Shown: positions 1-50,373 of the stretch, piece by piece
Position numbering within the stretch: the first letter of the stretch is position 1
Layout of the letters: each line of letters opens with the position of its first letter
Assembly (NCBI GenBank): GCA_017469265.1
Contig: JAFUGS010000054.1
Span: 1 to 50,373, forward strand
Direction: 5' to 3'
Source: Clostridia bacterium
GTDB taxonomy: Bacteria > Bacillota > Clostridia > Christensenellales > Aristaeellaceae
DNA length: 50,373 bases
Program-made: the position numbers and the translations under genes
The notes under the pieces: model-generated
Told to the model about the DNA's origin: nothing
Databases searched by the model: none
The model's input: the letters and a program-made list of their open reading frames with translations, nothing else

Positions 1-132
1 GTAGATCCAAACTACTATGAACCAGGAACAAAGATCACGGAGGAACAGAAAGAAGCATTGAACATCGAGTTCGTAGGGCCGAATCAAAAGTGGAACTACA
101 TCATTCGACCAAATGATCTTTCAGTTTCGTGA
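1..132 (+). CDS. C-terminal end of a protein, possibly a transposase
   Basis: Frame 1 is open from the first base to a TGA at 130-132 and gives a 43-residue tail; the start lies outside the window. The tail is hydrophilic and ends with KWNYIIRP and a few more residues. A WNY-I-RP ending is reminiscent of ISAzo13-type DDE transposases, which would fit the gene debris that follows. That resemblance is from memory and the fragment is short, so the identity is tentative. No terminator is obvious behind it; the next firm signal is the operator and promoter of the MATE gene at 237-282. Confidence 0.4.
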   Translation, partial: VDPNYYEPGTKITEEQKEALNIEFVGPNQKWNYIIRPNDLSVS

Positions 133-236
133 CAGTTCCTTGGGGTAAAAAACCGGTTTTCTACATGATCTGGATTCATGTTCAGACGAAGTCGGCAAAT
201 TTCCTACCTAAATTCCGTGGAAGTTGTGTTGTAAAT

Positions 237-282
237 AGTTACATACTTAACCTTTGTAATTCCACTTACCGGTTGCTACAAT
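237..282 (+). promoter_or_regulatory. Promoter of the MATE gene with LacI-type operator copy 1
   Basis: The -35 box is TTGTAA at 254-259, the spacer is 17 bases and the -10 box is TACAAT at 277-282. Immediately upstream, AGTTA (237-241), six bases and TAACC (248-252) form an imperfect inverted repeat ending one base before the -35 box. The same layout occurs at 5452 and 6588, so this is probably a site for the LacI-family regulator encoded at 5531. Confidence 0.7.
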
Positions 283-309
283 GGAAACAAATCAATTGGG
301 AGGTGTGTT

Positions 310-1656
310 ATGAAAACAAAGGATCATTTTTTCAAAGCAGTATGCACCCTGGCAATTCCTGTGGCATTGCAATCCATGCTGCAATCTTCTTTTAGCATGG
401 TAGATCAAATCATGATCGGGCAATTGGGTGAAATCAATGTGGCCGGTGTGGGCTTGGCAGGAAAATTTGCATCGATTTATTCTGTAGTGATTTCCGCCAT
501 TGGCGCTGTTGCCGGAATTATGATTGCTCAGTATCTGGGGCAGAAAAACCGACGCGAAGTCCGCCGGAGTTTCTTTACAAACTTGCTGCTGGGAGCAGGC
601 ATTGCCGGAATGTTTATGGTAATATGCACCCTGTTTCCGAATCAGATCATGGGAGCTTATACCAGGGATGTGCAGACCCGTCAGGCGGCAGCAGAATATT
701 TGATGTTGATTTCCGGAACTTTTGTTCCTATGGCTGGAGCAACCCTTCTTTCCACATTGTTCCGTTGTTTGGAAAAGCCCCGGCTTCCCCTATATGCCAG
801 CATTCTGTCAGCGTTGTTGAATACCGGCTTGAATTACATTATGATTTTCGGCAAGCTGGGAATCTCACCCATGGGTGTGCATGGTGCGGCATTTGCTACA
901 GTAATTTCCCAATGTGCCAATTTTCTGCTGATGCTCCTAATGCTTTCCAAAAACGGTTTCCTTTTGAAATCCAACGAAAGAGAACCCACTGCAACACTCC
1001 GAATGAATTGGGGGCAGTATTGGTCTATGCTGCTGCCTTTGCTGGTATGCGAGGTGGTGTGGAGTCTGGGGGAAAATGTCTATGCCGCCATCTACGGGCA
1101 CATGAGTACCGATGCCAGTGCTGCTATGACTTTGACAAATCCCATCCAGGGATTGGTGATCGGTGCGTTGTGCGGATTGTCTCAAGCGGCAAGTGTGATC
1201 ATCGGAAAACACCTGGGCAGTGGTGAAAACGAGGAGGCCTATTGGTCAGCGAAAAAGCTGATGCTCTACGGTGCTATTGGCTCAGCACTTCTATCTGTCA
1301 TTGTAATGATTGCCAGCAAAGCTTATGTGGGAATCTATCAGGTAGATAATGCTGTAAAGACTATGACAATGCAGATTCTCTTTGCCTATGCCATTGTAGT
1401 TCCGTTTAAGGTTCTCAATATGATTTTGGGCGGCGGAATTATCCGAAGTGGTGGACGAACAAAATATGTCATGTTCATTGATATGGTCGGTACATGGTGT
1501 TTTGGTGTTCCTTTGGGGCTTTTAAGTGCATTCGTCTGGAAGTTGTCCATTCCTTATGTATATTTTCTACTGTCACTTGAGGAGTGTATTCGCTTTGGCA
1601 TTTCGTTGATCGTATTTCGCAGACGAAAATGGATGAACCAGTTGGAAGCGTCATGA
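310..1656 (+). CDS. MATE family multidrug exporter
   Basis: This 448-residue polytopic membrane protein has the size and hydrophobic pattern of MATE (MatE) exporters, which use an ion gradient to extrude cationic drugs and other small molecules. N-terminal features include the ALQSMLQSSFSMVDQIMIGQLG segment followed by GVGLAGKF, typical of MATE helices 1 and 2, and a second related half begins near residue 230. A GGGAGG site lies just before the ATG. It stands alone behind a promoter carrying operator copy 1, the operator type also found before the LacI gene (5531) and the SnoaL-AAC operon (6663), so it is probably co-regulated with them. The substrate cannot be told from sequence. Confidence in the family is high. 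Confidence 0.93.
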   Translation: MKTKDHFFKAVCTLAIPVALQSMLQSSFSMVDQIMIGQLGEINVAGVGLAGKFASIYSVVISAIGAVAGIMIAQYLGQKNRREVRRSFFTNLLLGAGIAGMFMVICTLFPNQIMGAYTRDVQTRQAAAEYLMLISGTFVPMAGATLLSTLFRCLEKPRLPLYASILSALLNTGLNYIMIFGKLGISPMGVHGAAFATVISQCANFLLMLLMLSKNGFLLKSNEREPTATLRMNWGQYWSMLLPLLVCEVVWSLGENVYAAIYGHMSTDASAAMTLTNPIQGLVIGALCGLSQAASVIIGKHLGSGENEEAYWSAKKLMLYGAIGSALLSVIVMIASKAYVGIYQVDNAVKTMTMQILFAYAIVVPFKVLNMILGGGIIRSGGRTKYVMFIDMVGTWCFGVPLGLLSAFVWKLSIPYVYFLLSLEECIRFGISLIVFRRRKWMNQLEAS

Positions 1657-1671
1657 AGTAATGGAGGATTA

Positions 1672-1743
1672 TCATATGGAAAAAGCTTCCTGGCTCAGCA
1701 AACTTTTACAGCGAATATGTTTGATTGCTTCAGCAAAGCTCAT
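1672..1743 (-). pseudogene. Truncated XRE-family regulator, N-terminus only
   Basis: The minus strand encodes 23 residues beginning MSFAEAIKHIRCKSLLSQEAF, the first two helices of an XRE helix-turn-helix domain, and then stops at TGA. A full domain needs about 55 residues, so the gene is cut off. Its expression signals are intact: GGAGGT five bases before the ATG and a consensus promoter at 1774-1802. The cut lies directly next to the 3' end of the MATE gene, so insertion or deletion at that junction is the likely cause. The overlapping 34-residue plus-strand frame (1676-1780) is treated as a shadow. Confidence 0.65.
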
Positions 1744-1773
1744 TATGTACCTCCATAGCAAGATTATAGCGTT

Positions 1774-1802
1774 ATTATAGCACTTTGAAAAAGCCAGTGC
1801 AA
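1774..1802 (-). promoter_or_regulatory. Promoter of the truncated XRE gene
   Basis: Read on the minus strand: TTGCAC at 1802-1797, a 17-base spacer, and TATAAT at 1779-1774. It lies about 30 bases before the start codon of the truncated regulator. Confidence 0.7.
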
Positions 1803-1837
1803 TATAATGGCAAATATTTACTGCACTGGTAACCTGC

Positions 1838-1881
1838 AGAAAATAAAAGCGGCTGCCATCCGAACAAAGACAGCAACCGCT
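1838..1881 (-). terminator. Terminator of the flavodoxin gene
   Basis: On the minus strand AGCGGTTGCTGTC and GATGGCAGCCGCT pair, with an eight-base loop, and are followed by TTTATTTTC. It sits just after the flavodoxin stop codon. Confidence 0.7.
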
Positions 1882-1891
1882 ATATTCATAT

Positions 1892-2365
1892 TCAGAACTG
1901 ATTCGCCCAATCAGCAAGCTCCTGACGGGTGGCGTTCATGCTGAACACCTTGCCAGTTTTGACCATGGCGCCGGGGCAGCTGGGTTCCAGCTTCTCGTTT
2001 GTTTTGCCCATACCGCTGCCGCCGGACGTAGCAAACGGAATGATCGTCTTGCCGGCTAGATCATAGCTTTCAAGGAATGTGTTGATGATCGTGGGTGCCA
2101 CATACCACCAGATGGGAAAGCCAACGTAGATCGTATCGTAGTCAGCTACGTTGTCACGGAGAGACTCGATCTCAGGACGGGATGCCGGATTGTTCATCTC
2201 AATTGTGCTGCGCGAGGTCTTGTCGCGCCAATCCAGATCAGCCTTTGTATATCTGACCTTTGGAACGATCTCAAACAGATCTGCACCAAGGGCATCAGAT
2301 AGGTTCTCTGCGACCTTCGCCGTCACGCCGCTTGCAGAGAAATATGCTACCAGCTTTCTGCTCAT
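1892..2365 (-). CDS. Flavodoxin
   Basis: A 157-residue flavodoxin of the long-loop, Flavodoxin_4-like type, an FMN-binding soluble electron carrier or quinone/iron reductase. The N-terminus KLVAYFSASGVTAKVAENL is the phosphate-binding loop for FMN, followed by a YVGFPIWWYVAPTIINTFLE block and FATSGGSGMGKT, both usual in this group. The start at 2365 (MSRK) is chosen because GAGGTG stands six bases upstream; a GTG three codons earlier would overlap that site. An aldo/keto reductase remnant lies just upstream in the same direction; flavodoxin and aldo/keto reductase genes are often neighbours in Clostridia, so this may be the survivor of a redox operon. Confidence 0.9.
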   Translation of the reverse strand: MSRKLVAYFSASGVTAKVAENLSDALGADLFEIVPKVRYTKADLDWRDKTSRSTIEMNNPASRPEIESLRDNVADYDTIYVGFPIWWYVAPTIINTFLESYDLAGKTIIPFATSGGSGMGKTNEKLEPSCPGAMVKTGKVFSMNATRQELADWANQF

Positions 2366-2391
2366 TTTCTTCACCTCAAAACAAATAACTA

Positions 2392-2610
2392 TTAGTCCAG
2401 CACGCCGATTTCTACCAGTTTGTCAAAATCCGCATCCTCATCCACGCAGTGCAGGAAGCCAAAGTCCACATAATCCGTGCCCAGCGTTTCCAGTTCCCAC
2501 AGGAAGGTTTTCTTGATCGTCTCAAAATCGCGGCACCAGCCGTACTCACCGTTTTCGTCATATATCGCACCGAAATGGCACTGCAAAAAGACCTGCTCGG
2601 GTAGCTTCCA
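2392..2610 (-). pseudogene. Aldo/keto reductase fragment
   Basis: The minus strand from about 2610 to the TAA at 2392 encodes a piece including QCHFGAIYDENGEYG, TLGTDYVDFGFLHCVDEDAD and the end VEIGVLD. This matches the interior of aldo/keto reductases around the conserved TDYVD-LLHC strand. Both the N-terminal TIM-barrel part with the catalytic Asp/Tyr and the C-terminal half are missing, so it cannot be active. The open frame continues upstream to 2712, but that part runs through a terminator hairpin and shows no homology. It lies between the flavodoxin gene and the bidirectional terminator at 2672-2719. Confidence 0.6.
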
Positions 2611-2671
2611 ATAAGACAGTATGAAAACTACTGACATAGGGTAGCTGCCAAACAGGGTGCAACAACAAAAG

Positions 2672-2719
2672 AATGCGTGATACTTCAGTCCCATGGGCTG
2701 GGTATCACGCATTTTTTAT
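2672..2719. terminator. Bidirectional terminator
   Basis: AATGCGTGATAC (2672-2683) and GTATCACGCATT (2702-2713) are perfectly complementary. Plus-strand T-rich sequence follows the right arm, and the minus strand reads TCTTTTG after its own arm. It ends the GNAT operon on the minus strand. Confidence 0.75.
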
Positions 2720-2720
2720 T

Positions 2721-3227
2721 TTAGATCGCGAAGAAGTATTTGCAGATTCTGTGCTCCTCACCCTGATAGGGGCCGATGCCTTCAAATTCCTTGATAAAGC
2801 CGCAGCGCTCCATAACCTTGACGGAAGCCTTATTATCCGCAAGGCAAATACCGGCGATTTTGGAGAGTCCCAGCTTGGGCATGATGACAGGTAGGAATGC
2901 CTTGACCGCCTCAGTTGCATAGCCCTTCTTGGTGTAGTTTGCGCCGATGTGGTAGCCCACCTCCCAGGTGCCGTCGTCGAAGGGAACGGCTTGGACATAG
3001 CCGATGTAGGTGCCATCCTTCAGTAGCACCGGGTACACCAGCGGGCCGTCGCCATTTTCATAGACACCCATCAGGAATCCCACGGTATCTGCCGCTTCTT
3101 CCACGGTTTCAAACACTTCATCGGGGACGAATCGGCGGTTGTCCTCGTCCAGAGAATTCAGATGGACAGCTTCCGCCATATCCATGGTGAACTCGGTAAT
3201 AATCAATCTTTCGGTTTCGATTTTCAT
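2721..3227 (-). CDS. GNAT family N-acetyltransferase
   Basis: A 168-residue acetyltransferase of the RimJ/RimL-like group (Acetyltransf_3). It starts with the usual TERLIITEFT strand, has the WEVGYHI and KKGYATEAVKAFLPVIMPKLGL block that forms the acetyl-CoA loop (Q/R-x-x-G-x-A variant), and ends with NKASVKVMERCGFIKEFEG, the conserved last helix and strand. The acceptor may be a protein N-terminus or a small amine and cannot be assigned. It starts two bases after the stop of the upstream XRE gene, so it is the last gene of the DUF2975-XRE-GNAT operon. Confidence 0.88.
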   Translation of the reverse strand: MKIETERLIITEFTMDMAEAVHLNSLDEDNRRFVPDEVFETVEEAADTVGFLMGVYENGDGPLVYPVLLKDGTYIGYVQAVPFDDGTWEVGYHIGANYTKKGYATEAVKAFLPVIMPKLGLSKIAGICLADNKASVKVMERCGFIKEFEGIGPYQGEEHRICKYFFAI

Positions 3228-3229
3228 GA

Positions 3230-3442
3230 TTAGCTATCCTTTTGATATTCCAGAATGTCTCCCGCTTCGCAGTCCAACGCCTCGCAGATCGCCGCGAGCG
3301 TGGTGAACCGGACTGCGGTAACTTTGTTGTTTTTGATCTTGGACAGGTTTACATTGGAAATGCCTACCCGCTCAGCAAGCTCGTTAAGGGACATTTTCCG
3401 CTCCACCATCATCCGATCCAGTCGAAGAACGATTTTTCCCAT
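3230..3442 (-). CDS. YozG-like XRE-family transcriptional regulator
   Basis: A 70-residue protein that is essentially one Cro/C1-type helix-turn-helix domain of the small YozG type: LDRMMVERKMSLNELAERVGISNVNLSKIKNNK followed by RFTTLAAICEALDCEAGDIL. AAGGAGG stands before the ATG and overlaps the stop of the frameshifted DUF2975 gene, so translation is probably coupled. DUF2975 membrane proteins and YozG-type regulators are regularly encoded as pairs, the regulator probably acting on its own promoter. The divergent region at 4045-4137, with its repeated TTAAT/ATTAA words, is a likely target. Confidence 0.9.
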   Translation of the reverse strand: MGKIVLRLDRMMVERKMSLNELAERVGISNVNLSKIKNNKVTAVRFTTLAAICEALDCEAGDILEYQKDS

Positions 3443-3452
3443 GGCGGCCTCC

Positions 3453-4011
3453 TTACAGAAGTCCGTCTACATCTTTTTCAAGCTCTATGCCTTGAGCAAA
3501 GAATTGAGTGATGCAAAGAACCACAATACCGATGACAAAGCCCTCAAAGCCGTTGTATATCTCAGCGTTCTCAACACCGATCAATCACGCTCATAACAAA
3601 GCCAACAACGGGGACAGCGATGGAAAAGATGCCGATCTCACGGAACATACGCACATTGTCATGCTGGAAAGGAGTCGTTCCTTCGGATTTTTTGATGATC
3701 AGGTGGAGATTTCTAAAAATCATAGCCATCAGCCCAAGGATCAGCGTTGCGCCGATGCCGAACAGGAAAAGCGCCGTCATATCAACCTGACCGTTTGTAA
3801 CAGCCGCCTGAATTTCAAAGCCGTACACAGACAGTTTGGCCCCGCAGCTCTCACAAGCATCAAAGCCGATGAAATAGCCGATCCAATCGGGATTGACCAA
3901 TGCACAGACCGTTGCCGCCAGCATCAGGCCCGCTCCGACCCACTGGAACACCTCCACGATTTTTGTGATGATCTTTGCCATATTCGCAATGAATTTGCTG
4001 AAGTTTTTCAT
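3453..4011 (-). pseudogene. DUF2975 membrane protein gene with a frameshift
   Basis: A DUF2975 integral membrane protein of unknown function that accompanies YozG-type regulators. The first frame (from 4011) encodes MKNFSKFIANMAKIITKIVEV, two hydrophobic segments and an RNLHLIIKKSEGTTPFQ loop, then ends early at 3571 after VMSVIDRC. The missing end is present in another frame, reading GVENAEIYNGFEGFVIGIVV and ending FFAQGIELEKDVDGLL at TAA 3453, with normal coding character. One base change near 3575-3585 would restore about 185 residues. The start at 4011 is chosen for GGAGGT seven bases upstream. It may be a real mutation or an assembly error. Confidence 0.75.
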
Positions 4012-4044
4012 TTCACATACCTCCAAAGGTTTTCTGATGATGAA

Positions 4045-4073
4045 AGCATAACACTAATTTTAATGTTTGTCAA
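4045..4073 (-). promoter_or_regulatory. Promoter of the DUF2975-XRE-GNAT operon
   Basis: On the minus strand: TTGACA at 4073-4068, 17 bases, TATGCT at 4050-4045. The spacer contains ACATTAAAATTAG, similar to sequence in the divergent promoter. Confidence 0.75.
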
Positions 4074-4108
4074 TCCCTTTTTAATGAGCGGCATTAAATA
4101 CGATGCGT

Positions 4109-4137
4109 TTGACATTAAAAATATTACGCGTTATAAT
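4109..4137 (+). promoter_or_regulatory. Promoter of the nitroreductase gene
   Basis: A consensus promoter: TTGACA at 4109-4114, a 17-base spacer, TATAAT at 4132-4137. It is divergent from the DUF2975 operon promoter 35 bases away, so one bound repressor could act on both. Confidence 0.85.
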
Positions 4138-4164
4138 AATGGAAACGAAAATGGAGGGTTAGCC

Positions 4165-4923
4165 ATGAATGAAATGGAGTATCAAATGATCTTCAAACGA
4201 AAGTCCTTTCATTTATTCAAGGACATCGGGCATCTATCGGATATGGAACTGACTCAGATTGAAGAAGCCTTTCATTCCTGCCGACCGTTGATTCCAGAGA
4301 TTAAAGTAGGAATGAAGATTGTTTCGGCGGATCAGACCACCTGCAAGCGGGGGCAGGAATACTGCATCCTGCTCTACAGCGAAAAGAAGGAGGGGTATCT
4401 CTCCAATATCGGATACATTGGCGAACAGTTGGATCTGTATCTCGCCTCCCTGAACATCGGCGCTTTGTGGTTCGGGATTGGCAAAACAGAGGAACGATCA
4501 TATAACGGTCTGGATTTCGTTATCATGATCGCTATTGCGAAAATGCCCCAGGACAAGTTCCGAAAAGATATGTTCAAAAGCAAGCGCAAACCTCCGAATG
4601 AGGTATGGCATGGCGTGCATTACACCAATATCGGTAATATTGCCCGGTTCGCTCCCAGCGCCTGCAATACGCAGCCATGGATCGTGGAAGCAAAACAGAC
4701 AGGTCTGTCTGTTTACAGATACAAGAAGCCCGGAAAGCGGGGTATCATGCCTGTCGCCATGGTGACGCATTACAACCGCATCGATATCGGCATCTTCCTG
4801 CTGTTCCTGGAATTGTGCCTGGAGCATGAGGGAATCGGCTTTGAACGGACGCTGTTGCCCGATACCGGCGATGAAGAAAAGACCTTGATTGCAGTGTATC
4901 AACTCCATGATCCTAGATGTTAA
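4165..4923 (+). CDS. Nitroreductase family protein (TM1586-like)
   Basis: A 252-residue FMN-dependent nitroreductase-fold protein of the TM1586 type, in which two half-domains form an intramolecular dimer. The N-terminal half starts MIFKRKSFHLF, the RRSxR-like FMN phosphate site, and the second half has IARFAPSACNTQPW, the typical SPSxxNxQPW motif. Electron donor and substrate are unknown; relatives reduce flavins, nitroaromatics or quinones. GGAGGG stands six bases before the ATG at 4165; the open frame reaches back to 3508, but that part is antisense to the DUF2975 gene. It has its own strong promoter and is divergent from a redox-unrelated regulator operon. Confidence 0.87.
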   Translation: MNEMEYQMIFKRKSFHLFKDIGHLSDMELTQIEEAFHSCRPLIPEIKVGMKIVSADQTTCKRGQEYCILLYSEKKEGYLSNIGYIGEQLDLYLASLNIGALWFGIGKTEERSYNGLDFVIMIAIAKMPQDKFRKDMFKSKRKPPNEVWHGVHYTNIGNIARFAPSACNTQPWIVEAKQTGLSVYRYKKPGKRGIMPVAMVTHYNRIDIGIFLLFLELCLEHEGIGFERTLLPDTGDEEKTLIAVYQLHDPRC

Positions 4924-4924
4924 T

Positions 4925-4967
4925 TTCCGTTGCGGAATTGCAAAGTGAAATCGGTAGACTTTATGAT
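4925..4967 (+). promoter_or_regulatory. Promoter of the XRE gene with inverted repeat
   Basis: TTCCG-TTG-CGGAA (4925-4937) is a perfect 5-base inverted repeat touching the -35 box TTGCAA (4938-4943). The spacer is 18 bases and the -10 box is TATGAT (4962-4967). It begins directly after the nitroreductase stop codon and may be an operator for the XRE protein encoded downstream. Confidence 0.5.
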
Positions 4968-5013
4968 CGCTCCCCGCTAAAATGATGTCATTCCAAGCCA
5001 AGGAGGAAGCACA

Positions 5014-5364
5014 ATGGAATTTGGAAACAGACTGTATGAACTGAGAAAGCAAAAGGGACTTTCTCAGGAGGAACTGGCGAATCGGTTGGATGTGACCCGA
5101 CAGACCGTTTCAAAATGGGAGTTGGGCGATTCTACCCCGGATATGGATAAGCTGGTTGCTCTGGGGGAGCTGTTTGAAATCTCTCTGGATGAGCTGGTAT
5201 TGGGAAAAGTGCCTGTCACAACAAAACTGGATGAATGGGGGGCAAAGGTTATGACTACCGAAAACAAGCAGAAAGCAAAGAAGGGACTGAAGATCGTGGG
5301 CATCATCGCCGGGGCGGTTCTGGCAATCGACGCAGTTTCCATGATCGCCTATTTTCTGATCTGA
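5014..5364 (+). CDS. XRE-family regulator with C-terminal membrane segment
   Basis: A 116-residue protein with an N-terminal Cro/C1 helix-turn-helix (residues about 5-60: LYELRKQKGLSQEELANRL then TRQTVSKWELGDSTPDMDKL). A charged linker follows, and a hydrophobic segment near residues 93-115 (LKIVGIIAGAVLAIDAVSMI) is probably one membrane helix. This architecture is common in Clostridia; the target genes are unknown. AAGGAGG lies before the ATG. It is a single-gene unit with a palindromic element at the promoter and a terminator behind it. Confidence 0.9.
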   Translation: MEFGNRLYELRKQKGLSQEELANRLDVTRQTVSKWELGDSTPDMDKLVALGELFEISLDELVLGKVPVTTKLDEWGAKVMTTENKQKAKKGLKIVGIIAGAVLAIDAVSMIAYFLI

Positions 5365-5384
5365 GGCTTTCCCAAATAGAGCGT

Positions 5385-5414
5385 GAGCCGGGAGAAATCC
5401 CGGCTCATTTCTTT
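5385..5414 (+). terminator. Terminator after the XRE gene
   Basis: GAGCCGGGA (5385-5393), loop GAAA, TCCCGGCTC (5398-5406), then ATTTCTTT. An almost identical hairpin terminates the AAC(3) gene at 7866-7886. Confidence 0.8.
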
Positions 5415-5451
5415 GGCAGCTGAGTAATGCAACGCACGTATTCTTGTTGTG

Positions 5452-5497
5452 GGTTATGCGATTAACCTTTGACCTTCCTGCCGGATGGATATATACT
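5452..5497 (+). promoter_or_regulatory. Promoter of the LacI-type gene with operator copy 2
   Basis: The operator GGTTA-TGCGAT-TAACC spans 5452-5467. One base later come the -35 box TTGACC (5469-5474), a 17-base spacer and the -10 box TATACT (5492-5497). This is the best conserved of the three operator copies and suggests autoregulation. Confidence 0.8.
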
Positions 5498-5530
5498 AAT
5501 CTCAGATTCAGCTGACAGGAGGCATCTCAA

Positions 5531-6532
5531 ATGGAGGACCAGAGGGTTAGAATCAGTGATATTGCGCAGGAGCTGGGGCTTAGTACGGCCACGGTTTCCA
5601 ATGTGATTCACGGAAAAACAAAGAAGATTTCTGAGGAAACCCAGAAGAGGGTCATGGCGCTGTTGGAAGAAAAGCAATACATTCCCAGCATGGCTGGTAT
5701 TTTGCTGGCCCGGAACTCTTCCAGAATTATCGGCGTGTTCGTAAATGACCATGAAAAATACGAAGGGCACACGCTGGATGATTTCTTTATCTCCTCTTCG
5801 TTGAATTATCTGTCCACCGAAATCGAAGCCAACGGGCAATTTATGATGGTGAAGAAAGCAAAAAGTGCAGAACAAATCATTCAGTTTGCATCCATGTGGA
5901 ATCTGGACGGAATCGTGGTGATCGGCTTCTGCGATCAGGATTATGTGTATCTTCGAAATCATATGCGGATTCCTTTTGTGGTCTATGACGGTTATTGTAA
6001 AAACCCGGAAAGGATCGTGAATATCACCATCGATAACTATGACGGCGGCCATCAGGCAGGCTGTTATCTCCGGGAGAATGGTCACGAACGGGCTTTATGT
6101 ATTGCCGACAATGACATCTGTGTGGATATGGAGCGGGTACAGGGCTTCCAGACAGGTTTTGCTCCCGGCTTTGCGGATTATCTACCGGTTCCCATGCATC
6201 GGCAGCAGCGTTGGCAATTCTACAGAGAACATCTGAACAGGATTCTGAATACAACTGCGGTTTTTGCAGTTTCAGATTACTATGCGGTTGACTTCATCGG
6301 CTTTCTGAATGAGCAGGGAATCCGGGTTCCGGAGGAAATTGCTGTTGTAGGTTTTGATGACACACCTCTCTGCCAGATGGTATCTCCATCTCTTACCACA
6401 GTCAGGCAGGATGGCGCACTTCGGGCAAGGATTGCCATAGAGAAACTCCGGGAATTAAAGGAAGGCAGACAGACCGAAACACAAATCCGGCTTCCGGTGC
6501 AGCTTGTGGTCAGGAGAAGCAGCAGGACATAA
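5531..6532 (+). CDS. LacI-family transcriptional regulator
   Basis: A 333-residue regulator with an N-terminal LacI helix-turn-helix (residues about 6-55: VRISDIAQELGLSTATVSNV then HGKTKKISEETQKRVMALLEE) and a periplasmic-binding-protein-like sensor domain ending with the conserved AVVGFDDTPLCQMVSPSLTT. The hinge reads IPSMAGILLARNSSRIIG. GAGG stands before the ATG. The ligand cannot be predicted; the neighbours concern export (MATE) and small-molecule modification (SnoaL-like, AAC(3)-like), not sugar use. The same operator occurs before this gene, before MATE at 310 and before the SnoaL-AAC operon, so all three units are probably its regulon. Confidence 0.92.
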   Translation: MEDQRVRISDIAQELGLSTATVSNVIHGKTKKISEETQKRVMALLEEKQYIPSMAGILLARNSSRIIGVFVNDHEKYEGHTLDDFFISSSLNYLSTEIEANGQFMMVKKAKSAEQIIQFASMWNLDGIVVIGFCDQDYVYLRNHMRIPFVVYDGYCKNPERIVNITIDNYDGGHQAGCYLRENGHERALCIADNDICVDMERVQGFQTGFAPGFADYLPVPMHRQQRWQFYREHLNRILNTTAVFAVSDYYAVDFIGFLNEQGIRVPEEIAVVGFDDTPLCQMVSPSLTTVRQDGALRARIAIEKLRELKEGRQTETQIRLPVQLVVRRSSRT

Positions 6533-6587
6533 CTTATATGCGGCATTTGTGCAGAGAACATAAATGCCGCAATTTCTTTTTGTGCAG

Positions 6588-6633
6588 GGTTACGGTGTTA
6601 ACCTTTGCAATTTGCTTTTATCTGCGATAAAAT
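6588..6633 (+). promoter_or_regulatory. Promoter of the SnoaL-AAC operon with operator copy 3
   Basis: The operator GGTTA-CGGTGT-TAACC spans 6588-6603. One base later come TTGCAA (6605-6610), a 17-base spacer and TAAAAT (6628-6633). Spacing is identical to copies 1 and 2. Confidence 0.75.
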
Positions 6634-6662
6634 GAAAACATAAAAATCAGGAGGTTATTCCC

Positions 6663-7034
6663 ATGACACCAACAGAACTGGTCATCCGCTTTTTTGAAGA
6701 AGGCTATACGAACCGAAATTATGGTTTTGTGATGGACTGTATGACAGAGGATTATATTGACAACAGTCCTGCTGCCGCAAGGAGCAATGCGGATGCGGTG
6801 GGCATTCTGAAAATCGTTGCCGGGCAGTATGCTTATCTGAATGCAACTGTAATTGATGCTTTCGCAGAAGGGGGAATGGTTGCCACCAGAGTGCGTTTTG
6901 ATGGACTTCACAATGAATCCGGCAAACGGGTCAGCTTCGAAGCGCTGGAAAATTTCAAGGTTATGAACGGTAAGATCGTAGAATCCTGGGGCTACTGGCC
7001 GGACAAGGAAATCGAAGAGAAGCTGAAAGCGTAA
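6663..7034 (+). CDS. SnoaL-like (NTF2-fold) protein
   Basis: A 123-residue protein with the SnoaL-like polyketide-cyclase fold signature: an N-terminal helix ELVIRFFEEGYTNRNYGFVMD, then TEDYIDNSP, a central MVATRVRFDGLH strand and a terminal GKIVESWGYWPD strand. Family members bind or convert small hydrophobic molecules in a cone-shaped pocket; no specific reaction can be assigned. GGAGG precedes the ATG. It starts a two-gene operon with the AAC(3)-family gene 24 bases downstream, under the LacI-type operator shared with the MATE exporter. Confidence 0.85.
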   Translation: MTPTELVIRFFEEGYTNRNYGFVMDCMTEDYIDNSPAAARSNADAVGILKIVAGQYAYLNATVIDAFAEGGMVATRVRFDGLHNESGKRVSFEALENFKVMNGKIVESWGYWPDKEIEEKLKA

Positions 7035-7058
7035 ATGTAGTTTGTCGAGGTTTTGTAA

Positions 7059-7847
7059 ATGGAGAGAAAAATCGTATTAAAGCAGGACATTTTGACTGCG
7101 CTAAAGAAGATTGGTATTACCGCAGGTCAGACGATTATGGTTCATACCTCGCTGAGCAGTATGGGATTTGTTTGCGGTGGCGCACAGATTGTCATTGAAG
7201 CCTTGCTGGAAAGTGTAGGCGCAGACGGAACCATTTTGATGCCAACCCAATCATGGAAGAATCTTGATCCCACCGCTGGCGTTCACTGGGAAGAACCGGA
7301 GGAATGGTGGCAGATCATCCGGGACAATTGGCCTGCGTACAACAAGGATATCACACCCACAAATACCATGGGGGCTGTTGCAGAAATGTTCCGCAGGTGG
7401 CCCGGTACGCTGCGTAGCGATCATCCCGCCCGTTCAGTGGCTGCGAACGGAAAATATGCTGCGTATCTTACACAAGATCATGACCTTTCTAATATCTTTG
7501 GGGAGGGTTCACCCATCGGGAAACTGTATGAACTGGATGGGTATGTACTGCTGATCGGCGTTGGTTACGATAAGAACACTTCATTGCATTTGGCAGATGT
7601 GAGAGCAGACTACCCCGGAAAGCACAACAGCACGGAATACAGTGCCGTTATGGAAAACGGTCAGCGGGTCTGGAAATCCTATGATACTCTTTTTGTGGAC
7701 GGTGAGGATTTTGAGGAAATCGGAGAGGCCTTTGAGAACCGTCATTCCGTTCAAAAGGTCACATTGGGCAATGCAACCATAACGCTTATGAAGCAGAGAG
7801 AGCTTGTGGACTTTGCTGTGCAATGGATTGAACAGAACAGGAAGTAA
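7059..7847 (+). CDS. AAC(3)-family aminoglycoside N-acetyltransferase
   Basis: A 262-residue member of the Antibiotic_NAT family, enzymes that acetylate the 3-amino group of aminoglycosides with acetyl-CoA. Conserved blocks are IMVHTSLSSMGF near residue 26, LMPTQSW, the SDHPARSVAANG segment, and GEGSPIGKLYELDGYVLLIG leading to NTSLHLAD, which carries the catalytic His. Chromosomal relatives in Clostridia often have no proven resistance role, so the substrate is open. It is the second gene of the operon with the SnoaL-like gene and shares a predicted regulator with a MATE exporter, which fits a detoxification theme. A GAGG site lies about 8 bases before the ATG. Confidence 0.92.
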   Translation: MERKIVLKQDILTALKKIGITAGQTIMVHTSLSSMGFVCGGAQIVIEALLESVGADGTILMPTQSWKNLDPTAGVHWEEPEEWWQIIRDNWPAYNKDITPTNTMGAVAEMFRRWPGTLRSDHPARSVAANGKYAAYLTQDHDLSNIFGEGSPIGKLYELDGYVLLIGVGYDKNTSLHLADVRADYPGKHNSTEYSAVMENGQRVWKSYDTLFVDGEDFEEIGEAFENRHSVQKVTLGNATITLMKQRELVDFAVQWIEQNRK

Positions 7848-7865
7848 TTCTAGCAGACAAGCATG

Positions 7866-7890
7866 GGCCGGGAGCAATCCCGGCTCTTTC
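7866..7890 (+). terminator. Terminator after the AAC(3) gene
   Basis: GGCCGGGA (7866-7873), loop GCAA, TCCCGGCT (7878-7885), then CTTTC. It is nearly the same hairpin as at 5385. Confidence 0.75.
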
Positions 7891-7962
7891 ATATCTTTCA
7901 TTGACAAGTAACTGTATGACGGTCTGCAACTGTGAATTCCGAAAGACCAACTATGAAAAGTC

Positions 7963-7984
7963 AACCCCTTCGAAGGGGTTTTAC
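7963..7984 (+). terminator. Hairpin with T-run
   Basis: AACCCCTT (7963-7970), CG, AAGGGGTT (7973-7980), then TTACC. It is a compact stem that could act as a weak terminator or mark an element boundary. Confidence 0.45.
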
Positions 7985-7995
7985 CACCAATATTT

Positions 7996-8051
7996 CTATT
8001 GTGGACGATAACAAGGCTATTGTGGACGATTGCAGTAAACGTCCACAATAG
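7996..8051. repeat. Two direct and one inverted copy of a 12-14-base motif
   Basis: CTATTGTGGACGAT occurs at 7996-8009 and again at 8017-8030, 21 bases apart (two helical turns). CGTCCACAATAG at 8040-8051 is the inverted 12-base core. This lies in the gene-free stretch 7848-8278, which otherwise holds only hairpins. The phased arrangement looks like a protein-binding array such as iterons or recombinase sites. Confidence 0.7.
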
Positions 8052-8101
8052 GGAGGGATTTTAGGAAAAAAGTTTGATTTTTGCAGAAAAAGGTCCCCCG
8101 A

Positions 8102-8143
8102 AAAAGAGAAAAAAGGCCGGACAGGGACAATCCCTATCCAGCC
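8102..8143 (-). terminator. Minus-strand terminator
   Basis: On the minus strand GGCTGGATAGGGA and TCCCTGTCCGGCC pair (some G-U), with a TTG loop, followed by TTTTTTCTCTTTTTC. It lies downstream of tRNA-Ser as a possible second terminator. Confidence 0.6.
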
Positions 8144-8229
8144 AAATGACGCCGTACACTCGATTTCTTGCGCCACGAGGGGCGCTTTTGTCGTTATAAC
8201 CCTATATTTTGACGCTTTATCAGTCTATA

Positions 8230-8275
8230 AGTGCAAAAATAATCACCCATGCTTTGTATCAAAACATGGGTGATT
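8230..8275 (-). terminator. Terminator of tRNA-Ser
   Basis: On the minus strand AATCACCCATG and CATGGGTGATT pair over 11 bases and are followed by ATTTTTGC. It begins a few bases after the encoded CCA of the tRNA. Confidence 0.8.
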
Positions 8276-8278
8276 TGC

Positions 8279-8367
8279 TGGCGGAGCGGGTGGGATTCGA
8301 ACCCACGTGGCGTTGCCGCCAAACTGATTTCGAGTCAGCCCCGTTATGACCGCTTCGATACCGCTCC
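8279..8367 (-). tRNA. tRNA-Ser(CGA)
   Basis: A complete 89-base class II tRNA including an encoded CCA (8281-8279). The acceptor stem pairs GGAGCGG with CCGCTCC. The anticodon arm is CTGA-CTCGAAA-TCAG with anticodon CGA, decoding serine UCG. A long variable arm (GGCG-GCAA-CGCC) is as expected for serine tRNAs, and the T arm is GTGGG-TTCGAAT-CCCAC. It sits inside the AT-rich accessory stretch; tRNA-Ser genes are frequent integration targets, but no duplicated 3' end was seen nearby. Confidence 0.95.
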
Positions 8368-8476
8368 ATGGCACGAGCCGCATTATATCACAAGGGGTTT
8401 TGGTTTTCAATAAGTTTGTACCTTTTTGAAGAAAAATCTTTCGTACGCTGAAGTGAAAAGTGTGCTTCCAATATGA

Positions 8477-8674
8477 AAAACAGAAAAGAAGGACAGCGTT
8501 AATTCGATTGGCGATCGGGCATTTGATGAAACATCTATTGAACGAGTGCATTGCAGCGAAAGCAGTTATGCGTGGAAGTGGTTTATGCAGAATGGTTTTG
8601 CTGAAAAACTGAAAAGGAAGGCTACAGAGGAAGAAGTCAGAAACGCTCCAACATTTGCCATTACGGATCTGTGA
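8477..8674 (+). pseudogene. Tail of a BspA-type leucine-rich repeat protein
   Basis: The plus-strand frame from 8477 to the TGA at 8672 has no start codon but encodes a coherent 65-residue tail with IGDRAFDETSIERVHC, SSYAWKWFMQNGF and a charged end. IG-AF-xTSI is the LRR_5 (BspA-like) repeat, and S-YA-W-N is the usual last repeat of such surface proteins in Clostridia. A TGA stands directly upstream in the frame, so this is a remnant of a much larger gene, left between tRNA-Ser and the ADP-ribosylglycohydrolase gene. Identification rests on the repeat pattern only. Confidence 0.5.
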
Positions 8675-8716
8675 AATTATTTCTGTAAATCCCGGATCAT
8701 CCACGATAAAACCAAG

Positions 8717-9619
8717 TTAATGGTAGTCAGACAGCAGCGTGCTATCCGTCTTCTTAGCTGCAACATTACCAGATTGCACGCGAGAAGAAGTTCTCCTCCA
8801 CAACCGTGAATCGGTTTCAGCCTTTTTCCTGCAAATAGTTTTGAAGCGATCCAGCACCGTTTTAATCTTTTCTGTCAGGCGGTTTTCTCCCTCAGCCGCA
8901 ATCTCCTCCGGTACGCCATAGAAAGCCTCTGCAATGCTTCCGGCGATGCAGGTCAGTGTGTCGCAATCGCCACCCAGGGAGACCGCTGTCCGGATCACAT
9001 CCTCAAAATCCGTCCCTTCCAGGAATGCAGTCATCGCCTCTGGTACAGTTTCCTGGCAGGATTCTACGTGATGGTAAGTCGGCCGGATCTCATCGCAGGT
9101 GCGGGTCAGGTTGTAGCCAAATTCAGAAGTCACATACTCTCTGATCTCCGCTTTACTGTGACCCGTCCTCGCCAGAAAGATAGCGCTGGCTGTCGCTTCC
9201 GCTCCTTTGATTCCTTCGGGATGATTATGCGTTACCTCCGCAGTCAGCCGGGCTACATGCCGCGTTTCCTCCATCGTATCGTACAGCCAGCCTGCGGAAG
9301 AAACCCGCATGGCGCTGCCGTTGCCATAGCTGTTATATGGAGTCGGATTCTTTGTGTTCAGCCAATTCCAGAACATTGTTCCATAACCTGCGTAAGGGTA
9401 TTCATGCCCCCAGTACTGCATGGAATTGAATAAAGCATACCTGATCGCGTCATCGGACCAGCCTATTGTGTTCATCAAAGCTTCCGCCACAGCGATGGTC
9501 ATCACCGTGTCATCCGTAAAACGGGATCGTTGACTGAACAACGGAAAATTCTTTGTCTTATCCCCCATGTCAAACTCATACGGTGCACCAATCATGTCCC
9601 CCAGAATTGCTCCGATCAT
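8717..9619 (-). CDS. ADP-ribosylglycohydrolase family protein
   Basis: A 300-residue enzyme of the ADP-ribosylglycohydrolase (DraG/ARH) family, which removes ADP-ribose from proteins or nucleic acids using two Mg ions. Metal ligands are visible in GDMIGAPYEF near the N-terminus, SRFTDDTVMT, and GGDCDTLTCIAGSIAEA near residue 240. The start at 9619 is chosen because AAGGAG lies nine bases upstream; a longer frame to 9676 overlaps the upstream gene. The last 35 residues (after FKTICRK) are basic, not part of the family fold, and may come from a changed 3' end. It follows a hypothetical gene 26 bases upstream and shares its promoter at 10123-10151. Confidence 0.9.
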   Translation of the reverse strand: MIGAILGDMIGAPYEFDMGDKTKNFPLFSQRSRFTDDTVMTIAVAEALMNTIGWSDDAIRYALFNSMQYWGHEYPYAGYGTMFWNWLNTKNPTPYNSYGNGSAMRVSSAGWLYDTMEETRHVARLTAEVTHNHPEGIKGAEATASAIFLARTGHSKAEIREYVTSEFGYNLTRTCDEIRPTYHHVESCQETVPEAMTAFLEGTDFEDVIRTAVSLGGDCDTLTCIAGSIAEAFYGVPEEIAAEGENRLTEKIKTVLDRFKTICRKKAETDSRLWRRTSSRVQSGNVAAKKTDSTLLSDYH

Positions 9620-9645
9620 TATAGACACTCCTTCGCAAACACGCT

Positions 9646-10014
9646 TTATTGATTCTTCCTTTGCGAAAATGCCCATGGGTACCCAGGTGCCAAGGGCACT
9701 TCTTCCTTGCTCTCGTAACCGTATTCGGTTAATACTTCATCTGGCTTGCTGATGGGCAGCATGATAAAACCCAAGTCAGATCCTTTCCTGGAGGGCCTTC
9801 TTCCATTACCCGATAAAGAGACTTCCATGAACTGATCATCAACAATAAACAGATAGCTTATCCGATTCTTCTTTTCAACCGGCGCATTGCTGTGGTGTTC
9901 CTCCATCCATTGGACAGCAGTCTCGTAAGCCTCTTTCTGCTCTCCGCGGGAATCGTAATATACTGTATAATGACGGCCCACTACCAGATAGGGTTCGGTA
10001 TCGCTGAAATACAT
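9646..10014 (-). CDS. Hypothetical protein, first gene of the ARH operon
   Basis: A 122-residue soluble protein that I do not recognise. It is rich in aromatic and charged residues (YLVVGRHYTVYYDSRGEQKEA, then ISYLFIVDDQFMEVSLS) and has neither a signal peptide nor membrane segments. No ribosome binding site stands before the ATG at 10014. A GGAGGTG further upstream (10100-10094) serves instead a TTG-started 14-codon frame that stops before this gene, so the gene may have lost its original start by frameshift, or be translated by coupling. It precedes the ADP-ribosylglycohydrolase gene and may act with it. Confidence 0.55.
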   Translation of the reverse strand: MYFSDTEPYLVVGRHYTVYYDSRGEQKEAYETAVQWMEEHHSNAPVEKKNRISYLFIVDDQFMEVSLSGNGRRPSRKGSDLGFIMLPISKPDEVLTEYGYESKEEVPLAPGYPWAFSQRKNQ

Positions 10015-10122
10015 AATATTTTTTTATCACTAAACTAGACACGGATTATTTGACCGTTATTACTCATGATGGCTTTATCCAATTGAAAACACCTCCCCGG
10101 GAGTATGGATTCTTTCTGGTCC

Positions 10123-10151
10123 ATCCTACTCAGGAAAGCTGCAAATGTCAA
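10123..10151 (-). promoter_or_regulatory. Promoter of the hypothetical-ARH operon
   Basis: On the minus strand TTGACA (10151-10146), 17 bases, TAGGAT (10128-10123). It leaves a leader of roughly 110 bases before the first ATG. Confidence 0.6.
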
Positions 10152-10443
10152 GCCTTTTTACCAGGAGGGGCCTGGATCCGTTTTTCCGTTCCACGGAACA
10201 AGGATATTGTCATTGGATCGTCGAATGTAGCTATCATTATCTCTCCCGAAAGGCAATCCTAAGGTATGGTTCTTTACCGGGACGAAACGAAGCATGGCAG
10301 ATCCAAACGTGGCACAGAAGATAACCGAAGTATTTGACAGAGAAACTCAAGGGAAGAGAAGCGAAAGCTGATCAACAGGAGCCGAAATCCTTCATTGGGA
10401 TTGCATTGAAGAATGATTATGACAAGGAAGAGGGTGCGCCAAA
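10152..10443. other. Gene-free stretch
   Basis: No convincing gene was found between the minus-strand promoter and the start of the SH3 gene. A 70-residue plus-strand frame at 10050-10262 is antisense to the leader and has no ribosome site. Composition changes here from AT-rich to GC-rich, so it marks the right border of the accessory region. Confidence 0.5.
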
Positions 10444-11616
10444 ATGACAAGAAAATTCATGGTGCTGTTTTTGACCGCGGCCATGCTGACGGTGCTGCTC
10501 TTTGCGGCCGCGGACGCGGCGGGCTACGGGTACAACGCGCCGCTGAAGATGGCGCTTTCCACCAGAAGCGGACCCGGCACCTGGTATGATGCCACCGGAA
10601 CCTTCTTCAGCTCTAACTTCAGGGAAAAAACGGTTCGGGTTTTGAGCAAGGCCTGGGATGACCGTAACAGTATCTGGTGGCTTCAGGTTGAGTTCTACAG
10701 AAATTCCATGCTTTATCGCGCTTATACCGGTTTAAAACGTGTGGACATCGATATCAATGATGTGCCGGAGGAAAGGGTCCTGGGGACGGCTGTAACCAGA
10801 AGATCCGCCGCCGGATACTGGGGCCCGGGAACGGATTACGCGGCTTCAAAATATGATATTTCTTCCGGGATTTCGGTAACGGTACTAGATATTGAAAACA
10901 ATTATGCGCAGATTGAGTTCTATGACAGCCGGACAGCGGACCGCAGCTACGCCAGAAGGAGAGCCTGGATCAGCACGGATTATCTGAACGGGAGCTGGAA
11001 TACCGCGCAAAGTAATGAAACCTGGAGAACGGCTTACAGAAACTTTATCGCGACAGGAGCGTACATAAAGTATCTGAGAGCGGAAAACCCTGAATACGCG
11101 GATATGTTCAGCGGAAGAAGCACGGAGTGGGATGCTTTTTCTGTCTACGATCTGGATCGGGACGGGGTGCCGGAACTGTTGATCAAAACGGATTATTCGA
11201 TCGAACAGATTGATGTTTTCGCCTACAGAAACGATAGCGTGCGCTGGAAAGGCACCATGGGCGGAGACAATTTCTTTCAGACAGTTGTGAGCTATGACGG
11301 AGCCGGAATTCAGGGAAAACTGTACACGTTTTCCGGAGGCCCGGTCATGGAGATCAGCGAGTATCAGCTTATCCGGGATGAATTGATCAAGACCCCTGTC
11401 GGACGCAGCCAGGTTGACAGCAGCGGTGACGAAACAATTGGCGTTTCCATGTATGTTTCAGATTACAGCCTGGAACAGCTGATACGAGGGACACTGTATA
11501 TCAACGGAAATGATCGGGGCGAATGCCTCCGCTGGTTTGTTGGCAGCAGCCTGAGAAATGAATCCGGCTGGAATGAGCTGTTCAGCGCCTCCCGTGGATA
11601 TGGCTCATGGAACTGA
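10444..11616 (+). CDS. Secreted protein with SH3-like repeats
   Basis: A 390-residue exported protein. Residues 1-26 form a signal peptide (MTRKFMVLFLTAAMLTVLLF, then AAADAAG). Two bacterial SH3-like segments follow: LKMALSTRSGPGTWYDATGTF near residue 33 and GTAVTRRSAAGYWGPGTDYA near residue 113, both with the R-S/G-GPGT signature that in other proteins helps bind peptidoglycan. The C-terminal half contains AFSVYDLDRDGVPELLI, a DxDxDG calcium-binding-like loop seen in many Clostridial secreted proteins with an unknown enzymatic or binding role. A GAGGG site precedes the ATG. It stands alone and marks the start of the GC-rich part of the window. Confidence 0.75.
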   Translation: MTRKFMVLFLTAAMLTVLLFAAADAAGYGYNAPLKMALSTRSGPGTWYDATGTFFSSNFREKTVRVLSKAWDDRNSIWWLQVEFYRNSMLYRAYTGLKRVDIDINDVPEERVLGTAVTRRSAAGYWGPGTDYAASKYDISSGISVTVLDIENNYAQIEFYDSRTADRSYARRRAWISTDYLNGSWNTAQSNETWRTAYRNFIATGAYIKYLRAENPEYADMFSGRSTEWDAFSVYDLDRDGVPELLIKTDYSIEQIDVFAYRNDSVRWKGTMGGDNFFQTVVSYDGAGIQGKLYTFSGGPVMEISEYQLIRDELIKTPVGRSQVDSSGDETIGVSMYVSDYSLEQLIRGTLYINGNDRGECLRWFVGSSLRNESGWNELFSASRGYGSWN

Positions 11617-11711
11617 ATCGGGCATCGATCTCCCGCGCGGACGCTGTCGCGATGCCCTTCCGGAGACATTTTGCCCACGATCTACCGACAGTTTACATAC
11701 CAGACTGGCGC

Positions 11712-11740
11712 TTGACAATTCTGGTGGGAGGGGGTATAAA
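11712..11740 (+). promoter_or_regulatory. Promoter of the degV gene
   Basis: TTGACA at 11712-11717, a 17-base spacer, TATAAA at 11735-11740; the start codon follows about 95 bases later. Confidence 0.75.
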
Positions 11741-11835
11741 CTACCTGACGGCGCCACGTGGAAACCATGGGGAGCCATGAAAAACCCGGGAGACGCCTTC
11801 GGGGCGGGACCGTGGGATAATGAGGTGAAGAAACA

Positions 11836-12690
11836 GTGAAATGGATGATTGTGGCGGATTCCAGCTGTGATCTGAAAACGCTGGACACGGAATCACCAGA
11901 AATCGGATATGATACAGTGCCCTTCGTCATGGATGTGGACGGAAGGGAATTTGTGGATGATGAAAACATCAGCGTTCCGGAGATGGTGGACGCCATGGAG
12001 AAGGCGGAAAAAAGCCACAGCGCCTGCCCCTCCCCGGAGGCCTGGCGGGCCCTTTTCGAGAAGGCGGATCACATCATTGCCCTGACGATTTCGGGCCGCC
12101 TGTCCGGCAGCTACAACAGCGCCATGGTAGGGAAAAGCATGACGCTGGAGGACCATCCGGACAAGAAGATCGAGGTGATTGACTCCCTGTCCACGGGGCC
12201 CAAGCTGGTGATGCTGGCCCAGAGCGCGCTGAAGCAGATCCAGGAACAGATTCCCTTCGAGACCATCGTGGCCTCCTGCCGGGAGCGGGCGCAGAATGCC
12301 CGCACCATCTTTACCCTGTCCAATTTCCACAATCTGGTGCAGAACGGCCGGGTGAGCAAGATCGCGGGCTTTATCGCCGGCCGCCTGGGCATCCGGGTCA
12401 TCGGCGTGGGCAGCCCGGAGGGGGAGATCCAGCTGAAAGAACTGATGCGCGGGGAAAACCGGACGCTGAAGCGCATTATCAAGGACATGGAGGAGAATGA
12501 CTACCAGGGCACGCCCATGACGGTCTGCCACTGCATGAACGAGCCCATGGCCCAGAGCCTGAAGGAAATGATCGTGGCCCGGTGGCAGAGCGCGAAGGTC
12601 CAGCTGCTGCCCACCCGGGGGCTGGACAGCTACTACGCGGAGCGCAGCGGCCTGATCATCACCTATGACCGCGGTCCCGTGATGGCGTAA
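11836..12690 (+). CDS. DegV family fatty-acid-binding protein
   Basis: A 284-residue DegV/FakB-type protein, which binds a fatty acid and presents it to the kinase FakA for phosphorylation. Seen are the N-terminal IVADSSCDL strand and loop, ALTISGRLSGSYNSA with the conserved Ser-rich binding site, IDSLSTGPKLVML, and NGRVSKIAGFIAGRLGIRVI, all hallmarks of the family. The start is a GTG at 11836, supported by GAGGTG eight bases upstream; an ATG three codons later is too far from that site. No fakA-like gene is in the window. A strong terminator follows. Confidence 0.93.
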   Translation: MKWMIVADSSCDLKTLDTESPEIGYDTVPFVMDVDGREFVDDENISVPEMVDAMEKAEKSHSACPSPEAWRALFEKADHIIALTISGRLSGSYNSAMVGKSMTLEDHPDKKIEVIDSLSTGPKLVMLAQSALKQIQEQIPFETIVASCRERAQNARTIFTLSNFHNLVQNGRVSKIAGFIAGRLGIRVIGVGSPEGEIQLKELMRGENRTLKRIIKDMEENDYQGTPMTVCHCMNEPMAQSLKEMIVARWQSAKVQLLPTRGLDSYYAERSGLIITYDRGPVMA

Positions 12691-12731
12691 GACAGGAACC
12701 GATGAAAACGCCCCCTGTCGGGACGGACAGA

Positions 12732-12784
12732 CTCCCTTTCCGGAGGATGGAGAAAAACCATTCTCCCGGGAAGGGAGCTTTTTC
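12732..12784 (+). terminator. Terminator of the degV gene
   Basis: A long stem starting CTCCCTT (12732) and ending GAAGGGAG (12777), with inner pairing CCGGAGGATGG/CCATTCTCCCGG, followed by CTTTTTC. Confidence 0.8.
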
Positions 12785-12817
12785 ATGCCTGAGAAAAGGG
12801 CGGCACAGCAAAGGCCG

Positions 12818-12851
12818 CAAAAAAGCGCCGCGGGCATCAGCCCACGGCGCG
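12818..12851 (-). terminator. Terminator of the aquaporin gene
   Basis: On the minus strand GCGCCGTGGG and CCCGCGGCGC pair around CTGATG, followed by TTTTTTGCG. Confidence 0.75.
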
Positions 12852-12870
12852 TCGGTTCCAGGAAACGGGA

Positions 12871-13509
12871 TCAGTCTTCCTTCGCCAGGAAGCCGTAGAT
12901 CACGGCTGCCAGGATGCCGCCCACCAGCGGCGCCAGGATGAAGACCCACAGGCCGTCCCAGCTACCGGCGATGAGGGCCGGGCCAAAGCTGCGGGCGGGG
13001 TTCACGGAGGTGCCGGTGAAGTTGATGCCCAGCAGGTGCACCAGGGTCAGCGCGCCGCCGATGACCAGACCGGCCACATTGCCGTATTCCTTCTTGGAGG
13101 TGACGCCCAGGATCGCCAGGACGAAAATGCAGGTCAGAACCGCCTCGATGATGAAGCTGGCCATGGCGTTGCCGTTGTACAGCGCGTTGGTGCCCAGCTT
13201 GGTGCTGTCACCCACCACCGCCATCAGCACGGCCGCGCCGGCGATGGCGCCCAGGAACTGGGCCACGACATAGCCGATGAAATCCTTCAGGGACATTTTC
13301 TTCGCGCAGAGCATGGCGATGGATACGGCCGGGTTGATATGGCAGCCGGACACATTGCCGATGGAATACGCCATGGCGACGATGACCAGACCAAAGGCCA
13401 CGCTGGTCACGCCCAGGGAGCCGCCGGTCTGCCCGGCCACGCCGCAGGCCACGAACACCAGCACGAAGGTGCCGATGAACTCAGCCAGATACTTTTTCAT
13501 TTCCTTCAT
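12871..13509 (-). CDS. aqpZ: Aquaporin of the AqpZ type
   Basis: A 212-residue MIP channel with six membrane helices and both half-helix NPA motifs (HINPAVS at 58-64, SVNPARS at 168-174). Selectivity-filter positions read by alignment to AqpZ are Tyr48, His158, Thr167 and Arg173; His and Arg are the water-channel pattern, while Tyr replaces the usual Phe. The expected role is water movement across the cytoplasmic membrane. AAGGAGGAG stands before the ATG and a consensus promoter lies at 13557-13585. It is transcribed alone, convergent to degV. Confidence 0.93.
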   Translation of the reverse strand: MKEMKKYLAEFIGTFVLVFVACGVAGQTGGSLGVTSVAFGLVIVAMAYSIGNVSGCHINPAVSIAMLCAKKMSLKDFIGYVVAQFLGAIAGAAVLMAVVGDSTKLGTNALYNGNAMASFIIEAVLTCIFVLAILGVTSKKEYGNVAGLVIGGALTLVHLLGINFTGTSVNPARSFGPALIAGSWDGLWVFILAPLVGGILAAVIYGFLAKED

Positions 13510-13556
13510 GAAGATTCTCCTCCTTCATTTCTGCAAAACATTCTGGAACCGGGAGC

Positions 13557-13585
13557 ATTATACCGCAAGATATGGACATTGACAA
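13557..13585 (-). promoter_or_regulatory. Promoter of the aquaporin gene
   Basis: On the minus strand TTGTCA (13585-13580), 17 bases, TATAAT (13562-13557). Confidence 0.8.
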
Positions 13586-13655
13586 GCGGGGAGGACACAA
13601 GAATCGCAAGAAACGCGTAAAAAAGGGGGAGAATTGTAACAAGTCTGTCATACGG

Positions 13656-13684
13656 TTGCAAAAAAAGAGGGAATTTGGTAAACT
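13656..13684 (+). promoter_or_regulatory. Promoter of the small secreted protein gene
   Basis: TTGCAA at 13656-13661, a 17-base spacer, TAAACT at 13679-13684. Confidence 0.7.
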
Positions 13685-13732
13685 GAGACCCGGAAGGCGG
13701 GGAAGCCTTCCATGAAGGAGGTAAATTGTCGC

Positions 13733-14122
13733 ATGAAGAAAGGACTGACCCTGCTGCTGGCGCTTTGCCTGGCTTTGACGATGTTTGCCGCCGCAACGGC
13801 GGAGGAGACCCCGGCCGCGGCTCCCCTGCTGGGCGGCTGGCAGCCCACGGCGGACGCGACCGTGACGGAGGAAACAAAAACCCTGCTGGCCAAAGCCTTT
13901 GACGGCATTGGCACCGACGCTATTGAGCCCATCGCGGTGCTGGGCACCCAGGTGGTGTCCGGAACGAACACCTGCATTCTCTGCCGGATTACGCCCGGGG
14001 GAGAGGACGCGGCGCCGTACTACGCGCTGATTTACGTGAACCAGGACCTGGAGGGAAATGCCTCCCTGATGCAGATTGTGGAAATGAACCTGGCGGAGCT
14101 GGCCTCGGATTTTAACGGCTGA
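13733..14122 (+). CDS. Small secreted protein with cystatin-like motif
   Basis: A 129-residue exported protein. The start at 13733 is preferred because AAGGAGG lies 11 bases upstream and a clear signal peptide follows (MKKGLTLLLALCLALTMFAA with cleavage near ATA-EE). The mature part begins with LLGGWQP and contains GTQVVSGTNTCILCRI and YYALIYVNQDLEGNAS. An N-terminal GG, a central Q-x-V-x-G hairpin and the following strands are the signature of cystatins, inhibitors of papain-like cysteine proteases. The fold assignment is my inference from these motifs; the second inhibitory loop (PW) is not evident. It is a single gene with its own promoter and terminator. Confidence 0.7.
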   Translation: MKKGLTLLLALCLALTMFAAATAEETPAAAPLLGGWQPTADATVTEETKTLLAKAFDGIGTDAIEPIAVLGTQVVSGTNTCILCRITPGGEDAAPYYALIYVNQDLEGNASLMQIVEMNLAELASDFNG

Positions 14123-14139
14123 GCGGCCGGGAAACCCAC

Positions 14140-14172
14140 GCCGGAGACGGGGAACCGTCCCCGGCTTTTTTC
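14140..14172 (+). terminator. Terminator after the small secreted protein gene
   Basis: GCCGGAGACGG and CCGTCCCCGGC pair around GGAA and are followed by TTTTTTC. Confidence 0.8.
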
Positions 14173-14181
14173 GGCCGTTTT

Positions 14182-14300
14182 TTAAGGAAAAGCTGATTGA
14201 TTCCAATCAGCGTGAAAGCGTTCCGCTTCCTTTGTTGATTAAAAAGGGGGAGTCTTACTCCCCCGCTTTGCGGGGGGAGCTTGAATCAGCGTTTCCTTAA
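14182..14300. repeat. 119-base element with 17-base terminal inverted repeats
   Basis: TTAAGGAAAAGCTGATT (14182-14198) and AATCAGCGTTTCCTTAA (14284-14300) are inverted copies with 16 of 17 matches. Between them lie further hairpins (GGGGGAGT-CTT-ACTCCCCC, CCCCGC-TTT-GCGGGG). The compact non-coding palindromic build is that of a MITE- or REP-like element. It is AT-richer than the flanking genes at its ends. Confidence 0.65.
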
Positions 14301-14354
14301 CAGAAGCGTGTTTTTTCCGGAGAGAAGGAAACCGGCCGATTTCATCGGAGTGAA

Positions 14355-14383
14355 TTGACATTTCCCGGGCGGAGGCATAGAAT
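14355..14383 (+). promoter_or_regulatory. Promoter of rpiB-psuG
   Basis: TTGACA at 14355-14360, a 17-base spacer, TAGAAT at 14378-14383. Confidence 0.8.
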
Positions 14384-14416
14384 AAAATTCAGGAAACAGA
14401 AAGGAGCGGAGCGGAA

Positions 14417-14881
14417 ATGAAACTGGCGATCGGCAATGATCATGTGGCAGTGGAAATGAAGAAGGAAATCAAGGCGTATCTGGAGGACAAGGGATACGAA
14501 ATCATCGATGTGGGGACGAATCAGACGGATCGGTTTGATTATCCCATCAGCGGATATAAGGTCGGAAAAATGGTGGCCGGCGGCGAGGCGGATCTGGGCA
14601 TCTGCATCTGCGGCACGGGGGTGGGCATCTCCCTGGCGGCCAACAAGGTGAAGGGCATCCGCGCCTGCGTCTGCTCCGAGCCCTATACGGCGAAGCTGTC
14701 CCGGCAGCATAACGACAGCAACATTCTCTGCTTCGGGGCCCGGGTGGTCGGCGTGGAGCTGGCGAAGATGATCGTGGACGCCTGGCTGGAGGCTTCCTTC
14801 CTGGGCGAGCGGCACCAGCGCCGGGTGGATATGATTATGGAAATTGAGCGGACCCAGCATCTGGCCGCGGCGGAGGAATGA
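14417..14881 (+). CDS. rpiB: Ribose-5-phosphate isomerase B
   Basis: A 154-residue RpiB/LacAB-family sugar-phosphate isomerase, interconverting ribose 5-phosphate and ribulose 5-phosphate; E. coli RpiB also isomerises allose 6-phosphate to allulose 6-phosphate. Seen are the NDHVAVEMK start, GICICGTGVGISLAANK with catalytic Cys65 (Cys63 is an extra cysteine), and SEPYTAKLSRQHNDSNILCFG. AGGAGCGGAG precedes the ATG. It overlaps psuG, whose product releases ribose 5-phosphate from pseudouridine 5'-phosphate, so pentose salvage is one role. The window also has alsK and alsE but no other isomerase, so it may serve allose as well. Confidence 0.94.
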   Translation: MKLAIGNDHVAVEMKKEIKAYLEDKGYEIIDVGTNQTDRFDYPISGYKVGKMVAGGEADLGICICGTGVGISLAANKVKGIRACVCSEPYTAKLSRQHNDSNILCFGARVVGVELAKMIVDAWLEASFLGERHQRRVDMIMEIERTQHLAAAEE

Positions 14882-14886
14882 ACAGC

Positions 14887-15810
14887 ATGACAGGCAATCC
14901 TTACCTGGACGTAAAACCGGAAGTGGCGGAGGCGCTGGCGGCGGGAAAGCCCGTCGTGGCCCTGGAGTCCACGATTATCTCCCACGGCATGCCCTATCCC
15001 CAGAATGTGGAAACCGCGCTGAATGTGGAAAACATTATTCGTGAATGCGGCGCGGTGCCCGCGACCATCGCCATCATCGGCGGGCGGCTGAAGGCGGGGC
15101 TCACGGCGGAGGAGATTGCGTACTTCGGCAAAAAGGGCCGGGCCATCGCCAAGGCCAGCCGGCGGGATATCGCCGCGATCTGCGCCAGGGGCGAGGACGG
15201 GGCTACCACCGTGACCACCACCATGATGATCGCCCATATGGCGGGCATCAGCTTCTTTGCCACCGGCGGCATCGGCGGCGTACACCGGGGAGCGGAAACG
15301 ACGATGGACATCTCCGCGGACCTGGAGGAGCTGGCCAACACACCGGTGACGGTGGTCTGCGCCGGGGCGAAGGCGATCCTGGATCTGAAGCTGACGCTGG
15401 AGTATCTGGAAACCCATGGCGTACCGGTCATCGGGTACGGCACGGAGGAGCTTCCCGCCTTCTATTCCCGGCATTCCGGGCTGAAGGTGGACTACCGGAT
15501 GGACACGCCGGCGGAAATTGCCGCTGCCTTCCGGGCGCAGCGGCAGATGGGACTGAAGGGCGGCATGCTGGTGACCAACCCGATCCCGGAGCAGTACGCC
15601 ATGGACGACGCGGTCATCAACGGCGCCATCGACCAGGCGGTGCGGGAGTCCGTGGAGCAGGGCGTCAAGGGCAAGGAGATTACCCCCTTCCTGCTGGCCC
15701 GGGTGGCGGAGCTGACGGGGGGAGACAGCCTGGACTCCAACATCCAGCTGGTGTACAACAACGCGCGCCTGGCCTCCGCCATCGCGAAGGCCTACGCGGA
15801 AACGCGCTGA
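14887..15810 (+). CDS. psuG: Pseudouridine-5'-phosphate glycosidase
   Basis: A 307-residue PsuG, which splits pseudouridine 5'-phosphate into uracil and ribose 5-phosphate with Mn. Diagnostic blocks: VVALESTIISHGMPYPQN at the N-terminus with the catalytic Glu, TTVTTTMMIAHMAGISFFAT with GGIGGVHRGAETTMDISADL, and GYGTEELPAFYSRHSGLKVD. Two starts are possible: ATG 14878, overlapping the rpiB stop as ATGA, and ATG 14887. GGAGG ends one base before the first and ten bases before the second, so 14887 is preferred. No pseudouridine kinase (psuK) gene is present nearby. Confidence 0.94.
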   Translation: MTGNPYLDVKPEVAEALAAGKPVVALESTIISHGMPYPQNVETALNVENIIRECGAVPATIAIIGGRLKAGLTAEEIAYFGKKGRAIAKASRRDIAAICARGEDGATTVTTTMMIAHMAGISFFATGGIGGVHRGAETTMDISADLEELANTPVTVVCAGAKAILDLKLTLEYLETHGVPVIGYGTEELPAFYSRHSGLKVDYRMDTPAEIAAAFRAQRQMGLKGGMLVTNPIPEQYAMDDAVINGAIDQAVRESVEQGVKGKEITPFLLARVAELTGGDSLDSNIQLVYNNARLASAIAKAYAETR

Positions 15811-15821
15811 GCGGAAACGGA

Positions 15822-15846
15822 AAAGCGGCCTGCGGGCCGCTTTTTT
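15822..15846 (+). terminator. Terminator of rpiB-psuG
   Basis: AGCGGCC (15824-15830), TGCG, GGCCGCT (15835-15841), then TTTTT. Confidence 0.85.
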
Positions 15847-15950
15847 CAACGCGTTCCGCGGGCGGTCCGCCCCAAAGGGATCCGCCTTGACAAAGCAGGG
15901 GGATTTTGTTACCTTTTTTCAAACACACGCAATGAACGCGGGAGGCTATT

Positions 15951-18362
15951 TTGGACGCACAGGACATGGATCGGCAGGTGGAGGAAGCCTACCGCCGGGA
16001 GCTGCTGAAGGAGCGGGAAGGGGAGATCCGGGAGCGGACGCTGAAAAAGGTCCAGGTGATCACCCGCAGCATGCGGCCGGAGGAGGAAGCGGAGTACCTC
16101 CGGAGCAAGGCCTTCCAGAACGCGCTGAATCAGACCCGGAAAAAGGCCCACACCTACCAGGCCATCCGCGGGGAGGCGCTGCCGGAGGAATGGCAGGCGG
16201 AATTCCAGCGGCTGCGGCCGCTGATTCAGGCGGAGCTGCGGGCCGGGCATAAGGTGGAGCTGCCCTTTCTCCGGTCCGTGGCCCGGTCCCGGCGGCCCCT
16301 GCGGGAGGCGCGTCAGGCGCGGAAGTGGCTGGAGGAAGAAAAACCCAGGCTTTTCCTGTCCCAGCAGGCCGGGCGCGTCGCCGGAGACCTGGACCGGGAG
16401 ATTATGGCCTGGCTGTCCCGGGGGGATCTGTCCTCCCTGATCATCCCGGAGGAAACCCACGGCTCCGTGGCGGAAAGCCTGATGAAGCGCGTCTTCCGGG
16501 ACGGGATTCCCCGGCAGGCCCTGGACGAGGCCGTGCCGGAGGGCAGCCTGGAGAAAAACCTGGAGAAGCGGGTTTTCCGCCAGTATCCCGCCCTGGGGCA
16601 CTGCAAATCCCTCTCCCTCTCGCCTGGCGGCACGGTGGGGGACAGTACGCGGCGCCAGATCCGGGAAGCGGAGCCGGAGGTGCTGCTGCGCGTCCGGGCC
16701 CATTTTCCCCAGGGACGCATCCGCAAGCATCTGAAACAGAATCCGCATATCAAGGCCTGGCAGAAGGAGCGGGACCGGAACCGCAGCGACCGGAAAAACC
16801 TGCGGGAGGCGCTGCTGAAGGCGATCCCGGAGGAAATGAAGGACCTGTATCCCCTGGCCCGGGGAATGCGCCGCCGCTTTATCCTGCATCTGGGGCCCAC
16901 CAATTCCGGTAAGACCTGGGAGAGCATCCAGCGGCTGCAGACAGCCCGGCACGGCATTTACCTGGGCCCCCTGCGGCTGCTGGCTTTTGAGCAGTTCGAG
17001 GGGATGAACCTGGCGGACGTGCCCTGCTCCCTGGTGACGGGGGAGGAGCAGATCCTCGTGCCGGACAGCCGGATTCAGTCCTCCACCATTGAGATAGCGG
17101 ACATGGAGGCGGAATATGACATCGCCGTCATTGACGAATGCCAGATGATCTCCGACCGGGACCGGGGCGGCGCCTGGAGCGCCGCGGTGCTGGGCCTGTG
17201 CGCGGAGGAAATCCATATCTGCGCCTCCCCGGACGCGGAGCGGCTGCTGGCCGCCATGATCGCGGACTGCGGGGATGAGATGACCGTGGTGCGCCACGAA
17301 CGGATGGCGCCGCTGGCGGTGGAGGAGGGAGGCTTCCATTTTCCCTCCGGGGTGCGCAAGGGGGACGCGCTGATCGTCTTCTCCAAGGCGCGGGTGCACG
17401 CGCTGGCGGCGGAGCTGAAGCAGATGGGCTACGCGGTGTCCCTGATTTACGGCGCGCTGCCGCCGGACGTCCGGCGGAATCAGGCCGAGCGGTTCCGGCG
17501 GGGGGAAACGGACGTGGTGGTTTCCACGGACGCCATCGCCATGGGGATGAATCTGCCCATTGCCCGGGTTGTGTTCATGGAGAGCGAAAAATTCGACGGG
17601 GACATCACCCGCCAGCTGACGGATTCCGAAATCCGCCAGATTGCCGGCCGGGCGGGCCGGTACGGCCAGTACGATATCGGGTATGTCAACGCCTTTGGCT
17701 TCAAACCCATGGTGGCGGCGGCCCTGAGCCGGCCGGCCGTGCCGCTGACCACGGCGGTGATCCGTTTTCCGGAATCCCTGCTTGGCCTGCCGCTGCCCCT
17801 GACGGAAATCCTGAACCAGTGGATCGGCATGAAGGATAAATCCTATTTTTCCAAGGCTTCCACCATGCGGATGATGAGCCTGGCGGCCCGGATGGAAACG
17901 CCGCGGACGGATAAGCGCCTGCTGTATGATTTTCTCTGCATTCCCTTTGACGAGGAGGATCCCCGGCTGCTGGAGGAATGGAAGAACATGTACCACGCGG
18001 AAAGCGGCGGCCGGCATTTTGACGTGGAGGCGATCCTGCCGGCGTTCCGGGACCCCGAGGCCTGCACCGTGGCCATGCTGGACCGGCTGGAGGGGGACTA
18101 CCGGCTGTGCGACCTGTGCTACAATTACGCCCGGCGCTTTCTGGAAAACCCGGAATCCCTGCTGCGGGAAATCCAGCAGCGGAAGGACCTGATCTCCTCC
18201 GGAATCATCCATGTGCTGTCCACCCAGAAGCTGCCGGGCCGGCGCTGCCGGACCTGCGGCCGGTCCCTGTCCTGGAACTGGCCCTACGCCATCTGCGATC
18301 ACTGCTACGCCCAGGGCCAGCCTCAGACCCACGGCGGCCGCCGGGGCGGGCGGCGCCGGTGA
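15951..18362 (+). CDS. SUV3-like DExH RNA helicase with zinc ribbon
   Basis: An 803-residue superfamily 2 helicase resembling SUV3, known mainly from mitochondria, where it unwinds RNA for degradation. The N-terminal 300 residues are charged and probably helical. The helicase core has Walker A GPTNSGKT (315-322), YLGPLRLLA (motif Ia), DECQM (395-399, motif II), VVVSTDAIAMGMNLP (motif V) and QIAGRAGRYG (563-572, motif VI). The SUV3-type region follows (PLTEILNQW), and the end has a four-Cys zinc ribbon (Cys766, 769, 782, 785) and a basic tail. The start is TTG at 15951 with GGGAGG five bases upstream. It is a single gene; a role in RNA turnover is inferred. Confidence 0.88.
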   Translation: MDAQDMDRQVEEAYRRELLKEREGEIRERTLKKVQVITRSMRPEEEAEYLRSKAFQNALNQTRKKAHTYQAIRGEALPEEWQAEFQRLRPLIQAELRAGHKVELPFLRSVARSRRPLREARQARKWLEEEKPRLFLSQQAGRVAGDLDREIMAWLSRGDLSSLIIPEETHGSVAESLMKRVFRDGIPRQALDEAVPEGSLEKNLEKRVFRQYPALGHCKSLSLSPGGTVGDSTRRQIREAEPEVLLRVRAHFPQGRIRKHLKQNPHIKAWQKERDRNRSDRKNLREALLKAIPEEMKDLYPLARGMRRRFILHLGPTNSGKTWESIQRLQTARHGIYLGPLRLLAFEQFEGMNLADVPCSLVTGEEQILVPDSRIQSSTIEIADMEAEYDIAVIDECQMISDRDRGGAWSAAVLGLCAEEIHICASPDAERLLAAMIADCGDEMTVVRHERMAPLAVEEGGFHFPSGVRKGDALIVFSKARVHALAAELKQMGYAVSLIYGALPPDVRRNQAERFRRGETDVVVSTDAIAMGMNLPIARVVFMESEKFDGDITRQLTDSEIRQIAGRAGRYGQYDIGYVNAFGFKPMVAAALSRPAVPLTTAVIRFPESLLGLPLPLTEILNQWIGMKDKSYFSKASTMRMMSLAARMETPRTDKRLLYDFLCIPFDEEDPRLLEEWKNMYHAESGGRHFDVEAILPAFRDPEACTVAMLDRLEGDYRLCDLCYNYARRFLENPESLLREIQQRKDLISSGIIHVLSTQKLPGRRCRTCGRSLSWNWPYAICDHCYAQGQPQTHGGRRGGRRR

Positions 18363-18485
18363 GCAGGCTTCCTTCCCGGATAAAGAAACAGTGACCACTG
18401 AAAAAACGCCCGGCGCGGCCTGAATGGCCATGTCCGGGCGTTTTCGCGTGGAAATGATTCCGGCGAAGCGTGAAACGGCGCTTTT

Positions 18486-19190
18486 TTACTTCAGCCAGAA
18501 ATAAAGGCCCGTAGCGGCGGCGCTGATCAGGGTCAGCCCCACCAGCAGCAGGATGTTCTTCCTGTCCAGCTTCAGGCCGTCCACTTTGGAGCGGATAAAG
18601 CCCAGCCGGCTGAGAGGCGGCACGGCATAGCGCAGGAACAGCACCAGCAGCACGGCCTCGAAGGGGAAAAGCACCAGATTTTTCGCGATGCGGGGCAGGT
18701 TGAACCAGGTATAGCTCTTGCCCAGCATCATCTGGTAATACATCGCCATGATGGGCGTCTGAAGCACGATGTTGACGAAGAAATTGACGCAGAAGCGGCT
18801 GAGCGTCACCCGGCGGACCGTGATCCGCGCCCGGTACAGAAAGAGGGCGAAGATCAGGGAACCGGCGATCTCCGTGAATATAAAGGGAAAAAAGTAAGGC
18901 CCGCTGGGAAAAAGCAGGGCGCCCAGCGTGTCCGACACGGCGGCGGCCAGGATGGCGACCACGGGGCCGAAAACCATGGACCCCAGCGCGTTGACAAAAA
19001 GCTGGGAATTGATGTCCAGCGACGGCCCGATGGGAATGCGCACGGATTTGAGGGCCAGGCGCAGGGCGATGATGAGGGCGGCGAAAATCAGGACGCGAAC
19101 ATCCTTCATTTCCGCCGCGGCGTCCCGCCAGTAGGCGCGGGAAAAGGGATGCGGATACAGGGCGGGGGATGACTTTGGCTTTACGGACAT
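18486..19190 (-). CDS. folT: ECF transporter S component for folate (FolT)
   Basis: A 234-residue membrane protein with about six hydrophobic segments and the ECF S-component pattern: MKDVRVLIFAALIIALRLAL near residue 30, LGSMVFGPVVAILAAAVSDT, and FPSGPYFFPFIFTEIAGSLI, all typical of the FolT group. S components bind the vitamin and deliver it to the shared EcfT-EcfA-EcfA' module, which is not encoded here. The start at 19190 is chosen for AAGGAGG seven bases upstream; the longer frame to 19226 runs through the leader. The THF riboswitch in the leader supports folate as substrate. Confidence 0.92.
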   Translation of the reverse strand: MSVKPKSSPALYPHPFSRAYWRDAAAEMKDVRVLIFAALIIALRLALKSVRIPIGPSLDINSQLFVNALGSMVFGPVVAILAAAVSDTLGALLFPSGPYFFPFIFTEIAGSLIFALFLYRARITVRRVTLSRFCVNFFVNIVLQTPIMAMYYQMMLGKSYTWFNLPRIAKNLVLFPFEAVLLVLFLRYAVPPLSRLGFIRSKVDGLKLDRKNILLLVGLTLISAAATGLYFWLK

Positions 19191-19197
19191 GAAAAAA

Positions 19198-19252
19198 CCT
19201 CCTTTCAGAGCAAACACGTGCTGCATAAGGAGGTGAAAAAATTCCTCTTTAT
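19198..19252 (-). promoter_or_regulatory. Expression platform of the THF riboswitch
   Basis: Three mutually exclusive segments lie between aptamer and start codon on the minus strand: ATAAAGAGG (19252-19244), CACCTCCTTAT (19235-19225) and the ribosome site AAGGAGG (19204-19198). The middle one can pair with either neighbour, so it can free or hide the ribosome site. Control at translation is inferred from this. Confidence 0.6.
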
Positions 19253-19260
19253 GGAAATCA

Positions 19261-19355
19261 GCGGGTGCGGGCCCTCAACCGCGGCATTGGCCTTCGTTCT
19301 CCTGACAACTCCCCATTCCGGAGACACTTAACGAAGCGAGCCCTACTCTGACCCG
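19261..19355 (-). ncRNA. THF (tetrahydrofolate) riboswitch aptamer
   Basis: The minus-strand leader of folT carries the conserved THF-I aptamer words in order: AGAGTAG, TCGTTAAGTG, GGAATGGG, GTTGTC, AACGAAG and GCCGCGGTTGAG, closed by pairing of GGGT (19354-19351) with ACCC. These match the family that senses reduced folate. Order, spacing and the downstream folate transporter gene all agree. Confidence 0.9.
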
Positions 19356-19358
19356 ACC

Positions 19359-19387
19359 ATTATAAAAGAGATATCCGGGAAATGCAA
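19359..19387 (-). promoter_or_regulatory. Promoter of riboswitch-folT
   Basis: On the minus strand TTGCAT (19387-19382), 17 bases, TATAAT (19364-19359), a few bases before the aptamer. Confidence 0.8.
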
Positions 19388-19416
19388 GCGCCTTTGTGAA
19401 AAGTGCGCCGGGCGGA

Positions 19417-19446
19417 TTGACCGGGGGCGCGGGCCCATGCTATAAT
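19417..19446 (+). promoter_or_regulatory. Promoter of the Na/Pi cotransporter operon
   Basis: TTGACC at 19417-19422, an 18-base spacer, TATAAT at 19441-19446; it is divergent from the folT promoter. Confidence 0.7.
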
Positions 19447-19522
19447 GCCCCTGTTTCAAAGGGTTTGTGATGCGGCGCGGGCATCCAGGGGGTGCCGGAG
19501 AAGCGCGCCGGGGAGGTTTACC

Positions 19523-21286
19523 ATGGAGATAACCAATGTCGTTCTGCTCCTGGGGGGCGTGGCGCTCTTCCTCTTTGGGATGTCGCTCATGGGGGACGGG
19601 CTGAAGCAGGTGGCCGGCAACCAGCTGGAGCTGGTGCTGTACCGGCTTTCCTCCACCCCGCTCAGGGGCATTTTGCTTGGGACCGGCGTCACGGCGGTGA
19701 TTCAGTCTTCCTCCGCCACCAGCGCCATGGTGGTCGGCTTTGTGAACTCCGGCATGATGAAGCTGCGGCAGGCGATCGCGGTCATCATGGGCGCGGTAAT
19801 CGGTACCAGTGTAACCGGCTGGGTCATCTGCCTTTCCAGCGTCGGGGAGGCCGGGACCTCCGCAGCCCTGCGGCTGCTGAGCACGGAAAACCTCAGCGCG
19901 ATGGTGGCCGTGGCCGGCGTGATCCTGCGGATGTTTGCCAAGAAGAAAGCGCTGCGGCATGTCGGGGATATCCTGATGGGCTTTGCCGTGCTGATGTTCG
20001 GCATGAAGACCATGAGTGGCGCGGTGGAAGGTCTTCGGCAGAATCAGACGTTCCTTTCTCTGCTGACGAACGCCTCCAACCCGGTGCTGGGCATCCTGAT
20101 TGGCATTCTGTTTACCGCGGTGCTGCAAAGCGCCTCCGCCTCGGTGGGTATCCTGCAGGCGCTGAGCAGCACGGGCCTGCTGGATTTTAATGATGTCCTT
20201 CCCCTGATCCTGGGCATCGCCATCGGCGCGTCCGTCCCGGTGCTGCTCTCGGGCCTGGGTTCTTCCACGGAAGGGGAGCGGGCGGCCTTCAGCTACCTGG
20301 TGCTGGAGGTGTGCCGCGTGATCCTGTTTGCCGCGGTGTACTACGGGCTGAACAGTGTGTTCCACTTCGGGCTGGAAAACCAGACGATGAACATGTTCTC
20401 CATCGCGCTGCTGAACACCCTCTTCCGGGTGTCCACGGTGCTGGTGCTGGCGCCGGCGATTCCACTGCTGGAAAAGCTGATCTGCCTCATGATCCGCGGC
20501 AATCCGGAGGACACGGAGCGCACGAGGGACATGGACCGGCTGGAGGAGCGCTTCCTGAAGTACCCGACCCTGGCGGTGGAGCAGACCCGCCTGACCATGA
20601 ACCGCATGGCGGAGCTGACCCGGCAGTCCATGGAGAATGCCATCGCGCTGCTGGATCAGTTTGACGAGAAAAAGATGCAGGAGGTCCGGGAGCTGGAGGA
20701 AATCGTGGACCGCTACGAGGATAAGATCGGCAGCTATCTGATGCAGCTGACCGGGCGGGAAATGACGGACACCCAGAGCAAGGCCGTCAGCCAGTACCTG
20801 CGCGCCATCACCGATCTGGAGCGCATCAGCGACCACGCGCTGCAGATCGCGGAGCACGCGGAGGAAATCTACGAAAAGAAGCTGCGCTTCTCGGAAAAAG
20901 GAACCCGGGAGATGGCCAACCTGGCCGCCGCCATTACCCGCATTCTGACCATTACGGTCAACTCCTTCCTGGATGACGACGCGGAGACCGCCTGCCAGGT
21001 GGAGCCGCTGGAGCAGGTCATCGACCAGATCTGCCGGAAGATGCGCCAGAAGCATACGGCCCGGCTGCAGAAGGGAAAATGCACCATCGCCAACGGGTAT
21101 GTTTTCAATGACCTGATCGCCGATTTCCAGCGGGTGTCCGATCACTGCTCGAACATCGCCATCGTGATTGTGGAGCTGCTGGACAACGCGCTGGACGTGC
21201 ATGAGCGCTCTGAAACCATCAAGCAGGAGCATCCGAATCACTTTGAGGAATACTATGAAAGCTATGCGGCGGAGTATCTGAACTGA
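19523..21286 (+). CDS. Na/Pi cotransporter with C-terminal PhoU-like domain
   Basis: A 587-residue membrane protein of the NptA/PNaS family, sodium-driven phosphate transporters. The two inverted family repeats are visible through VIQSSSATSAMVVGFVNSG near residue 62 and VLQSASASVGILQALSSTG near residue 202, each in a hydrophobic region. Residues from about 350 on form a soluble helical PhoU-like domain (EQTRLTMNRMAELTRQSMEN, ITDLERISDHALQIAEHAEE). The start at 19523 has GGGGAGG six bases upstream; the longer frame from 19445 begins inside the promoter. Two small genes follow closely in the same direction and may belong to the same transcript. Confidence 0.93.
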   Translation: MEITNVVLLLGGVALFLFGMSLMGDGLKQVAGNQLELVLYRLSSTPLRGILLGTGVTAVIQSSSATSAMVVGFVNSGMMKLRQAIAVIMGAVIGTSVTGWVICLSSVGEAGTSAALRLLSTENLSAMVAVAGVILRMFAKKKALRHVGDILMGFAVLMFGMKTMSGAVEGLRQNQTFLSLLTNASNPVLGILIGILFTAVLQSASASVGILQALSSTGLLDFNDVLPLILGIAIGASVPVLLSGLGSSTEGERAAFSYLVLEVCRVILFAAVYYGLNSVFHFGLENQTMNMFSIALLNTLFRVSTVLVLAPAIPLLEKLICLMIRGNPEDTERTRDMDRLEERFLKYPTLAVEQTRLTMNRMAELTRQSMENAIALLDQFDEKKMQEVRELEEIVDRYEDKIGSYLMQLTGREMTDTQSKAVSQYLRAITDLERISDHALQIAEHAEEIYEKKLRFSEKGTREMANLAAAITRILTITVNSFLDDDAETACQVEPLEQVIDQICRKMRQKHTARLQKGKCTIANGYVFNDLIADFQRVSDHCSNIAIVIVELLDNALDVHERSETIKQEHPNHFEEYYESYAAEYLN

Positions 21287-21308
21287 GAACGCGTCAGGAG
21301 GCAGAACC

Positions 21309-21482
21309 ATGTTTCGAAAAATGCGCCGGGCTCCGCGTTCCAGGCCGGAAAGGGAAGACCGCGGGCCGCTGTCCCGGCGGCGCCGGCCGGGGATCTATGT
21401 GCTCGCGGCGATTGGCGCCCTGACGGTGGCCTTTCTGCTGATCCGGTACCTGATCATCCCTCTGCTGGTTATGATCGGATAA
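21309..21482 (+). CDS. Small membrane protein of unknown function
   Basis: A 57-residue frame with AGGAGG before the ATG. The first 27 residues are strongly basic (starting MFRKMRRAPRSRPERED); the rest is one membrane helix (GIYVLAAIGALTVAFLLIRY then LIIPLLVMIG). It lies 22 bases after the Na/Pi cotransporter gene and 12 bases before the DUF4230 gene. Basic N-terminus and hydrophobic C-terminus predict a cytoplasmic tail with a single C-terminal anchor. I do not recognise a family. Confidence 0.7.
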   Translation: MFRKMRRAPRSRPEREDRGPLSRRRRPGIYVLAAIGALTVAFLLIRYLIIPLLVMIG

Positions 21483-21494
21483 GAGGAGGCGCGG

Positions 21495-22325
21495 ATGAGA
21501 CATGTGAGAGGGGACAGGCCCCCGCGGCGCAGGCTGCCCGGGCCGCTGCGGTTCCTGCTCCGGACCCTGTCCACGGCGCTGGTGCTGACCCTGATGATCG
21601 TCATGCTGCCCCGGATCGCGCGGCTGGTGGGCCGGATCTGGCCGGACCCGGCCAGGACGGAAAGGGTCAGCGAGATCCTGCGCCACGAGCTGCGGGATTC
21701 CGCCCGGCTGGAAACGCTGACGGTGGATGACCAGGGCGTGCTGACCGCCACGGTGCAGGCGGCGCTGATCGGCGAGGTGCAGCGGGTGACCATCGATTAC
21801 GATTACCATGCCAGCATCGGGGTGGATCTGACCCGGGTGCGGGTCGCGGCGGAGAACGGTGTGCTGACGCTGACGCTCCCGCCCTTTGAAATGCTGAGTG
21901 ATTCCCTGACGCCCACCCGGATCGACCGGCAGGACTTCTGGTATCCGCTGACGGAAAAGCGGCGGGCGAAGCTGCTGGAGGAGGAGCGCCAGAAACGGGC
22001 GGAGAATGCCCTGACCGAAGCCAACGGTGATCCGGCCATCTGGCAGCGAACGGAGGATACCCTGCGCAGCCTGATCGATTCCTGGCTGGGAACGGACGGC
22101 TGGCTGACCACGGTGGAAATCAAAAAAGAGAACCCCGAAACGAGTCAGGGTTCTCTTTTTTTAATGCCGCTTACAGCTTCACGCCGTAGAGCGCGCTGTA
22201 TTTTTCCTTCAGATAGCCCGTATAGACCTTCGGATCCAGCGGGCCGCCCATGGCATTCTGCAGCAGCTCCTGCGGCTTCTTCAGTTTCCCGTACTGATGC
22301 ACTTTCTGGCCGAGCCAGGCGGTGA
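21495..22325 (+). CDS. DUF4230 family membrane-anchored protein
   Basis: The convincing part is about 215 residues: a basic start (MRHVRGDRPPRRRLPG), one membrane helix (TALVLTLMIVMLPRIARLVG) and an extracellular DUF4230-type domain (ETLTVDDQGVLTATVQAALI then VQRVTIDYDYHASIGVDLTR). Its function is unknown. The reading frame does not stop at the terminator (22122-22161) but continues to 22325, overlapping the convergent carboxypeptidase gene by 155 bases; that extra tail (after VEIKKENPE) is low-complexity and probably not native. A one-base change in the A6 run at 22122-22127 would place the end near 22164. GAGGAGG precedes the ATG. Confidence 0.75.
   Translation: MRHVRGDRPPRRRLPGPLRFLLRTLSTALVLTLMIVMLPRIARLVGRIWPDPARTERVSEILRHELRDSARLETLTVDDQGVLTATVQAALIGEVQRVTIDYDYHASIGVDLTRVRVAAENGVLTLTLPPFEMLSDSLTPTRIDRQDFWYPLTEKRRAKLLEEERQKRAENALTEANGDPAIWQRTEDTLRSLIDSWLGTDGWLTTVEIKKENPETSQGSLFLMPLTASRRRARCIFPSDSPYRPSDPAGRPWHSAAAPAASSVSRTDALSGRARR
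22122..22161. terminator. Bidirectional terminator
   Basis: AAAAAAGAGAACCC (22122-22135) and GGGTTCTCTTTTTT (22148-22161) pair perfectly, giving a T-run on either strand between the convergent DUF4230 and carboxypeptidase genes. Confidence 0.85.
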
Positions 22326-23679
22326 CCGGCGCCAGATCGCCCTTTGCCACGGCGCCCCACACATCCAGGTCCTTCTCCATCTGCCGCAGCATCTGGACAC
22401 CGTAGGCGCTGCCCAGGGCGTAGCTGGGGAAGTAACCGAACATGCCGCCGCTCCAATGGCTGTCCTGCAGCACGCCGCGCCGGTCATCCGGCACCTCCAG
22501 CCCCAGATACTTCCGGTACAGGTCGTTCCAGATCCCGGGCAGCTCGCCCACCTTCAGGTCCCCGGCGATCAGGGCCTTCTCGATCTCATAGCGGATCATG
22601 ACATGCAGCGGATAGGTCAGCTCATCCGCCTCCGTCCGGATCAGGCTGGGCTGAGACCGGTTGATGCCGGCGTACAGCGCGTCCTCGGTCAGCCCTTCCG
22701 TCTGCTCCGGGAAGCAGGCCTTCATCACCTTCAGCAGCGGGGCGCAGAAAGCCCGGCTGCGGGTGATCAGGTTTTCATAAAATCGGCTCTGGCTTTCGTG
22801 AATGCCCATGGTGGAACCGCCGGCCAGGCTGGTGAACTGGAGATCGTCCGCCACGCCCAGCTCGTACAGCGCGTGCCCGCCCTCGTGGAAGACGCTGTAC
22901 ATGCTGTAGGACGCGTCCTCCTCGTGATAATGGGTCGTGATGCGCACATCCCATTTGTTCATGCCGTCGGTGAAGGGATGCTCCGTCTCCCCCAGGGTGC
23001 AGTTGGCGGGATCCAGCCCTTCCAGCGCCATGATTTTCTCCGAGAAAGCCCGCTGCTGGTCAACGGGCCAGCGATGCCGCTGGAAATCAAAGCCGATCTG
23101 CGGCTTCTTCGCGATTTCCAGAATCAGGGGCGTCAGCTCCTCCCGGATGGTCCGGAAGAAGGGATCCAGCGCGGCCATGCTGGCCCCTTTTTCATAGGTA
23201 TCCAGCAGCACGTCATAGACGGCCTTTTCCCCCTTGCCCTTCAGGGTGGCGAATCGCCGATGATAGGCGACCAGCTTCTCAAGCACCGGGGCGAAGGAGG
23301 CGAAATCACTGTTGTTCTTCGCCTCATGCCAGACGGCATCCGACTCATTCAGCAGCTGCGTGTAGGCGACATATTCCTCCATGGGAATGATGTGCATGTC
23401 GTCATAATCTTCCTTCAGCACCTCGGCCTGGCGGTACACCTTTTCCGAAACCTGATCCCGGTTGGCCAGAATGGTCTCCAGCGTTTCGCCGGTCTCGGGG
23501 TTCACCATGGCCTCGTAGCTCAGGGCGCTGAGATACCCCAGGGCTTCCCCCCGCCCGCGCCAGGAGTTCTTCGGCGCGGCGGTGCTGCCATCCACGTACA
23601 GCACGCTGGACGCGTGCCGCAGGGCGTAATTGGTTTTCTCCAGCTGATTCAGTTTTTCCAGGGCCAGTTTCAGTTCCAT
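22171..23679 (-). CDS. M32 family metallocarboxypeptidase (Taq type)
   Basis: A 502-residue zinc carboxypeptidase of family M32. The zinc ligands are in HEGGH (265-269) with catalytic Glu266, and the third ligand is in GIHESQSRF (Glu295); the DPFFRTIREELTPLI and DVRITTHYHEED blocks are also typical. Family members remove residues one by one from the C-terminus of peptides in the cytoplasm. Length matches the family norm (about 500). GAGAGGAAGG precedes the ATG. The gene has its own consensus promoter at 23730-23758 and a terminator shared with the convergent gene. Confidence 0.95.
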   Translation of the reverse strand: MELKLALEKLNQLEKTNYALRHASSVLYVDGSTAAPKNSWRGRGEALGYLSALSYEAMVNPETGETLETILANRDQVSEKVYRQAEVLKEDYDDMHIIPMEEYVAYTQLLNESDAVWHEAKNNSDFASFAPVLEKLVAYHRRFATLKGKGEKAVYDVLLDTYEKGASMAALDPFFRTIREELTPLILEIAKKPQIGFDFQRHRWPVDQQRAFSEKIMALEGLDPANCTLGETEHPFTDGMNKWDVRITTHYHEEDASYSMYSVFHEGGHALYELGVADDLQFTSLAGGSTMGIHESQSRFYENLITRSRAFCAPLLKVMKACFPEQTEGLTEDALYAGINRSQPSLIRTEADELTYPLHVMIRYEIEKALIAGDLKVGELPGIWNDLYRKYLGLEVPDDRRGVLQDSHWSGGMFGYFPSYALGSAYGVQMLRQMEKDLDVWGAVAKGDLAPVTAWLGQKVHQYGKLKKPQELLQNAMGGPLDPKVYTGYLKEKYSALYGVKL

Positions 23680-23729
23680 ACGGTTCCTTCCTCTCCGGGA
23701 TCCCGCGGGGCGGGATCATTCTCCGTAAT

Positions 23730-23758
23730 ATTGTACCCTACAGCGATTTTTTTGTAAA
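23730..23758 (-). promoter_or_regulatory. Promoter of the M32 carboxypeptidase gene
   Basis: On the minus strand TTTACA (23758-23753), 17 bases, TACAAT (23735-23730). Confidence 0.75.
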
Positions 23759-23773
23759 TCGCAAAAAAAGTGC

Positions 23774-23802
23774 TTTACAAACCGCCGGAATTGTGTTATA
23801 GT
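23774..23802 (+). promoter_or_regulatory. Promoter of tRNA-Ala
   Basis: TTTACA at 23774-23779, a 17-base spacer, TATAGT at 23797-23802; the tRNA starts 14 bases later. Confidence 0.75.
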
Positions 23803-23815
23803 ATCCCTTGTTCGC

Positions 23816-23888
23816 GGGGCATTAGCGCAGCTGGTAGCGCACCACACTGGCAGTGTGGGGGTCAGCGGTTCGAATCCGCTAAGCTCCA
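23816..23888 (+). tRNA. tRNA-Ala(GGC)
   Basis: A 73-base cloverleaf. The anticodon arm is CCACA-CTGGCAG-TGTGG with anticodon GGC, decoding GCC/GCU alanine. The D arm carries GCGC-AGCTGGTA-GCGC and the T arm AGCGG-TTCGAAT-CCGCT. The acceptor stem GGGGCAT/AAGCTCC has the G3-U70 pair that identifies alanine tRNAs and one A-A mismatch at position 6-67. CCA is not encoded. A perfect hairpin terminator follows directly. Confidence 0.93.
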
Positions 23889-23930
23889 CGCAAAGAAAAA
23901 CCACCCTTCAGGGGTGGTTTTTCTTTGCGT
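23887..23930. terminator. Terminator of tRNA-Ala
   Basis: A long, nearly perfect stem: ACGCAAAGAAAAACCACCC and GGGTGGTTTTTCTTTGCGT around a short loop TTCAG. The stem supplies T-runs in both directions. Confidence 0.85.
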
Positions 23931-23994
23931 AAAACAGAAAGATCTTGATCCCCAGCCCCCACACGCGCATCCAGTCCTGGCAGTGCGGGGGGAA

Positions 23995-24236
23995 CGGAAT
24001 CCGCCGCCGCCAGTGGCGGAAAAAGGCGGATGGAGTTCCAATGAGCAAGGAAGTCCGGCCGCGCTTGCGAGGCCGGACGACCATTGCGAATTGTGACCAG
24101 CGGTTCGGAATCCGCCGCCGCCAGTGGCGGAAAAAGGCGGATGGAGTTCCAATGAGCAAGGGAGTCCGGCCGCGCCCGCGCGGCCGGATGACCATTGCGA
24201 ATTGTGACCAGCGGATGTAGTTCCAATGCCTACCCC
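23995..24236 (+). repeat. 111-base tandem repeat, two copies plus a partial third
   Basis: Copy 1 is 23995-24105 and copy 2 is 24106-24216; a truncated third (GCGGATGTAGTTCCAATG) ends near 24229. The period is 37 codons, and the plus frame stays open through both copies with repeated peptide (RRRQWRKKADGVPMSK). Each copy contains two hairpins: CCGCC...GGCGG and GTCCGGCC...GGCCGGAC. In copy 2 the second stem has changed bases but keeps pairing. No ribosome site or family is recognisable, so a structured DNA/RNA repeat seems likelier than a gene. The remainder of the gene-free stretch 23931-24423 shows only the acyP promoter. Confidence 0.8.
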
Positions 24237-24259
24237 TTCATTCAGTCCTAAGATTATTC

Positions 24260-24288
24260 TTGCTGTTCAGAAATGTTTTTGCTATCAT
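24260..24288 (+). promoter_or_regulatory. Likely promoter of acyP
   Basis: TTGCTG at 24260-24265, a 17-base spacer, TATCAT at 24283-24288. Confidence 0.5.
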
Positions 24289-24423
24289 TTTACTGTTTCA
24301 TTTTGGCGGTTATGATGCAGAAAATGATCGTTGAGGGAGAAAAGGGGAGGCAGGGGACGGATAATTGGCTGAAGGCCGGACGGAAGCCCCTGCCGGCATT
24401 TTGAGTCTTTTGAGGAACGGCAC

Positions 24424-24702
24424 ATGACAAAGATCAGAAAACACATCGTCTTCTCCGGGCATGTCCAGGGAGTCGGATTCCGCTGGCGTGCCGCCAGGGC
24501 TGCCGGGATGTACGGCTGCACCGGTTGGGTGCGAAACGACGGGACCGGAACCGTATCCATGGAAATCCAGGGAACGGAAGCGCAGATCGATCAGGTCATG
24601 CAGGCCATTGAAAAAGGCCGGTTTATCCGGATTGAAAACATGGACAGCCGAATCATTCCCACCGATCCGGATGAAAGAAGCTTTCGCGAGGAATACGACT
24701 GA
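24424..24702 (+). CDS. acyP: Acylphosphatase
   Basis: A 92-residue acylphosphatase, which hydrolyses carboxyl-phosphate bonds such as in acetyl phosphate or 1,3-bisphosphoglycerate. The phosphate loop GHVQGVGFRWRA holds the catalytic Arg, and GCTGWVRNDGTGTVSMEIQG holds the catalytic Asn. Length and motif order fit the family. A GAGG lies eight bases before the ATG. The C-terminus is slightly unusual (SRIIPTDPDERSFREEYD), lacking the common F-x-I/V-R-Y ending. Directly behind it is the start of a truncated patatin gene. Confidence 0.92.
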   Translation: MTKIRKHIVFSGHVQGVGFRWRAARAAGMYGCTGWVRNDGTGTVSMEIQGTEAQIDQVMQAIEKGRFIRIENMDSRIIPTDPDERSFREEYD

Positions 24703-24725
24703 AGGAGAAAGAGAAGTTTGAAAAG

Positions 24726-24797
24726 ATGAAAACAGCTTTGATCATGGAAGGCGGAGCCATGCGCGGAGACAGGGGACGGTTCTCTGTCGCCCGGTGA
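24726..24797 (+). pseudogene. Truncated patatin-like phospholipase, first 14 codons
   Basis: The frame starts MKTALIMEGGAMRG, exactly the N-terminus of YjjU-type patatin phospholipases with the oxyanion-hole glycines, and then changes to DRGRFSVAR and stops. The break coincides with a 21-base imperfect palindrome (24768-24788, GACAGGGGACGG then TTCTCTGTC). The rest of the gene is missing; next comes the convergent LacI gene. A GGAGAAAGAG stretch upstream could be the former ribosome site. The call depends on a short but very characteristic peptide. Confidence 0.6.
24768..24788. repeat. Imperfect palindrome at a gene break
   Basis: GACAGGGGA-CGG-TTCTCTGTC forms a 9-pair stem (two G-U pairs). 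It begins exactly where the patatin homology ends, so it may be a dispersed REP-like repeat. Confidence 0.5.
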
Positions 24798-24799
24798 AA

Positions 24800-25801
24800 T
24801 CATGTGGTTTCGCGGCGGATCAGGGATACGGGCACGATCCAGTGCGGCCGCCGGCAGGGCTCGCCCTCCATCATGCGGGTCAGCTCTTCCACCGCCAGGC
24901 GGCTCATCTCGTCCGTGTCCTGCCGAATCGTTGTGATCGGCAGCGCGCTGTAGGACGCGACGCGTACGTCGTCGAACCCGACGACCCGTACCTGCCCCGG
25001 CACGCGCAGGTGCGCGTTCTCCAGCGCCTTCAGGGCGCCCAGCGCCAGCCAGTCCGTCATGCAGAACAGCCCGTCGAAGGTGACGCCGCTCCGCAGCGCG
25101 AAGGAAACCGCGTCGTAGGCGTTCTTTTCATCCACCTTCGCCACGGAAAAAATCCGGCTCTCCTCCGGGACCAGCCCGGCGTCGTTCAGGGCATGCTGAA
25201 AGCCGTTCCTGCGGCTCAGGGCGGTGGAGAGGCTCCGCTCGTCCCCCAGCAGGGCGATCTCCCGGCATCCTCGGCGCAGCAGCTCCGTCGCCGCCATCCA
25301 CCCGCCACTCAGGTTGTCCGATTCGATGATGGTGGACCGGGGCGCGGGGCGGATCGGATTCCGGTCGATATATACCGTCGGCACGTTCGGCCAGGCCTCG
25401 TCCGTCATGTCGCTGCCGGATATGCAGACCAGGCCGCTGATCTGCATCCCCTGCAGCGTGGCCAGATAGGTCTGCTCGTTCTCCGCCGATTCGTCCGTGT
25501 TGCAGATAAAGACGGAATATCCCCTGGCGGCCAGCGCCAGCTGTACCCGCAGCACAATCCGGGAGAAGAACTCGTTGATAATATCCGGCACGATGATCCC
25601 CACCAGCGGTACGGACCGGGTGCGCAGGCCCCGGGCCATGGCGTTGGGCACGTAGTCCAGCTCCTGAACCGCCTTCTGCACCCGCTCATAGGTTTCCCGG
25701 GTGAAGCCGCCCTTCTTGTTGATCACCCGGGAGACTGTCGCGGTGGACAGCCCGGTTTTCTCCGCGATGGTTTTGATGGATACCTGGTCTTTTCTGGGCA
25801 T
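24800..25801 (-). CDS. LacI-family regulator of the allose locus
   Basis: A 333-residue LacI regulator with an N-terminal helix-turn-helix (VSIKTIAEKTGLSTATVSRV then NKKGGFTRETYERVQKAVQEL), hinge YVPNAMARGLRTRSVPLVGI, and a sugar-binding sensor domain ending with VVGFDDVRVASYSALPITTI. The start at 25801 has GGGAGGA seven bases upstream; the longer frame to 25909 includes a terminator hairpin. It is the last gene of the als locus, behind a terminator that follows alsB, so part of its expression may come from its own promoter. The two GTAAACGTTTAC palindromes before alsA are of the LacI operator type and are its likely targets. Confidence 0.9.
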   Translation of the reverse strand: MPRKDQVSIKTIAEKTGLSTATVSRVINKKGGFTRETYERVQKAVQELDYVPNAMARGLRTRSVPLVGIIVPDIINEFFSRIVLRVQLALAARGYSVFICNTDESAENEQTYLATLQGMQISGLVCISGSDMTDEAWPNVPTVYIDRNPIRPAPRSTIIESDNLSGGWMAATELLRRGCREIALLGDERSLSTALSRRNGFQHALNDAGLVPEESRIFSVAKVDEKNAYDAVSFALRSGVTFDGLFCMTDWLALGALKALENAHLRVPGQVRVVGFDDVRVASYSALPITTIRQDTDEMSRLAVEELTRMMEGEPCRRPHWIVPVSLIRRETT

Positions 25802-25877
25802 CTTCCGTTCCTCCCGGACCGCGCTGTGAAAAGGCGGAACCGCCGCCGGCGTTCCATTTTCTGCCGTTCTCTGAATT

Positions 25878-25907
25878 GAAAAACAGGAGCCGCATTGCTG
25901 CGGCTCC
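25878..25907 (-). terminator. Terminator between alsB and lacI
   Basis: On the minus strand GGAGCCGCA-GCAA-TGCGGCTCC is followed by TGTTTTTC. Confidence 0.75.
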
Positions 25908-25942
25908 ATTTTAACAGTTTTCCCTCTGCTTCGTCAAACCGA

Positions 25943-26896
25943 TTATTTCGTCATCTCGGCCGCGTTCTCGGCGGTCACCAGGATGGCGGCAACGGGGGTC
26001 TTCTCGGGTTCGGCGGAAGCCGGATAGGAAGCGGGATCAGCCACGGCCGCCACGACGCCCTTCAGGCCGGTAATGCCGATATTGGCGGAGTCCTGGGCCA
26101 CGGTGCCGGTCAGCTCGCCGGCCGCCACGGAAGCGATGGCGTCCGCGTCGCCGTCAGTGCCGCACACGTAGATCTGACCCACCTTGCCGGCAGTGATCAC
26201 AGCCTGGATCGCGCCCATGGCCATGCCGTCGTTGCAGCAGTAGATCGCCTTCAGGTTCGGGAACTGATCAATCCAGGTCATGGCCGTGTCCATGGCGGTC
26301 TGCCGGTCCCAGTCGCAGGACTTGGCGGCCACAATGTTCATGCCGGCTTCCGTGAAGGCAGCCTTGGCGCCGCTGGCCCGGTCCTCAGAGGACTGGTTGC
26401 CCGCCAGACCTTCGATCACGCCAACTTCCGCGCCGCTCTCCAGCAGGGAGGCCAGGAACTCGCCGCCCATGTGGCCGATCTGCACGTTATCGGAGGAGTC
26501 GAAGCCGACGCACACCGCGCCCTGATTGGCCATCTCCGCCGCGTCGAATTTCTCGTCGATGTTCCAGATGGTGATGCCCTTCTCGTTCGCCTGCTTCACG
26601 CCCGCGATCAGGTTCACGCCATTGCAGGGAGCGATGGCAATGCCCGCGTACTCGCCGGAGTTGATGCAGTTCTCCAGGATGGCCAGCTGGCCTTCATAGT
26701 CGATGTCGCTCTGCGCGGCGAACATGTCCACATCCAGGCCGTTCTCCTTCGCGTAGGCTTCCGTTCCGTCATACATGGTGCGCCAGAAGTCGGAGTTGGT
26801 GGTCTTCAGGATCACGGCGTACTTTTCCGCCATGCCGACAGACGCCGCTGTCAGCAGCATGCACAGAGCCAGAACCAGGGTCAGAACCTTCTTCAT
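25943..26896 (-). CDS. alsB: D-allose-type periplasmic binding protein
   Basis: A 317-residue CUT2 sugar-binding protein (Peripla_BP_4). Residues 1-23 form a signal peptide (MKKVLTLVLALCMLLTAASV, cleavage after GMA); no lipobox Cys was seen. The mature part follows E. coli AlsB closely: YAVILKTTNSDFWRTM, IAIAPCNGVNLI, NIDEKFD, GVIEGLAGNQSSEDRASGA, DWDRQTAMD and AIYCCNDGMAMGAIQAV. It would capture allose or a related sugar outside the cell and hand it to AlsC-AlsA. GGAGG stands before the ATG. It follows alsK by 51 bases. Allose specificity is inferred from similarity and from alsE and alsK next to it. Confidence 0.88.
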   Translation of the reverse strand: MKKVLTLVLALCMLLTAASVGMAEKYAVILKTTNSDFWRTMYDGTEAYAKENGLDVDMFAAQSDIDYEGQLAILENCINSGEYAGIAIAPCNGVNLIAGVKQANEKGITIWNIDEKFDAAEMANQGAVCVGFDSSDNVQIGHMGGEFLASLLESGAEVGVIEGLAGNQSSEDRASGAKAAFTEAGMNIVAAKSCDWDRQTAMDTAMTWIDQFPNLKAIYCCNDGMAMGAIQAVITAGKVGQIYVCGTDGDADAIASVAAGELTGTVAQDSANIGITGLKGVVAAVADPASYPASAEPEKTPVAAILVTAENAAEMTK

Positions 26897-26947
26897 GGGG
26901 ATACCTCCTTAAAAAATGATATATTTCCGGTCCGTCCACGGGGACGG

Positions 26948-27889
26948 TCAGGAACGAAAGGGAATGCCCTTTTTCACATAGGGCATCACGGAAATGGCGC
27001 CGCCCAGGACGCCGGCTGTCTGGGAATCCTCCGCCACCACAAAGTGCAGATCCTCCGCGGGCAGCGGATGACGGCTGCGCCGCCTCACTTCATTCATCAG
27101 CTTTTCCATGGGGAAATCCTTCATGGCGAATACACCGCTGCCCAGAATCACGCAGTCCGGATCCAGCAGGGTCACCTCCGTAGCGATGGGGAGGGCGGTG
27201 TCCCGGATAAACTGATCAATCTCCTCCGAATCGCCGTGCCTCGTGAACACGTCCCTGATATGGCAGTCCGGGAAACGCGCGGCGGTCAGCTTTTGCAGGT
27301 ACCGTCCCCCGATCCGCGTTTCCACGCAGCCCACCTGCCCGCAGGGGCAGAGATCCGTCACGCCGTAGAGGGGAATATGCCCCAGCTCTCCGGCTACGCC
27401 ATGGCTGCCGCGATGAATGTTCCCGTTGATGTACAGGGAGTTGCCGAATCCGGTTCCCAGATAGCATCCCAGGATGGTGCGGTTTCCTTCGGGATCCAGG
27501 TCGTATTTTTGAATATCATGCACCAGAATGAAATTCACGTCCCGGTCCACATAGACCGGCAAGTCAAGCCGCTTCTCCAGCTCCACGCCCAGGTCGATCC
27601 CATCCAGACCGGGGATGTTGGGGGTCGAGTAGACATAGCTGTGGTTCCGGTGCACCACGGAGGGCATTCCCAGGGCCACGGCGGAAACCGGGCCTTCCGG
27701 GCCATGGGCCGCCAGGTGCTCCCGCACCCTGTCCGCCAGGGAATCCAGCAGGTTTCCGCCGCCCAGGGTTTCCGCGGTGGGGTACCGCTCGAAACCCCGC
27801 AGACTGAAATCCTCGTCCACGAAGCCCATCCGCAGGTTGGTTCCGCCGATGTCGATCCCCAGGATGATCTTCTTATCCAACAGAATCAC
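26948..27889 (-). CDS. alsK: D-allose kinase (ROK family)
   Basis: A 313-residue ROK sugar kinase. Seen are the ATP loop GIDIGGTNLRMGFVDE, the catalytic region VYVDRDVNFI, the glycine-rich GCYLGTGFGNSLYINGNIHRGSHGVAGELGHIP and the zinc-binding CPCGQVGCVET. STPNIPGLDGIDL and the DRDVN variant (instead of ENDAN) agree with E. coli AlsK, which phosphorylates allose at C6. The start is GTG at 27889, with GGAGG upstream, overlapping the alsE end by 17 bases, so translation is coupled. Confidence 0.87.
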   Translation of the reverse strand: MILLDKKIILGIDIGGTNLRMGFVDEDFSLRGFERYPTAETLGGGNLLDSLADRVREHLAAHGPEGPVSAVALGMPSVVHRNHSYVYSTPNIPGLDGIDLGVELEKRLDLPVYVDRDVNFILVHDIQKYDLDPEGNRTILGCYLGTGFGNSLYINGNIHRGSHGVAGELGHIPLYGVTDLCPCGQVGCVETRIGGRYLQKLTAARFPDCHIRDVFTRHGDSEEIDQFIRDTALPIATEVTLLDPDCVILGSGVFAMKDFPMEKLMNEVRRRSRHPLPAEDLHFVVAEDSQTAGVLGGAISVMPYVKKGIPFRS

Positions 27890-28589
27890 CCACTCCCCTC
27901 CGGAAATCTTCCATCAGGATGTCGTAGGCTTTCTCCAGATCCGGGTCATTGTTGAACAGGCCAGAGGTGCCGACGATGAAGGATTCAATCCCGGCCTCGG
28001 CCAGCAGTCCGAAGGTCCTTTTGTTGCAGGATCCGTCGATCTCGATGATGAAGTGATACTTCTCCGGGTCGGCCGCCTTCAGCGCCCGGGCTTCCCGCAC
28101 CTTGTCCAGCATCTCCGGAATGAACGCCTGCCCGGCGAAGCCGGGGTCCACGCTCATGAAGGTCACCTTGTCCAGCCGGTGCAGGTAAGCCGTGATCTCC
28201 GCCAGGGGCGTTTCCGGATTGATGGCCACGCCGGGCCGGAAGCCCGCCCGGCGGATCTCGTCGATCATCCGGAAGCCCTTTCCGTTGATGACCTCGGCAT
28301 GGGGGCTGAAGAAGCTTTGAATTCCTCTTTGCGTCAGCGGCTCCACTGCCTTCCGCAGGGGCTCCAGGAACATCTGCGGATCCGTCACCATCAGATGAAA
28401 ATCCAGGGGCAGCGCGCTGATGGGCGCGATGGCCTTCGCGAAGTCGGGGGACAGCGTAATGTTCGGCACATAGTGCCCGTCCATGATATCGAAGTGATAC
28501 AGATCCGCCCGGCTGTTCAGCACCTCAATCTGGCGGCGAATGTCCAGAAAATCCATGCACATCAGGGAAGGATTGATAATCGGTTTCAT
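27873..28589 (-). CDS. alsE: D-allulose-6-phosphate 3-epimerase
   Basis: A 238-residue TIM-barrel enzyme of the ribulose-phosphate 3-epimerase family, of the AlsE branch: INPSLMCMDFLDI, YHFDIMDGHYVPNITLSP, DFHLMVTDPQMFL, MSVDPGFAGQAFIPEMLDKV, EIDGSCN and FIVGTSGLFN all agree with E. coli AlsE, which converts allulose 6-phosphate to fructose 6-phosphate. His and Asp metal ligands lie in the HFDIMD and DFHLM blocks. GAAGGAG precedes the ATG. It lies 16 bases after alsC and overlaps alsK. Confidence 0.9.
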   Translation of the reverse strand: MKPIINPSLMCMDFLDIRRQIEVLNSRADLYHFDIMDGHYVPNITLSPDFAKAIAPISALPLDFHLMVTDPQMFLEPLRKAVEPLTQRGIQSFFSPHAEVINGKGFRMIDEIRRAGFRPGVAINPETPLAEITAYLHRLDKVTFMSVDPGFAGQAFIPEMLDKVREARALKAADPEKYHFIIEIDGSCNKRTFGLLAEAGIESFIVGTSGLFNNDPDLEKAYDILMEDFRRGVGDSVG

Positions 28590-28605
28590 GCTCTGCTTCT
28601 CCTTC

Positions 28606-29583
28606 TTACTTGCTGGAGGATTTGGAAACGAAGTGATCCAGCGTTACGGCGATGATGATCAGGGCGCCCATGACCACCTTCTGCATGGAGGCGTCGATCA
28701 TCAGCACGGTCATGCCGTAGTTGATGATGCCGATGATCAGGCCGCCGGCCACCACGCCGGGAATCTTGCCGACGCCGCCGAAGAAACTCGTGCCGCCGAT
28801 GATGGTCGCGGCGATGGCATAGGTCTCATATCCGGTGCCGGCGGTGGGAGCCGCTGCGTTCAGACGTCCGGTCAGCACGATGCCGGCCAGGCCCGCGCAG
28901 GTGCCGGAGATCATGTAGACCAGCATCTGGTGCCGGTGCACGTTAATGCCCGAGTACCAGGCCGCCTCCCGGTTGCCGCCCAGGGCGTACAGATTCCGAC
29001 CGGCCTTGGTCTTCGTTGTAAAGAACCACAGGATGCCCGCCGCGATCAGCGCGATGATCGCGCCAACCGGCAGGAAGCCGAACAGGTTCCCGTTCATGAA
29101 TCCGGAGAAGCCGGCCGGGAAGCCGTATACGCTGGCGGAGCTGGAGATCACCAGCATCAGCCCGAAGTAAATGGTCTGCATGCCCAGGGTAATGATGAAA
29201 GGATGCAGCCCGGTTTTGTTGATCAGGAAGCCGTTGCAGGCGCCGATCAGCGTGCCGCACAGCACCCCGGCGACGCAGGCCAGCACCCAGGGACATCCGC
29301 CGCGCATCAGCAGGGCGGCCACCATGCCCGTCAGGCCGCAGGCCGCGGAAACGGACAGGTCAATGTATCCCAGCAGAATCGCGAAGAATTCGCCCAGGGC
29401 CAGCAGGATGTTCACCGCCGACTGACGCAGAATCTGCGGAATCGACGTGGCGGAAAAAACGGATGTGGGTTTGGCCACGGCCAGCACCACCAGGAGCAGC
29501 AGGAGGATACTGATGGTACCGAAACGCTGCCAGTAGGTTGCAAAGGTGAAGGGTTTCCGGGCTTCCACTTTCTTTTCGCTCAT
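28606..29583 (-). CDS. alsC: D-allose ABC transporter permease
   Basis: A 325-residue CUT2 permease (BPD_transp_2 family, RbsC-like) with eight to ten hydrophobic segments. Typical blocks are ALGEFFAILLGYIDLSVSAA, GACNGFLINKTGLHPFIITL, GRNLYALGGNREAAWYSGIN and ATIIGGTSFFGGVGKIPGVV. As a dimer it would form the membrane channel served by AlsA and AlsB. It starts 15 bases after alsA with an AGGAGG-type site. Allose as substrate is from context. Confidence 0.9.
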   Translation of the reverse strand: MSEKKVEARKPFTFATYWQRFGTISILLLLLVVLAVAKPTSVFSATSIPQILRQSAVNILLALGEFFAILLGYIDLSVSAACGLTGMVAALLMRGGCPWVLACVAGVLCGTLIGACNGFLINKTGLHPFIITLGMQTIYFGLMLVISSSASVYGFPAGFSGFMNGNLFGFLPVGAIIALIAAGILWFFTTKTKAGRNLYALGGNREAAWYSGINVHRHQMLVYMISGTCAGLAGIVLTGRLNAAAPTAGTGYETYAIAATIIGGTSFFGGVGKIPGVVAGGLIIGIINYGMTVLMIDASMQKVVMGALIIIAVTLDHFVSKSSSK

Positions 29584-29598
29584 GACTGCGGCCTCCTT

Positions 29599-31119
29599 TT
29601 ATTCGCCGGTCGAGATCTTCACGATCTCTTCCTCTGTCGCTGTTTTTCCCTCCAGAATGTCTTTCAGCTCGCCGTCCCGGAAGACCGCGATCCGGTCGCA
29701 TACGGACAGCAGCTCGGTCTGCTCCGAGGACACCATCAGCACGCCCTTGCCCTGCTGGGCCAGCCTGCGCATCAGGATGTAGATTTCGCTCTTGGATCCC
29801 ACGTCAATGCCCTTGGTGGGCTCGTCGAAGATCAGCACCTCGCTCTCCGCCGCCATCCATTTTCCCAGAATCACCTTCTGCTGGTTGCCGCCGGAAAGGT
29901 TCACCGTCATCTGATCCGGGCTGGTACACTTGATGCTCAGCGCGGCTACCTGCTCGTCCGCCCATTTCTGCTCGCTGGCGGGATCCAGCATGCCGCCCAG
30001 CCCGCCCATGGTGGAGGTTTTGATAAAGGGCGCCAGGCTGATATTCTGCTTGCAGCTGAAGTTTTTCGCGAAGCCCAGCTTGCGCCGGTCCTCGGTCAGC
30101 ATGCCGATGCCCTGCTTGATCGCGGCGTAGGGCTCGTGGATGGTCAGCTCCTTTCCCTTCAGGAAGACCTGCCCGCTCTGCCGCGGCACGGCGCCGAAGA
30201 TCGCTTCCATGGTTTCCGTGCGCCCGGCTCCGACCAGCCCGGCGAAGCCGAGAATCTCGCCCTCGTGCAGCTGGAAGGAAACGTGACGGCAGGTTCCGTC
30301 CGCCCGGGTGATGTCCTTTGCCTCGAAGATCACGGGATGGGTCATCAGTTCCTCCGCAGATTCCTCCGCGAAGTAGGTTCCGCTGATTTCCCGCCCGACC
30401 ATCAGCCGGATCAGGTCGTCCAGGGTAACCTCGCTGGCCGGATAGGTTCCGACATACGTCCCGTCCTTCAGCACCGTGATCCGGTCGCCGATCTGATGCA
30501 GTTCCTTCATCTTATGAGAGATATAGACGATGCCGCAGCCCTGCTTCTTCAGCTCCCGGATCAGCCCGTGCAGCCGCTCCACCTCGGAGGTGGTCAGCGA
30601 CGTGGTCGGCTCGTCCAGTACGATTACCTTCGCGCCGGAAACCAGCGCCTTGGCAATCTCGCACAGCTGCTTGTCCGGAATTGCGAGATCCCCTACCAGG
30701 GTGGAGGGGTCGTGCTTCAGCCCAACCTGATCCAGCACCGTCCGCGCCTTTTCCAGCATGCCCTTGTAATCCACAACGGGAAGCCCAAAACGCTTCTTTG
30801 TCATCAGCTTGCCGACGAACAGATTCTCCAGGATGGACAGCTCGTTGATGACGCTCAGCTCCTGGTACACGATGGCGATCCCCTCGTCCTGGGATGTCTT
30901 GGTGGTCAGCTCGCTGTATTCGTGGCCGTTGCAGATGATTTTCCCGGAGGTGGGCTGATACACGCCGGAGAGGATCTTCATCAGCGTGGACTTGCCCGCG
31001 CCGTTTTCGCCGATCAGCATGTGCACCTCCCCGGGCAGGATATCGAAGCTGATGTTGTCCAGCGCCTTGACTCCGGGGAAGGTCTTGGTGATGCCGACCA
31101 TCCGAATCAAAGGTTCCAT
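29599..31119 (-). CDS. alsA: D-allose ABC transporter ATPase
   Basis: A 506-residue fused ATPase with two ABC domains, as usual for CUT2 importers. The first domain has Walker A GENGAGKST (37-45), the DKQLCEIAKALV signature region and VIVLDEPTTSL. The second has the degenerate Walker A GLVGAGRTE, LSGGNQQKV and LIFDEPTKGIDVG. It powers uptake by AlsC. It is the first gene of the locus; the leader of about 105 bases contains a second operator. The ribosome site is GGAAGTGA-like and modest. Confidence 0.93.
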   Translation of the reverse strand: MEPLIRMVGITKTFPGVKALDNISFDILPGEVHMLIGENGAGKSTLMKILSGVYQPTSGKIICNGHEYSELTTKTSQDEGIAIVYQELSVINELSILENLFVGKLMTKKRFGLPVVDYKGMLEKARTVLDQVGLKHDPSTLVGDLAIPDKQLCEIAKALVSGAKVIVLDEPTTSLTTSEVERLHGLIRELKKQGCGIVYISHKMKELHQIGDRITVLKDGTYVGTYPASEVTLDDLIRLMVGREISGTYFAEESAEELMTHPVIFEAKDITRADGTCRHVSFQLHEGEILGFAGLVGAGRTETMEAIFGAVPRQSGQVFLKGKELTIHEPYAAIKQGIGMLTEDRRKLGFAKNFSCKQNISLAPFIKTSTMGGLGGMLDPASEQKWADEQVAALSIKCTSPDQMTVNLSGGNQQKVILGKWMAAESEVLIFDEPTKGIDVGSKSEIYILMRRLAQQGKGVLMVSSEQTELLSVCDRIAVFRDGELKDILEGKTATEEEIVKISTGE

Positions 31120-31147
31120 GCTGCTTTCACTTCCTTTTCGTCGAGAT

Positions 31148-31159
31148 GTAAACGTTTAC
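31148..31159. promoter_or_regulatory. LacI-type operator O2 of the als locus
   Basis: The perfect 12-base palindrome GTAAACGTTTAC lies in the alsA leader, downstream of the promoter. Confidence 0.85.
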
Positions 31160-31228
31160 GTAACCCTGGAAAGAAAATCCCCATACCAGCAGGGGAAGCT
31201 GAAGGGGACTCCTGTCACTTTCAAGGGG

Positions 31229-31258
31229 ATTATACGCCAATAAGGAAATCCGTGTCAA
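31229..31258 (-). promoter_or_regulatory. Promoter of the als locus
   Basis: On the minus strand TTGACA (31258-31253), 18 bases, TATAAT (31234-31229), between the two operators. Confidence 0.85.
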
Positions 31259-31308
31259 CCCCGTTTTGCACTTTTTGGAAAGAAATTTTCCATTTTTTCG
31301 TTTTTATC

Positions 31309-31320
31309 GTAAACGTTTAC
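31309..31320. promoter_or_regulatory. LacI-type operator O1 of the als locus
   Basis: A second perfect GTAAACGTTTAC palindrome lies upstream of the -35 box. Start-to-start distance to O2 is 161 bases, suitable for looping. Confidence 0.85.
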
Positions 31321-31478
31321 ATACGCAGCAGGCCAGGACGCGGAAAATGAAGAAGAAAAGGACGGTCCTTCCGCTTGGACTGCCCGCGCAGGAGGAGGCC
31401 GATCGCGTCCGCCCGCGATCCCAACTGCCGCCGGACAAAGCTCCGAAAAGAACTGACCGGGGGGCGGAAAGCTGGATC

Positions 31479-31522
31479 AAAAAAATACGCCGGTGACGGC
31501 CGAACGGCGGCAGTCACCGGCG
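31479..31522 (-). terminator. Terminator after GH43
   Basis: On the minus strand CGCCGGTGAC and GTCACCGGCG pair, followed by TATTTTTTT. Confidence 0.85.
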
Positions 31523-31526
31523 TGTA

Positions 31527-33254
31527 TTACATTTTGCGGACCGTTCCTTCGGTTACGCCGTTTTCGTTGAAGGCATCGATGGCGTACCAGTAGGGGACGC
31601 CGGCGTTGAGGGTGGTGAGGTACGCTTCCTCCTGCCCGTAGACCTGGAAGCTGCTGTACAGCTTCTCCGGCGCGACGCCGAAGCGCACGTTGTACCCCAT
31701 GGCGCCATCGGCCCTGTCCCAGGTCAGGCGGCAGGTCATGGGATCCTCCATCACGCTTTTTCCTTCCGTTACTTTCGCGGGCTTTTCGCCATCCCCCAGG
31801 CCGAACACCCGCAGGCCGGAGACGCTGATCGGGCTGTTGTAGGGCGTTTCCGCGCAGGTGAGGCGGATATAGCGCAGGGACTGGTCCTGCTCCAGCACAT
31901 GATAGGGATGCGTGCGGTCCGTGTCCGCCGTGCGCAGGTCCGCGATCGGGATCCAGCTCTGTCCGTCGGCGCTGCCCTCCAGCAGGTAGCGGGTGCGCAG
32001 CGTATGGCCGCTGTCCACGTACCGGCCCCCCACCGGGCCGGGCAGGCCGCATTCCTCGGGGGGCATGCGCAGCACGGGGATCCCTTCCTCAGCAAAGTTG
32101 ATCTGCACCCCGTGGACCGGACAGGGCCTGCCCAGATCCACCTGCAGCCACTCACCGCGGTTTCCCCTGGCCGTCCACCAGGTGCGGATGCTTTCATCCA
32201 CGGCCAGTTCCGGCGGATGGTCTTCCAGCGACGAGGAGGCGGTCACGGCCTTGCGGTAGGAAAGGAGCATATGCTTCGGCCTGACGCTCCAGGGGTCAAA
32301 TCTGCCTGCCGGAATCTCCATGGGATAATCGGCAAAGTTCTGGTTGCAGAAGAGCAGGCCTTCTTTGTCCACCCCCGCCGGGAACAGGCCGACGCGGCGC
32401 TCAAAATCGGCATTGACGCTGATGCCCATGCTGGCCACATGCCACAGGTTGCCGTACCTGTCCTCAATGGTGCTGCCGTGGCCCGCGGCGGTGATGAAGC
32501 CGGACAGACGGGAGCTGAAAGGGGAGTTGATCCCGAAGGTGAAGGGCCCCAGCGGGCTGTCCCCCACGGCGTAGCCGTCGCTGTATATGGCTTCCTCGGT
32601 GGCGGGGGCGGCGTACTGCAGGTAGTATTTCCCGTTCACCTTGGTCATGAAGGGCCCTTCCAGAAACGGGTTTCCCGCGCCGAAAAACAGTCGGTAGATC
32701 TCCCCCTCGAGGCCAGGGCGCTCCTTTTCCTTTTTGCCGGGAAAGTTGAAGCGCTCAAAGCCGTGATGGTCCTTGTCGCCGTAGATCAGGGACTTGCGCT
32801 CGCCGATGGGCGTCAGGGTTTCCCGGTCCAGCTCCCAGCCGTAGATGGGGCAGTCGTTGGAGGAGCCCCAATAGAGATACACCCGCCCATCGTCATCGCG
32901 GAAGATGGCCGGATCCCAGAAATCAAAGGGCGCGCTGACCTTTTCAAACTGATCGGACAGCGGATCCTTCGTCCGCCAGATGGTGCTGGATTCGCCCTTG
33001 CTGGACGCGGTGAACACCATGTAATCGCTGATCTGCCGGACGTCCGGGGCGTAATTGTACATGTCAAGCCGCCGGTTTTCGTGCCACTTCCAGCTGGCCA
33101 GATCGTCGGAATAATAAAAACCCGCGCACATGCTGGGAAACAGGTAGTAAGTGCCTTTGAAGAGAATCAGCGTGGGATCGGCGGCCTCCCGATGGGCGGC
33201 CCTGCCGTAATGCTGAAATTTGTAGTCCAGATTCAGCGGATTGCAGTATTCCAT
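31527..33254 (-). CDS. GH43 glycosidase with discoidin-type and Fn3 domains
   Basis: A 575-residue protein without a signal peptide, so probably cytoplasmic. The five-bladed GH43 domain covers residues 1 to about 330; the catalytic triad can be read as Asp26 (ADPTLI), Asp114 (FWDPAIF) and Glu199 (FLEGPF). A discoidin/F5-8-type C domain follows (about 355-490, with WLQVDLGRPCPVHGVQINF and LRYIRLTCAET) and then an Fn3-like segment to the end. GH43 enzymes usually release arabinose or xylose. AAAGGAT lies before the ATG at 33254; the longer frame runs into the terminator upstream. It is the last gene of the lplB-lplC-SBP operon. Confidence 0.9.
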   Translation of the reverse strand: MEYCNPLNLDYKFQHYGRAAHREAADPTLILFKGTYYLFPSMCAGFYYSDDLASWKWHENRRLDMYNYAPDVRQISDYMVFTASSKGESSTIWRTKDPLSDQFEKVSAPFDFWDPAIFRDDDGRVYLYWGSSNDCPIYGWELDRETLTPIGERKSLIYGDKDHHGFERFNFPGKKEKERPGLEGEIYRLFFGAGNPFLEGPFMTKVNGKYYLQYAAPATEEAIYSDGYAVGDSPLGPFTFGINSPFSSRLSGFITAAGHGSTIEDRYGNLWHVASMGISVNADFERRVGLFPAGVDKEGLLFCNQNFADYPMEIPAGRFDPWSVRPKHMLLSYRKAVTASSSLEDHPPELAVDESIRTWWTARGNRGEWLQVDLGRPCPVHGVQINFAEEGIPVLRMPPEECGLPGPVGGRYVDSGHTLRTRYLLEGSADGQSWIPIADLRTADTDRTHPYHVLEQDQSLRYIRLTCAETPYNSPISVSGLRVFGLGDGEKPAKVTEGKSVMEDPMTCRLTWDRADGAMGYNVRFGVAPEKLYSSFQVYGQEEAYLTTLNAGVPYWYAIDAFNENGVTEGTVRKM

Positions 33255-33270
33255 GGCTATCATCCTTTCC

Positions 33271-33307
33271 GAAAAAGAGGAGGCCGCACGGGTTCCCCCG
33301 TGCGGCC
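33271..33307 (-). terminator. Intergenic terminator/attenuator between SBP and GH43
   Basis: On the minus strand GGCCGCACGGG and CCCGTGCGGCC form a perfect 11-base stem followed by TCCTCTTTTTC. It should lower GH43 expression relative to the binding protein. Confidence 0.8.
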
Positions 33308-33324
33308 TGCCCGCGGGCTGTGGA

Positions 33325-34971
33325 TTAATCGGCGGCACGGGCGGTGTAGCGGTCATACGCGGCCTGGCGCAGGGACAGGTACTCGTCCAGGCCCAGGTCA
33401 TGCAGCTTCTGCTGATACGCCTTGAAAGCGTCCTCGGTCAGCTCCGTGCGGCCCATGATGAAGTTGACGATCATGGGATGAGCGTAGTCCTGCATGTTGG
33501 TGTTGATGCGGTTGATCGTTTCCTGCTCCTCGGCGGTGTAGGAAATGGTGTAGGGGAACACGCCCTCCCGGCCGCAGCTGGTCCAAACCTCGTCGCCCCA
33601 CACATTGGGATCGACGCCCTGCTCGTTCAGCTCACAGGTGCGGGTCTTGTAATCCACCACGATGCCGGGCAGACGGTTCTGCCCAAATTCATAGGTGCCA
33701 AGATCCTTGGCGGCATCCATTTCATCCGTCCACTCAATGGTCCCGTTCTTGCGGGCGCCATGGGTGATGCCCTTGTCGGTGTACTCGGCCAGCTCGGCGG
33801 CGCCCTGCTCCTCGCTCAGCCCCATGCTGCGGGTGGCGGCGCCTTCGGCGGTGTACAGCCAGTCGATGGCCGTCAGGATGCGGATCAGCTTTTCCTCGTC
33901 GCAGGCGGTGGAAATGGCCCAGCCGGCGTTGTTGGAGCCGCGGTTGGCGGCCAGATAAACGGGAGCGGGGGCTTCGATGCCGTGATCGGTATCAATGGGA
34001 GCGACCAGGGGTTCCACTTCCATCATCAGGCCGTATTCCGGCAGGGACATGGTGTCGCCCAGCTGCTGCACCAGCCCGAACCAGATGCCTGCGGCGCCGC
34101 CATAGGTCAGAGCCGTGTTGGGCAGATAGAACAGATCCTGGCTGCGGCTGGCGAAATCGCCGTAGATGTAGCCCTTCTCATACCATTCCTTCATTTTGAC
34201 CAGGTAATTGTAGAAGTTGTCCTCCGCGATGCCGTAGGCCACCTGGCCCTCAGCGTTGACAAAATCCGCGCCGCCGATGCCAAAGCCGCTGATCAGCTCG
34301 CCCGTGGAGAAATAGCCGATGGCGGGAATGATCAGGCCGGCGTAGTCATTCATGCCGGCGGCCTTGAAATACTGGGTCATCAGATCCAGCATGTACTCCC
34401 AGTCCGCGATGGTGGTGGGCTCGGCGTTTCTGCTGGGGAAGGCCACATTGCCGCCGGTCATGGTTTCCAGGATATCCCGGCGGTACACCAGGCCGCCCCA
34501 CTGCTTGGGATGCTCCTGAATGGAGCCGGCCAGATAGATGCGGCCGCTGTCATCAAACAGGGCGGATTTCACATCGGGATTGGCGTCCAGCCAGGCGCTG
34601 TAGTTGGGCATGTATTCATCCAGATAGGGGGTCAGGTCCCAGATGGTGCCGTCGTCGCACAGGGTGCCCAGGTTCTCGGTGTTGAAGCCCATATCCATGA
34701 TGTCGGTGTAGTCGCCGGTGCCCAGCATCAGGTTCATCTGCTCGGATTCGCTGCCCTGGGGCGGAATCTGCCAGTCCAGCTCGATGTTGAACATGTCCTG
34801 CCAGTAATGGATCATGGCGCTGTTGCGGTACTGGTTCTCGGGGTCGGGCACGTCGTCGCCCTGCTGGAACACGGTGTAGGTCAGCTTCTTGTCGTACTCG
34901 GCCAGCGCCGCGGTCTGGAGCGTGCCCAGCAGCAGGATGACGGCCAGGAAAACGGAAATAATCTTCTTCAT
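33325..34971 (-). CDS. CUT1 sugar ABC transporter solute-binding protein
   Basis: A 548-residue extracellular solute-binding protein of the large LplA-like group that works with LplB/LplC permeases and brings in oligosaccharides. The start at 34971 has AAGGAGG five bases upstream and is followed by a signal peptide (MKKIISVFLAVILLLGTLQT, cleavage near ALA-EY). There is no lipobox Cys, unusual for a Gram-positive binding protein, so anchoring is unclear. Family features include MLGTGDYTDIMDM, WDLTPYLDEYMPNY, and GWAISTACDEEKLIRILTAI. No ATPase gene is in this operon; such systems usually borrow a shared MsmK-type ATPase. Confidence 0.9.
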   Translation of the reverse strand: MKKIISVFLAVILLLGTLQTAALAEYDKKLTYTVFQQGDDVPDPENQYRNSAMIHYWQDMFNIELDWQIPPQGSESEQMNLMLGTGDYTDIMDMGFNTENLGTLCDDGTIWDLTPYLDEYMPNYSAWLDANPDVKSALFDDSGRIYLAGSIQEHPKQWGGLVYRRDILETMTGGNVAFPSRNAEPTTIADWEYMLDLMTQYFKAAGMNDYAGLIIPAIGYFSTGELISGFGIGGADFVNAEGQVAYGIAEDNFYNYLVKMKEWYEKGYIYGDFASRSQDLFYLPNTALTYGGAAGIWFGLVQQLGDTMSLPEYGLMMEVEPLVAPIDTDHGIEAPAPVYLAANRGSNNAGWAISTACDEEKLIRILTAIDWLYTAEGAATRSMGLSEEQGAAELAEYTDKGITHGARKNGTIEWTDEMDAAKDLGTYEFGQNRLPGIVVDYKTRTCELNEQGVDPNVWGDEVWTSCGREGVFPYTISYTAEEQETINRINTNMQDYAHPMIVNFIMGRTELTEDAFKAYQQKLHDLGLDEYLSLRQAAYDRYTARAAD

Positions 34972-35041
34972 GTTGTCCTCCTTCATGATGTCTGGCTTTC
35001 GCCGTATTTGCAGTCCAAAGTGGACTTGAAACCTGAAACGA

Positions 35042-35938
35042 TCAACCCTTCACACCGCCCAGGGTAATTCCGGTCACAAAGTACCGCTGGGCGAAGGGAT
35101 AGGCAATGAGGATGGGCAGAGTGCCCACCACGGTGACGCAGTACTTGACCAGGTTGCCGGTCATATTGATCACGTGGTTGGCGTCGCCGGAAGAGGTGGT
35201 GAGCAGCTTGGACACGTCGTTCTGGATCAGCAGCGACCGCATGATCAGCTGCAGAGGCCACTTTTCGCGCGCCCGGGGCAGGTAAATGGAGGCGGGATAC
35301 CAGCTGTTCCACTGCCCGATCACCGCGAACATGAAGACCACCACCACCGTGGGCTTGATCAGGGGCAGCAGGATCTGGAACAGGATGCGGGCGGAACCCG
35401 CGCCGTCCAGCTTGGCGGACTCCTCGTAGGCTGCGGGCAGCTGCTCAAAGGCTGATTTCATCACGATCACGTAGTAGGCGTTCATCAGGGCGGGCACGAT
35501 GATGGCCCAGCGGGTGTTGATGAAGCCCAGGCCCCGGATCACCATGTAGGTGGGAATCAGACCGCCGTTGAAAATCATGGTGAACATGATAAAGGCGGTG
35601 AGGGGTTTCGCCAGCCGGAAGTTTTTGCGGCTTACCAGAAAACCGGCGATGGCCGTCAGAAGCGTGCCCGCCGCGGCATTGGCCACTACATACAGCAGGG
35701 TGTTGCCATAACCCAGCAGAACGGCGGAGTTGCTCAGCACGATCCCATAGCCGTCCAGGGTCGCCCGGCCCAGCGGAGCGAAGATGATTCCGGCGGATCC
35801 CATCAGCAGCCGGGGGTCGCTGACGGAGGCCATCAGCACATGCCACAGCGGGATCACGCACAGGAAGCCGAAGACAATCAGCAGGCCGTAATTGAAGACG
35901 CAAAAGACAACACGGGATTTTGTCGTACGTTCGATCAT
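35042..35938 (-). CDS. CUT1 sugar ABC transporter permease, LplC type
   Basis: A 298-residue MalG-like permease with six hydrophobic segments. The loop that touches the ATPase is visible as AAYEESAKLDGAGSARILFQ then ILLPLIKP, and the end TGITLGGVKG is the typical LplC/YtcP terminus. Its start overlaps the stop of the upstream permease by four bases, and the solute-binding protein gene follows after 70 bases. Together they import a poly- or oligosaccharide fragment. Confidence 0.92.
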   Translation of the reverse strand: MIERTTKSRVVFCVFNYGLLIVFGFLCVIPLWHVLMASVSDPRLLMGSAGIIFAPLGRATLDGYGIVLSNSAVLLGYGNTLLYVVANAAAGTLLTAIAGFLVSRKNFRLAKPLTAFIMFTMIFNGGLIPTYMVIRGLGFINTRWAIIVPALMNAYYVIVMKSAFEQLPAAYEESAKLDGAGSARILFQILLPLIKPTVVVVFMFAVIGQWNSWYPASIYLPRAREKWPLQLIMRSLLIQNDVSKLLTTSSGDANHVINMTGNLVKYCVTVVGTLPILIAYPFAQRYFVTGITLGGVKG

Positions 35939-36897
35939 CTTTTCTTCCTCCCTTGCAGCACCGCTGTGTCGGTGTACTTCCTGCTGAAATGGTTGGCCGT
36001 GATCAGCAGGATGGTGTTGATGACGGAGTTGAACAGGCCCACGGCGGTGGAGTAGCCGTACTGGGCTTTTTCGATGCCCAGACGCTGCACATGGGTGCTG
36101 ATGACATCGGCAGTGGAATAGGTGCTGGGGCTGTAGAGCAGCAGGATCTTCTCAAAGCCGACGCTCAGCAGCGAGCCGCAGCGCAGAATCAGCATGGTGA
36201 CGATGGTGGGCATGATGGAGGGAATGGTGATGCTCCACACCCGGCGCAGGCGGGTCGCCCCGTCGATGGCCGCCGCCTCGTGCAGCTCCGCGCTGACGGA
36301 GGTGATGGCCGCCACAAAGATGATGGAGGAGTAGCCCAGGTTCTGCCACAGGTCGGAGAGCAGGTTGATGGCCCAGAAATAGTTCGGGTTGGTCAGCAGG
36401 TTTTCTGCCGGCTTTCCGGTAATCGCGCAGAAGATGCCGGTTACCACGCCGTTGGAGGCGCAGAACTCCGTCACCAGGCCGCAGATGACCACCAGAGAGA
36501 TGAAGTATGGCATGTAGCTGACGGTCTGAATCGTCTTCTTGAAGGGCTTCCAGTTGATTTCGTTCAGCTGCAGGGCGAACACGATGGACATGGGGAAGGC
36601 GATGACCAGGCCCAGCAGGCTGATCACCAGGGTGTTGCGCAGGATGGTCCAGAAGCTGGGATTGGTGAAGAAATCCACAAAGTTCTTCACCCCCACCCAG
36701 TTGCTGCCCAGGATGCCGCGCTGGGGTTTGAAATCCTGGAAGGCGATCAGCAGGCCGCCCATGGGGGCATAATTGAAAACCAGGAAAAACGCGATGATGG
36801 GGATGGCCAGCAGATACAGCCCCTTGTTCATGGCCAGGTCATGGCGGAGGCTGGTATCGCAGGTTTTTTTGGGGGAGGGGAATGCTTTTGCCTGCAT
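35935..36897 (-). CDS. CUT1 sugar ABC transporter permease, LplB type
   Basis: A 320-residue MalF-like permease with six hydrophobic segments, starting LYLLAIPIIAFFLVFNYAPM and GGLLIAFQDF. The ATPase contact loop reads LHEAAAIDGATRLRRVWSIT then IPSIMP. The start at 36897 is chosen for GAGAGG nine bases upstream; ATG 36906 would directly abut that site. It is the first gene of the lplB-lplC-SBP-GH43 operon, behind a promoter region with a motif shared with the GH3 operon. Confidence 0.9.
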   Translation of the reverse strand: MQAKAFPSPKKTCDTSLRHDLAMNKGLYLLAIPIIAFFLVFNYAPMGGLLIAFQDFKPQRGILGSNWVGVKNFVDFFTNPSFWTILRNTLVISLLGLVIAFPMSIVFALQLNEINWKPFKKTIQTVSYMPYFISLVVICGLVTEFCASNGVVTGIFCAITGKPAENLLTNPNYFWAINLLSDLWQNLGYSSIIFVAAITSVSAELHEAAAIDGATRLRRVWSITIPSIMPTIVTMLILRCGSLLSVGFEKILLLYSPSTYSTADVISTHVQRLGIEKAQYGYSTAVGLFNSVINTILLITANHFSRKYTDTAVLQGRKKR

Positions 36898-36986
36898 TGT
36901 CTTCATCCTCTCTGGAAGCAGGTCGTGCGTGGGTTTAAAGCGTCCGCGATTTCTGTCTATAATCTATCCCGTTTTCTCCGTTCGCG

Positions 36987-37013
36987 ATATTAGAATCAAC
37001 GGGTATTTATCAC
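36987..37013 (-). promoter_or_regulatory. Shared regulatory motif before lplB
   Basis: On the minus strand GTGATAAA (37013-37006) is followed 13 bases later by TAATAT (36992-36987). The same pair at the same spacing precedes the GH3 operon at 47057-47083. GTGATAAA falls near the -35 position, as expected for an AraC-type activator site, and TAATAT could be the -10 box. Confidence 0.5.
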
Positions 37014-37018
37014 TTTTA

Positions 37019-38130
37019 TCATGTGTTTCGGATTTTCAGCCAGCCTTTGGTCACGCAGCGGCAGGCGTCGTCGCAGTCCGCGTCGGTCCCTTCGGCCAGA
37101 ATCTTCCACCCCCAGTAGAACCAGCCCATGGTTCCGCTGAAGGCGTCCTGGAAGCTTTCCGCGACGCCGCCGTACAGGGCGTCTTTTTGCGCCCCGGTCA
37201 TTGCTGCCAGGCCGTCGGCGGCGTTCTGGGCGTTCCATTCTCCCACGATCAGGGGAACGCGTTTCCCTGCCGCAGTCAGCTTTTCCCCCAGGCTTCGCAG
37301 ATAACGCCGGTAAACCTCCGCGTTCCTTTCCCGGAAAAGCATCCGGTCCGGGGTCATCAGGTAGGCGTGGGTGTCCAGGCAGACGCCTTCCATGCCCTCC
37401 CGCAGCAGAAAATCATCCCAGATGTCCAGCTCGAAGGCGTCATGGAACACCACATACTTGTCCGGCCCCATGTGCCTGCGCATCCGGGCGTACGCTTCCC
37501 GATAAAACCGCTTCAGAAAATCCAGCGTGTAATTCTCGTTGCCCTCGGCCAGTTCCGGGTCCGCGGGCGTGTAGAACTTGATGAACTCCTGAATATTCAG
37601 ATACCGGCCGCTGGGCGTATCGCCGCACATGGGCTCATTCAGCGCTTCAATGCCCCACAGCGCCTTGCGGCCGCCATAGCGGACCGGCCAGCTTTTCCAG
37701 CACGTTCAGGGTGTAATCCACACAGTCCTGCCGCGTGCTCCACAGGCAGATGCCCATGATGCCGCTGTTGTCGGTGCCGTTGTGGCCCCCGGGAACGGTG
37801 TGCAGGTCGATCAGGATCCGGAGGCCCGTTTCCTCCGCCCAGCCAAAGGCCTTGTCCAGGTACTCGCAGCAATGCACATAGGGCCCGATATCCTCAAACA
37901 GGAAAAACGGCACCGGAATGCGCACCGCGTTGAAGCCTTTATCGGCAATCTCGGCAAAATCCCGCCGGGTGATAAAGGTATCCCGGAAGGTCTTGAGCCG
38001 CTCCCTGGCCCGGTCCACGCCCAGTTCCTGGCAGAAATAGGTCTCGTCCTGCGCTGACCCCCGCAAACAGCGTGGGAGTCATCCATTTTTCCAGCACCAG
38101 CCAGCCGCCCAGATTCACACCTTGCAGCAT
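37019..38130 (-). pseudogene. GH5-like glycoside hydrolase with two frameshifts
   Basis: Three consecutive minus-strand frames together encode one GH5-type (glucanase/glucosidase-like) protein of about 370 residues. It starts MLQGVNLGGWLVLEKWMTPT at 38130, with GGAGG upstream. The first shift lies in the five-G run at 38058-38062, after which the protein continues AQDETYFCQELGVDRARERL. The second shift is near 37681-37684, after LEKLAG; the new frame reads RYGGRKALWGIEALNEPMCG. The catalytic acid/base Glu (ALNEP) and nucleophile Glu (LIVGEWN) are both preserved. Removing one base at each site restores the whole gene, so assembly error is as possible as true decay. Confidence 0.85.
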
Positions 38131-38271
38131 CTTTCCGCCTCCTTCGCGCCGGATTCATCGGCCGCCCGATTTCCTCCTCATCCTATCCCCAAAGCCGGGA
38201 AAAGCATATTCTGTCCTTCAGGTTTTTGTCATTTTCTTCGGCTTTTTTATCCGGCCACGCCATGCGTCCGC

Positions 38272-38300
38272 TTGAAAGGGGCGGGTTTTCATGGTAAGAT
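38272..38300 (+). promoter_or_regulatory. Promoter of the AraC gene
   Basis: TTGAAA at 38272-38277, a 17-base spacer, TAAGAT at 38295-38300. Confidence 0.65.
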
Positions 38301-38324
38301 GATGCGCGGAAGGGGGCTTCAGCC

Positions 38325-39545
38325 ATGGTGGAGCATAATCACTTTGTTTTTATCGCGGAGGGGCTGCGCACCTGCCTGTACGCGTTTTTTCAGGATGGCT
38401 CCGTCCTGGAAACGGTCAACCGCGCCATGATGGAAGAGGCGCCCGCGCTCCCGGAGGAACTGAAATCCACATTGATGAGCCTTTTGCCTTGCGAAGGGAT
38501 CCGTACGGTGCTCGTCAACGGAAAGTATACTTATTCCCTCTTTCAGACCCCGGACCGCGTCCTGATCGTCGGCCCCAATCTGGTGATCAATCATCAGCCC
38601 TACCGCTATACCGTGAATGTGGAATGTCCCCTGGTTTTCCAGGAGGACGCCGTCTACGAGCTGTCCATCGATACCTATCAGCTGGTGCTGCTGCCATCCC
38701 GCAACCTGTATTACGAAAAGAGGCTTTCAGAAGCGGAATATCTGAACGACAACTTTCTGCACCCTTCCGAGGAAAACGTGCAGAAGGATTACCAGGAGCT
38801 GCTGTTCACTGCCCAGGAGGAGCAGTTTTCCCATAACCCCTACAGCCTGGAGAAACGAATGCTCTCCGCCATCGAGCAGGGGGATCTGGTGCTTCTGGAA
38901 GAATGCCGCAGGCAGGAAATCATCGACACAAACGGAAGCAAGCGCTTCGGCACCCTGTCCGACAACGCGGAGCGCAGCTACCGCAACCTGGCCATCTGCG
39001 CGATTACCCTGGCCAGCCGCGCCGCCATCCGGGGCGGAGTCAATTACGAGCTGGCCTTCTCCCTTTGCGACTCGTATATTCTGGAAGTGGAACGCCTCAA
39101 AAACCTCTACGGCCTGCAGCCGTTGACGGAAAAGGCCAAAACCAATTTCTGCACCATGGTGAAGGAGATCAGGGAGCGGCAGAAGCGGAGCGAGGCCGCG
39201 CCCATCCGGAATCCCCTGGTGGAGAAAGCCAAGGATTACGTTTTCGCCAACCTGCACCGCAAGGTTACCCTGAGCCAGACAGCGGAAAAGCTGCACGTGA
39301 ATCAGAATTATCTGTCCGAGCTGTTCAGGAAAACCGAGGGCGTGCCCTTTTCCAGTTTCATCATGACCGAAAAGCTGAAACTGGCCAGGCGGATGCTGAT
39401 GTATTCCTCCTATTCCTACATCGACATCGCCAATTACCTGGGCTTTTCCTCCCAGAGCCACTTTGGCAAGCTGTTCAAGGAGCGTTTCGGCGTGACGCCC
39501 CGGGAGTACCGCAACCAGTACAGCGCCACCGAATATCAGGAATAA
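38325..39545 (+). CDS. AraC-family transcriptional regulator
   Basis: A 406-residue regulator. The last 100 residues form the double helix-turn-helix: VEKAKDYVFANLHRKVTLSQ then TAEKLHVNQNYLSELFRKTEG, and YSYIDIANYLGFSSQSHFGK with LFKERFGVTPREYRNQYS. The N-terminal 300 residues are a soluble sensor domain of the type found in YSIRK-targeted and related Clostridial AraC proteins, without membrane segments. It lies between the two hydrolase/transport operons and divergent from GH5, so it is the likely activator of both. The ribosome site (GGAAGGGGG) is weak. Confidence 0.92.
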   Translation: MVEHNHFVFIAEGLRTCLYAFFQDGSVLETVNRAMMEEAPALPEELKSTLMSLLPCEGIRTVLVNGKYTYSLFQTPDRVLIVGPNLVINHQPYRYTVNVECPLVFQEDAVYELSIDTYQLVLLPSRNLYYEKRLSEAEYLNDNFLHPSEENVQKDYQELLFTAQEEQFSHNPYSLEKRMLSAIEQGDLVLLEECRRQEIIDTNGSKRFGTLSDNAERSYRNLAICAITLASRAAIRGGVNYELAFSLCDSYILEVERLKNLYGLQPLTEKAKTNFCTMVKEIRERQKRSEAAPIRNPLVEKAKDYVFANLHRKVTLSQTAEKLHVNQNYLSELFRKTEGVPFSSFIMTEKLKLARRMLMYSSYSYIDIANYLGFSSQSHFGKLFKERFGVTPREYRNQYSATEYQE

Positions 39546-39550
39546 AGCGG

Positions 39551-39576
39551 GGAGGCGGGCCGGAGGGCCCGCCTCC
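39551..39576 (+). terminator. Hairpin after the AraC gene
   Basis: GGAGGCGGGCC and GGCCCGCCTCC pair around GGAG; no T-run follows, so termination strength is uncertain. Confidence 0.5.
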
Positions 39577-39633
39577 TCCTGCTGTCAGGGAAATATAAAG
39601 CGCCTTTTCAATCAATAAGGCAGGCGGAATGTT

Positions 39634-42132
39634 TTACGCTGATTCATCAGCGTTTCCCCGGGTGACCGTTCTGAGCAGGTAGGACACATTTTCCCGCAGC
39701 CGCCGGAGATCCAGGCGGCCTTCTTCAGCGGCCCGCTCCAGGGGGGCGGTAAAGGTGTCGTCGCCTGAGCAGGGGGTGATCCAGGAAATGCCGCTGTTGA
39801 TCATTTGCGCGGTATCCGCCGTCAGATAGCTGCCCCAGTTGGTCATCACAAAACCCCGGAACCCCCATTCCTGCCGCAGCACGCCCAGCACCAGCTCGGG
39901 ATCATTGCTGGTCCAGCAGCCGTTCAGCAGGTTGTAGGAGGTCATCACCGACGCCGGCTCATAGGCGCGCAGGGCGATCTCAAAAGCCCGCAGATACAGA
40001 TTGCGCAGGGTGCTTTCATCCATCACGCTGTCATTCCGCTTCCGGGAGGCTTCCGCGTTGTTGGCCGCCAGATGCTTGTAGCAGCCCTGGACGCCGGAGC
40101 TTTCCAGCCCCCTGGCGAAAGCCGCGGCCAGGGTCCCCGCCAGGAAGGGGTCTTCCGAGAAGTATTCCGGATTGCGCCCGCACAGGGGATTCCTCTGCAG
40201 GTTGAAGCCCGGGCCCAGAATCATGGAAATGCCCAGCTCCCGGGCTTCCTCGCCGATCACCCGGCCGATCCTGGAAAGCAGATCCGGGTTGAAGCTGGCC
40301 GCGTAGGTGCCGCCGGAGGGCATGCCGATGTTTTTCTGCTTCATGTTCACGCCGCTGTTGCCGTCGGCCACCACAAAGTCGGGCAGATCGATACTGCCGA
40401 CTTTTGCGATCCGCCCCGCCTCGCCGGTGCCCTCCATGCCCCAGCCGTCGCCCGCGCACACGGACAGGCGGATCAGATCCCTGACGGACATTTTTTCCAC
40501 GCCGGGGAACAGCGGCCCACAGCTGTAACCGGGCGTGGTGCGCTGGCCGGTCATGTGTACTTGCGCTTTCCGGGTGACGATGGTTTCCCGTATTTCAAAG
40601 GAGCCGATTGCCCGTACCCGCTCCGCGTTATCGCCCAGGTACAGCGTATAGGTTCCGGCTTCGATCAGATAGGCTTGATCCTGTTCGCTGAAGGTGTCCA
40701 GATTCCTCTCCTCAGCAGAGAGCGTCAGCAGTTCGCTTTCGCCGGGGACCAGGAGTTTTGTTTTGCCGAAGGCCATCAGCTCCCGCAGGGGCTTTTCTAC
40801 GCCAGTTTGCGGTTTGCTCACGTACAACTGCGCCACATGCTTGCCAGATATGCCGCCGGTGTTTCTGACCCGCAGAACGACCCGCGCGCCCTTACCGGTC
40901 CGGTATTCCACCGCCTGCACTTTTTCCTCAAAGGTCGTGTAGCTCAGGCCGTGTCCGAAGGGATAAAAGGATTTCTTTCCCCTGCTGGTGAAGTACCGGT
41001 AGCCCATGTACACCCCTTCGTCATAGCGGGTGGTCAGGCTGGGGCCGTTATCGGCGGTGTAGCGCTGCATATCATTTTGATAACAGTCATAGAAATTTCC
41101 AGCGCTGGGCAGATCGTCATAGGTTCGAGCCCAGGTACTGGTGAGATGACCGGAAGGATTGGTGCGCCCGGACAGAACATTTAATAGCGCCTGACCCGCC
41201 AGCATGCCGCCGAAGCCGCAATACACGATGGCATCAACGGCATATTCCTCGGTGAAATCCATGGCGATGGGATAGCCCGCGTTCAGGACCAGCACCAGCT
41301 TTTTGAAGTGCCGGTTCAGGGCGGCCAGCAGGGCTTTTTCGCCCGCGGCCAGCTGATATTCGCCGGGAGCCGTGCTGTTGTCCATGTTCTCCCCGGAGGC
41401 ACGCACCAGAATCATGACGGCGGTATCGTTCTTTTCCGCCGCCCGGCGCAGCGTGTCTTCATCCGGCACGCCGTCGGGCCGCGCGCGGAAGAAATCCGCC
41501 AATTCCTCATTCAGGGAATATTCTTCATCCGCCAGCACCGCCTGCCGGAAATCCATCTGATACCGGGCGTTGATCTTTCCCGCGCCGACCGCGCAGGTCA
41601 GAAAGCCATACACGCCCTCGCCCACCACGTTCAGGCGGGAATTGATCAGCGGCAGCGCCTGGTTTTCATTCTTCAGCAGCACAATGCCTTCTTCCGCCGC
41701 CTGGAGGGCCACCGCTTCGTGACCGGCGTATCGGGGCAGGGGCCTGGCCTGCTCTTCCGTAAACACGGTCAGGGTCACGGGGGCCATCACATTGCCGTTC
41801 AGATCGGTGAAGCCGCTGATGGAAAGCGCGGCTTCCACGCCGTAATCCACCAGCAGCCCCGCAAGCCGGATGCCCAGCATCCAGGTACGGATATCGCCCA
41901 TGATCCGGATCAGCCTGACCACAAAGGGGACGGGCTGGCCGTCCAGCAGCACCCGGCCGCTTTCAGGGATGATTTCCTTGGAGAAGGGCAGCGTCAGGCA
42001 TCCCTTGAAATCGTGATCCAGCATATACATGCCGCCCAGCTTGTCCGTGGGATCATAGGCCATACGCTCCTGGCCGGGCGTCAGGAAAAGGAACGGCGAG
42101 TCCTTCGGGCCGTTCGGAATCTGATAATCCAT
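39634..42132 (-). CDS. Domain-permuted GH3 protein with Asn at the nucleophile position
   Basis: An 832-residue GH3 protein in permuted order: the alpha/beta sandwich comes first (GIVLLKNENQALPL near 149, WARTYDDLPS, YPFGHGLSYTTFEEKV near 390), then an Fn3-like part, and the TIM barrel is C-terminal (LGPGFNLQRNPLCGRNPEYF near 639, YKHLAANNAEASRKRND near 685). This inverted layout is known from rumen beta-glucosidases. The nucleophile motif, normally VMSDW, reads FVMTNWGSY, so Asn765 (codon AAC, 39840-39838) replaces the catalytic Asp; the other barrel motifs look intact. Hydrolysis by the normal mechanism should be lost. It starts two bases after the GH2 stop, with GGAGG inside the GH2 end. 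Confidence 0.9.
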   Translation of the reverse strand: MDYQIPNGPKDSPFLFLTPGQERMAYDPTDKLGGMYMLDHDFKGCLTLPFSKEIIPESGRVLLDGQPVPFVVRLIRIMGDIRTWMLGIRLAGLLVDYGVEAALSISGFTDLNGNVMAPVTLTVFTEEQARPLPRYAGHEAVALQAAEEGIVLLKNENQALPLINSRLNVVGEGVYGFLTCAVGAGKINARYQMDFRQAVLADEEYSLNEELADFFRARPDGVPDEDTLRRAAEKNDTAVMILVRASGENMDNSTAPGEYQLAAGEKALLAALNRHFKKLVLVLNAGYPIAMDFTEEYAVDAIVYCGFGGMLAGQALLNVLSGRTNPSGHLTSTWARTYDDLPSAGNFYDCYQNDMQRYTADNGPSLTTRYDEGVYMGYRYFTSRGKKSFYPFGHGLSYTTFEEKVQAVEYRTGKGARVVLRVRNTGGISGKHVAQLYVSKPQTGVEKPLRELMAFGKTKLLVPGESELLTLSAEERNLDTFSEQDQAYLIEAGTYTLYLGDNAERVRAIGSFEIRETIVTRKAQVHMTGQRTTPGYSCGPLFPGVEKMSVRDLIRLSVCAGDGWGMEGTGEAGRIAKVGSIDLPDFVVADGNSGVNMKQKNIGMPSGGTYAASFNPDLLSRIGRVIGEEARELGISMILGPGFNLQRNPLCGRNPEYFSEDPFLAGTLAAAFARGLESSGVQGCYKHLAANNAEASRKRNDSVMDESTLRNLYLRAFEIALRAYEPASVMTSYNLLNGCWTSNDPELVLGVLRQEWGFRGFVMTNWGSYLTADTAQMINSGISWITPCSGDDTFTAPLERAAEEGRLDLRRLRENVSYLLRTVTRGNADESA

Positions 42133-42134
42133 GC

Positions 42135-44588
42135 TCAGATAACCTCCAGATCCACGCGGGCTGCCTCCCGCCCGTCCATGAAGAACCGCAGCGCGGCGTG
42201 CCCCGCGTTTTCGCCGCTGCGCACGGCCGCCATCACCCGGCCGTCAAAGGTTTTCCAGACGGAATCGGAATAGCTGCCCTCGCAGCTCGGGTCGGCGGAG
42301 CCAAAGCCGGCCAGCACGGCGCTGCCTTCCAGCCTGACTTCGATGTCTTTCGCTTCAAACCGGTTGGGCAGGCCGCCGGCGTCCACCAGGTCGGCGGTAA
42401 TGAAGCACACGTCCCGGCCGCCCTTTTCCAGGGTGGTTTTGGAGCATTCCATCCGAAGGCCCGCGGGAGCGCCGGCGGTCACCAGCGTGTCCTCACCGCT
42501 GGCGGTCCGCGCGGTCAGCGTGCCCGGTTCGTACGGGACTTCAAAGACCGCTGTCAGGCCCTCCTGCCCGCCCACTTTTTTCTTCCCCAGGGATACGCCG
42601 TTCAAAAACAGCTCCGCTTCGGGATCCGCGGTCAACACATAGGCCAGGGTCTTCGTGCCCTCAAAGCCGGGGAAGGTCCAGCTGTGGATGCCGTCATGGT
42701 ACTTCCAACGGTTTTTGTCGTGGCGCTGGCCCGCTCTGTCCACGCGGCGCACAAACAGATACGGCTTTTTCCGCAGGCCGTAGGCAATCTCCCGCAGATA
42801 GCTCACCGGGCGGCGGTACCCATTCAGGTTGATGTCGCCGCAGTAAGCAACCCGGTCCGGGAACCAGCCCTGATATCCCGAATCCAGCCGCTCCGGATCA
42901 TAGTGGAAAATGCCAATGCCCGCTTCCCCCAGATAATCATAACCTGTCCATGTGAAATCGCCAATCACATGGGGATTGTTTTCTACGATGGGCCACAGAT
43001 CCGCGATCTCGGTGGGATAGGTTTCACTGCCCACCACCACCCATTCGGGGTGCTCTTCGTGCACATATTCATGCCGGGCGGTCAGGTAGTTGTAGCCCGC
43101 TACGTCGCAGGCTTCCTCCACCGGACCGATGCACGCGTTCAGCAGGGGGCTGACGGAAAACTGATCCATCATTTTTTTCTCAATTTCGCCGGCCATGGCG
43201 TTCAGCTGCTCGGAGCCCTGCATCTCCATCTTTGCCTTTTCCCGCTCATACTGGCTTTGCTGCTCCGCGCGCTGCTCCTTCATGTGATCGGCGACGGCCA
43301 GGAAGCCGCTGATGGCGTTGGTGACGGGCCGGGTGGGATCCAGGCGGTGCAGCTCGTCCACCAGCATCTTGTTCATCTCATGACCGGAAGCGCGGCCAAT
43401 CTCGGGAATTTCGTTGCCGGTGGAGTACAGCACCACGCAGGCGTGATTGTAATCCTTGCGCACCAGCCGCCTTACCTCATCCTGCCACACATCGGGGAAA
43501 CACAGGGCGAAGTCGTACATATTCTTTTGCTCCCGCCAGATATCGGTCAGCTCGTCCATCACCAGAATGCCCACATGGTCGCAGGCGGCCAGCAGCGCCT
43601 TGGACGCGGGATTATGCGCGCTGCGGATGCTGTTAAACCCGGTCTCCTTCATCTTCCGCATCTTGAATTCCTCAGCGGCGTACAGATCCGTCGCGCCGAG
43701 GATGCCGTGGTCATGATGAACGCAGCCGCCGCGCAGCTTCACCGTTTCACCGTTGACGCACAGGCCCTTTTCCGCGCTGACGCTCAGATGGCGAATGCCC
43801 ACCGTTTCCTCGTACGTATCCAGAACGAGGCCATCCTCGCCGGCCATGGAAAGGCGTACCGTGTGCAGGCAGGGATCGTCGGGCGACCAGAGACGCACGC
43901 CCTTCAGGGCCAGCTCCACGCGGCCGGCTTCGCTTCCCTTCAGCAGGTGATGAGCGGAGGCGGCGGCGATCACCTTTTCCCCGTCCAGAATTTCCAGCGT
44001 AACCGCGACGGGCTGATCCGCTTCTTCCGCGCTGACCATTTCATATTCCACGGTTACGGAAGCCTGGTTTCCCCGGGCGGCGGTGGTGGTCAGGCGAAGG
44101 CCCTCCGGCGCGAAGTACGTTTTCCCTCCCTGCCACAGATTCACGTCCCTGTAAATGCCGCTGCCGGGATACCAGCGGGAGGCCAGTTCCTGATTGACGG
44201 CCACCACCTTGAGGGCGTTCCGGCCGGGACGCAGGTGTTTTTTCAGATCCACAAAGAAGCCGCTGTACCCATAGGAATGGCTGGCGATGTATTCATTGTT
44301 CAGATACACCATGGCCCTGGCCATGACGCCCTCAAATTCCACGATGCTGGTCTTTTCCGCCCAGTCATCCGTCACCTCGAATTCCTTGGTATAGGTATAG
44401 GTTTTCGCAGGATAATAGCCCGCCTGGTTCTGGCCGGGACACTGGGGGTCGCGGGGCTCCAGGATCATGGCGTCCTGGGGCAGCGTGACGGGTTCCCCCA
44501 GGGGAACGCCGCCCATGAACACGGCGTCAAAGGGCTGCGCGATTCCGCTTTTTACGTGCCAGTCCGTATTGAATAGCGTTTTTTTCAT
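42135..44588 (-). CDS. GH2 family beta-galactosidase-like glycosidase
   Basis: An 817-residue cytoplasmic GH2 enzyme. The N-terminal sugar-binding (jelly-roll) and Ig-like domains cover about 1-270 (LASRWYPGSGIYRDVNLW), then the TIM barrel. The acid/base is Glu393 in LYSTGNEIPE and the nucleophile is Glu522 in VVVGSETYP. A DUF4982-like and further Ig-like domain complete the protein. Beta-galactosidase is the likeliest activity, but GH2 also includes mannosidases and glucuronidases. An unusual Lys/Glu/Gln-rich helical insertion sits at about 436-475 (MKEQRAEQQSQYEREKAKME). It lies 18 bases after the first GH3 gene. Confidence 0.92.
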   Translation of the reverse strand: MKKTLFNTDWHVKSGIAQPFDAVFMGGVPLGEPVTLPQDAMILEPRDPQCPGQNQAGYYPAKTYTYTKEFEVTDDWAEKTSIVEFEGVMARAMVYLNNEYIASHSYGYSGFFVDLKKHLRPGRNALKVVAVNQELASRWYPGSGIYRDVNLWQGGKTYFAPEGLRLTTTAARGNQASVTVEYEMVSAEEADQPVAVTLEILDGEKVIAAASAHHLLKGSEAGRVELALKGVRLWSPDDPCLHTVRLSMAGEDGLVLDTYEETVGIRHLSVSAEKGLCVNGETVKLRGGCVHHDHGILGATDLYAAEEFKMRKMKETGFNSIRSAHNPASKALLAACDHVGILVMDELTDIWREQKNMYDFALCFPDVWQDEVRRLVRKDYNHACVVLYSTGNEIPEIGRASGHEMNKMLVDELHRLDPTRPVTNAISGFLAVADHMKEQRAEQQSQYEREKAKMEMQGSEQLNAMAGEIEKKMMDQFSVSPLLNACIGPVEEACDVAGYNYLTARHEYVHEEHPEWVVVGSETYPTEIADLWPIVENNPHVIGDFTWTGYDYLGEAGIGIFHYDPERLDSGYQGWFPDRVAYCGDINLNGYRRPVSYLREIAYGLRKKPYLFVRRVDRAGQRHDKNRWKYHDGIHSWTFPGFEGTKTLAYVLTADPEAELFLNGVSLGKKKVGGQEGLTAVFEVPYEPGTLTARTASGEDTLVTAGAPAGLRMECSKTTLEKGGRDVCFITADLVDAGGLPNRFEAKDIEVRLEGSAVLAGFGSADPSCEGSYSDSVWKTFDGRVMAAVRSGENAGHAALRFFMDGREAARVDLEVI

Positions 44589-44606
44589 CTTTTGATCCCT
44601 CCGCTC

Positions 44607-46898
44607 TTATTCGTTGATCGCTTTGACAATTTGCTCTACCAGTTCATAGGGGAACGCGCCCGCGGTCATATCCGCCACCTTGATCAGGGGCATGTATACG
44701 CTCATGGCGGTCAGATCCATGGCCACCTCCCGCATGTCATCCTCATCCTCCAGGTAGGCTTCCTTTTCCGCCTCGGTCATGGCGGGGGCCGGCGTGGCGG
44801 AGGTGTTCATGGCGGACAGGAAGGGCCGCGCTCCCGGCAGCCGCGCCAGCTCGCCCATGGTGACGTATTCGTTGTACTTCTTTTGGGGCTGTACGGAGCC
44901 GCGCATGGTCACGGAAGCGCGCAGCCGGATATCGTCACTGGCCGCCCCCACCAGAATCTCGTATTCGCCGTCCTCGGCGTACCAGTCCCCCAGACCCACA
45001 TGGTAATAGGCAAAGGCGCGCTTCCCCAGCTTCATCTCAATGTGCCGGGTTTCACCGGGCCGCAGGGAGACCTTGACGAAGTTCCGCAGCTCCTTCACGG
45101 GCCGGGGCACGCCGCTTTCCACATCCCGCACATACAGCTGCGCGATTTCCCGGCCCGGAAGGGTCCCGGTGTTGGTCACGTCGAAGGAAACGGTCAGGGT
45201 ATCCTGATCGGTCATTTCGCCCCGGTCTAGCTTCAGATTCGCATACGCGAACGTGGTATAGCTCAGCCCGTGACCGAAGGCGTACCGCACCGGCAGACGC
45301 TTTTTCTCATAGTACCGATAGCCCACAAACACGCCCTCGCTGTATACCGCCTCCTCGTGCTGCGGGTAGGTCAGGGCGCAGGGCGCGTGCTCACCCAGCA
45401 GGGGATAGGTTTCGGCCAGCTTTCCGCAGGGATTCGCGTCCCCCAGCAGCAGCCGTACCGCGGCTTCGGCCACCGCCTGGCCGCCGGTGTACATGCACAG
45501 GATGGAAGGCACCCTGTCGGCCCAGTCCATTTCCACCGGGGATCCGGCAAACAGCACCACGGTCATGGGTTTGTTGAGCTTGATCAGGGTTTCGATCAGA
45601 TCGTTCTGATTGTCCGGCAGGCGCATATCCCGGCGGTCAAAACCCTCGGATTCCAGCCCGTCCGGCAGACCGGCAAACACCACGACGCGGTCGGCCTGGG
45701 CGGCGGTGACCACGGCTTCCGCCTTGTATTCCTCATCGATCCGATCCCGCTTGAGCCGGTAGCCCCGGGTGTAGGAATACTTCACGTCGGGATAATCCTC
45801 GTCCAGCACCTGCAGCACGCTGCGGTGCTTCGTGGCCACCACGTGGCTGCTGCCGCCGCCCTGATAGCGGACGTACTTGGCGAAGGCGCCCACGATGGCG
45901 ATCTTTTCCCGCTTCCCGGCGGGCAGCACATGCTGATCGTTTTTCAGCAGCACCGCGCTTTCTTCCGCTGCCTGACGGGCCAGCAGATGATGCGCTTCCA
46001 TGTCGCAGGCGGCGTCCTCCCGGCGGTTTTTCGCGCCCTCCAGGATCAGGGAAAGCAGGCGGCGCACCGTTTCATCCAGCTTTTCCTCCGGCAGCCGGCC
46101 ATCCTTTACGGCCTGGATGATCCGCTCCTTCATGGCCTCGCCGGAATAGGGCATGCGCAGGTCGAAGCCTTCCCGGATGCCTTTGGCCTGGTCGTTGGCG
46201 GCGCCCCAGTCAGAAACCACCACGCCTTCATAGCCCCATTCCCCGCGCAGGATTTCATGAATCAGATGATGGTTTTCGGAGCAGAATTCCCCGTTCACCC
46301 GGTTATACGCGCTCATGATGGTCCAGGGCCTGGCTTCCTTTACGGCCGCCTCAAAGCTGGCCAGGTAGATTTCCCGCAGGGTGCGCTCATCCACGATCTC
46401 GTTCACCGACATGCGGCAGGTTTCCTGATTGTTCACCGCGAAATGCTTGAGGCTGGTGCCCACCCCTTTGCTCTGCACGCCCAGAATATGATGCTTGGCC
46501 ATCTGGGAGGAGAGATAAGGATCCTCAGAAAAATACTCGAAGTTGCGGCCGCACAGGGGGCTGCGCTTGATGTTGGCTCCGGGCCCCAGCAGGATGGATA
46601 CCCCCTCCCGCAGGCATTCCTCCCCCAAAGCTTCGCCAACGCGCTGAATCAGCTCCCGGTCCCAGCTGCAGGCCATGGCCGCGGCGGAGGGAAAACAGGT
46701 GGCGGGAACGCTTTTGTTCACCCCCAGATGATCGGTTTCGCCCGTCTGCTTACGCAGCCCATGGGGGCCGTCCGTCATCATGATTTCGGGCACGTCCTTT
46801 TCGGGAATGGCCTTTGTGGTCCAGAAGGTATCCCCCTGGCACAGGCTGGCCTTCTCCTCCAGCGTCAGGGTACGCAGGATTTCCTCCGCGGTTTTCAT
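44607..46898 (-). CDS. GH3 family beta-glycosidase
   Basis: A 763-residue GH3 enzyme in the common order: TIM barrel first, alpha/beta sandwich second, Fn3-like domain last. The nucleophile is Asp230 in GVVVSDWGAAND; LGPGANIKRSPLCGRNFEYF and LKHFAVNNQE are the substrate-binding loops; the second domain has AFAKYVRYQGGGSSHV and PVRYAFGHGLSYTTF. No signal peptide, so cytoplasmic. Beta-glucosidase or beta-xylosidase are both possible. The start at 46898 has AAGGAGGAAG upstream; the longer frame to 47003 covers a GC-rich leader. It is the first gene of the GH3-GH2-GH3 operon. Confidence 0.93.
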   Translation of the reverse strand: MKTAEEILRTLTLEEKASLCQGDTFWTTKAIPEKDVPEIMMTDGPHGLRKQTGETDHLGVNKSVPATCFPSAAAMACSWDRELIQRVGEALGEECLREGVSILLGPGANIKRSPLCGRNFEYFSEDPYLSSQMAKHHILGVQSKGVGTSLKHFAVNNQETCRMSVNEIVDERTLREIYLASFEAAVKEARPWTIMSAYNRVNGEFCSENHHLIHEILRGEWGYEGVVVSDWGAANDQAKGIREGFDLRMPYSGEAMKERIIQAVKDGRLPEEKLDETVRRLLSLILEGAKNRREDAACDMEAHHLLARQAAEESAVLLKNDQHVLPAGKREKIAIVGAFAKYVRYQGGGSSHVVATKHRSVLQVLDEDYPDVKYSYTRGYRLKRDRIDEEYKAEAVVTAAQADRVVVFAGLPDGLESEGFDRRDMRLPDNQNDLIETLIKLNKPMTVVLFAGSPVEMDWADRVPSILCMYTGGQAVAEAAVRLLLGDANPCGKLAETYPLLGEHAPCALTYPQHEEAVYSEGVFVGYRYYEKKRLPVRYAFGHGLSYTTFAYANLKLDRGEMTDQDTLTVSFDVTNTGTLPGREIAQLYVRDVESGVPRPVKELRNFVKVSLRPGETRHIEMKLGKRAFAYYHVGLGDWYAEDGEYEILVGAASDDIRLRASVTMRGSVQPQKKYNEYVTMGELARLPGARPFLSAMNTSATPAPAMTEAEKEAYLEDEDDMREVAMDLTAMSVYMPLIKVADMTAGAFPYELVEQIVKAINE

Positions 46899-47056
46899 GG
46901 TGCTTCCTCCTTTTTTCAGCGGCGCGCGCCATCCCGGCCTTCCGGCGCGGCGCGCGGATGCGCGCGAGGGAAGGGCAGGGGCAGGGATTCTCGTCTCATC
47001 CATCCGGCTTCGCCCTTGGATGCTGACCGAAATATAGCGGAAAAAGGAAGCCGCTT

Positions 47057-47083
47057 ATACTAAATCATTCTGATTTTTATCAC
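47057..47083 (-). promoter_or_regulatory. Shared regulatory motif before the GH3 operon
   Basis: On the minus strand GTGATAAA (47083-47076) and, 13 bases later, TAGTAT (47062-47057), matching the layout before lplB at 36987-37013. The leader to the GH3 start is about 160 bases and GC-rich. Confidence 0.5.
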
Positions 47084-47184
47084 GATTTTCAGATGAAAAA
47101 CAAACGGCGCGGCGGCTGGCGCTTCTTCCCGCAATGCCGCCGGGAAAACACGGGTTTTCACCGGTAAAAACCCATCCTTTCTCC

Positions 47185-47213
47185 TTGACGCAGGGAGGAA
47201 TGTGTGCTATAAA
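47185..47213 (+). promoter_or_regulatory. Promoter of the wecB-GT2 operon or leader RNA
   Basis: TTGACG at 47185-47190, a 17-base spacer, TATAAA at 47208-47213. Confidence 0.75.
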
Positions 47214-47219
47214 TACACC

Positions 47220-47346
47220 CGGTATCGGGGAGGCCTCCGCGCCGCGGCGCAAAAGGCTCCGCCGGTATGGGCCTTGTTTCCGGGATTTTGCTTGAAGCAG
47301 CAAGACCGTTGCCACATCGTTTGCGGTGGTAGGGGTCTCTTTTTAT
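47220..47346 (+). ncRNA. Structured leader or small RNA before wecB
   Basis: Transcription from the promoter at 47185 should give about 210 untranslated bases before wecB. At 47303-47344 AGACC and GGTCT, with inner GCCAC/GTGGT, form a hairpin followed by CTTTTT, an intrinsic terminator. AGGCC near 47231 could pair alternatively with the GGTCT arm, so this could be an attenuator leader or a free RNA of about 125 bases. I do not recognise a known riboswitch class. Confidence 0.35.
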
Positions 47347-47428
47347 GTTTAAGCCCGGACGGGGCATCCCGCCCGCGGGCCGGCCCCGGGATGGTCTGCG
47401 GGGCTGAAAAAGAAAGCGGAATATATAG

Positions 47429-48610
47429 ATGAAAAAAGTCATGCTGGTTTTCGGGACCAGGCCCGAAGCCGTCAAGATGTGTCCCCTGGTCAATGAGCTG
47501 AAAAGCCGGAATGGTATTCAGACCGTCGTCTGCGTCACCGGGCAGCACCGGAACATGCTGGACAGCGTCCTGGACGCGTTTCATGTGGTCCCGGATTACG
47601 ATCTGTCCATCATGAAGGAAAACCAGACGCTGTTTGACATTATGTCCGGCGTCCTGTCCGCCATCCGCCCCGTGCTGGAAGCCGAGCGGCCGGACGTGGT
47701 CCTGGTTCACGGGGACACCTCCACCGCCTTCGCCGCCGCGCTGGCCTGCTTCTACCTGCGGATTCCCGTGGGCCATGTGGAAGCCGGGCTCCGCACCTAC
47801 AACATCGATTCTCCCTACCCGGAGGAGTTCAACCGCCAGGCGGTGGGCATCCTCGGCCGTTTCCATTTCGCGCCCACCGCCGAGGCGGCGGCGCATCTGA
47901 TCCGGGAAGGCCGGGATCCGGAAAGCGTCTTCGTGACCGGAAACACGGTGATCGACGCCATGAAGTATACGGTGCGGGAGGACTACACGCATCCGGAGCT
48001 GGCGTGGGCAGAAAACCACCGGCTGATTTTCATCACGGCGCACCGACGCGAAAACCTGGGGGTGCCCATGCGCCACATGTTCCGGGCGATCCGCCGGGTG
48101 CTGGAGGAGCACCCGGACTGCCGGGCCGTCTATCCCATCCACATGAATCCCCAGGTGCGGGCGGCGGCGGAAGAGGAGCTGGCCGGCTGTGAAAACATGC
48201 ACCTGATCGAGCCGGTCAGCGTGGTGGACTGCCATAATTTTGAGGCGCGCTGCTTCCTCTGCCTGACGGATTCCGGCGGCATTCAGGAGGAATGTCCCAG
48301 CTTCGGCAGGCCGGTCCTGGTGATGCGCGACACGACGGAGCGCCCGGAGGGCGTCAGCGCCGGTGTCCTCCGCCTGGTGGGAACGGAGGAGGAGACCATT
48401 TATCGGAATTTTAAGGAGCTGCTGGAGGATCCGTCCGCCTATGAGGCCATGGCCCGGGCCTGCAGCCCCTTTGGGGACGGGCATGCCTGCGAGCGCATCG
48501 CGGATATCCTTGAAACGGGGCATTACGAGCCCTGGGCGGGGAAAAAAGGGGAGGAGCGATGCGCCTTTTGGCGGCAGGAACTGCCGACTCAGGAGGAGGA
48601 AGGAAAATGA
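47429..48610 (+). CDS. wecB: UDP-N-acetylglucosamine 2-epimerase
   Basis: A 393-residue non-hydrolysing epimerase making UDP-ManNAc from UDP-GlcNAc. Seen are MLVFGTRPEAVKMCPLV at the N-terminus, LVHGDTSTAFAAALA with the catalytic Asp, GHVEAGLRTYNIDSPYPEEF with NRQ (two catalytic Glu), ITAHRREN (catalytic His) and CLTDSGGIQEECPSFGRPVL, all canonical. The last 25 residues (WAGKKGEERCAFWRQE...) extend beyond the family norm and overlap the next start. The ribosome site is weak (AAGCGGA). UDP-ManNAc normally feeds wall or capsule polymers, which fits the glycosyltransferase that follows. Confidence 0.95.
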   Translation: MKKVMLVFGTRPEAVKMCPLVNELKSRNGIQTVVCVTGQHRNMLDSVLDAFHVVPDYDLSIMKENQTLFDIMSGVLSAIRPVLEAERPDVVLVHGDTSTAFAAALACFYLRIPVGHVEAGLRTYNIDSPYPEEFNRQAVGILGRFHFAPTAEAAAHLIREGRDPESVFVTGNTVIDAMKYTVREDYTHPELAWAENHRLIFITAHRRENLGVPMRHMFRAIRRVLEEHPDCRAVYPIHMNPQVRAAAEEELAGCENMHLIEPVSVVDCHNFEARCFLCLTDSGGIQEECPSFGRPVLVMRDTTERPEGVSAGVLRLVGTEEETIYRNFKELLEDPSAYEAMARACSPFGDGHACERIADILETGHYEPWAGKKGEERCAFWRQELPTQEEEGK

Positions 48611-49899
48611 ATGTTGTCAGAATCCTGCTGGAGCTGATCTCGACCGTGTGCGGATGCTTTCTGATCTTCAGCATGCTGTATCAGCTCGCGGTCGGCCTGT
48701 TCGGCTTCAGAAAGAGCGAAAAGGAATACGCGGATCATGACCCGCAATCCCGTTTCCTGGTGCTGGTTCCCGCGCATAACGAGGAAAAGGTGATCGGGGA
48801 TATCATTCAGAACCTGGAGCACATGGATTATCCCCGGGAACTGTATGATTTCTATATTATCGCGGACAACTGTACCGACGGCACCGCCGAAAAGGTCCGG
48901 AGCCTGGGCGCGAAGGTGATCGAGACCCGGAAGGAATCGCCGGACGCTCCCACCGGCAAGCCCATCGCCCTGCGGAAAGCGCTGGAGCGGATCAATTACC
49001 GGGACGACTACGACCTGCTCATGGTCTTTGACGCGGACAACCTGATCGACGCCAACATGTTCCGGGAGGTCAACAGCCAGTATCTGGACAAGGGAAAGCC
49101 GGAGTTTATCCAGTGCTACCTGGGAGTCAAAAACAAAAAAGGCATCGTCCCCTGGTTCTACTATACCGGCTACACGACGAGCAACCGGTTTTTCGACCTG
49201 GCCAAGCACCGCCTGGGACTGAACGTCGTCATCGGGGGCACGGGCTTCGCCATGCGCACCGACTATCTGTATCAGCGGGGCGGATGGTCCACCATGAGCC
49301 TGACGGAGGATTTCGAGCTTCAGGTGGAAGCGACGCTGGAGGGCCGGCGCATCCTCTGGAACCATTACACGCGGGTCTATGACGAGAAGCCCACCCTCCT
49401 CTCCGCCGCAATCCGGCAGCGGGTCCGGTGGGGTCAGGGCCACTGGTACGTGACGCTGCACAACACCGGCGCGCTGTTCCGTGCCTTTCACGCGGGCCGG
49501 ATCAGCCCGGGAGAGTTTCTGAGCCTGGGAACCTACATGTACAGCGTGGCGGCCACCCCGGCCGCCCTGCTGCAGCTGCTTTGCAGGTTCATCCTCTGCC
49601 TGGCCTTCACGAACAGGCCGCTCTTCGACCTGACGCTGACCGGCGCCGCGGCCAGCGTGCTGGTCGTATCCTACAGCTATTTTCTCCTTTTTTACCTGGC
49701 GGACTGGATGGATAACGGCATCCGCTTCAGCCCCTGGACCGTGCCGATGATGATCGGCGGCTTTTTCGCCAACGCGGTGGTGGGCTTCTTCCATCATGTT
49801 GTCGGCCTGATCCGCTACAGGGATCAGCAGCACTGGGCCAAGACGGAGCACGGCATCAGGGCGGAGACCGTGCGGGGCGTCAAGGCCAGAGCGGCCTGA
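48607..49899 (+). CDS. Processive GT2 membrane glycosyltransferase
   Basis: A 430-residue membrane-bound glycosyltransferase family 2 enzyme of the cellulose/hyaluronan/PNAG synthase type. One N-terminal membrane helix (residues 5-32) precedes the GT-A domain, and about four helices lie at the C-terminus. The catalytic set is present: ADNCTDGT, FDADN (DxD), LTEDFE (catalytic base) and QRVRWGQGHW (QxxRW, acceptor/translocation). The start at 48607 has GGAGGAAGG upstream and overlaps the wecB stop (ATGA), so translation is coupled. Coupling to wecB suggests a ManNAc- or GlcNAc-containing polymer as product; this is inference. Confidence 0.92.
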   Translation: MNVVRILLELISTVCGCFLIFSMLYQLAVGLFGFRKSEKEYADHDPQSRFLVLVPAHNEEKVIGDIIQNLEHMDYPRELYDFYIIADNCTDGTAEKVRSLGAKVIETRKESPDAPTGKPIALRKALERINYRDDYDLLMVFDADNLIDANMFREVNSQYLDKGKPEFIQCYLGVKNKKGIVPWFYYTGYTTSNRFFDLAKHRLGLNVVIGGTGFAMRTDYLYQRGGWSTMSLTEDFELQVEATLEGRRILWNHYTRVYDEKPTLLSAAIRQRVRWGQGHWYVTLHNTGALFRAFHAGRISPGEFLSLGTYMYSVAATPAALLQLLCRFILCLAFTNRPLFDLTLTGAAASVLVVSYSYFLLFYLADWMDNGIRFSPWTVPMMIGGFFANAVVGFFHHVVGLIRYRDQQHWAKTEHGIRAETVRGVKARAA

Positions 49900-49929
49900 C
49901 GGAACACACGGCCCTGAAACAGCATAAGC

Positions 49930-49977
49930 TCCCTTCGAGGATCCGGAAACAACGGACCCTCCGAAGGGAGCTTTTTG
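49930..49977 (+). terminator. Terminator of the wecB-GT2 operon
   Basis: AGCTCCCTTCG and CGAAGGGAGCT form the outer stem, with GGATCCG/CGGACC inside, followed by TTTTTGCG. Confidence 0.85.
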
Positions 49978-49992
49978 CGTGAAAAAGAAAAA

Positions 49993-50038
49993 TGGCCTGA
50001 AAAGGCCATCAAAGGTTCAAGTCCTGTTTCCCGCACCA
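49993..50038 (+). other. tRNA 3'-end fragment, possible att site
   Basis: GGCCTGAAAAGGCC resembles a class II variable arm, followed by AGGTTCAAGTCCTG (T arm) and TTTCCCGCACCA (3' acceptor strand with CCA). No matching 5' half (GCGGGAA) exists upstream, and the T stem has a mismatch, so this is a partial copy such as integrating elements leave. The T-loop and CCA end are clear; the tRNA identity is not. Confidence 0.55.
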
Positions 50039-50043
50039 GACAG

Positions 50044-50073
50044 CCCTGAAATCCTTGTGATTTCAGGGTTTTT
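50044..50073 (+). terminator. Terminator behind the tRNA fragment
   Basis: CCCTGAAATC and GATTTCAGGG form a perfect 10-base stem followed by TTTTTCG. Confidence 0.8.
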
Positions 50074-50078
50074 CGTTG

Positions 50079-50100
50079 TTTGGGTACGGTTTGGGTACAG
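50079..50100. repeat. Tandem 11-base repeat
   Basis: TTTGGGTACGG (50079-50089) and TTTGGGTACAG (50090-50100) are adjacent and differ at one base. Such pairs next to a tRNA 3' end resemble arm-type sites of tyrosine recombinases. Confidence 0.6.
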
Positions 50101-50373
50101 CCTGCGAACATGTTTTTCTCCCCTGTAATTCACATGATTTTACGATAGATTGGTAAGCGCTTTATCCAGACACGGGTAAAGCGCCTACAAAAGCTCTGTG
50201 GAATTCACACCAAAGAGCAAAATAAAAAAAAAAGAGGCATCGGGCATGAATGTGGGTGCCCGAGCGCCTGATCCTGCATGATTCATAACGTCTGAACCAC
50301 CTCCGGACGATTTGGTAATGGGATCCGCAAATTCGAACAGCACAGGAATACCAGATCAAACATGTTCTCCAGA
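50101..50373. other. Right-end stretch without a convincing gene
   Basis: It holds a perfect hairpin (GCGCTTTA 50157-50164 with TAAAGCGC 50177-50184) and an A-run. A minus-strand frame at 50162-50359 has a faintly transposase-like helix-turn-helix (SHYQIVRRWFRRYE) but then loses coding character. At most it is a decayed insertion-sequence end. Confidence 0.4.

What the first reader, a model, noticed from the sequence alone, without database searches (positions are those of the whole stretch)
237..6633. Three promoters share one LacI-type operator with identical geometry
(A/G)GTTA-N6-TAACC occurs at 237-252, 5452-5467 and 6588-6603, each time ending exactly one base before a -35 box and followed by a 17-base spacer and a -10 box. 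The three units are a MATE exporter, the LacI-family gene itself and a SnoaL-AAC(3) operon. The LacI protein therefore probably controls an export-plus-modification set, unusual for this mostly sugar-sensing family. It may sense an antibiotic-like or toxic compound.
Basis: partly seen in the sequence, partly recalled or inferred. Interest (0 to 1): 0.75.

Follow-up and report, generated by a model that had tools for sequence, protein, structure and literature searches.

The report
Sugar-type regulator controls a drug-type exporter
A gut bacterium and its relatives appear to use a regulator from the sugar-sensing LacI family, bound at one fixed spot beside the promoter, to control a MATE exporter (and, in this genome, also a possible antibiotic-modifying enzyme), which suggests an uncharacterised toxin-like or sugar-like signal.

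Summary
In the 2.57-Mb genome GTTA-N6-TAAC occurs at five places, three of them here; the form continuing into CTTTG occurs exactly only at these three. Of 29 orthologous lacI loci found, 25 have a MATE gene nearby and all 25 carry the operator, 23 directly before MATE. In 27 non-duplicate promoters its centre lies 32-34 bp before the -10 box, about -44.5 to -46.5. In one clade the operator is CTTA-N6-TAAG and recognition-helix residue 24 is Tyr, not Asn (4/4 against 16/16; one evolutionary event). So this LacI protein very probably reads the site.

The conserved unit is regulator plus MATE exporter. The SnoaL-AAC(3) operon has the operator only here: 0 of 16 other AAC(3) relatives. The sign of control is unresolved: I lean slightly to activation (Cra-like), but CcpA represses from a similar position. 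The ligand is unknown; the sugar-type Arg/Asp pair of the pocket is invariant. It is a new regulon type inside a known family.

The parts
237..252 (+). operator 1 (AGTTACATACTTAACC), centre about -44.5, before MATE
   Evidence: the same 14-mer stands before MATE in L061
254..282 (+). promoter 1: -35 TTGTAA 254-259, -10 TACAAT 277-282
310..1656 (+). MATE family exporter, 448 aa
   Evidence: Pfam MatE E 9e-46; TIGR00797 197.7 bits, cut-off 147.4
5452..5467 (+). operator 2 (GGTTATGCGATTAACC, CG centre), before lacI
5469..5497 (+). promoter 2: -35 TTGACC 5469-5474, -10 TATACT 5492-5497
5531..6532 (+). LacI-family regulator, 333 aa; N24 in the recognition helix; R202 and D276 in the pocket
   Evidence: Pfam LacI 3e-12, Peripla_BP_3 1.1e-25
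6539..6571 (+). hairpin followed by a T run, likely terminator of lacI
   Evidence: fold -19.5 kcal/mol, z -4.5
6588..6603 (+). operator 3 (GGTTACGGTGTTAACC), before SnoaL-AAC(3)
6605..6633 (+). promoter 3: -35 TTGCAA 6605-6610, -10 TAAAAT 6628-6633
6663..7034 (+). SnoaL-like protein, 123 aa
   Evidence: Pfam SnoaL 4.2e-12
7059..7847 (+). AAC(3)-like acetyltransferase (Antibiotic_NAT), 262 aa
   Evidence: Pfam PF02522 6.5e-87; NCBIfam AAC_3 211 bits, below its 270-bit cut-off

Best explanation
The 333-aa LacI-family protein is a dedicated local regulator of a MATE exporter. Its dimer binds GTTAYGCGNTTAAC-like sites (here three) immediately upstream of the -35 box, centred at about -44.5 to -46.5, and a small molecule held in its sugar-type pocket switches it. 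In this genome the same protein also controls its own gene and a SnoaL-AAC(3) operon that was attached later. I lean to its acting as a class-II-like activator (as recalled for Cra), so that the bound protein turns the exporter on. Shown by sequence: the sites, their rarity, conservation, fixed register, and the match between half-site and residue 24. Inferred: binding itself, the ligand switch, the activating sign (about 0.5) and the toxic or sugar-like ligand. Confidence that this LacI protein controls these promoters through these sites: about 0.9; the figure below is for the whole statement, sign included.
For: Rarity. Conservation: MATE near lacI at 25 of 29 ortholog loci, in the other four the contig ends near lacI or lacI is broken; operator directly before MATE in 23 of these 25 and before the lacI-MATE pair in 2. 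27 promoters in one register: -35 offset 2 (17) or 3 (10), centre to -10 32 (12), 33 (14) or 34 (1) bp; a promoter scan that ignored the palindrome picks the same promoter in 30 of 31 rows. Genome-wide the operator-promoter composite gives 8 hits in 7 of 8 ortholog genomes, all at lacI-MATE, with 4 control hits; the CTTA form occurs once in each of 3 genomes, at MATE, control 0. N24 with GTTA 16/16, Y24 with CTTA 4/4; LacI and MATE distances correlate, Mantel r 0.82, p 1e-4, 20 pairs. For activation: the fixed register; two distant paralogs (L057, L059) have an operator directly behind the -10 of their own gene (a repressing place) but at the -45 place before their GH66 genes (by eye); conserved T and A tracts further upstream.
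Against: No binding or expression data. The covariation is one event (the Y24 clade is monophyletic). The LacI family mostly represses; CcpA in L. lactis represses from -9 relative to the -35 sequence and activates from -21 and -31 (PMC2329647, section 13), and these sites lie 9.5 or 10.5 bases before the first base of the -35. The -35 and -10 boxes look good enough to work unaided in many rows. Related promoters share ancestry, so a fixed register is partly inherited, and sites 1 and 3 of the window may be copies. In 6 of 27 rows the upstream T tract follows a terminator-like hairpin. The strict composite in 300 family genomes had 14 hits against 28 in the reversed control, so single hits mean nothing. 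L069 shows no MATE in the 8 kb upstream of lacI that are held.
Confidence: 0.48

Rival explanations
1. Same protein, same sites, opposite sign: a ligand-released repressor that blocks RNA polymerase by covering the DNA just upstream of the -35 box, with negative autoregulation where lacI has the operator.
For: LacI-family default; CcpA represses from -9 relative to the -35 (PMC2329647); -35 and -10 boxes are recognisable throughout; 72% of surveyed LacI-family regulators are autoregulated (PMC4052901, passage).
Against: All 27 promoters use the same place although a repressor could sit anywhere over the promoter; two paralogs use a place behind the -10 for their own gene and the -45 place for targets.
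Confidence: 0.43
2. The sites belong to another regulator of the neighbourhood (for example the XRE-type protein at 5014-5364) or are a promoter feature without a dedicated regulator.
For: An XRE gene lies directly upstream of lacI in the window.
Against: Among the ortholog loci scanned only L073 has a close XRE relative (97%), and L071 and L072 have distant ones (44%, 48%). The half-site changes with a LacI recognition residue, and distant LacI paralogs with the same helix have the same operator.
Confidence: 0.05
3. On the ligand, compatible with either sign: the exporter moves a sugar or metabolite made by the cell (overflow relief), and the regulator senses that sugar; no toxin is involved.
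For: Invariant R202/D276, aligned with an Arg and an Asp of PurR (residue numbers and the ligand role of the pair are recalled); paralogs that share the operator stand before GH66, GH13 and ABC sugar-transport genes.
Against: MATE proteins are mostly known for drugs and cations (recalled); the attachment of an AAC(3)-like gene here points to a modified foreign compound.
Confidence: 0.3

Closest known systems
LacI/GalR-family local regulators (survey of 190 groups, Ravcheev et al. 2014, PMC4052901)
   Same: Pfam LacI HTH plus Peripla_BP_3; even palindrome with CG centre in the group consensus; adjacent target; operator before its own gene in some members
   Different: 176 of 182 groups with an assigned pathway there control carbohydrate metabolism, and 'efflux', 'multidrug' and 'antibiotic' do not occur in its main text. 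Here the target is a MATE exporter.
Cra/FruR of enteric bacteria
   Same: LacI family; represses some genes and activates others (PMC4052901 passage); an activating place near -45 is recalled and was not found in the searches
   Different: Global carbon regulator; different targets
CcpA (L. lactis)
   Same: LacI family; position-dependent sign: activates from -31/-21, represses from -9 relative to -35 (PMC2329647)
   Different: Global regulator; its data favour repression at the place seen here
NtdR of Bacillus subtilis
   Same: LacI-family regulator (PMC4052901) listed as positive regulator of kanosamine synthesis, an amino-sugar antibiotic (PMC6522883 table; PMC5481536)
   Different: Controls biosynthesis, not export; no sequence comparison was made here
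LacI paralogs beside glucan-use genes (L057-L060, 34-37% identity)
   Same: Recognition helix STATVSNVIHG, operator GTTAYGCGCRTAAC, same place before the -35
   Different: Sugar-use neighbours (Pfam-scanned for L057, L059, L060; L058 not scanned); own gene has a second operator behind its -10 in L057 and L059

Membership tests
LacI/GalR transcription factors | N-terminal LacI HTH and C-terminal periplasmic-binding-like domain | tested here: met
   PF00356 46.6 bits (cut-off 27), PF13377 91.1 bits (cut-off 26.5)
LacI/GalR transcription factors | even palindromic operator with central CG | tested here: met
   Group consensus GTTAYGCGTTTAAC: centre C 20/27, G 18/27; in the window only 1 of 3 sites has CG
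LacI/GalR transcription factors | operator specificity set by recognition-helix residues | tested here: met
   Residue 24 goes with the half-site, 16/16 and 4/4, one event; correlation only, no binding test
LacI/GalR transcription factors | ligand-switched DNA binding | not testable with these tools
   R202 and D276 invariant in 20 of 20; no ligand known
Sugar-utilisation LacI regulons | targets are sugar uptake and catabolism genes | tested here: not met
   Operator stands before MATE in orthologs; before MATE, lacI and SnoaL-AAC(3) in the window
Cra-like position-dependent activators | activation from a site just upstream of -35 | tested here: inconclusive
   Position fits the recalled place, sign not measurable; CcpA data point the other way
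Aminoglycoside 3-N-acetyltransferase AAC(3) | curated equivalog score | tested here: not met
   NF033082 211 bits against cut-off 270; Pfam Antibiotic_NAT met
MATE exporters | MatE domains, TIGR00797 subfamily | tested here: met
   197.7 bits, cut-off 147.4

The most novel reading that the evidence does not exclude
A LacI-family activator has been turned from sensing glucans into sensing an amino-sugar or glycoside antibiotic, using the old sugar pocket and the old -45 activating place, so that a sugar sensor now drives antibiotic export and, in this genome, antibiotic acetylation.
Probability: 0.13. Interest if true: 0.8.

Novelty: new variant of a known kind. Interest (0 to 1): 0.5.

Why it matters
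LacI-family regulators are taken as sugar sensors. A conserved lacI-MATE unit with its own operator, found in scattered Clostridia, is a regulon whose only conserved target seen here is an exporter. If the ligand is a toxin or antibiotic it would be a new kind of drug sensor in gut bacteria; if it is a sugar, it would point to regulated sugar export by MATE proteins. The fixed place of 27 operators and the paralogs' two-place usage also make a clean test case for when a LacI-family protein activates.

Tried and rejected
Rejected: chance. Rejected: SnoaL-AAC(3) as a conserved member of the regulon (flanks of about 1.5 kb or less, exact GTTA-N6-TAAC only). Rejected: terminator U-tracts as the whole cause of the upstream T tract, since only 6 of 27 rows have a clear hairpin; what the T tract and the ACAAA element are stays open. 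Rejected: spread by known plasmids; at E <= 1e-40 only two distant matches (34.5% and 31.0%) in 72,556 plasmid records. Led nowhere: the strict composite pattern in 300 family genomes gave 14 hits in 11 genomes, 8 of them at lacI-MATE loci (the window's 3 included) and 6 elsewhere, against 28 control hits (my hand count of the table). Window 1-9000 has no Rfam match above gathering score other than a tRNA. Literature: no paper in the held library has both 'LacI family transcriptional regulator' and 'MATE family efflux transporter'; broader searches listed nothing that I recognised as this regulon, judged from listings; the Cra -45 place was not found.

Rows dropped: L052 (near copy of L051), L062 and L063 (near copies of L061) were left out of the 27 promoters and the 20 pairs; L055, L056, L069, L071, L073 and L075 (split, cut or broken lacI or MATE) were left out of the 20 pairs, while the promoters of L056, L069 and L071 were kept in the 27.

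I had also written 8 of 8 genomes for (it is 7 of 8) and given all paralogs a GH66 operon.
Full report
WHAT IS THERE. The three (A/G)GTTA-N6-TAACC palindromes are at the stated coordinates, each followed by one base, a TTGNNN hexamer, 17 bases and a -10 hexamer. They stand before a MATE gene (310-1656), a LacI-family gene (5531-6532) and a SnoaL plus AAC(3)-like pair (6663-7847). A fourth window match (5990-6005, one mismatch) lies inside lacI.

IS IT CHANCE? No. In the own genome (2,567,418 bases, 103 contigs, 91.75% complete) GTTA-N6-TAAC occurs at 5 places, 3 of them here; the reversed control occurs at 15. The two other places (L031, L032) lack the CTTTG that follows all three sites here. 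RGTTA-N5-TTAACCTTTG with up to 3 mismatches has 26 matches: the three exact ones, none with 1, one with 2, 22 with 3 (control 41). So, as far as the held genome goes, the regulon is three transcription units.

ORTHOLOGS. A search of 300 genomes of the family found 10 with a lacI relative of 53% identity or more, own genome included, then a gap down to 38%. The public genome collection gave 15 more loci, and order and class searches at E <= 1e-90 gave 3 more genomes (G648 among 396; G686 and G963 among 391). Identities run from 51% to 89%, apart from the short fragment L075. Several named sources are gut MAGs (deer, water buffalo, goat), labelled Oscillospiraceae, Lachnospiraceae, Roseburia, Blautia, Dorea or only Clostridia. 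The gene is rare and scattered.

THE CONSERVED UNIT IS lacI PLUS MATE. Of 29 ortholog loci (window, L047-L056, L061-L075, L098-L100), 25 have a MATE gene near lacI (3.9 kb away in the window, 1.2 kb in L049, closer in the others); in L055, L069, L073 and L075 the contig ends near or inside lacI, or lacI is broken. The operator (GTTA or CTTA form, exact, within 250 bases) stands directly before MATE in 23 of 25 and before a lacI-MATE pair in the other two (L072, L100). Directly before lacI it stands in 8 of the 26 loci that can be judged (window, L047, L061-L063, L069, L072, L100); four loci have the order MATE-lacI with the operator before MATE (L051, L052, L056, L099); in the remaining 14 lacI has none. 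LacI and MATE distances correlate (20 pairs, Mantel r 0.82, p 1e-4), as expected if they travel together. By contrast AAC(3) has relatives in 16 other family genomes at E <= 1e-40, none with GTTA-N6-TAAC in the flanks held and none with a SnoaL neighbour there.

SAME PLACE EVERYWHERE. I aligned 27 non-duplicate promoters on the palindrome, 23 with GTTA and 4 with CTTA. The consensus is GTTAYGCGTTTAAC with a CG centre (C 20/27, G 18/27). The -35 box begins 2 (17 rows) or 3 (10 rows) bases behind it, and the operator centre lies 32 (12), 33 (14) or 34 (1) bases before the -10 box, that is near -44.5, -45.5 or -46.5 if transcription starts 12 bases after the -10 box begins. A scan for the best promoter that ignored the palindrome chose this promoter in 30 of 31 rows (27 plus four paralog rows; the exception is L074). 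The spacer between the boxes and columns -24 to -15 before the operator carry almost no information, whereas a T tract (about -60) and an ACAAA element (about -78) do. Six of 27 rows have a hairpin before the T tract with z below -2 (window SnoaL, L047 MATE, L061 MATE, L069, L072, L074). Elsewhere these elements may be contacts for the polymerase alpha subunit or a second site; this is inference.

ONE OR TWO PER GENOME. GTTANNCGNNTAAC in 13 genomes with a relative gives 16 places, 13 of them at the lacI-relative locus (reversed control 29 places). The operator-promoter composite gives 8 hits in 7 of 8 ortholog genomes, all at lacI-MATE (control 4); G686 was missed because the base before its TTG is not the one I asked for.

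THE LacI PROTEIN READS IT. Four orthologs (L053, L054, L070, L098) have CTTA-N6-TAAG at the same place; in the three of these genomes that I searched it occurs exactly once, at MATE. Residue 24 of the recognition helix (equivalent to LacI Arg22, recalled) is Tyr in these 4 and Asn in the 16 with GTTA. The four form one clade in both trees, so this is one event, not four. Distant paralogs L057-L060 (34-37% identity) keep Asn and the GTTA operator.

WHERE IT CAME FROM. Beside the paralogs lie a GH66 gene (L057, L059), ABC sugar-transport genes (L057, L060) and a GH13 gene (L057); L058 was not scanned. The operator before these genes has the same place. In L057 and L059 a second operator lies two bases behind a -10 box of the paralog's own gene (read by eye), a place where binding can hardly do other than repress. 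In the window the SnoaL operator lies 56 bases behind the lacI stop, with the flank TTTTGTGCAGGGTTAC that L061 has before MATE, while the window's MATE, with the same 14-base operator as L061's MATE, lies 3.9 kb upstream of lacI. The simplest reading is that SnoaL-AAC(3) took over the old MATE promoter place.

REPRESS OR ACTIVATE? I cannot decide. For activation: one fixed place in 27 promoters and three kinds of target, the two-place usage of two paralogs, and the recalled activating place of Cra near -45. For repression: the habit of the family, intact promoter boxes, and CcpA of L. lactis, which represses from -9 and activates from -21 and -31 relative to the -35 sequence (PMC2329647, section 13 and passages). 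Guharajan et al. (PMC8667592, passages only) report that effects from upstream of a promoter depend on the factor.

LIGAND. R202 and D276 are invariant (20 of 20; 22 of 22) and align with an Arg and an Asp of PurR that in the family hold ligands (recalled). A hydroxyl-rich ligand is therefore likely: a sugar, a glycoside, or an amino-sugar antibiotic. The AAC(3)-like enzyme would suit the last, but it scores below the curated AAC(3) cut-off, so its substrate is open. B. subtilis NtdR is a precedent for a LacI-family positive regulator tied to an amino-sugar antibiotic (PMC6522883 and PMC5481536, passages).

NOVELTY. In the survey of Ravcheev et al. (PMC4052901; sections 9 and 10 and passages) 176 of 182 groups control carbohydrate metabolism; the others named in section 10 concern nucleosides, purines or neotrehalosadiamine, and 'efflux' does not occur in the main text. 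Its supplements were not read. No held paper has both family names. I rate it a new variant of a known kind.

Noticed in passing
L075:1-671 and window 5613-5753, 7993-8305: In a roe deer gut MAG lacI is identical for 141 bases and then stops, and similarity resumes at the region behind AAC(3); the rest of lacI, SnoaL and AAC(3) are absent from the stretch held. Real loss or assembly junction.
   Followed up: partly
L073:1195-5120 and window 2716-5407, 5966-6168: In a goat gut MAG the block from XRE to GNAT lies inverted relative to a lacI fragment, another sign that this region rearranges or assembles badly.
   Followed up: partly
promoters, about -60 and -78: Conserved T tract and ACAAA element upstream of the operator, mostly without a terminator hairpin; function unknown.
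   Followed up: partly
L057:7913-7926 and L059:12021-12034: LacI paralogs beside GH66 genes have an operator directly behind their own -10 box and another upstream of the -35 of the target: a possible two-sign regulator.
   Followed up: partly
window 7996-8051: Two copies of CTATTGTGGACGAT and a complementary CGTCCACAATAG lie behind AAC(3); the block is shared with L075.
   Followed up: no
L071:8001-10249: lacI and MATE are each split by a frame change in this record (strain 1xD8-48).
   Followed up: no
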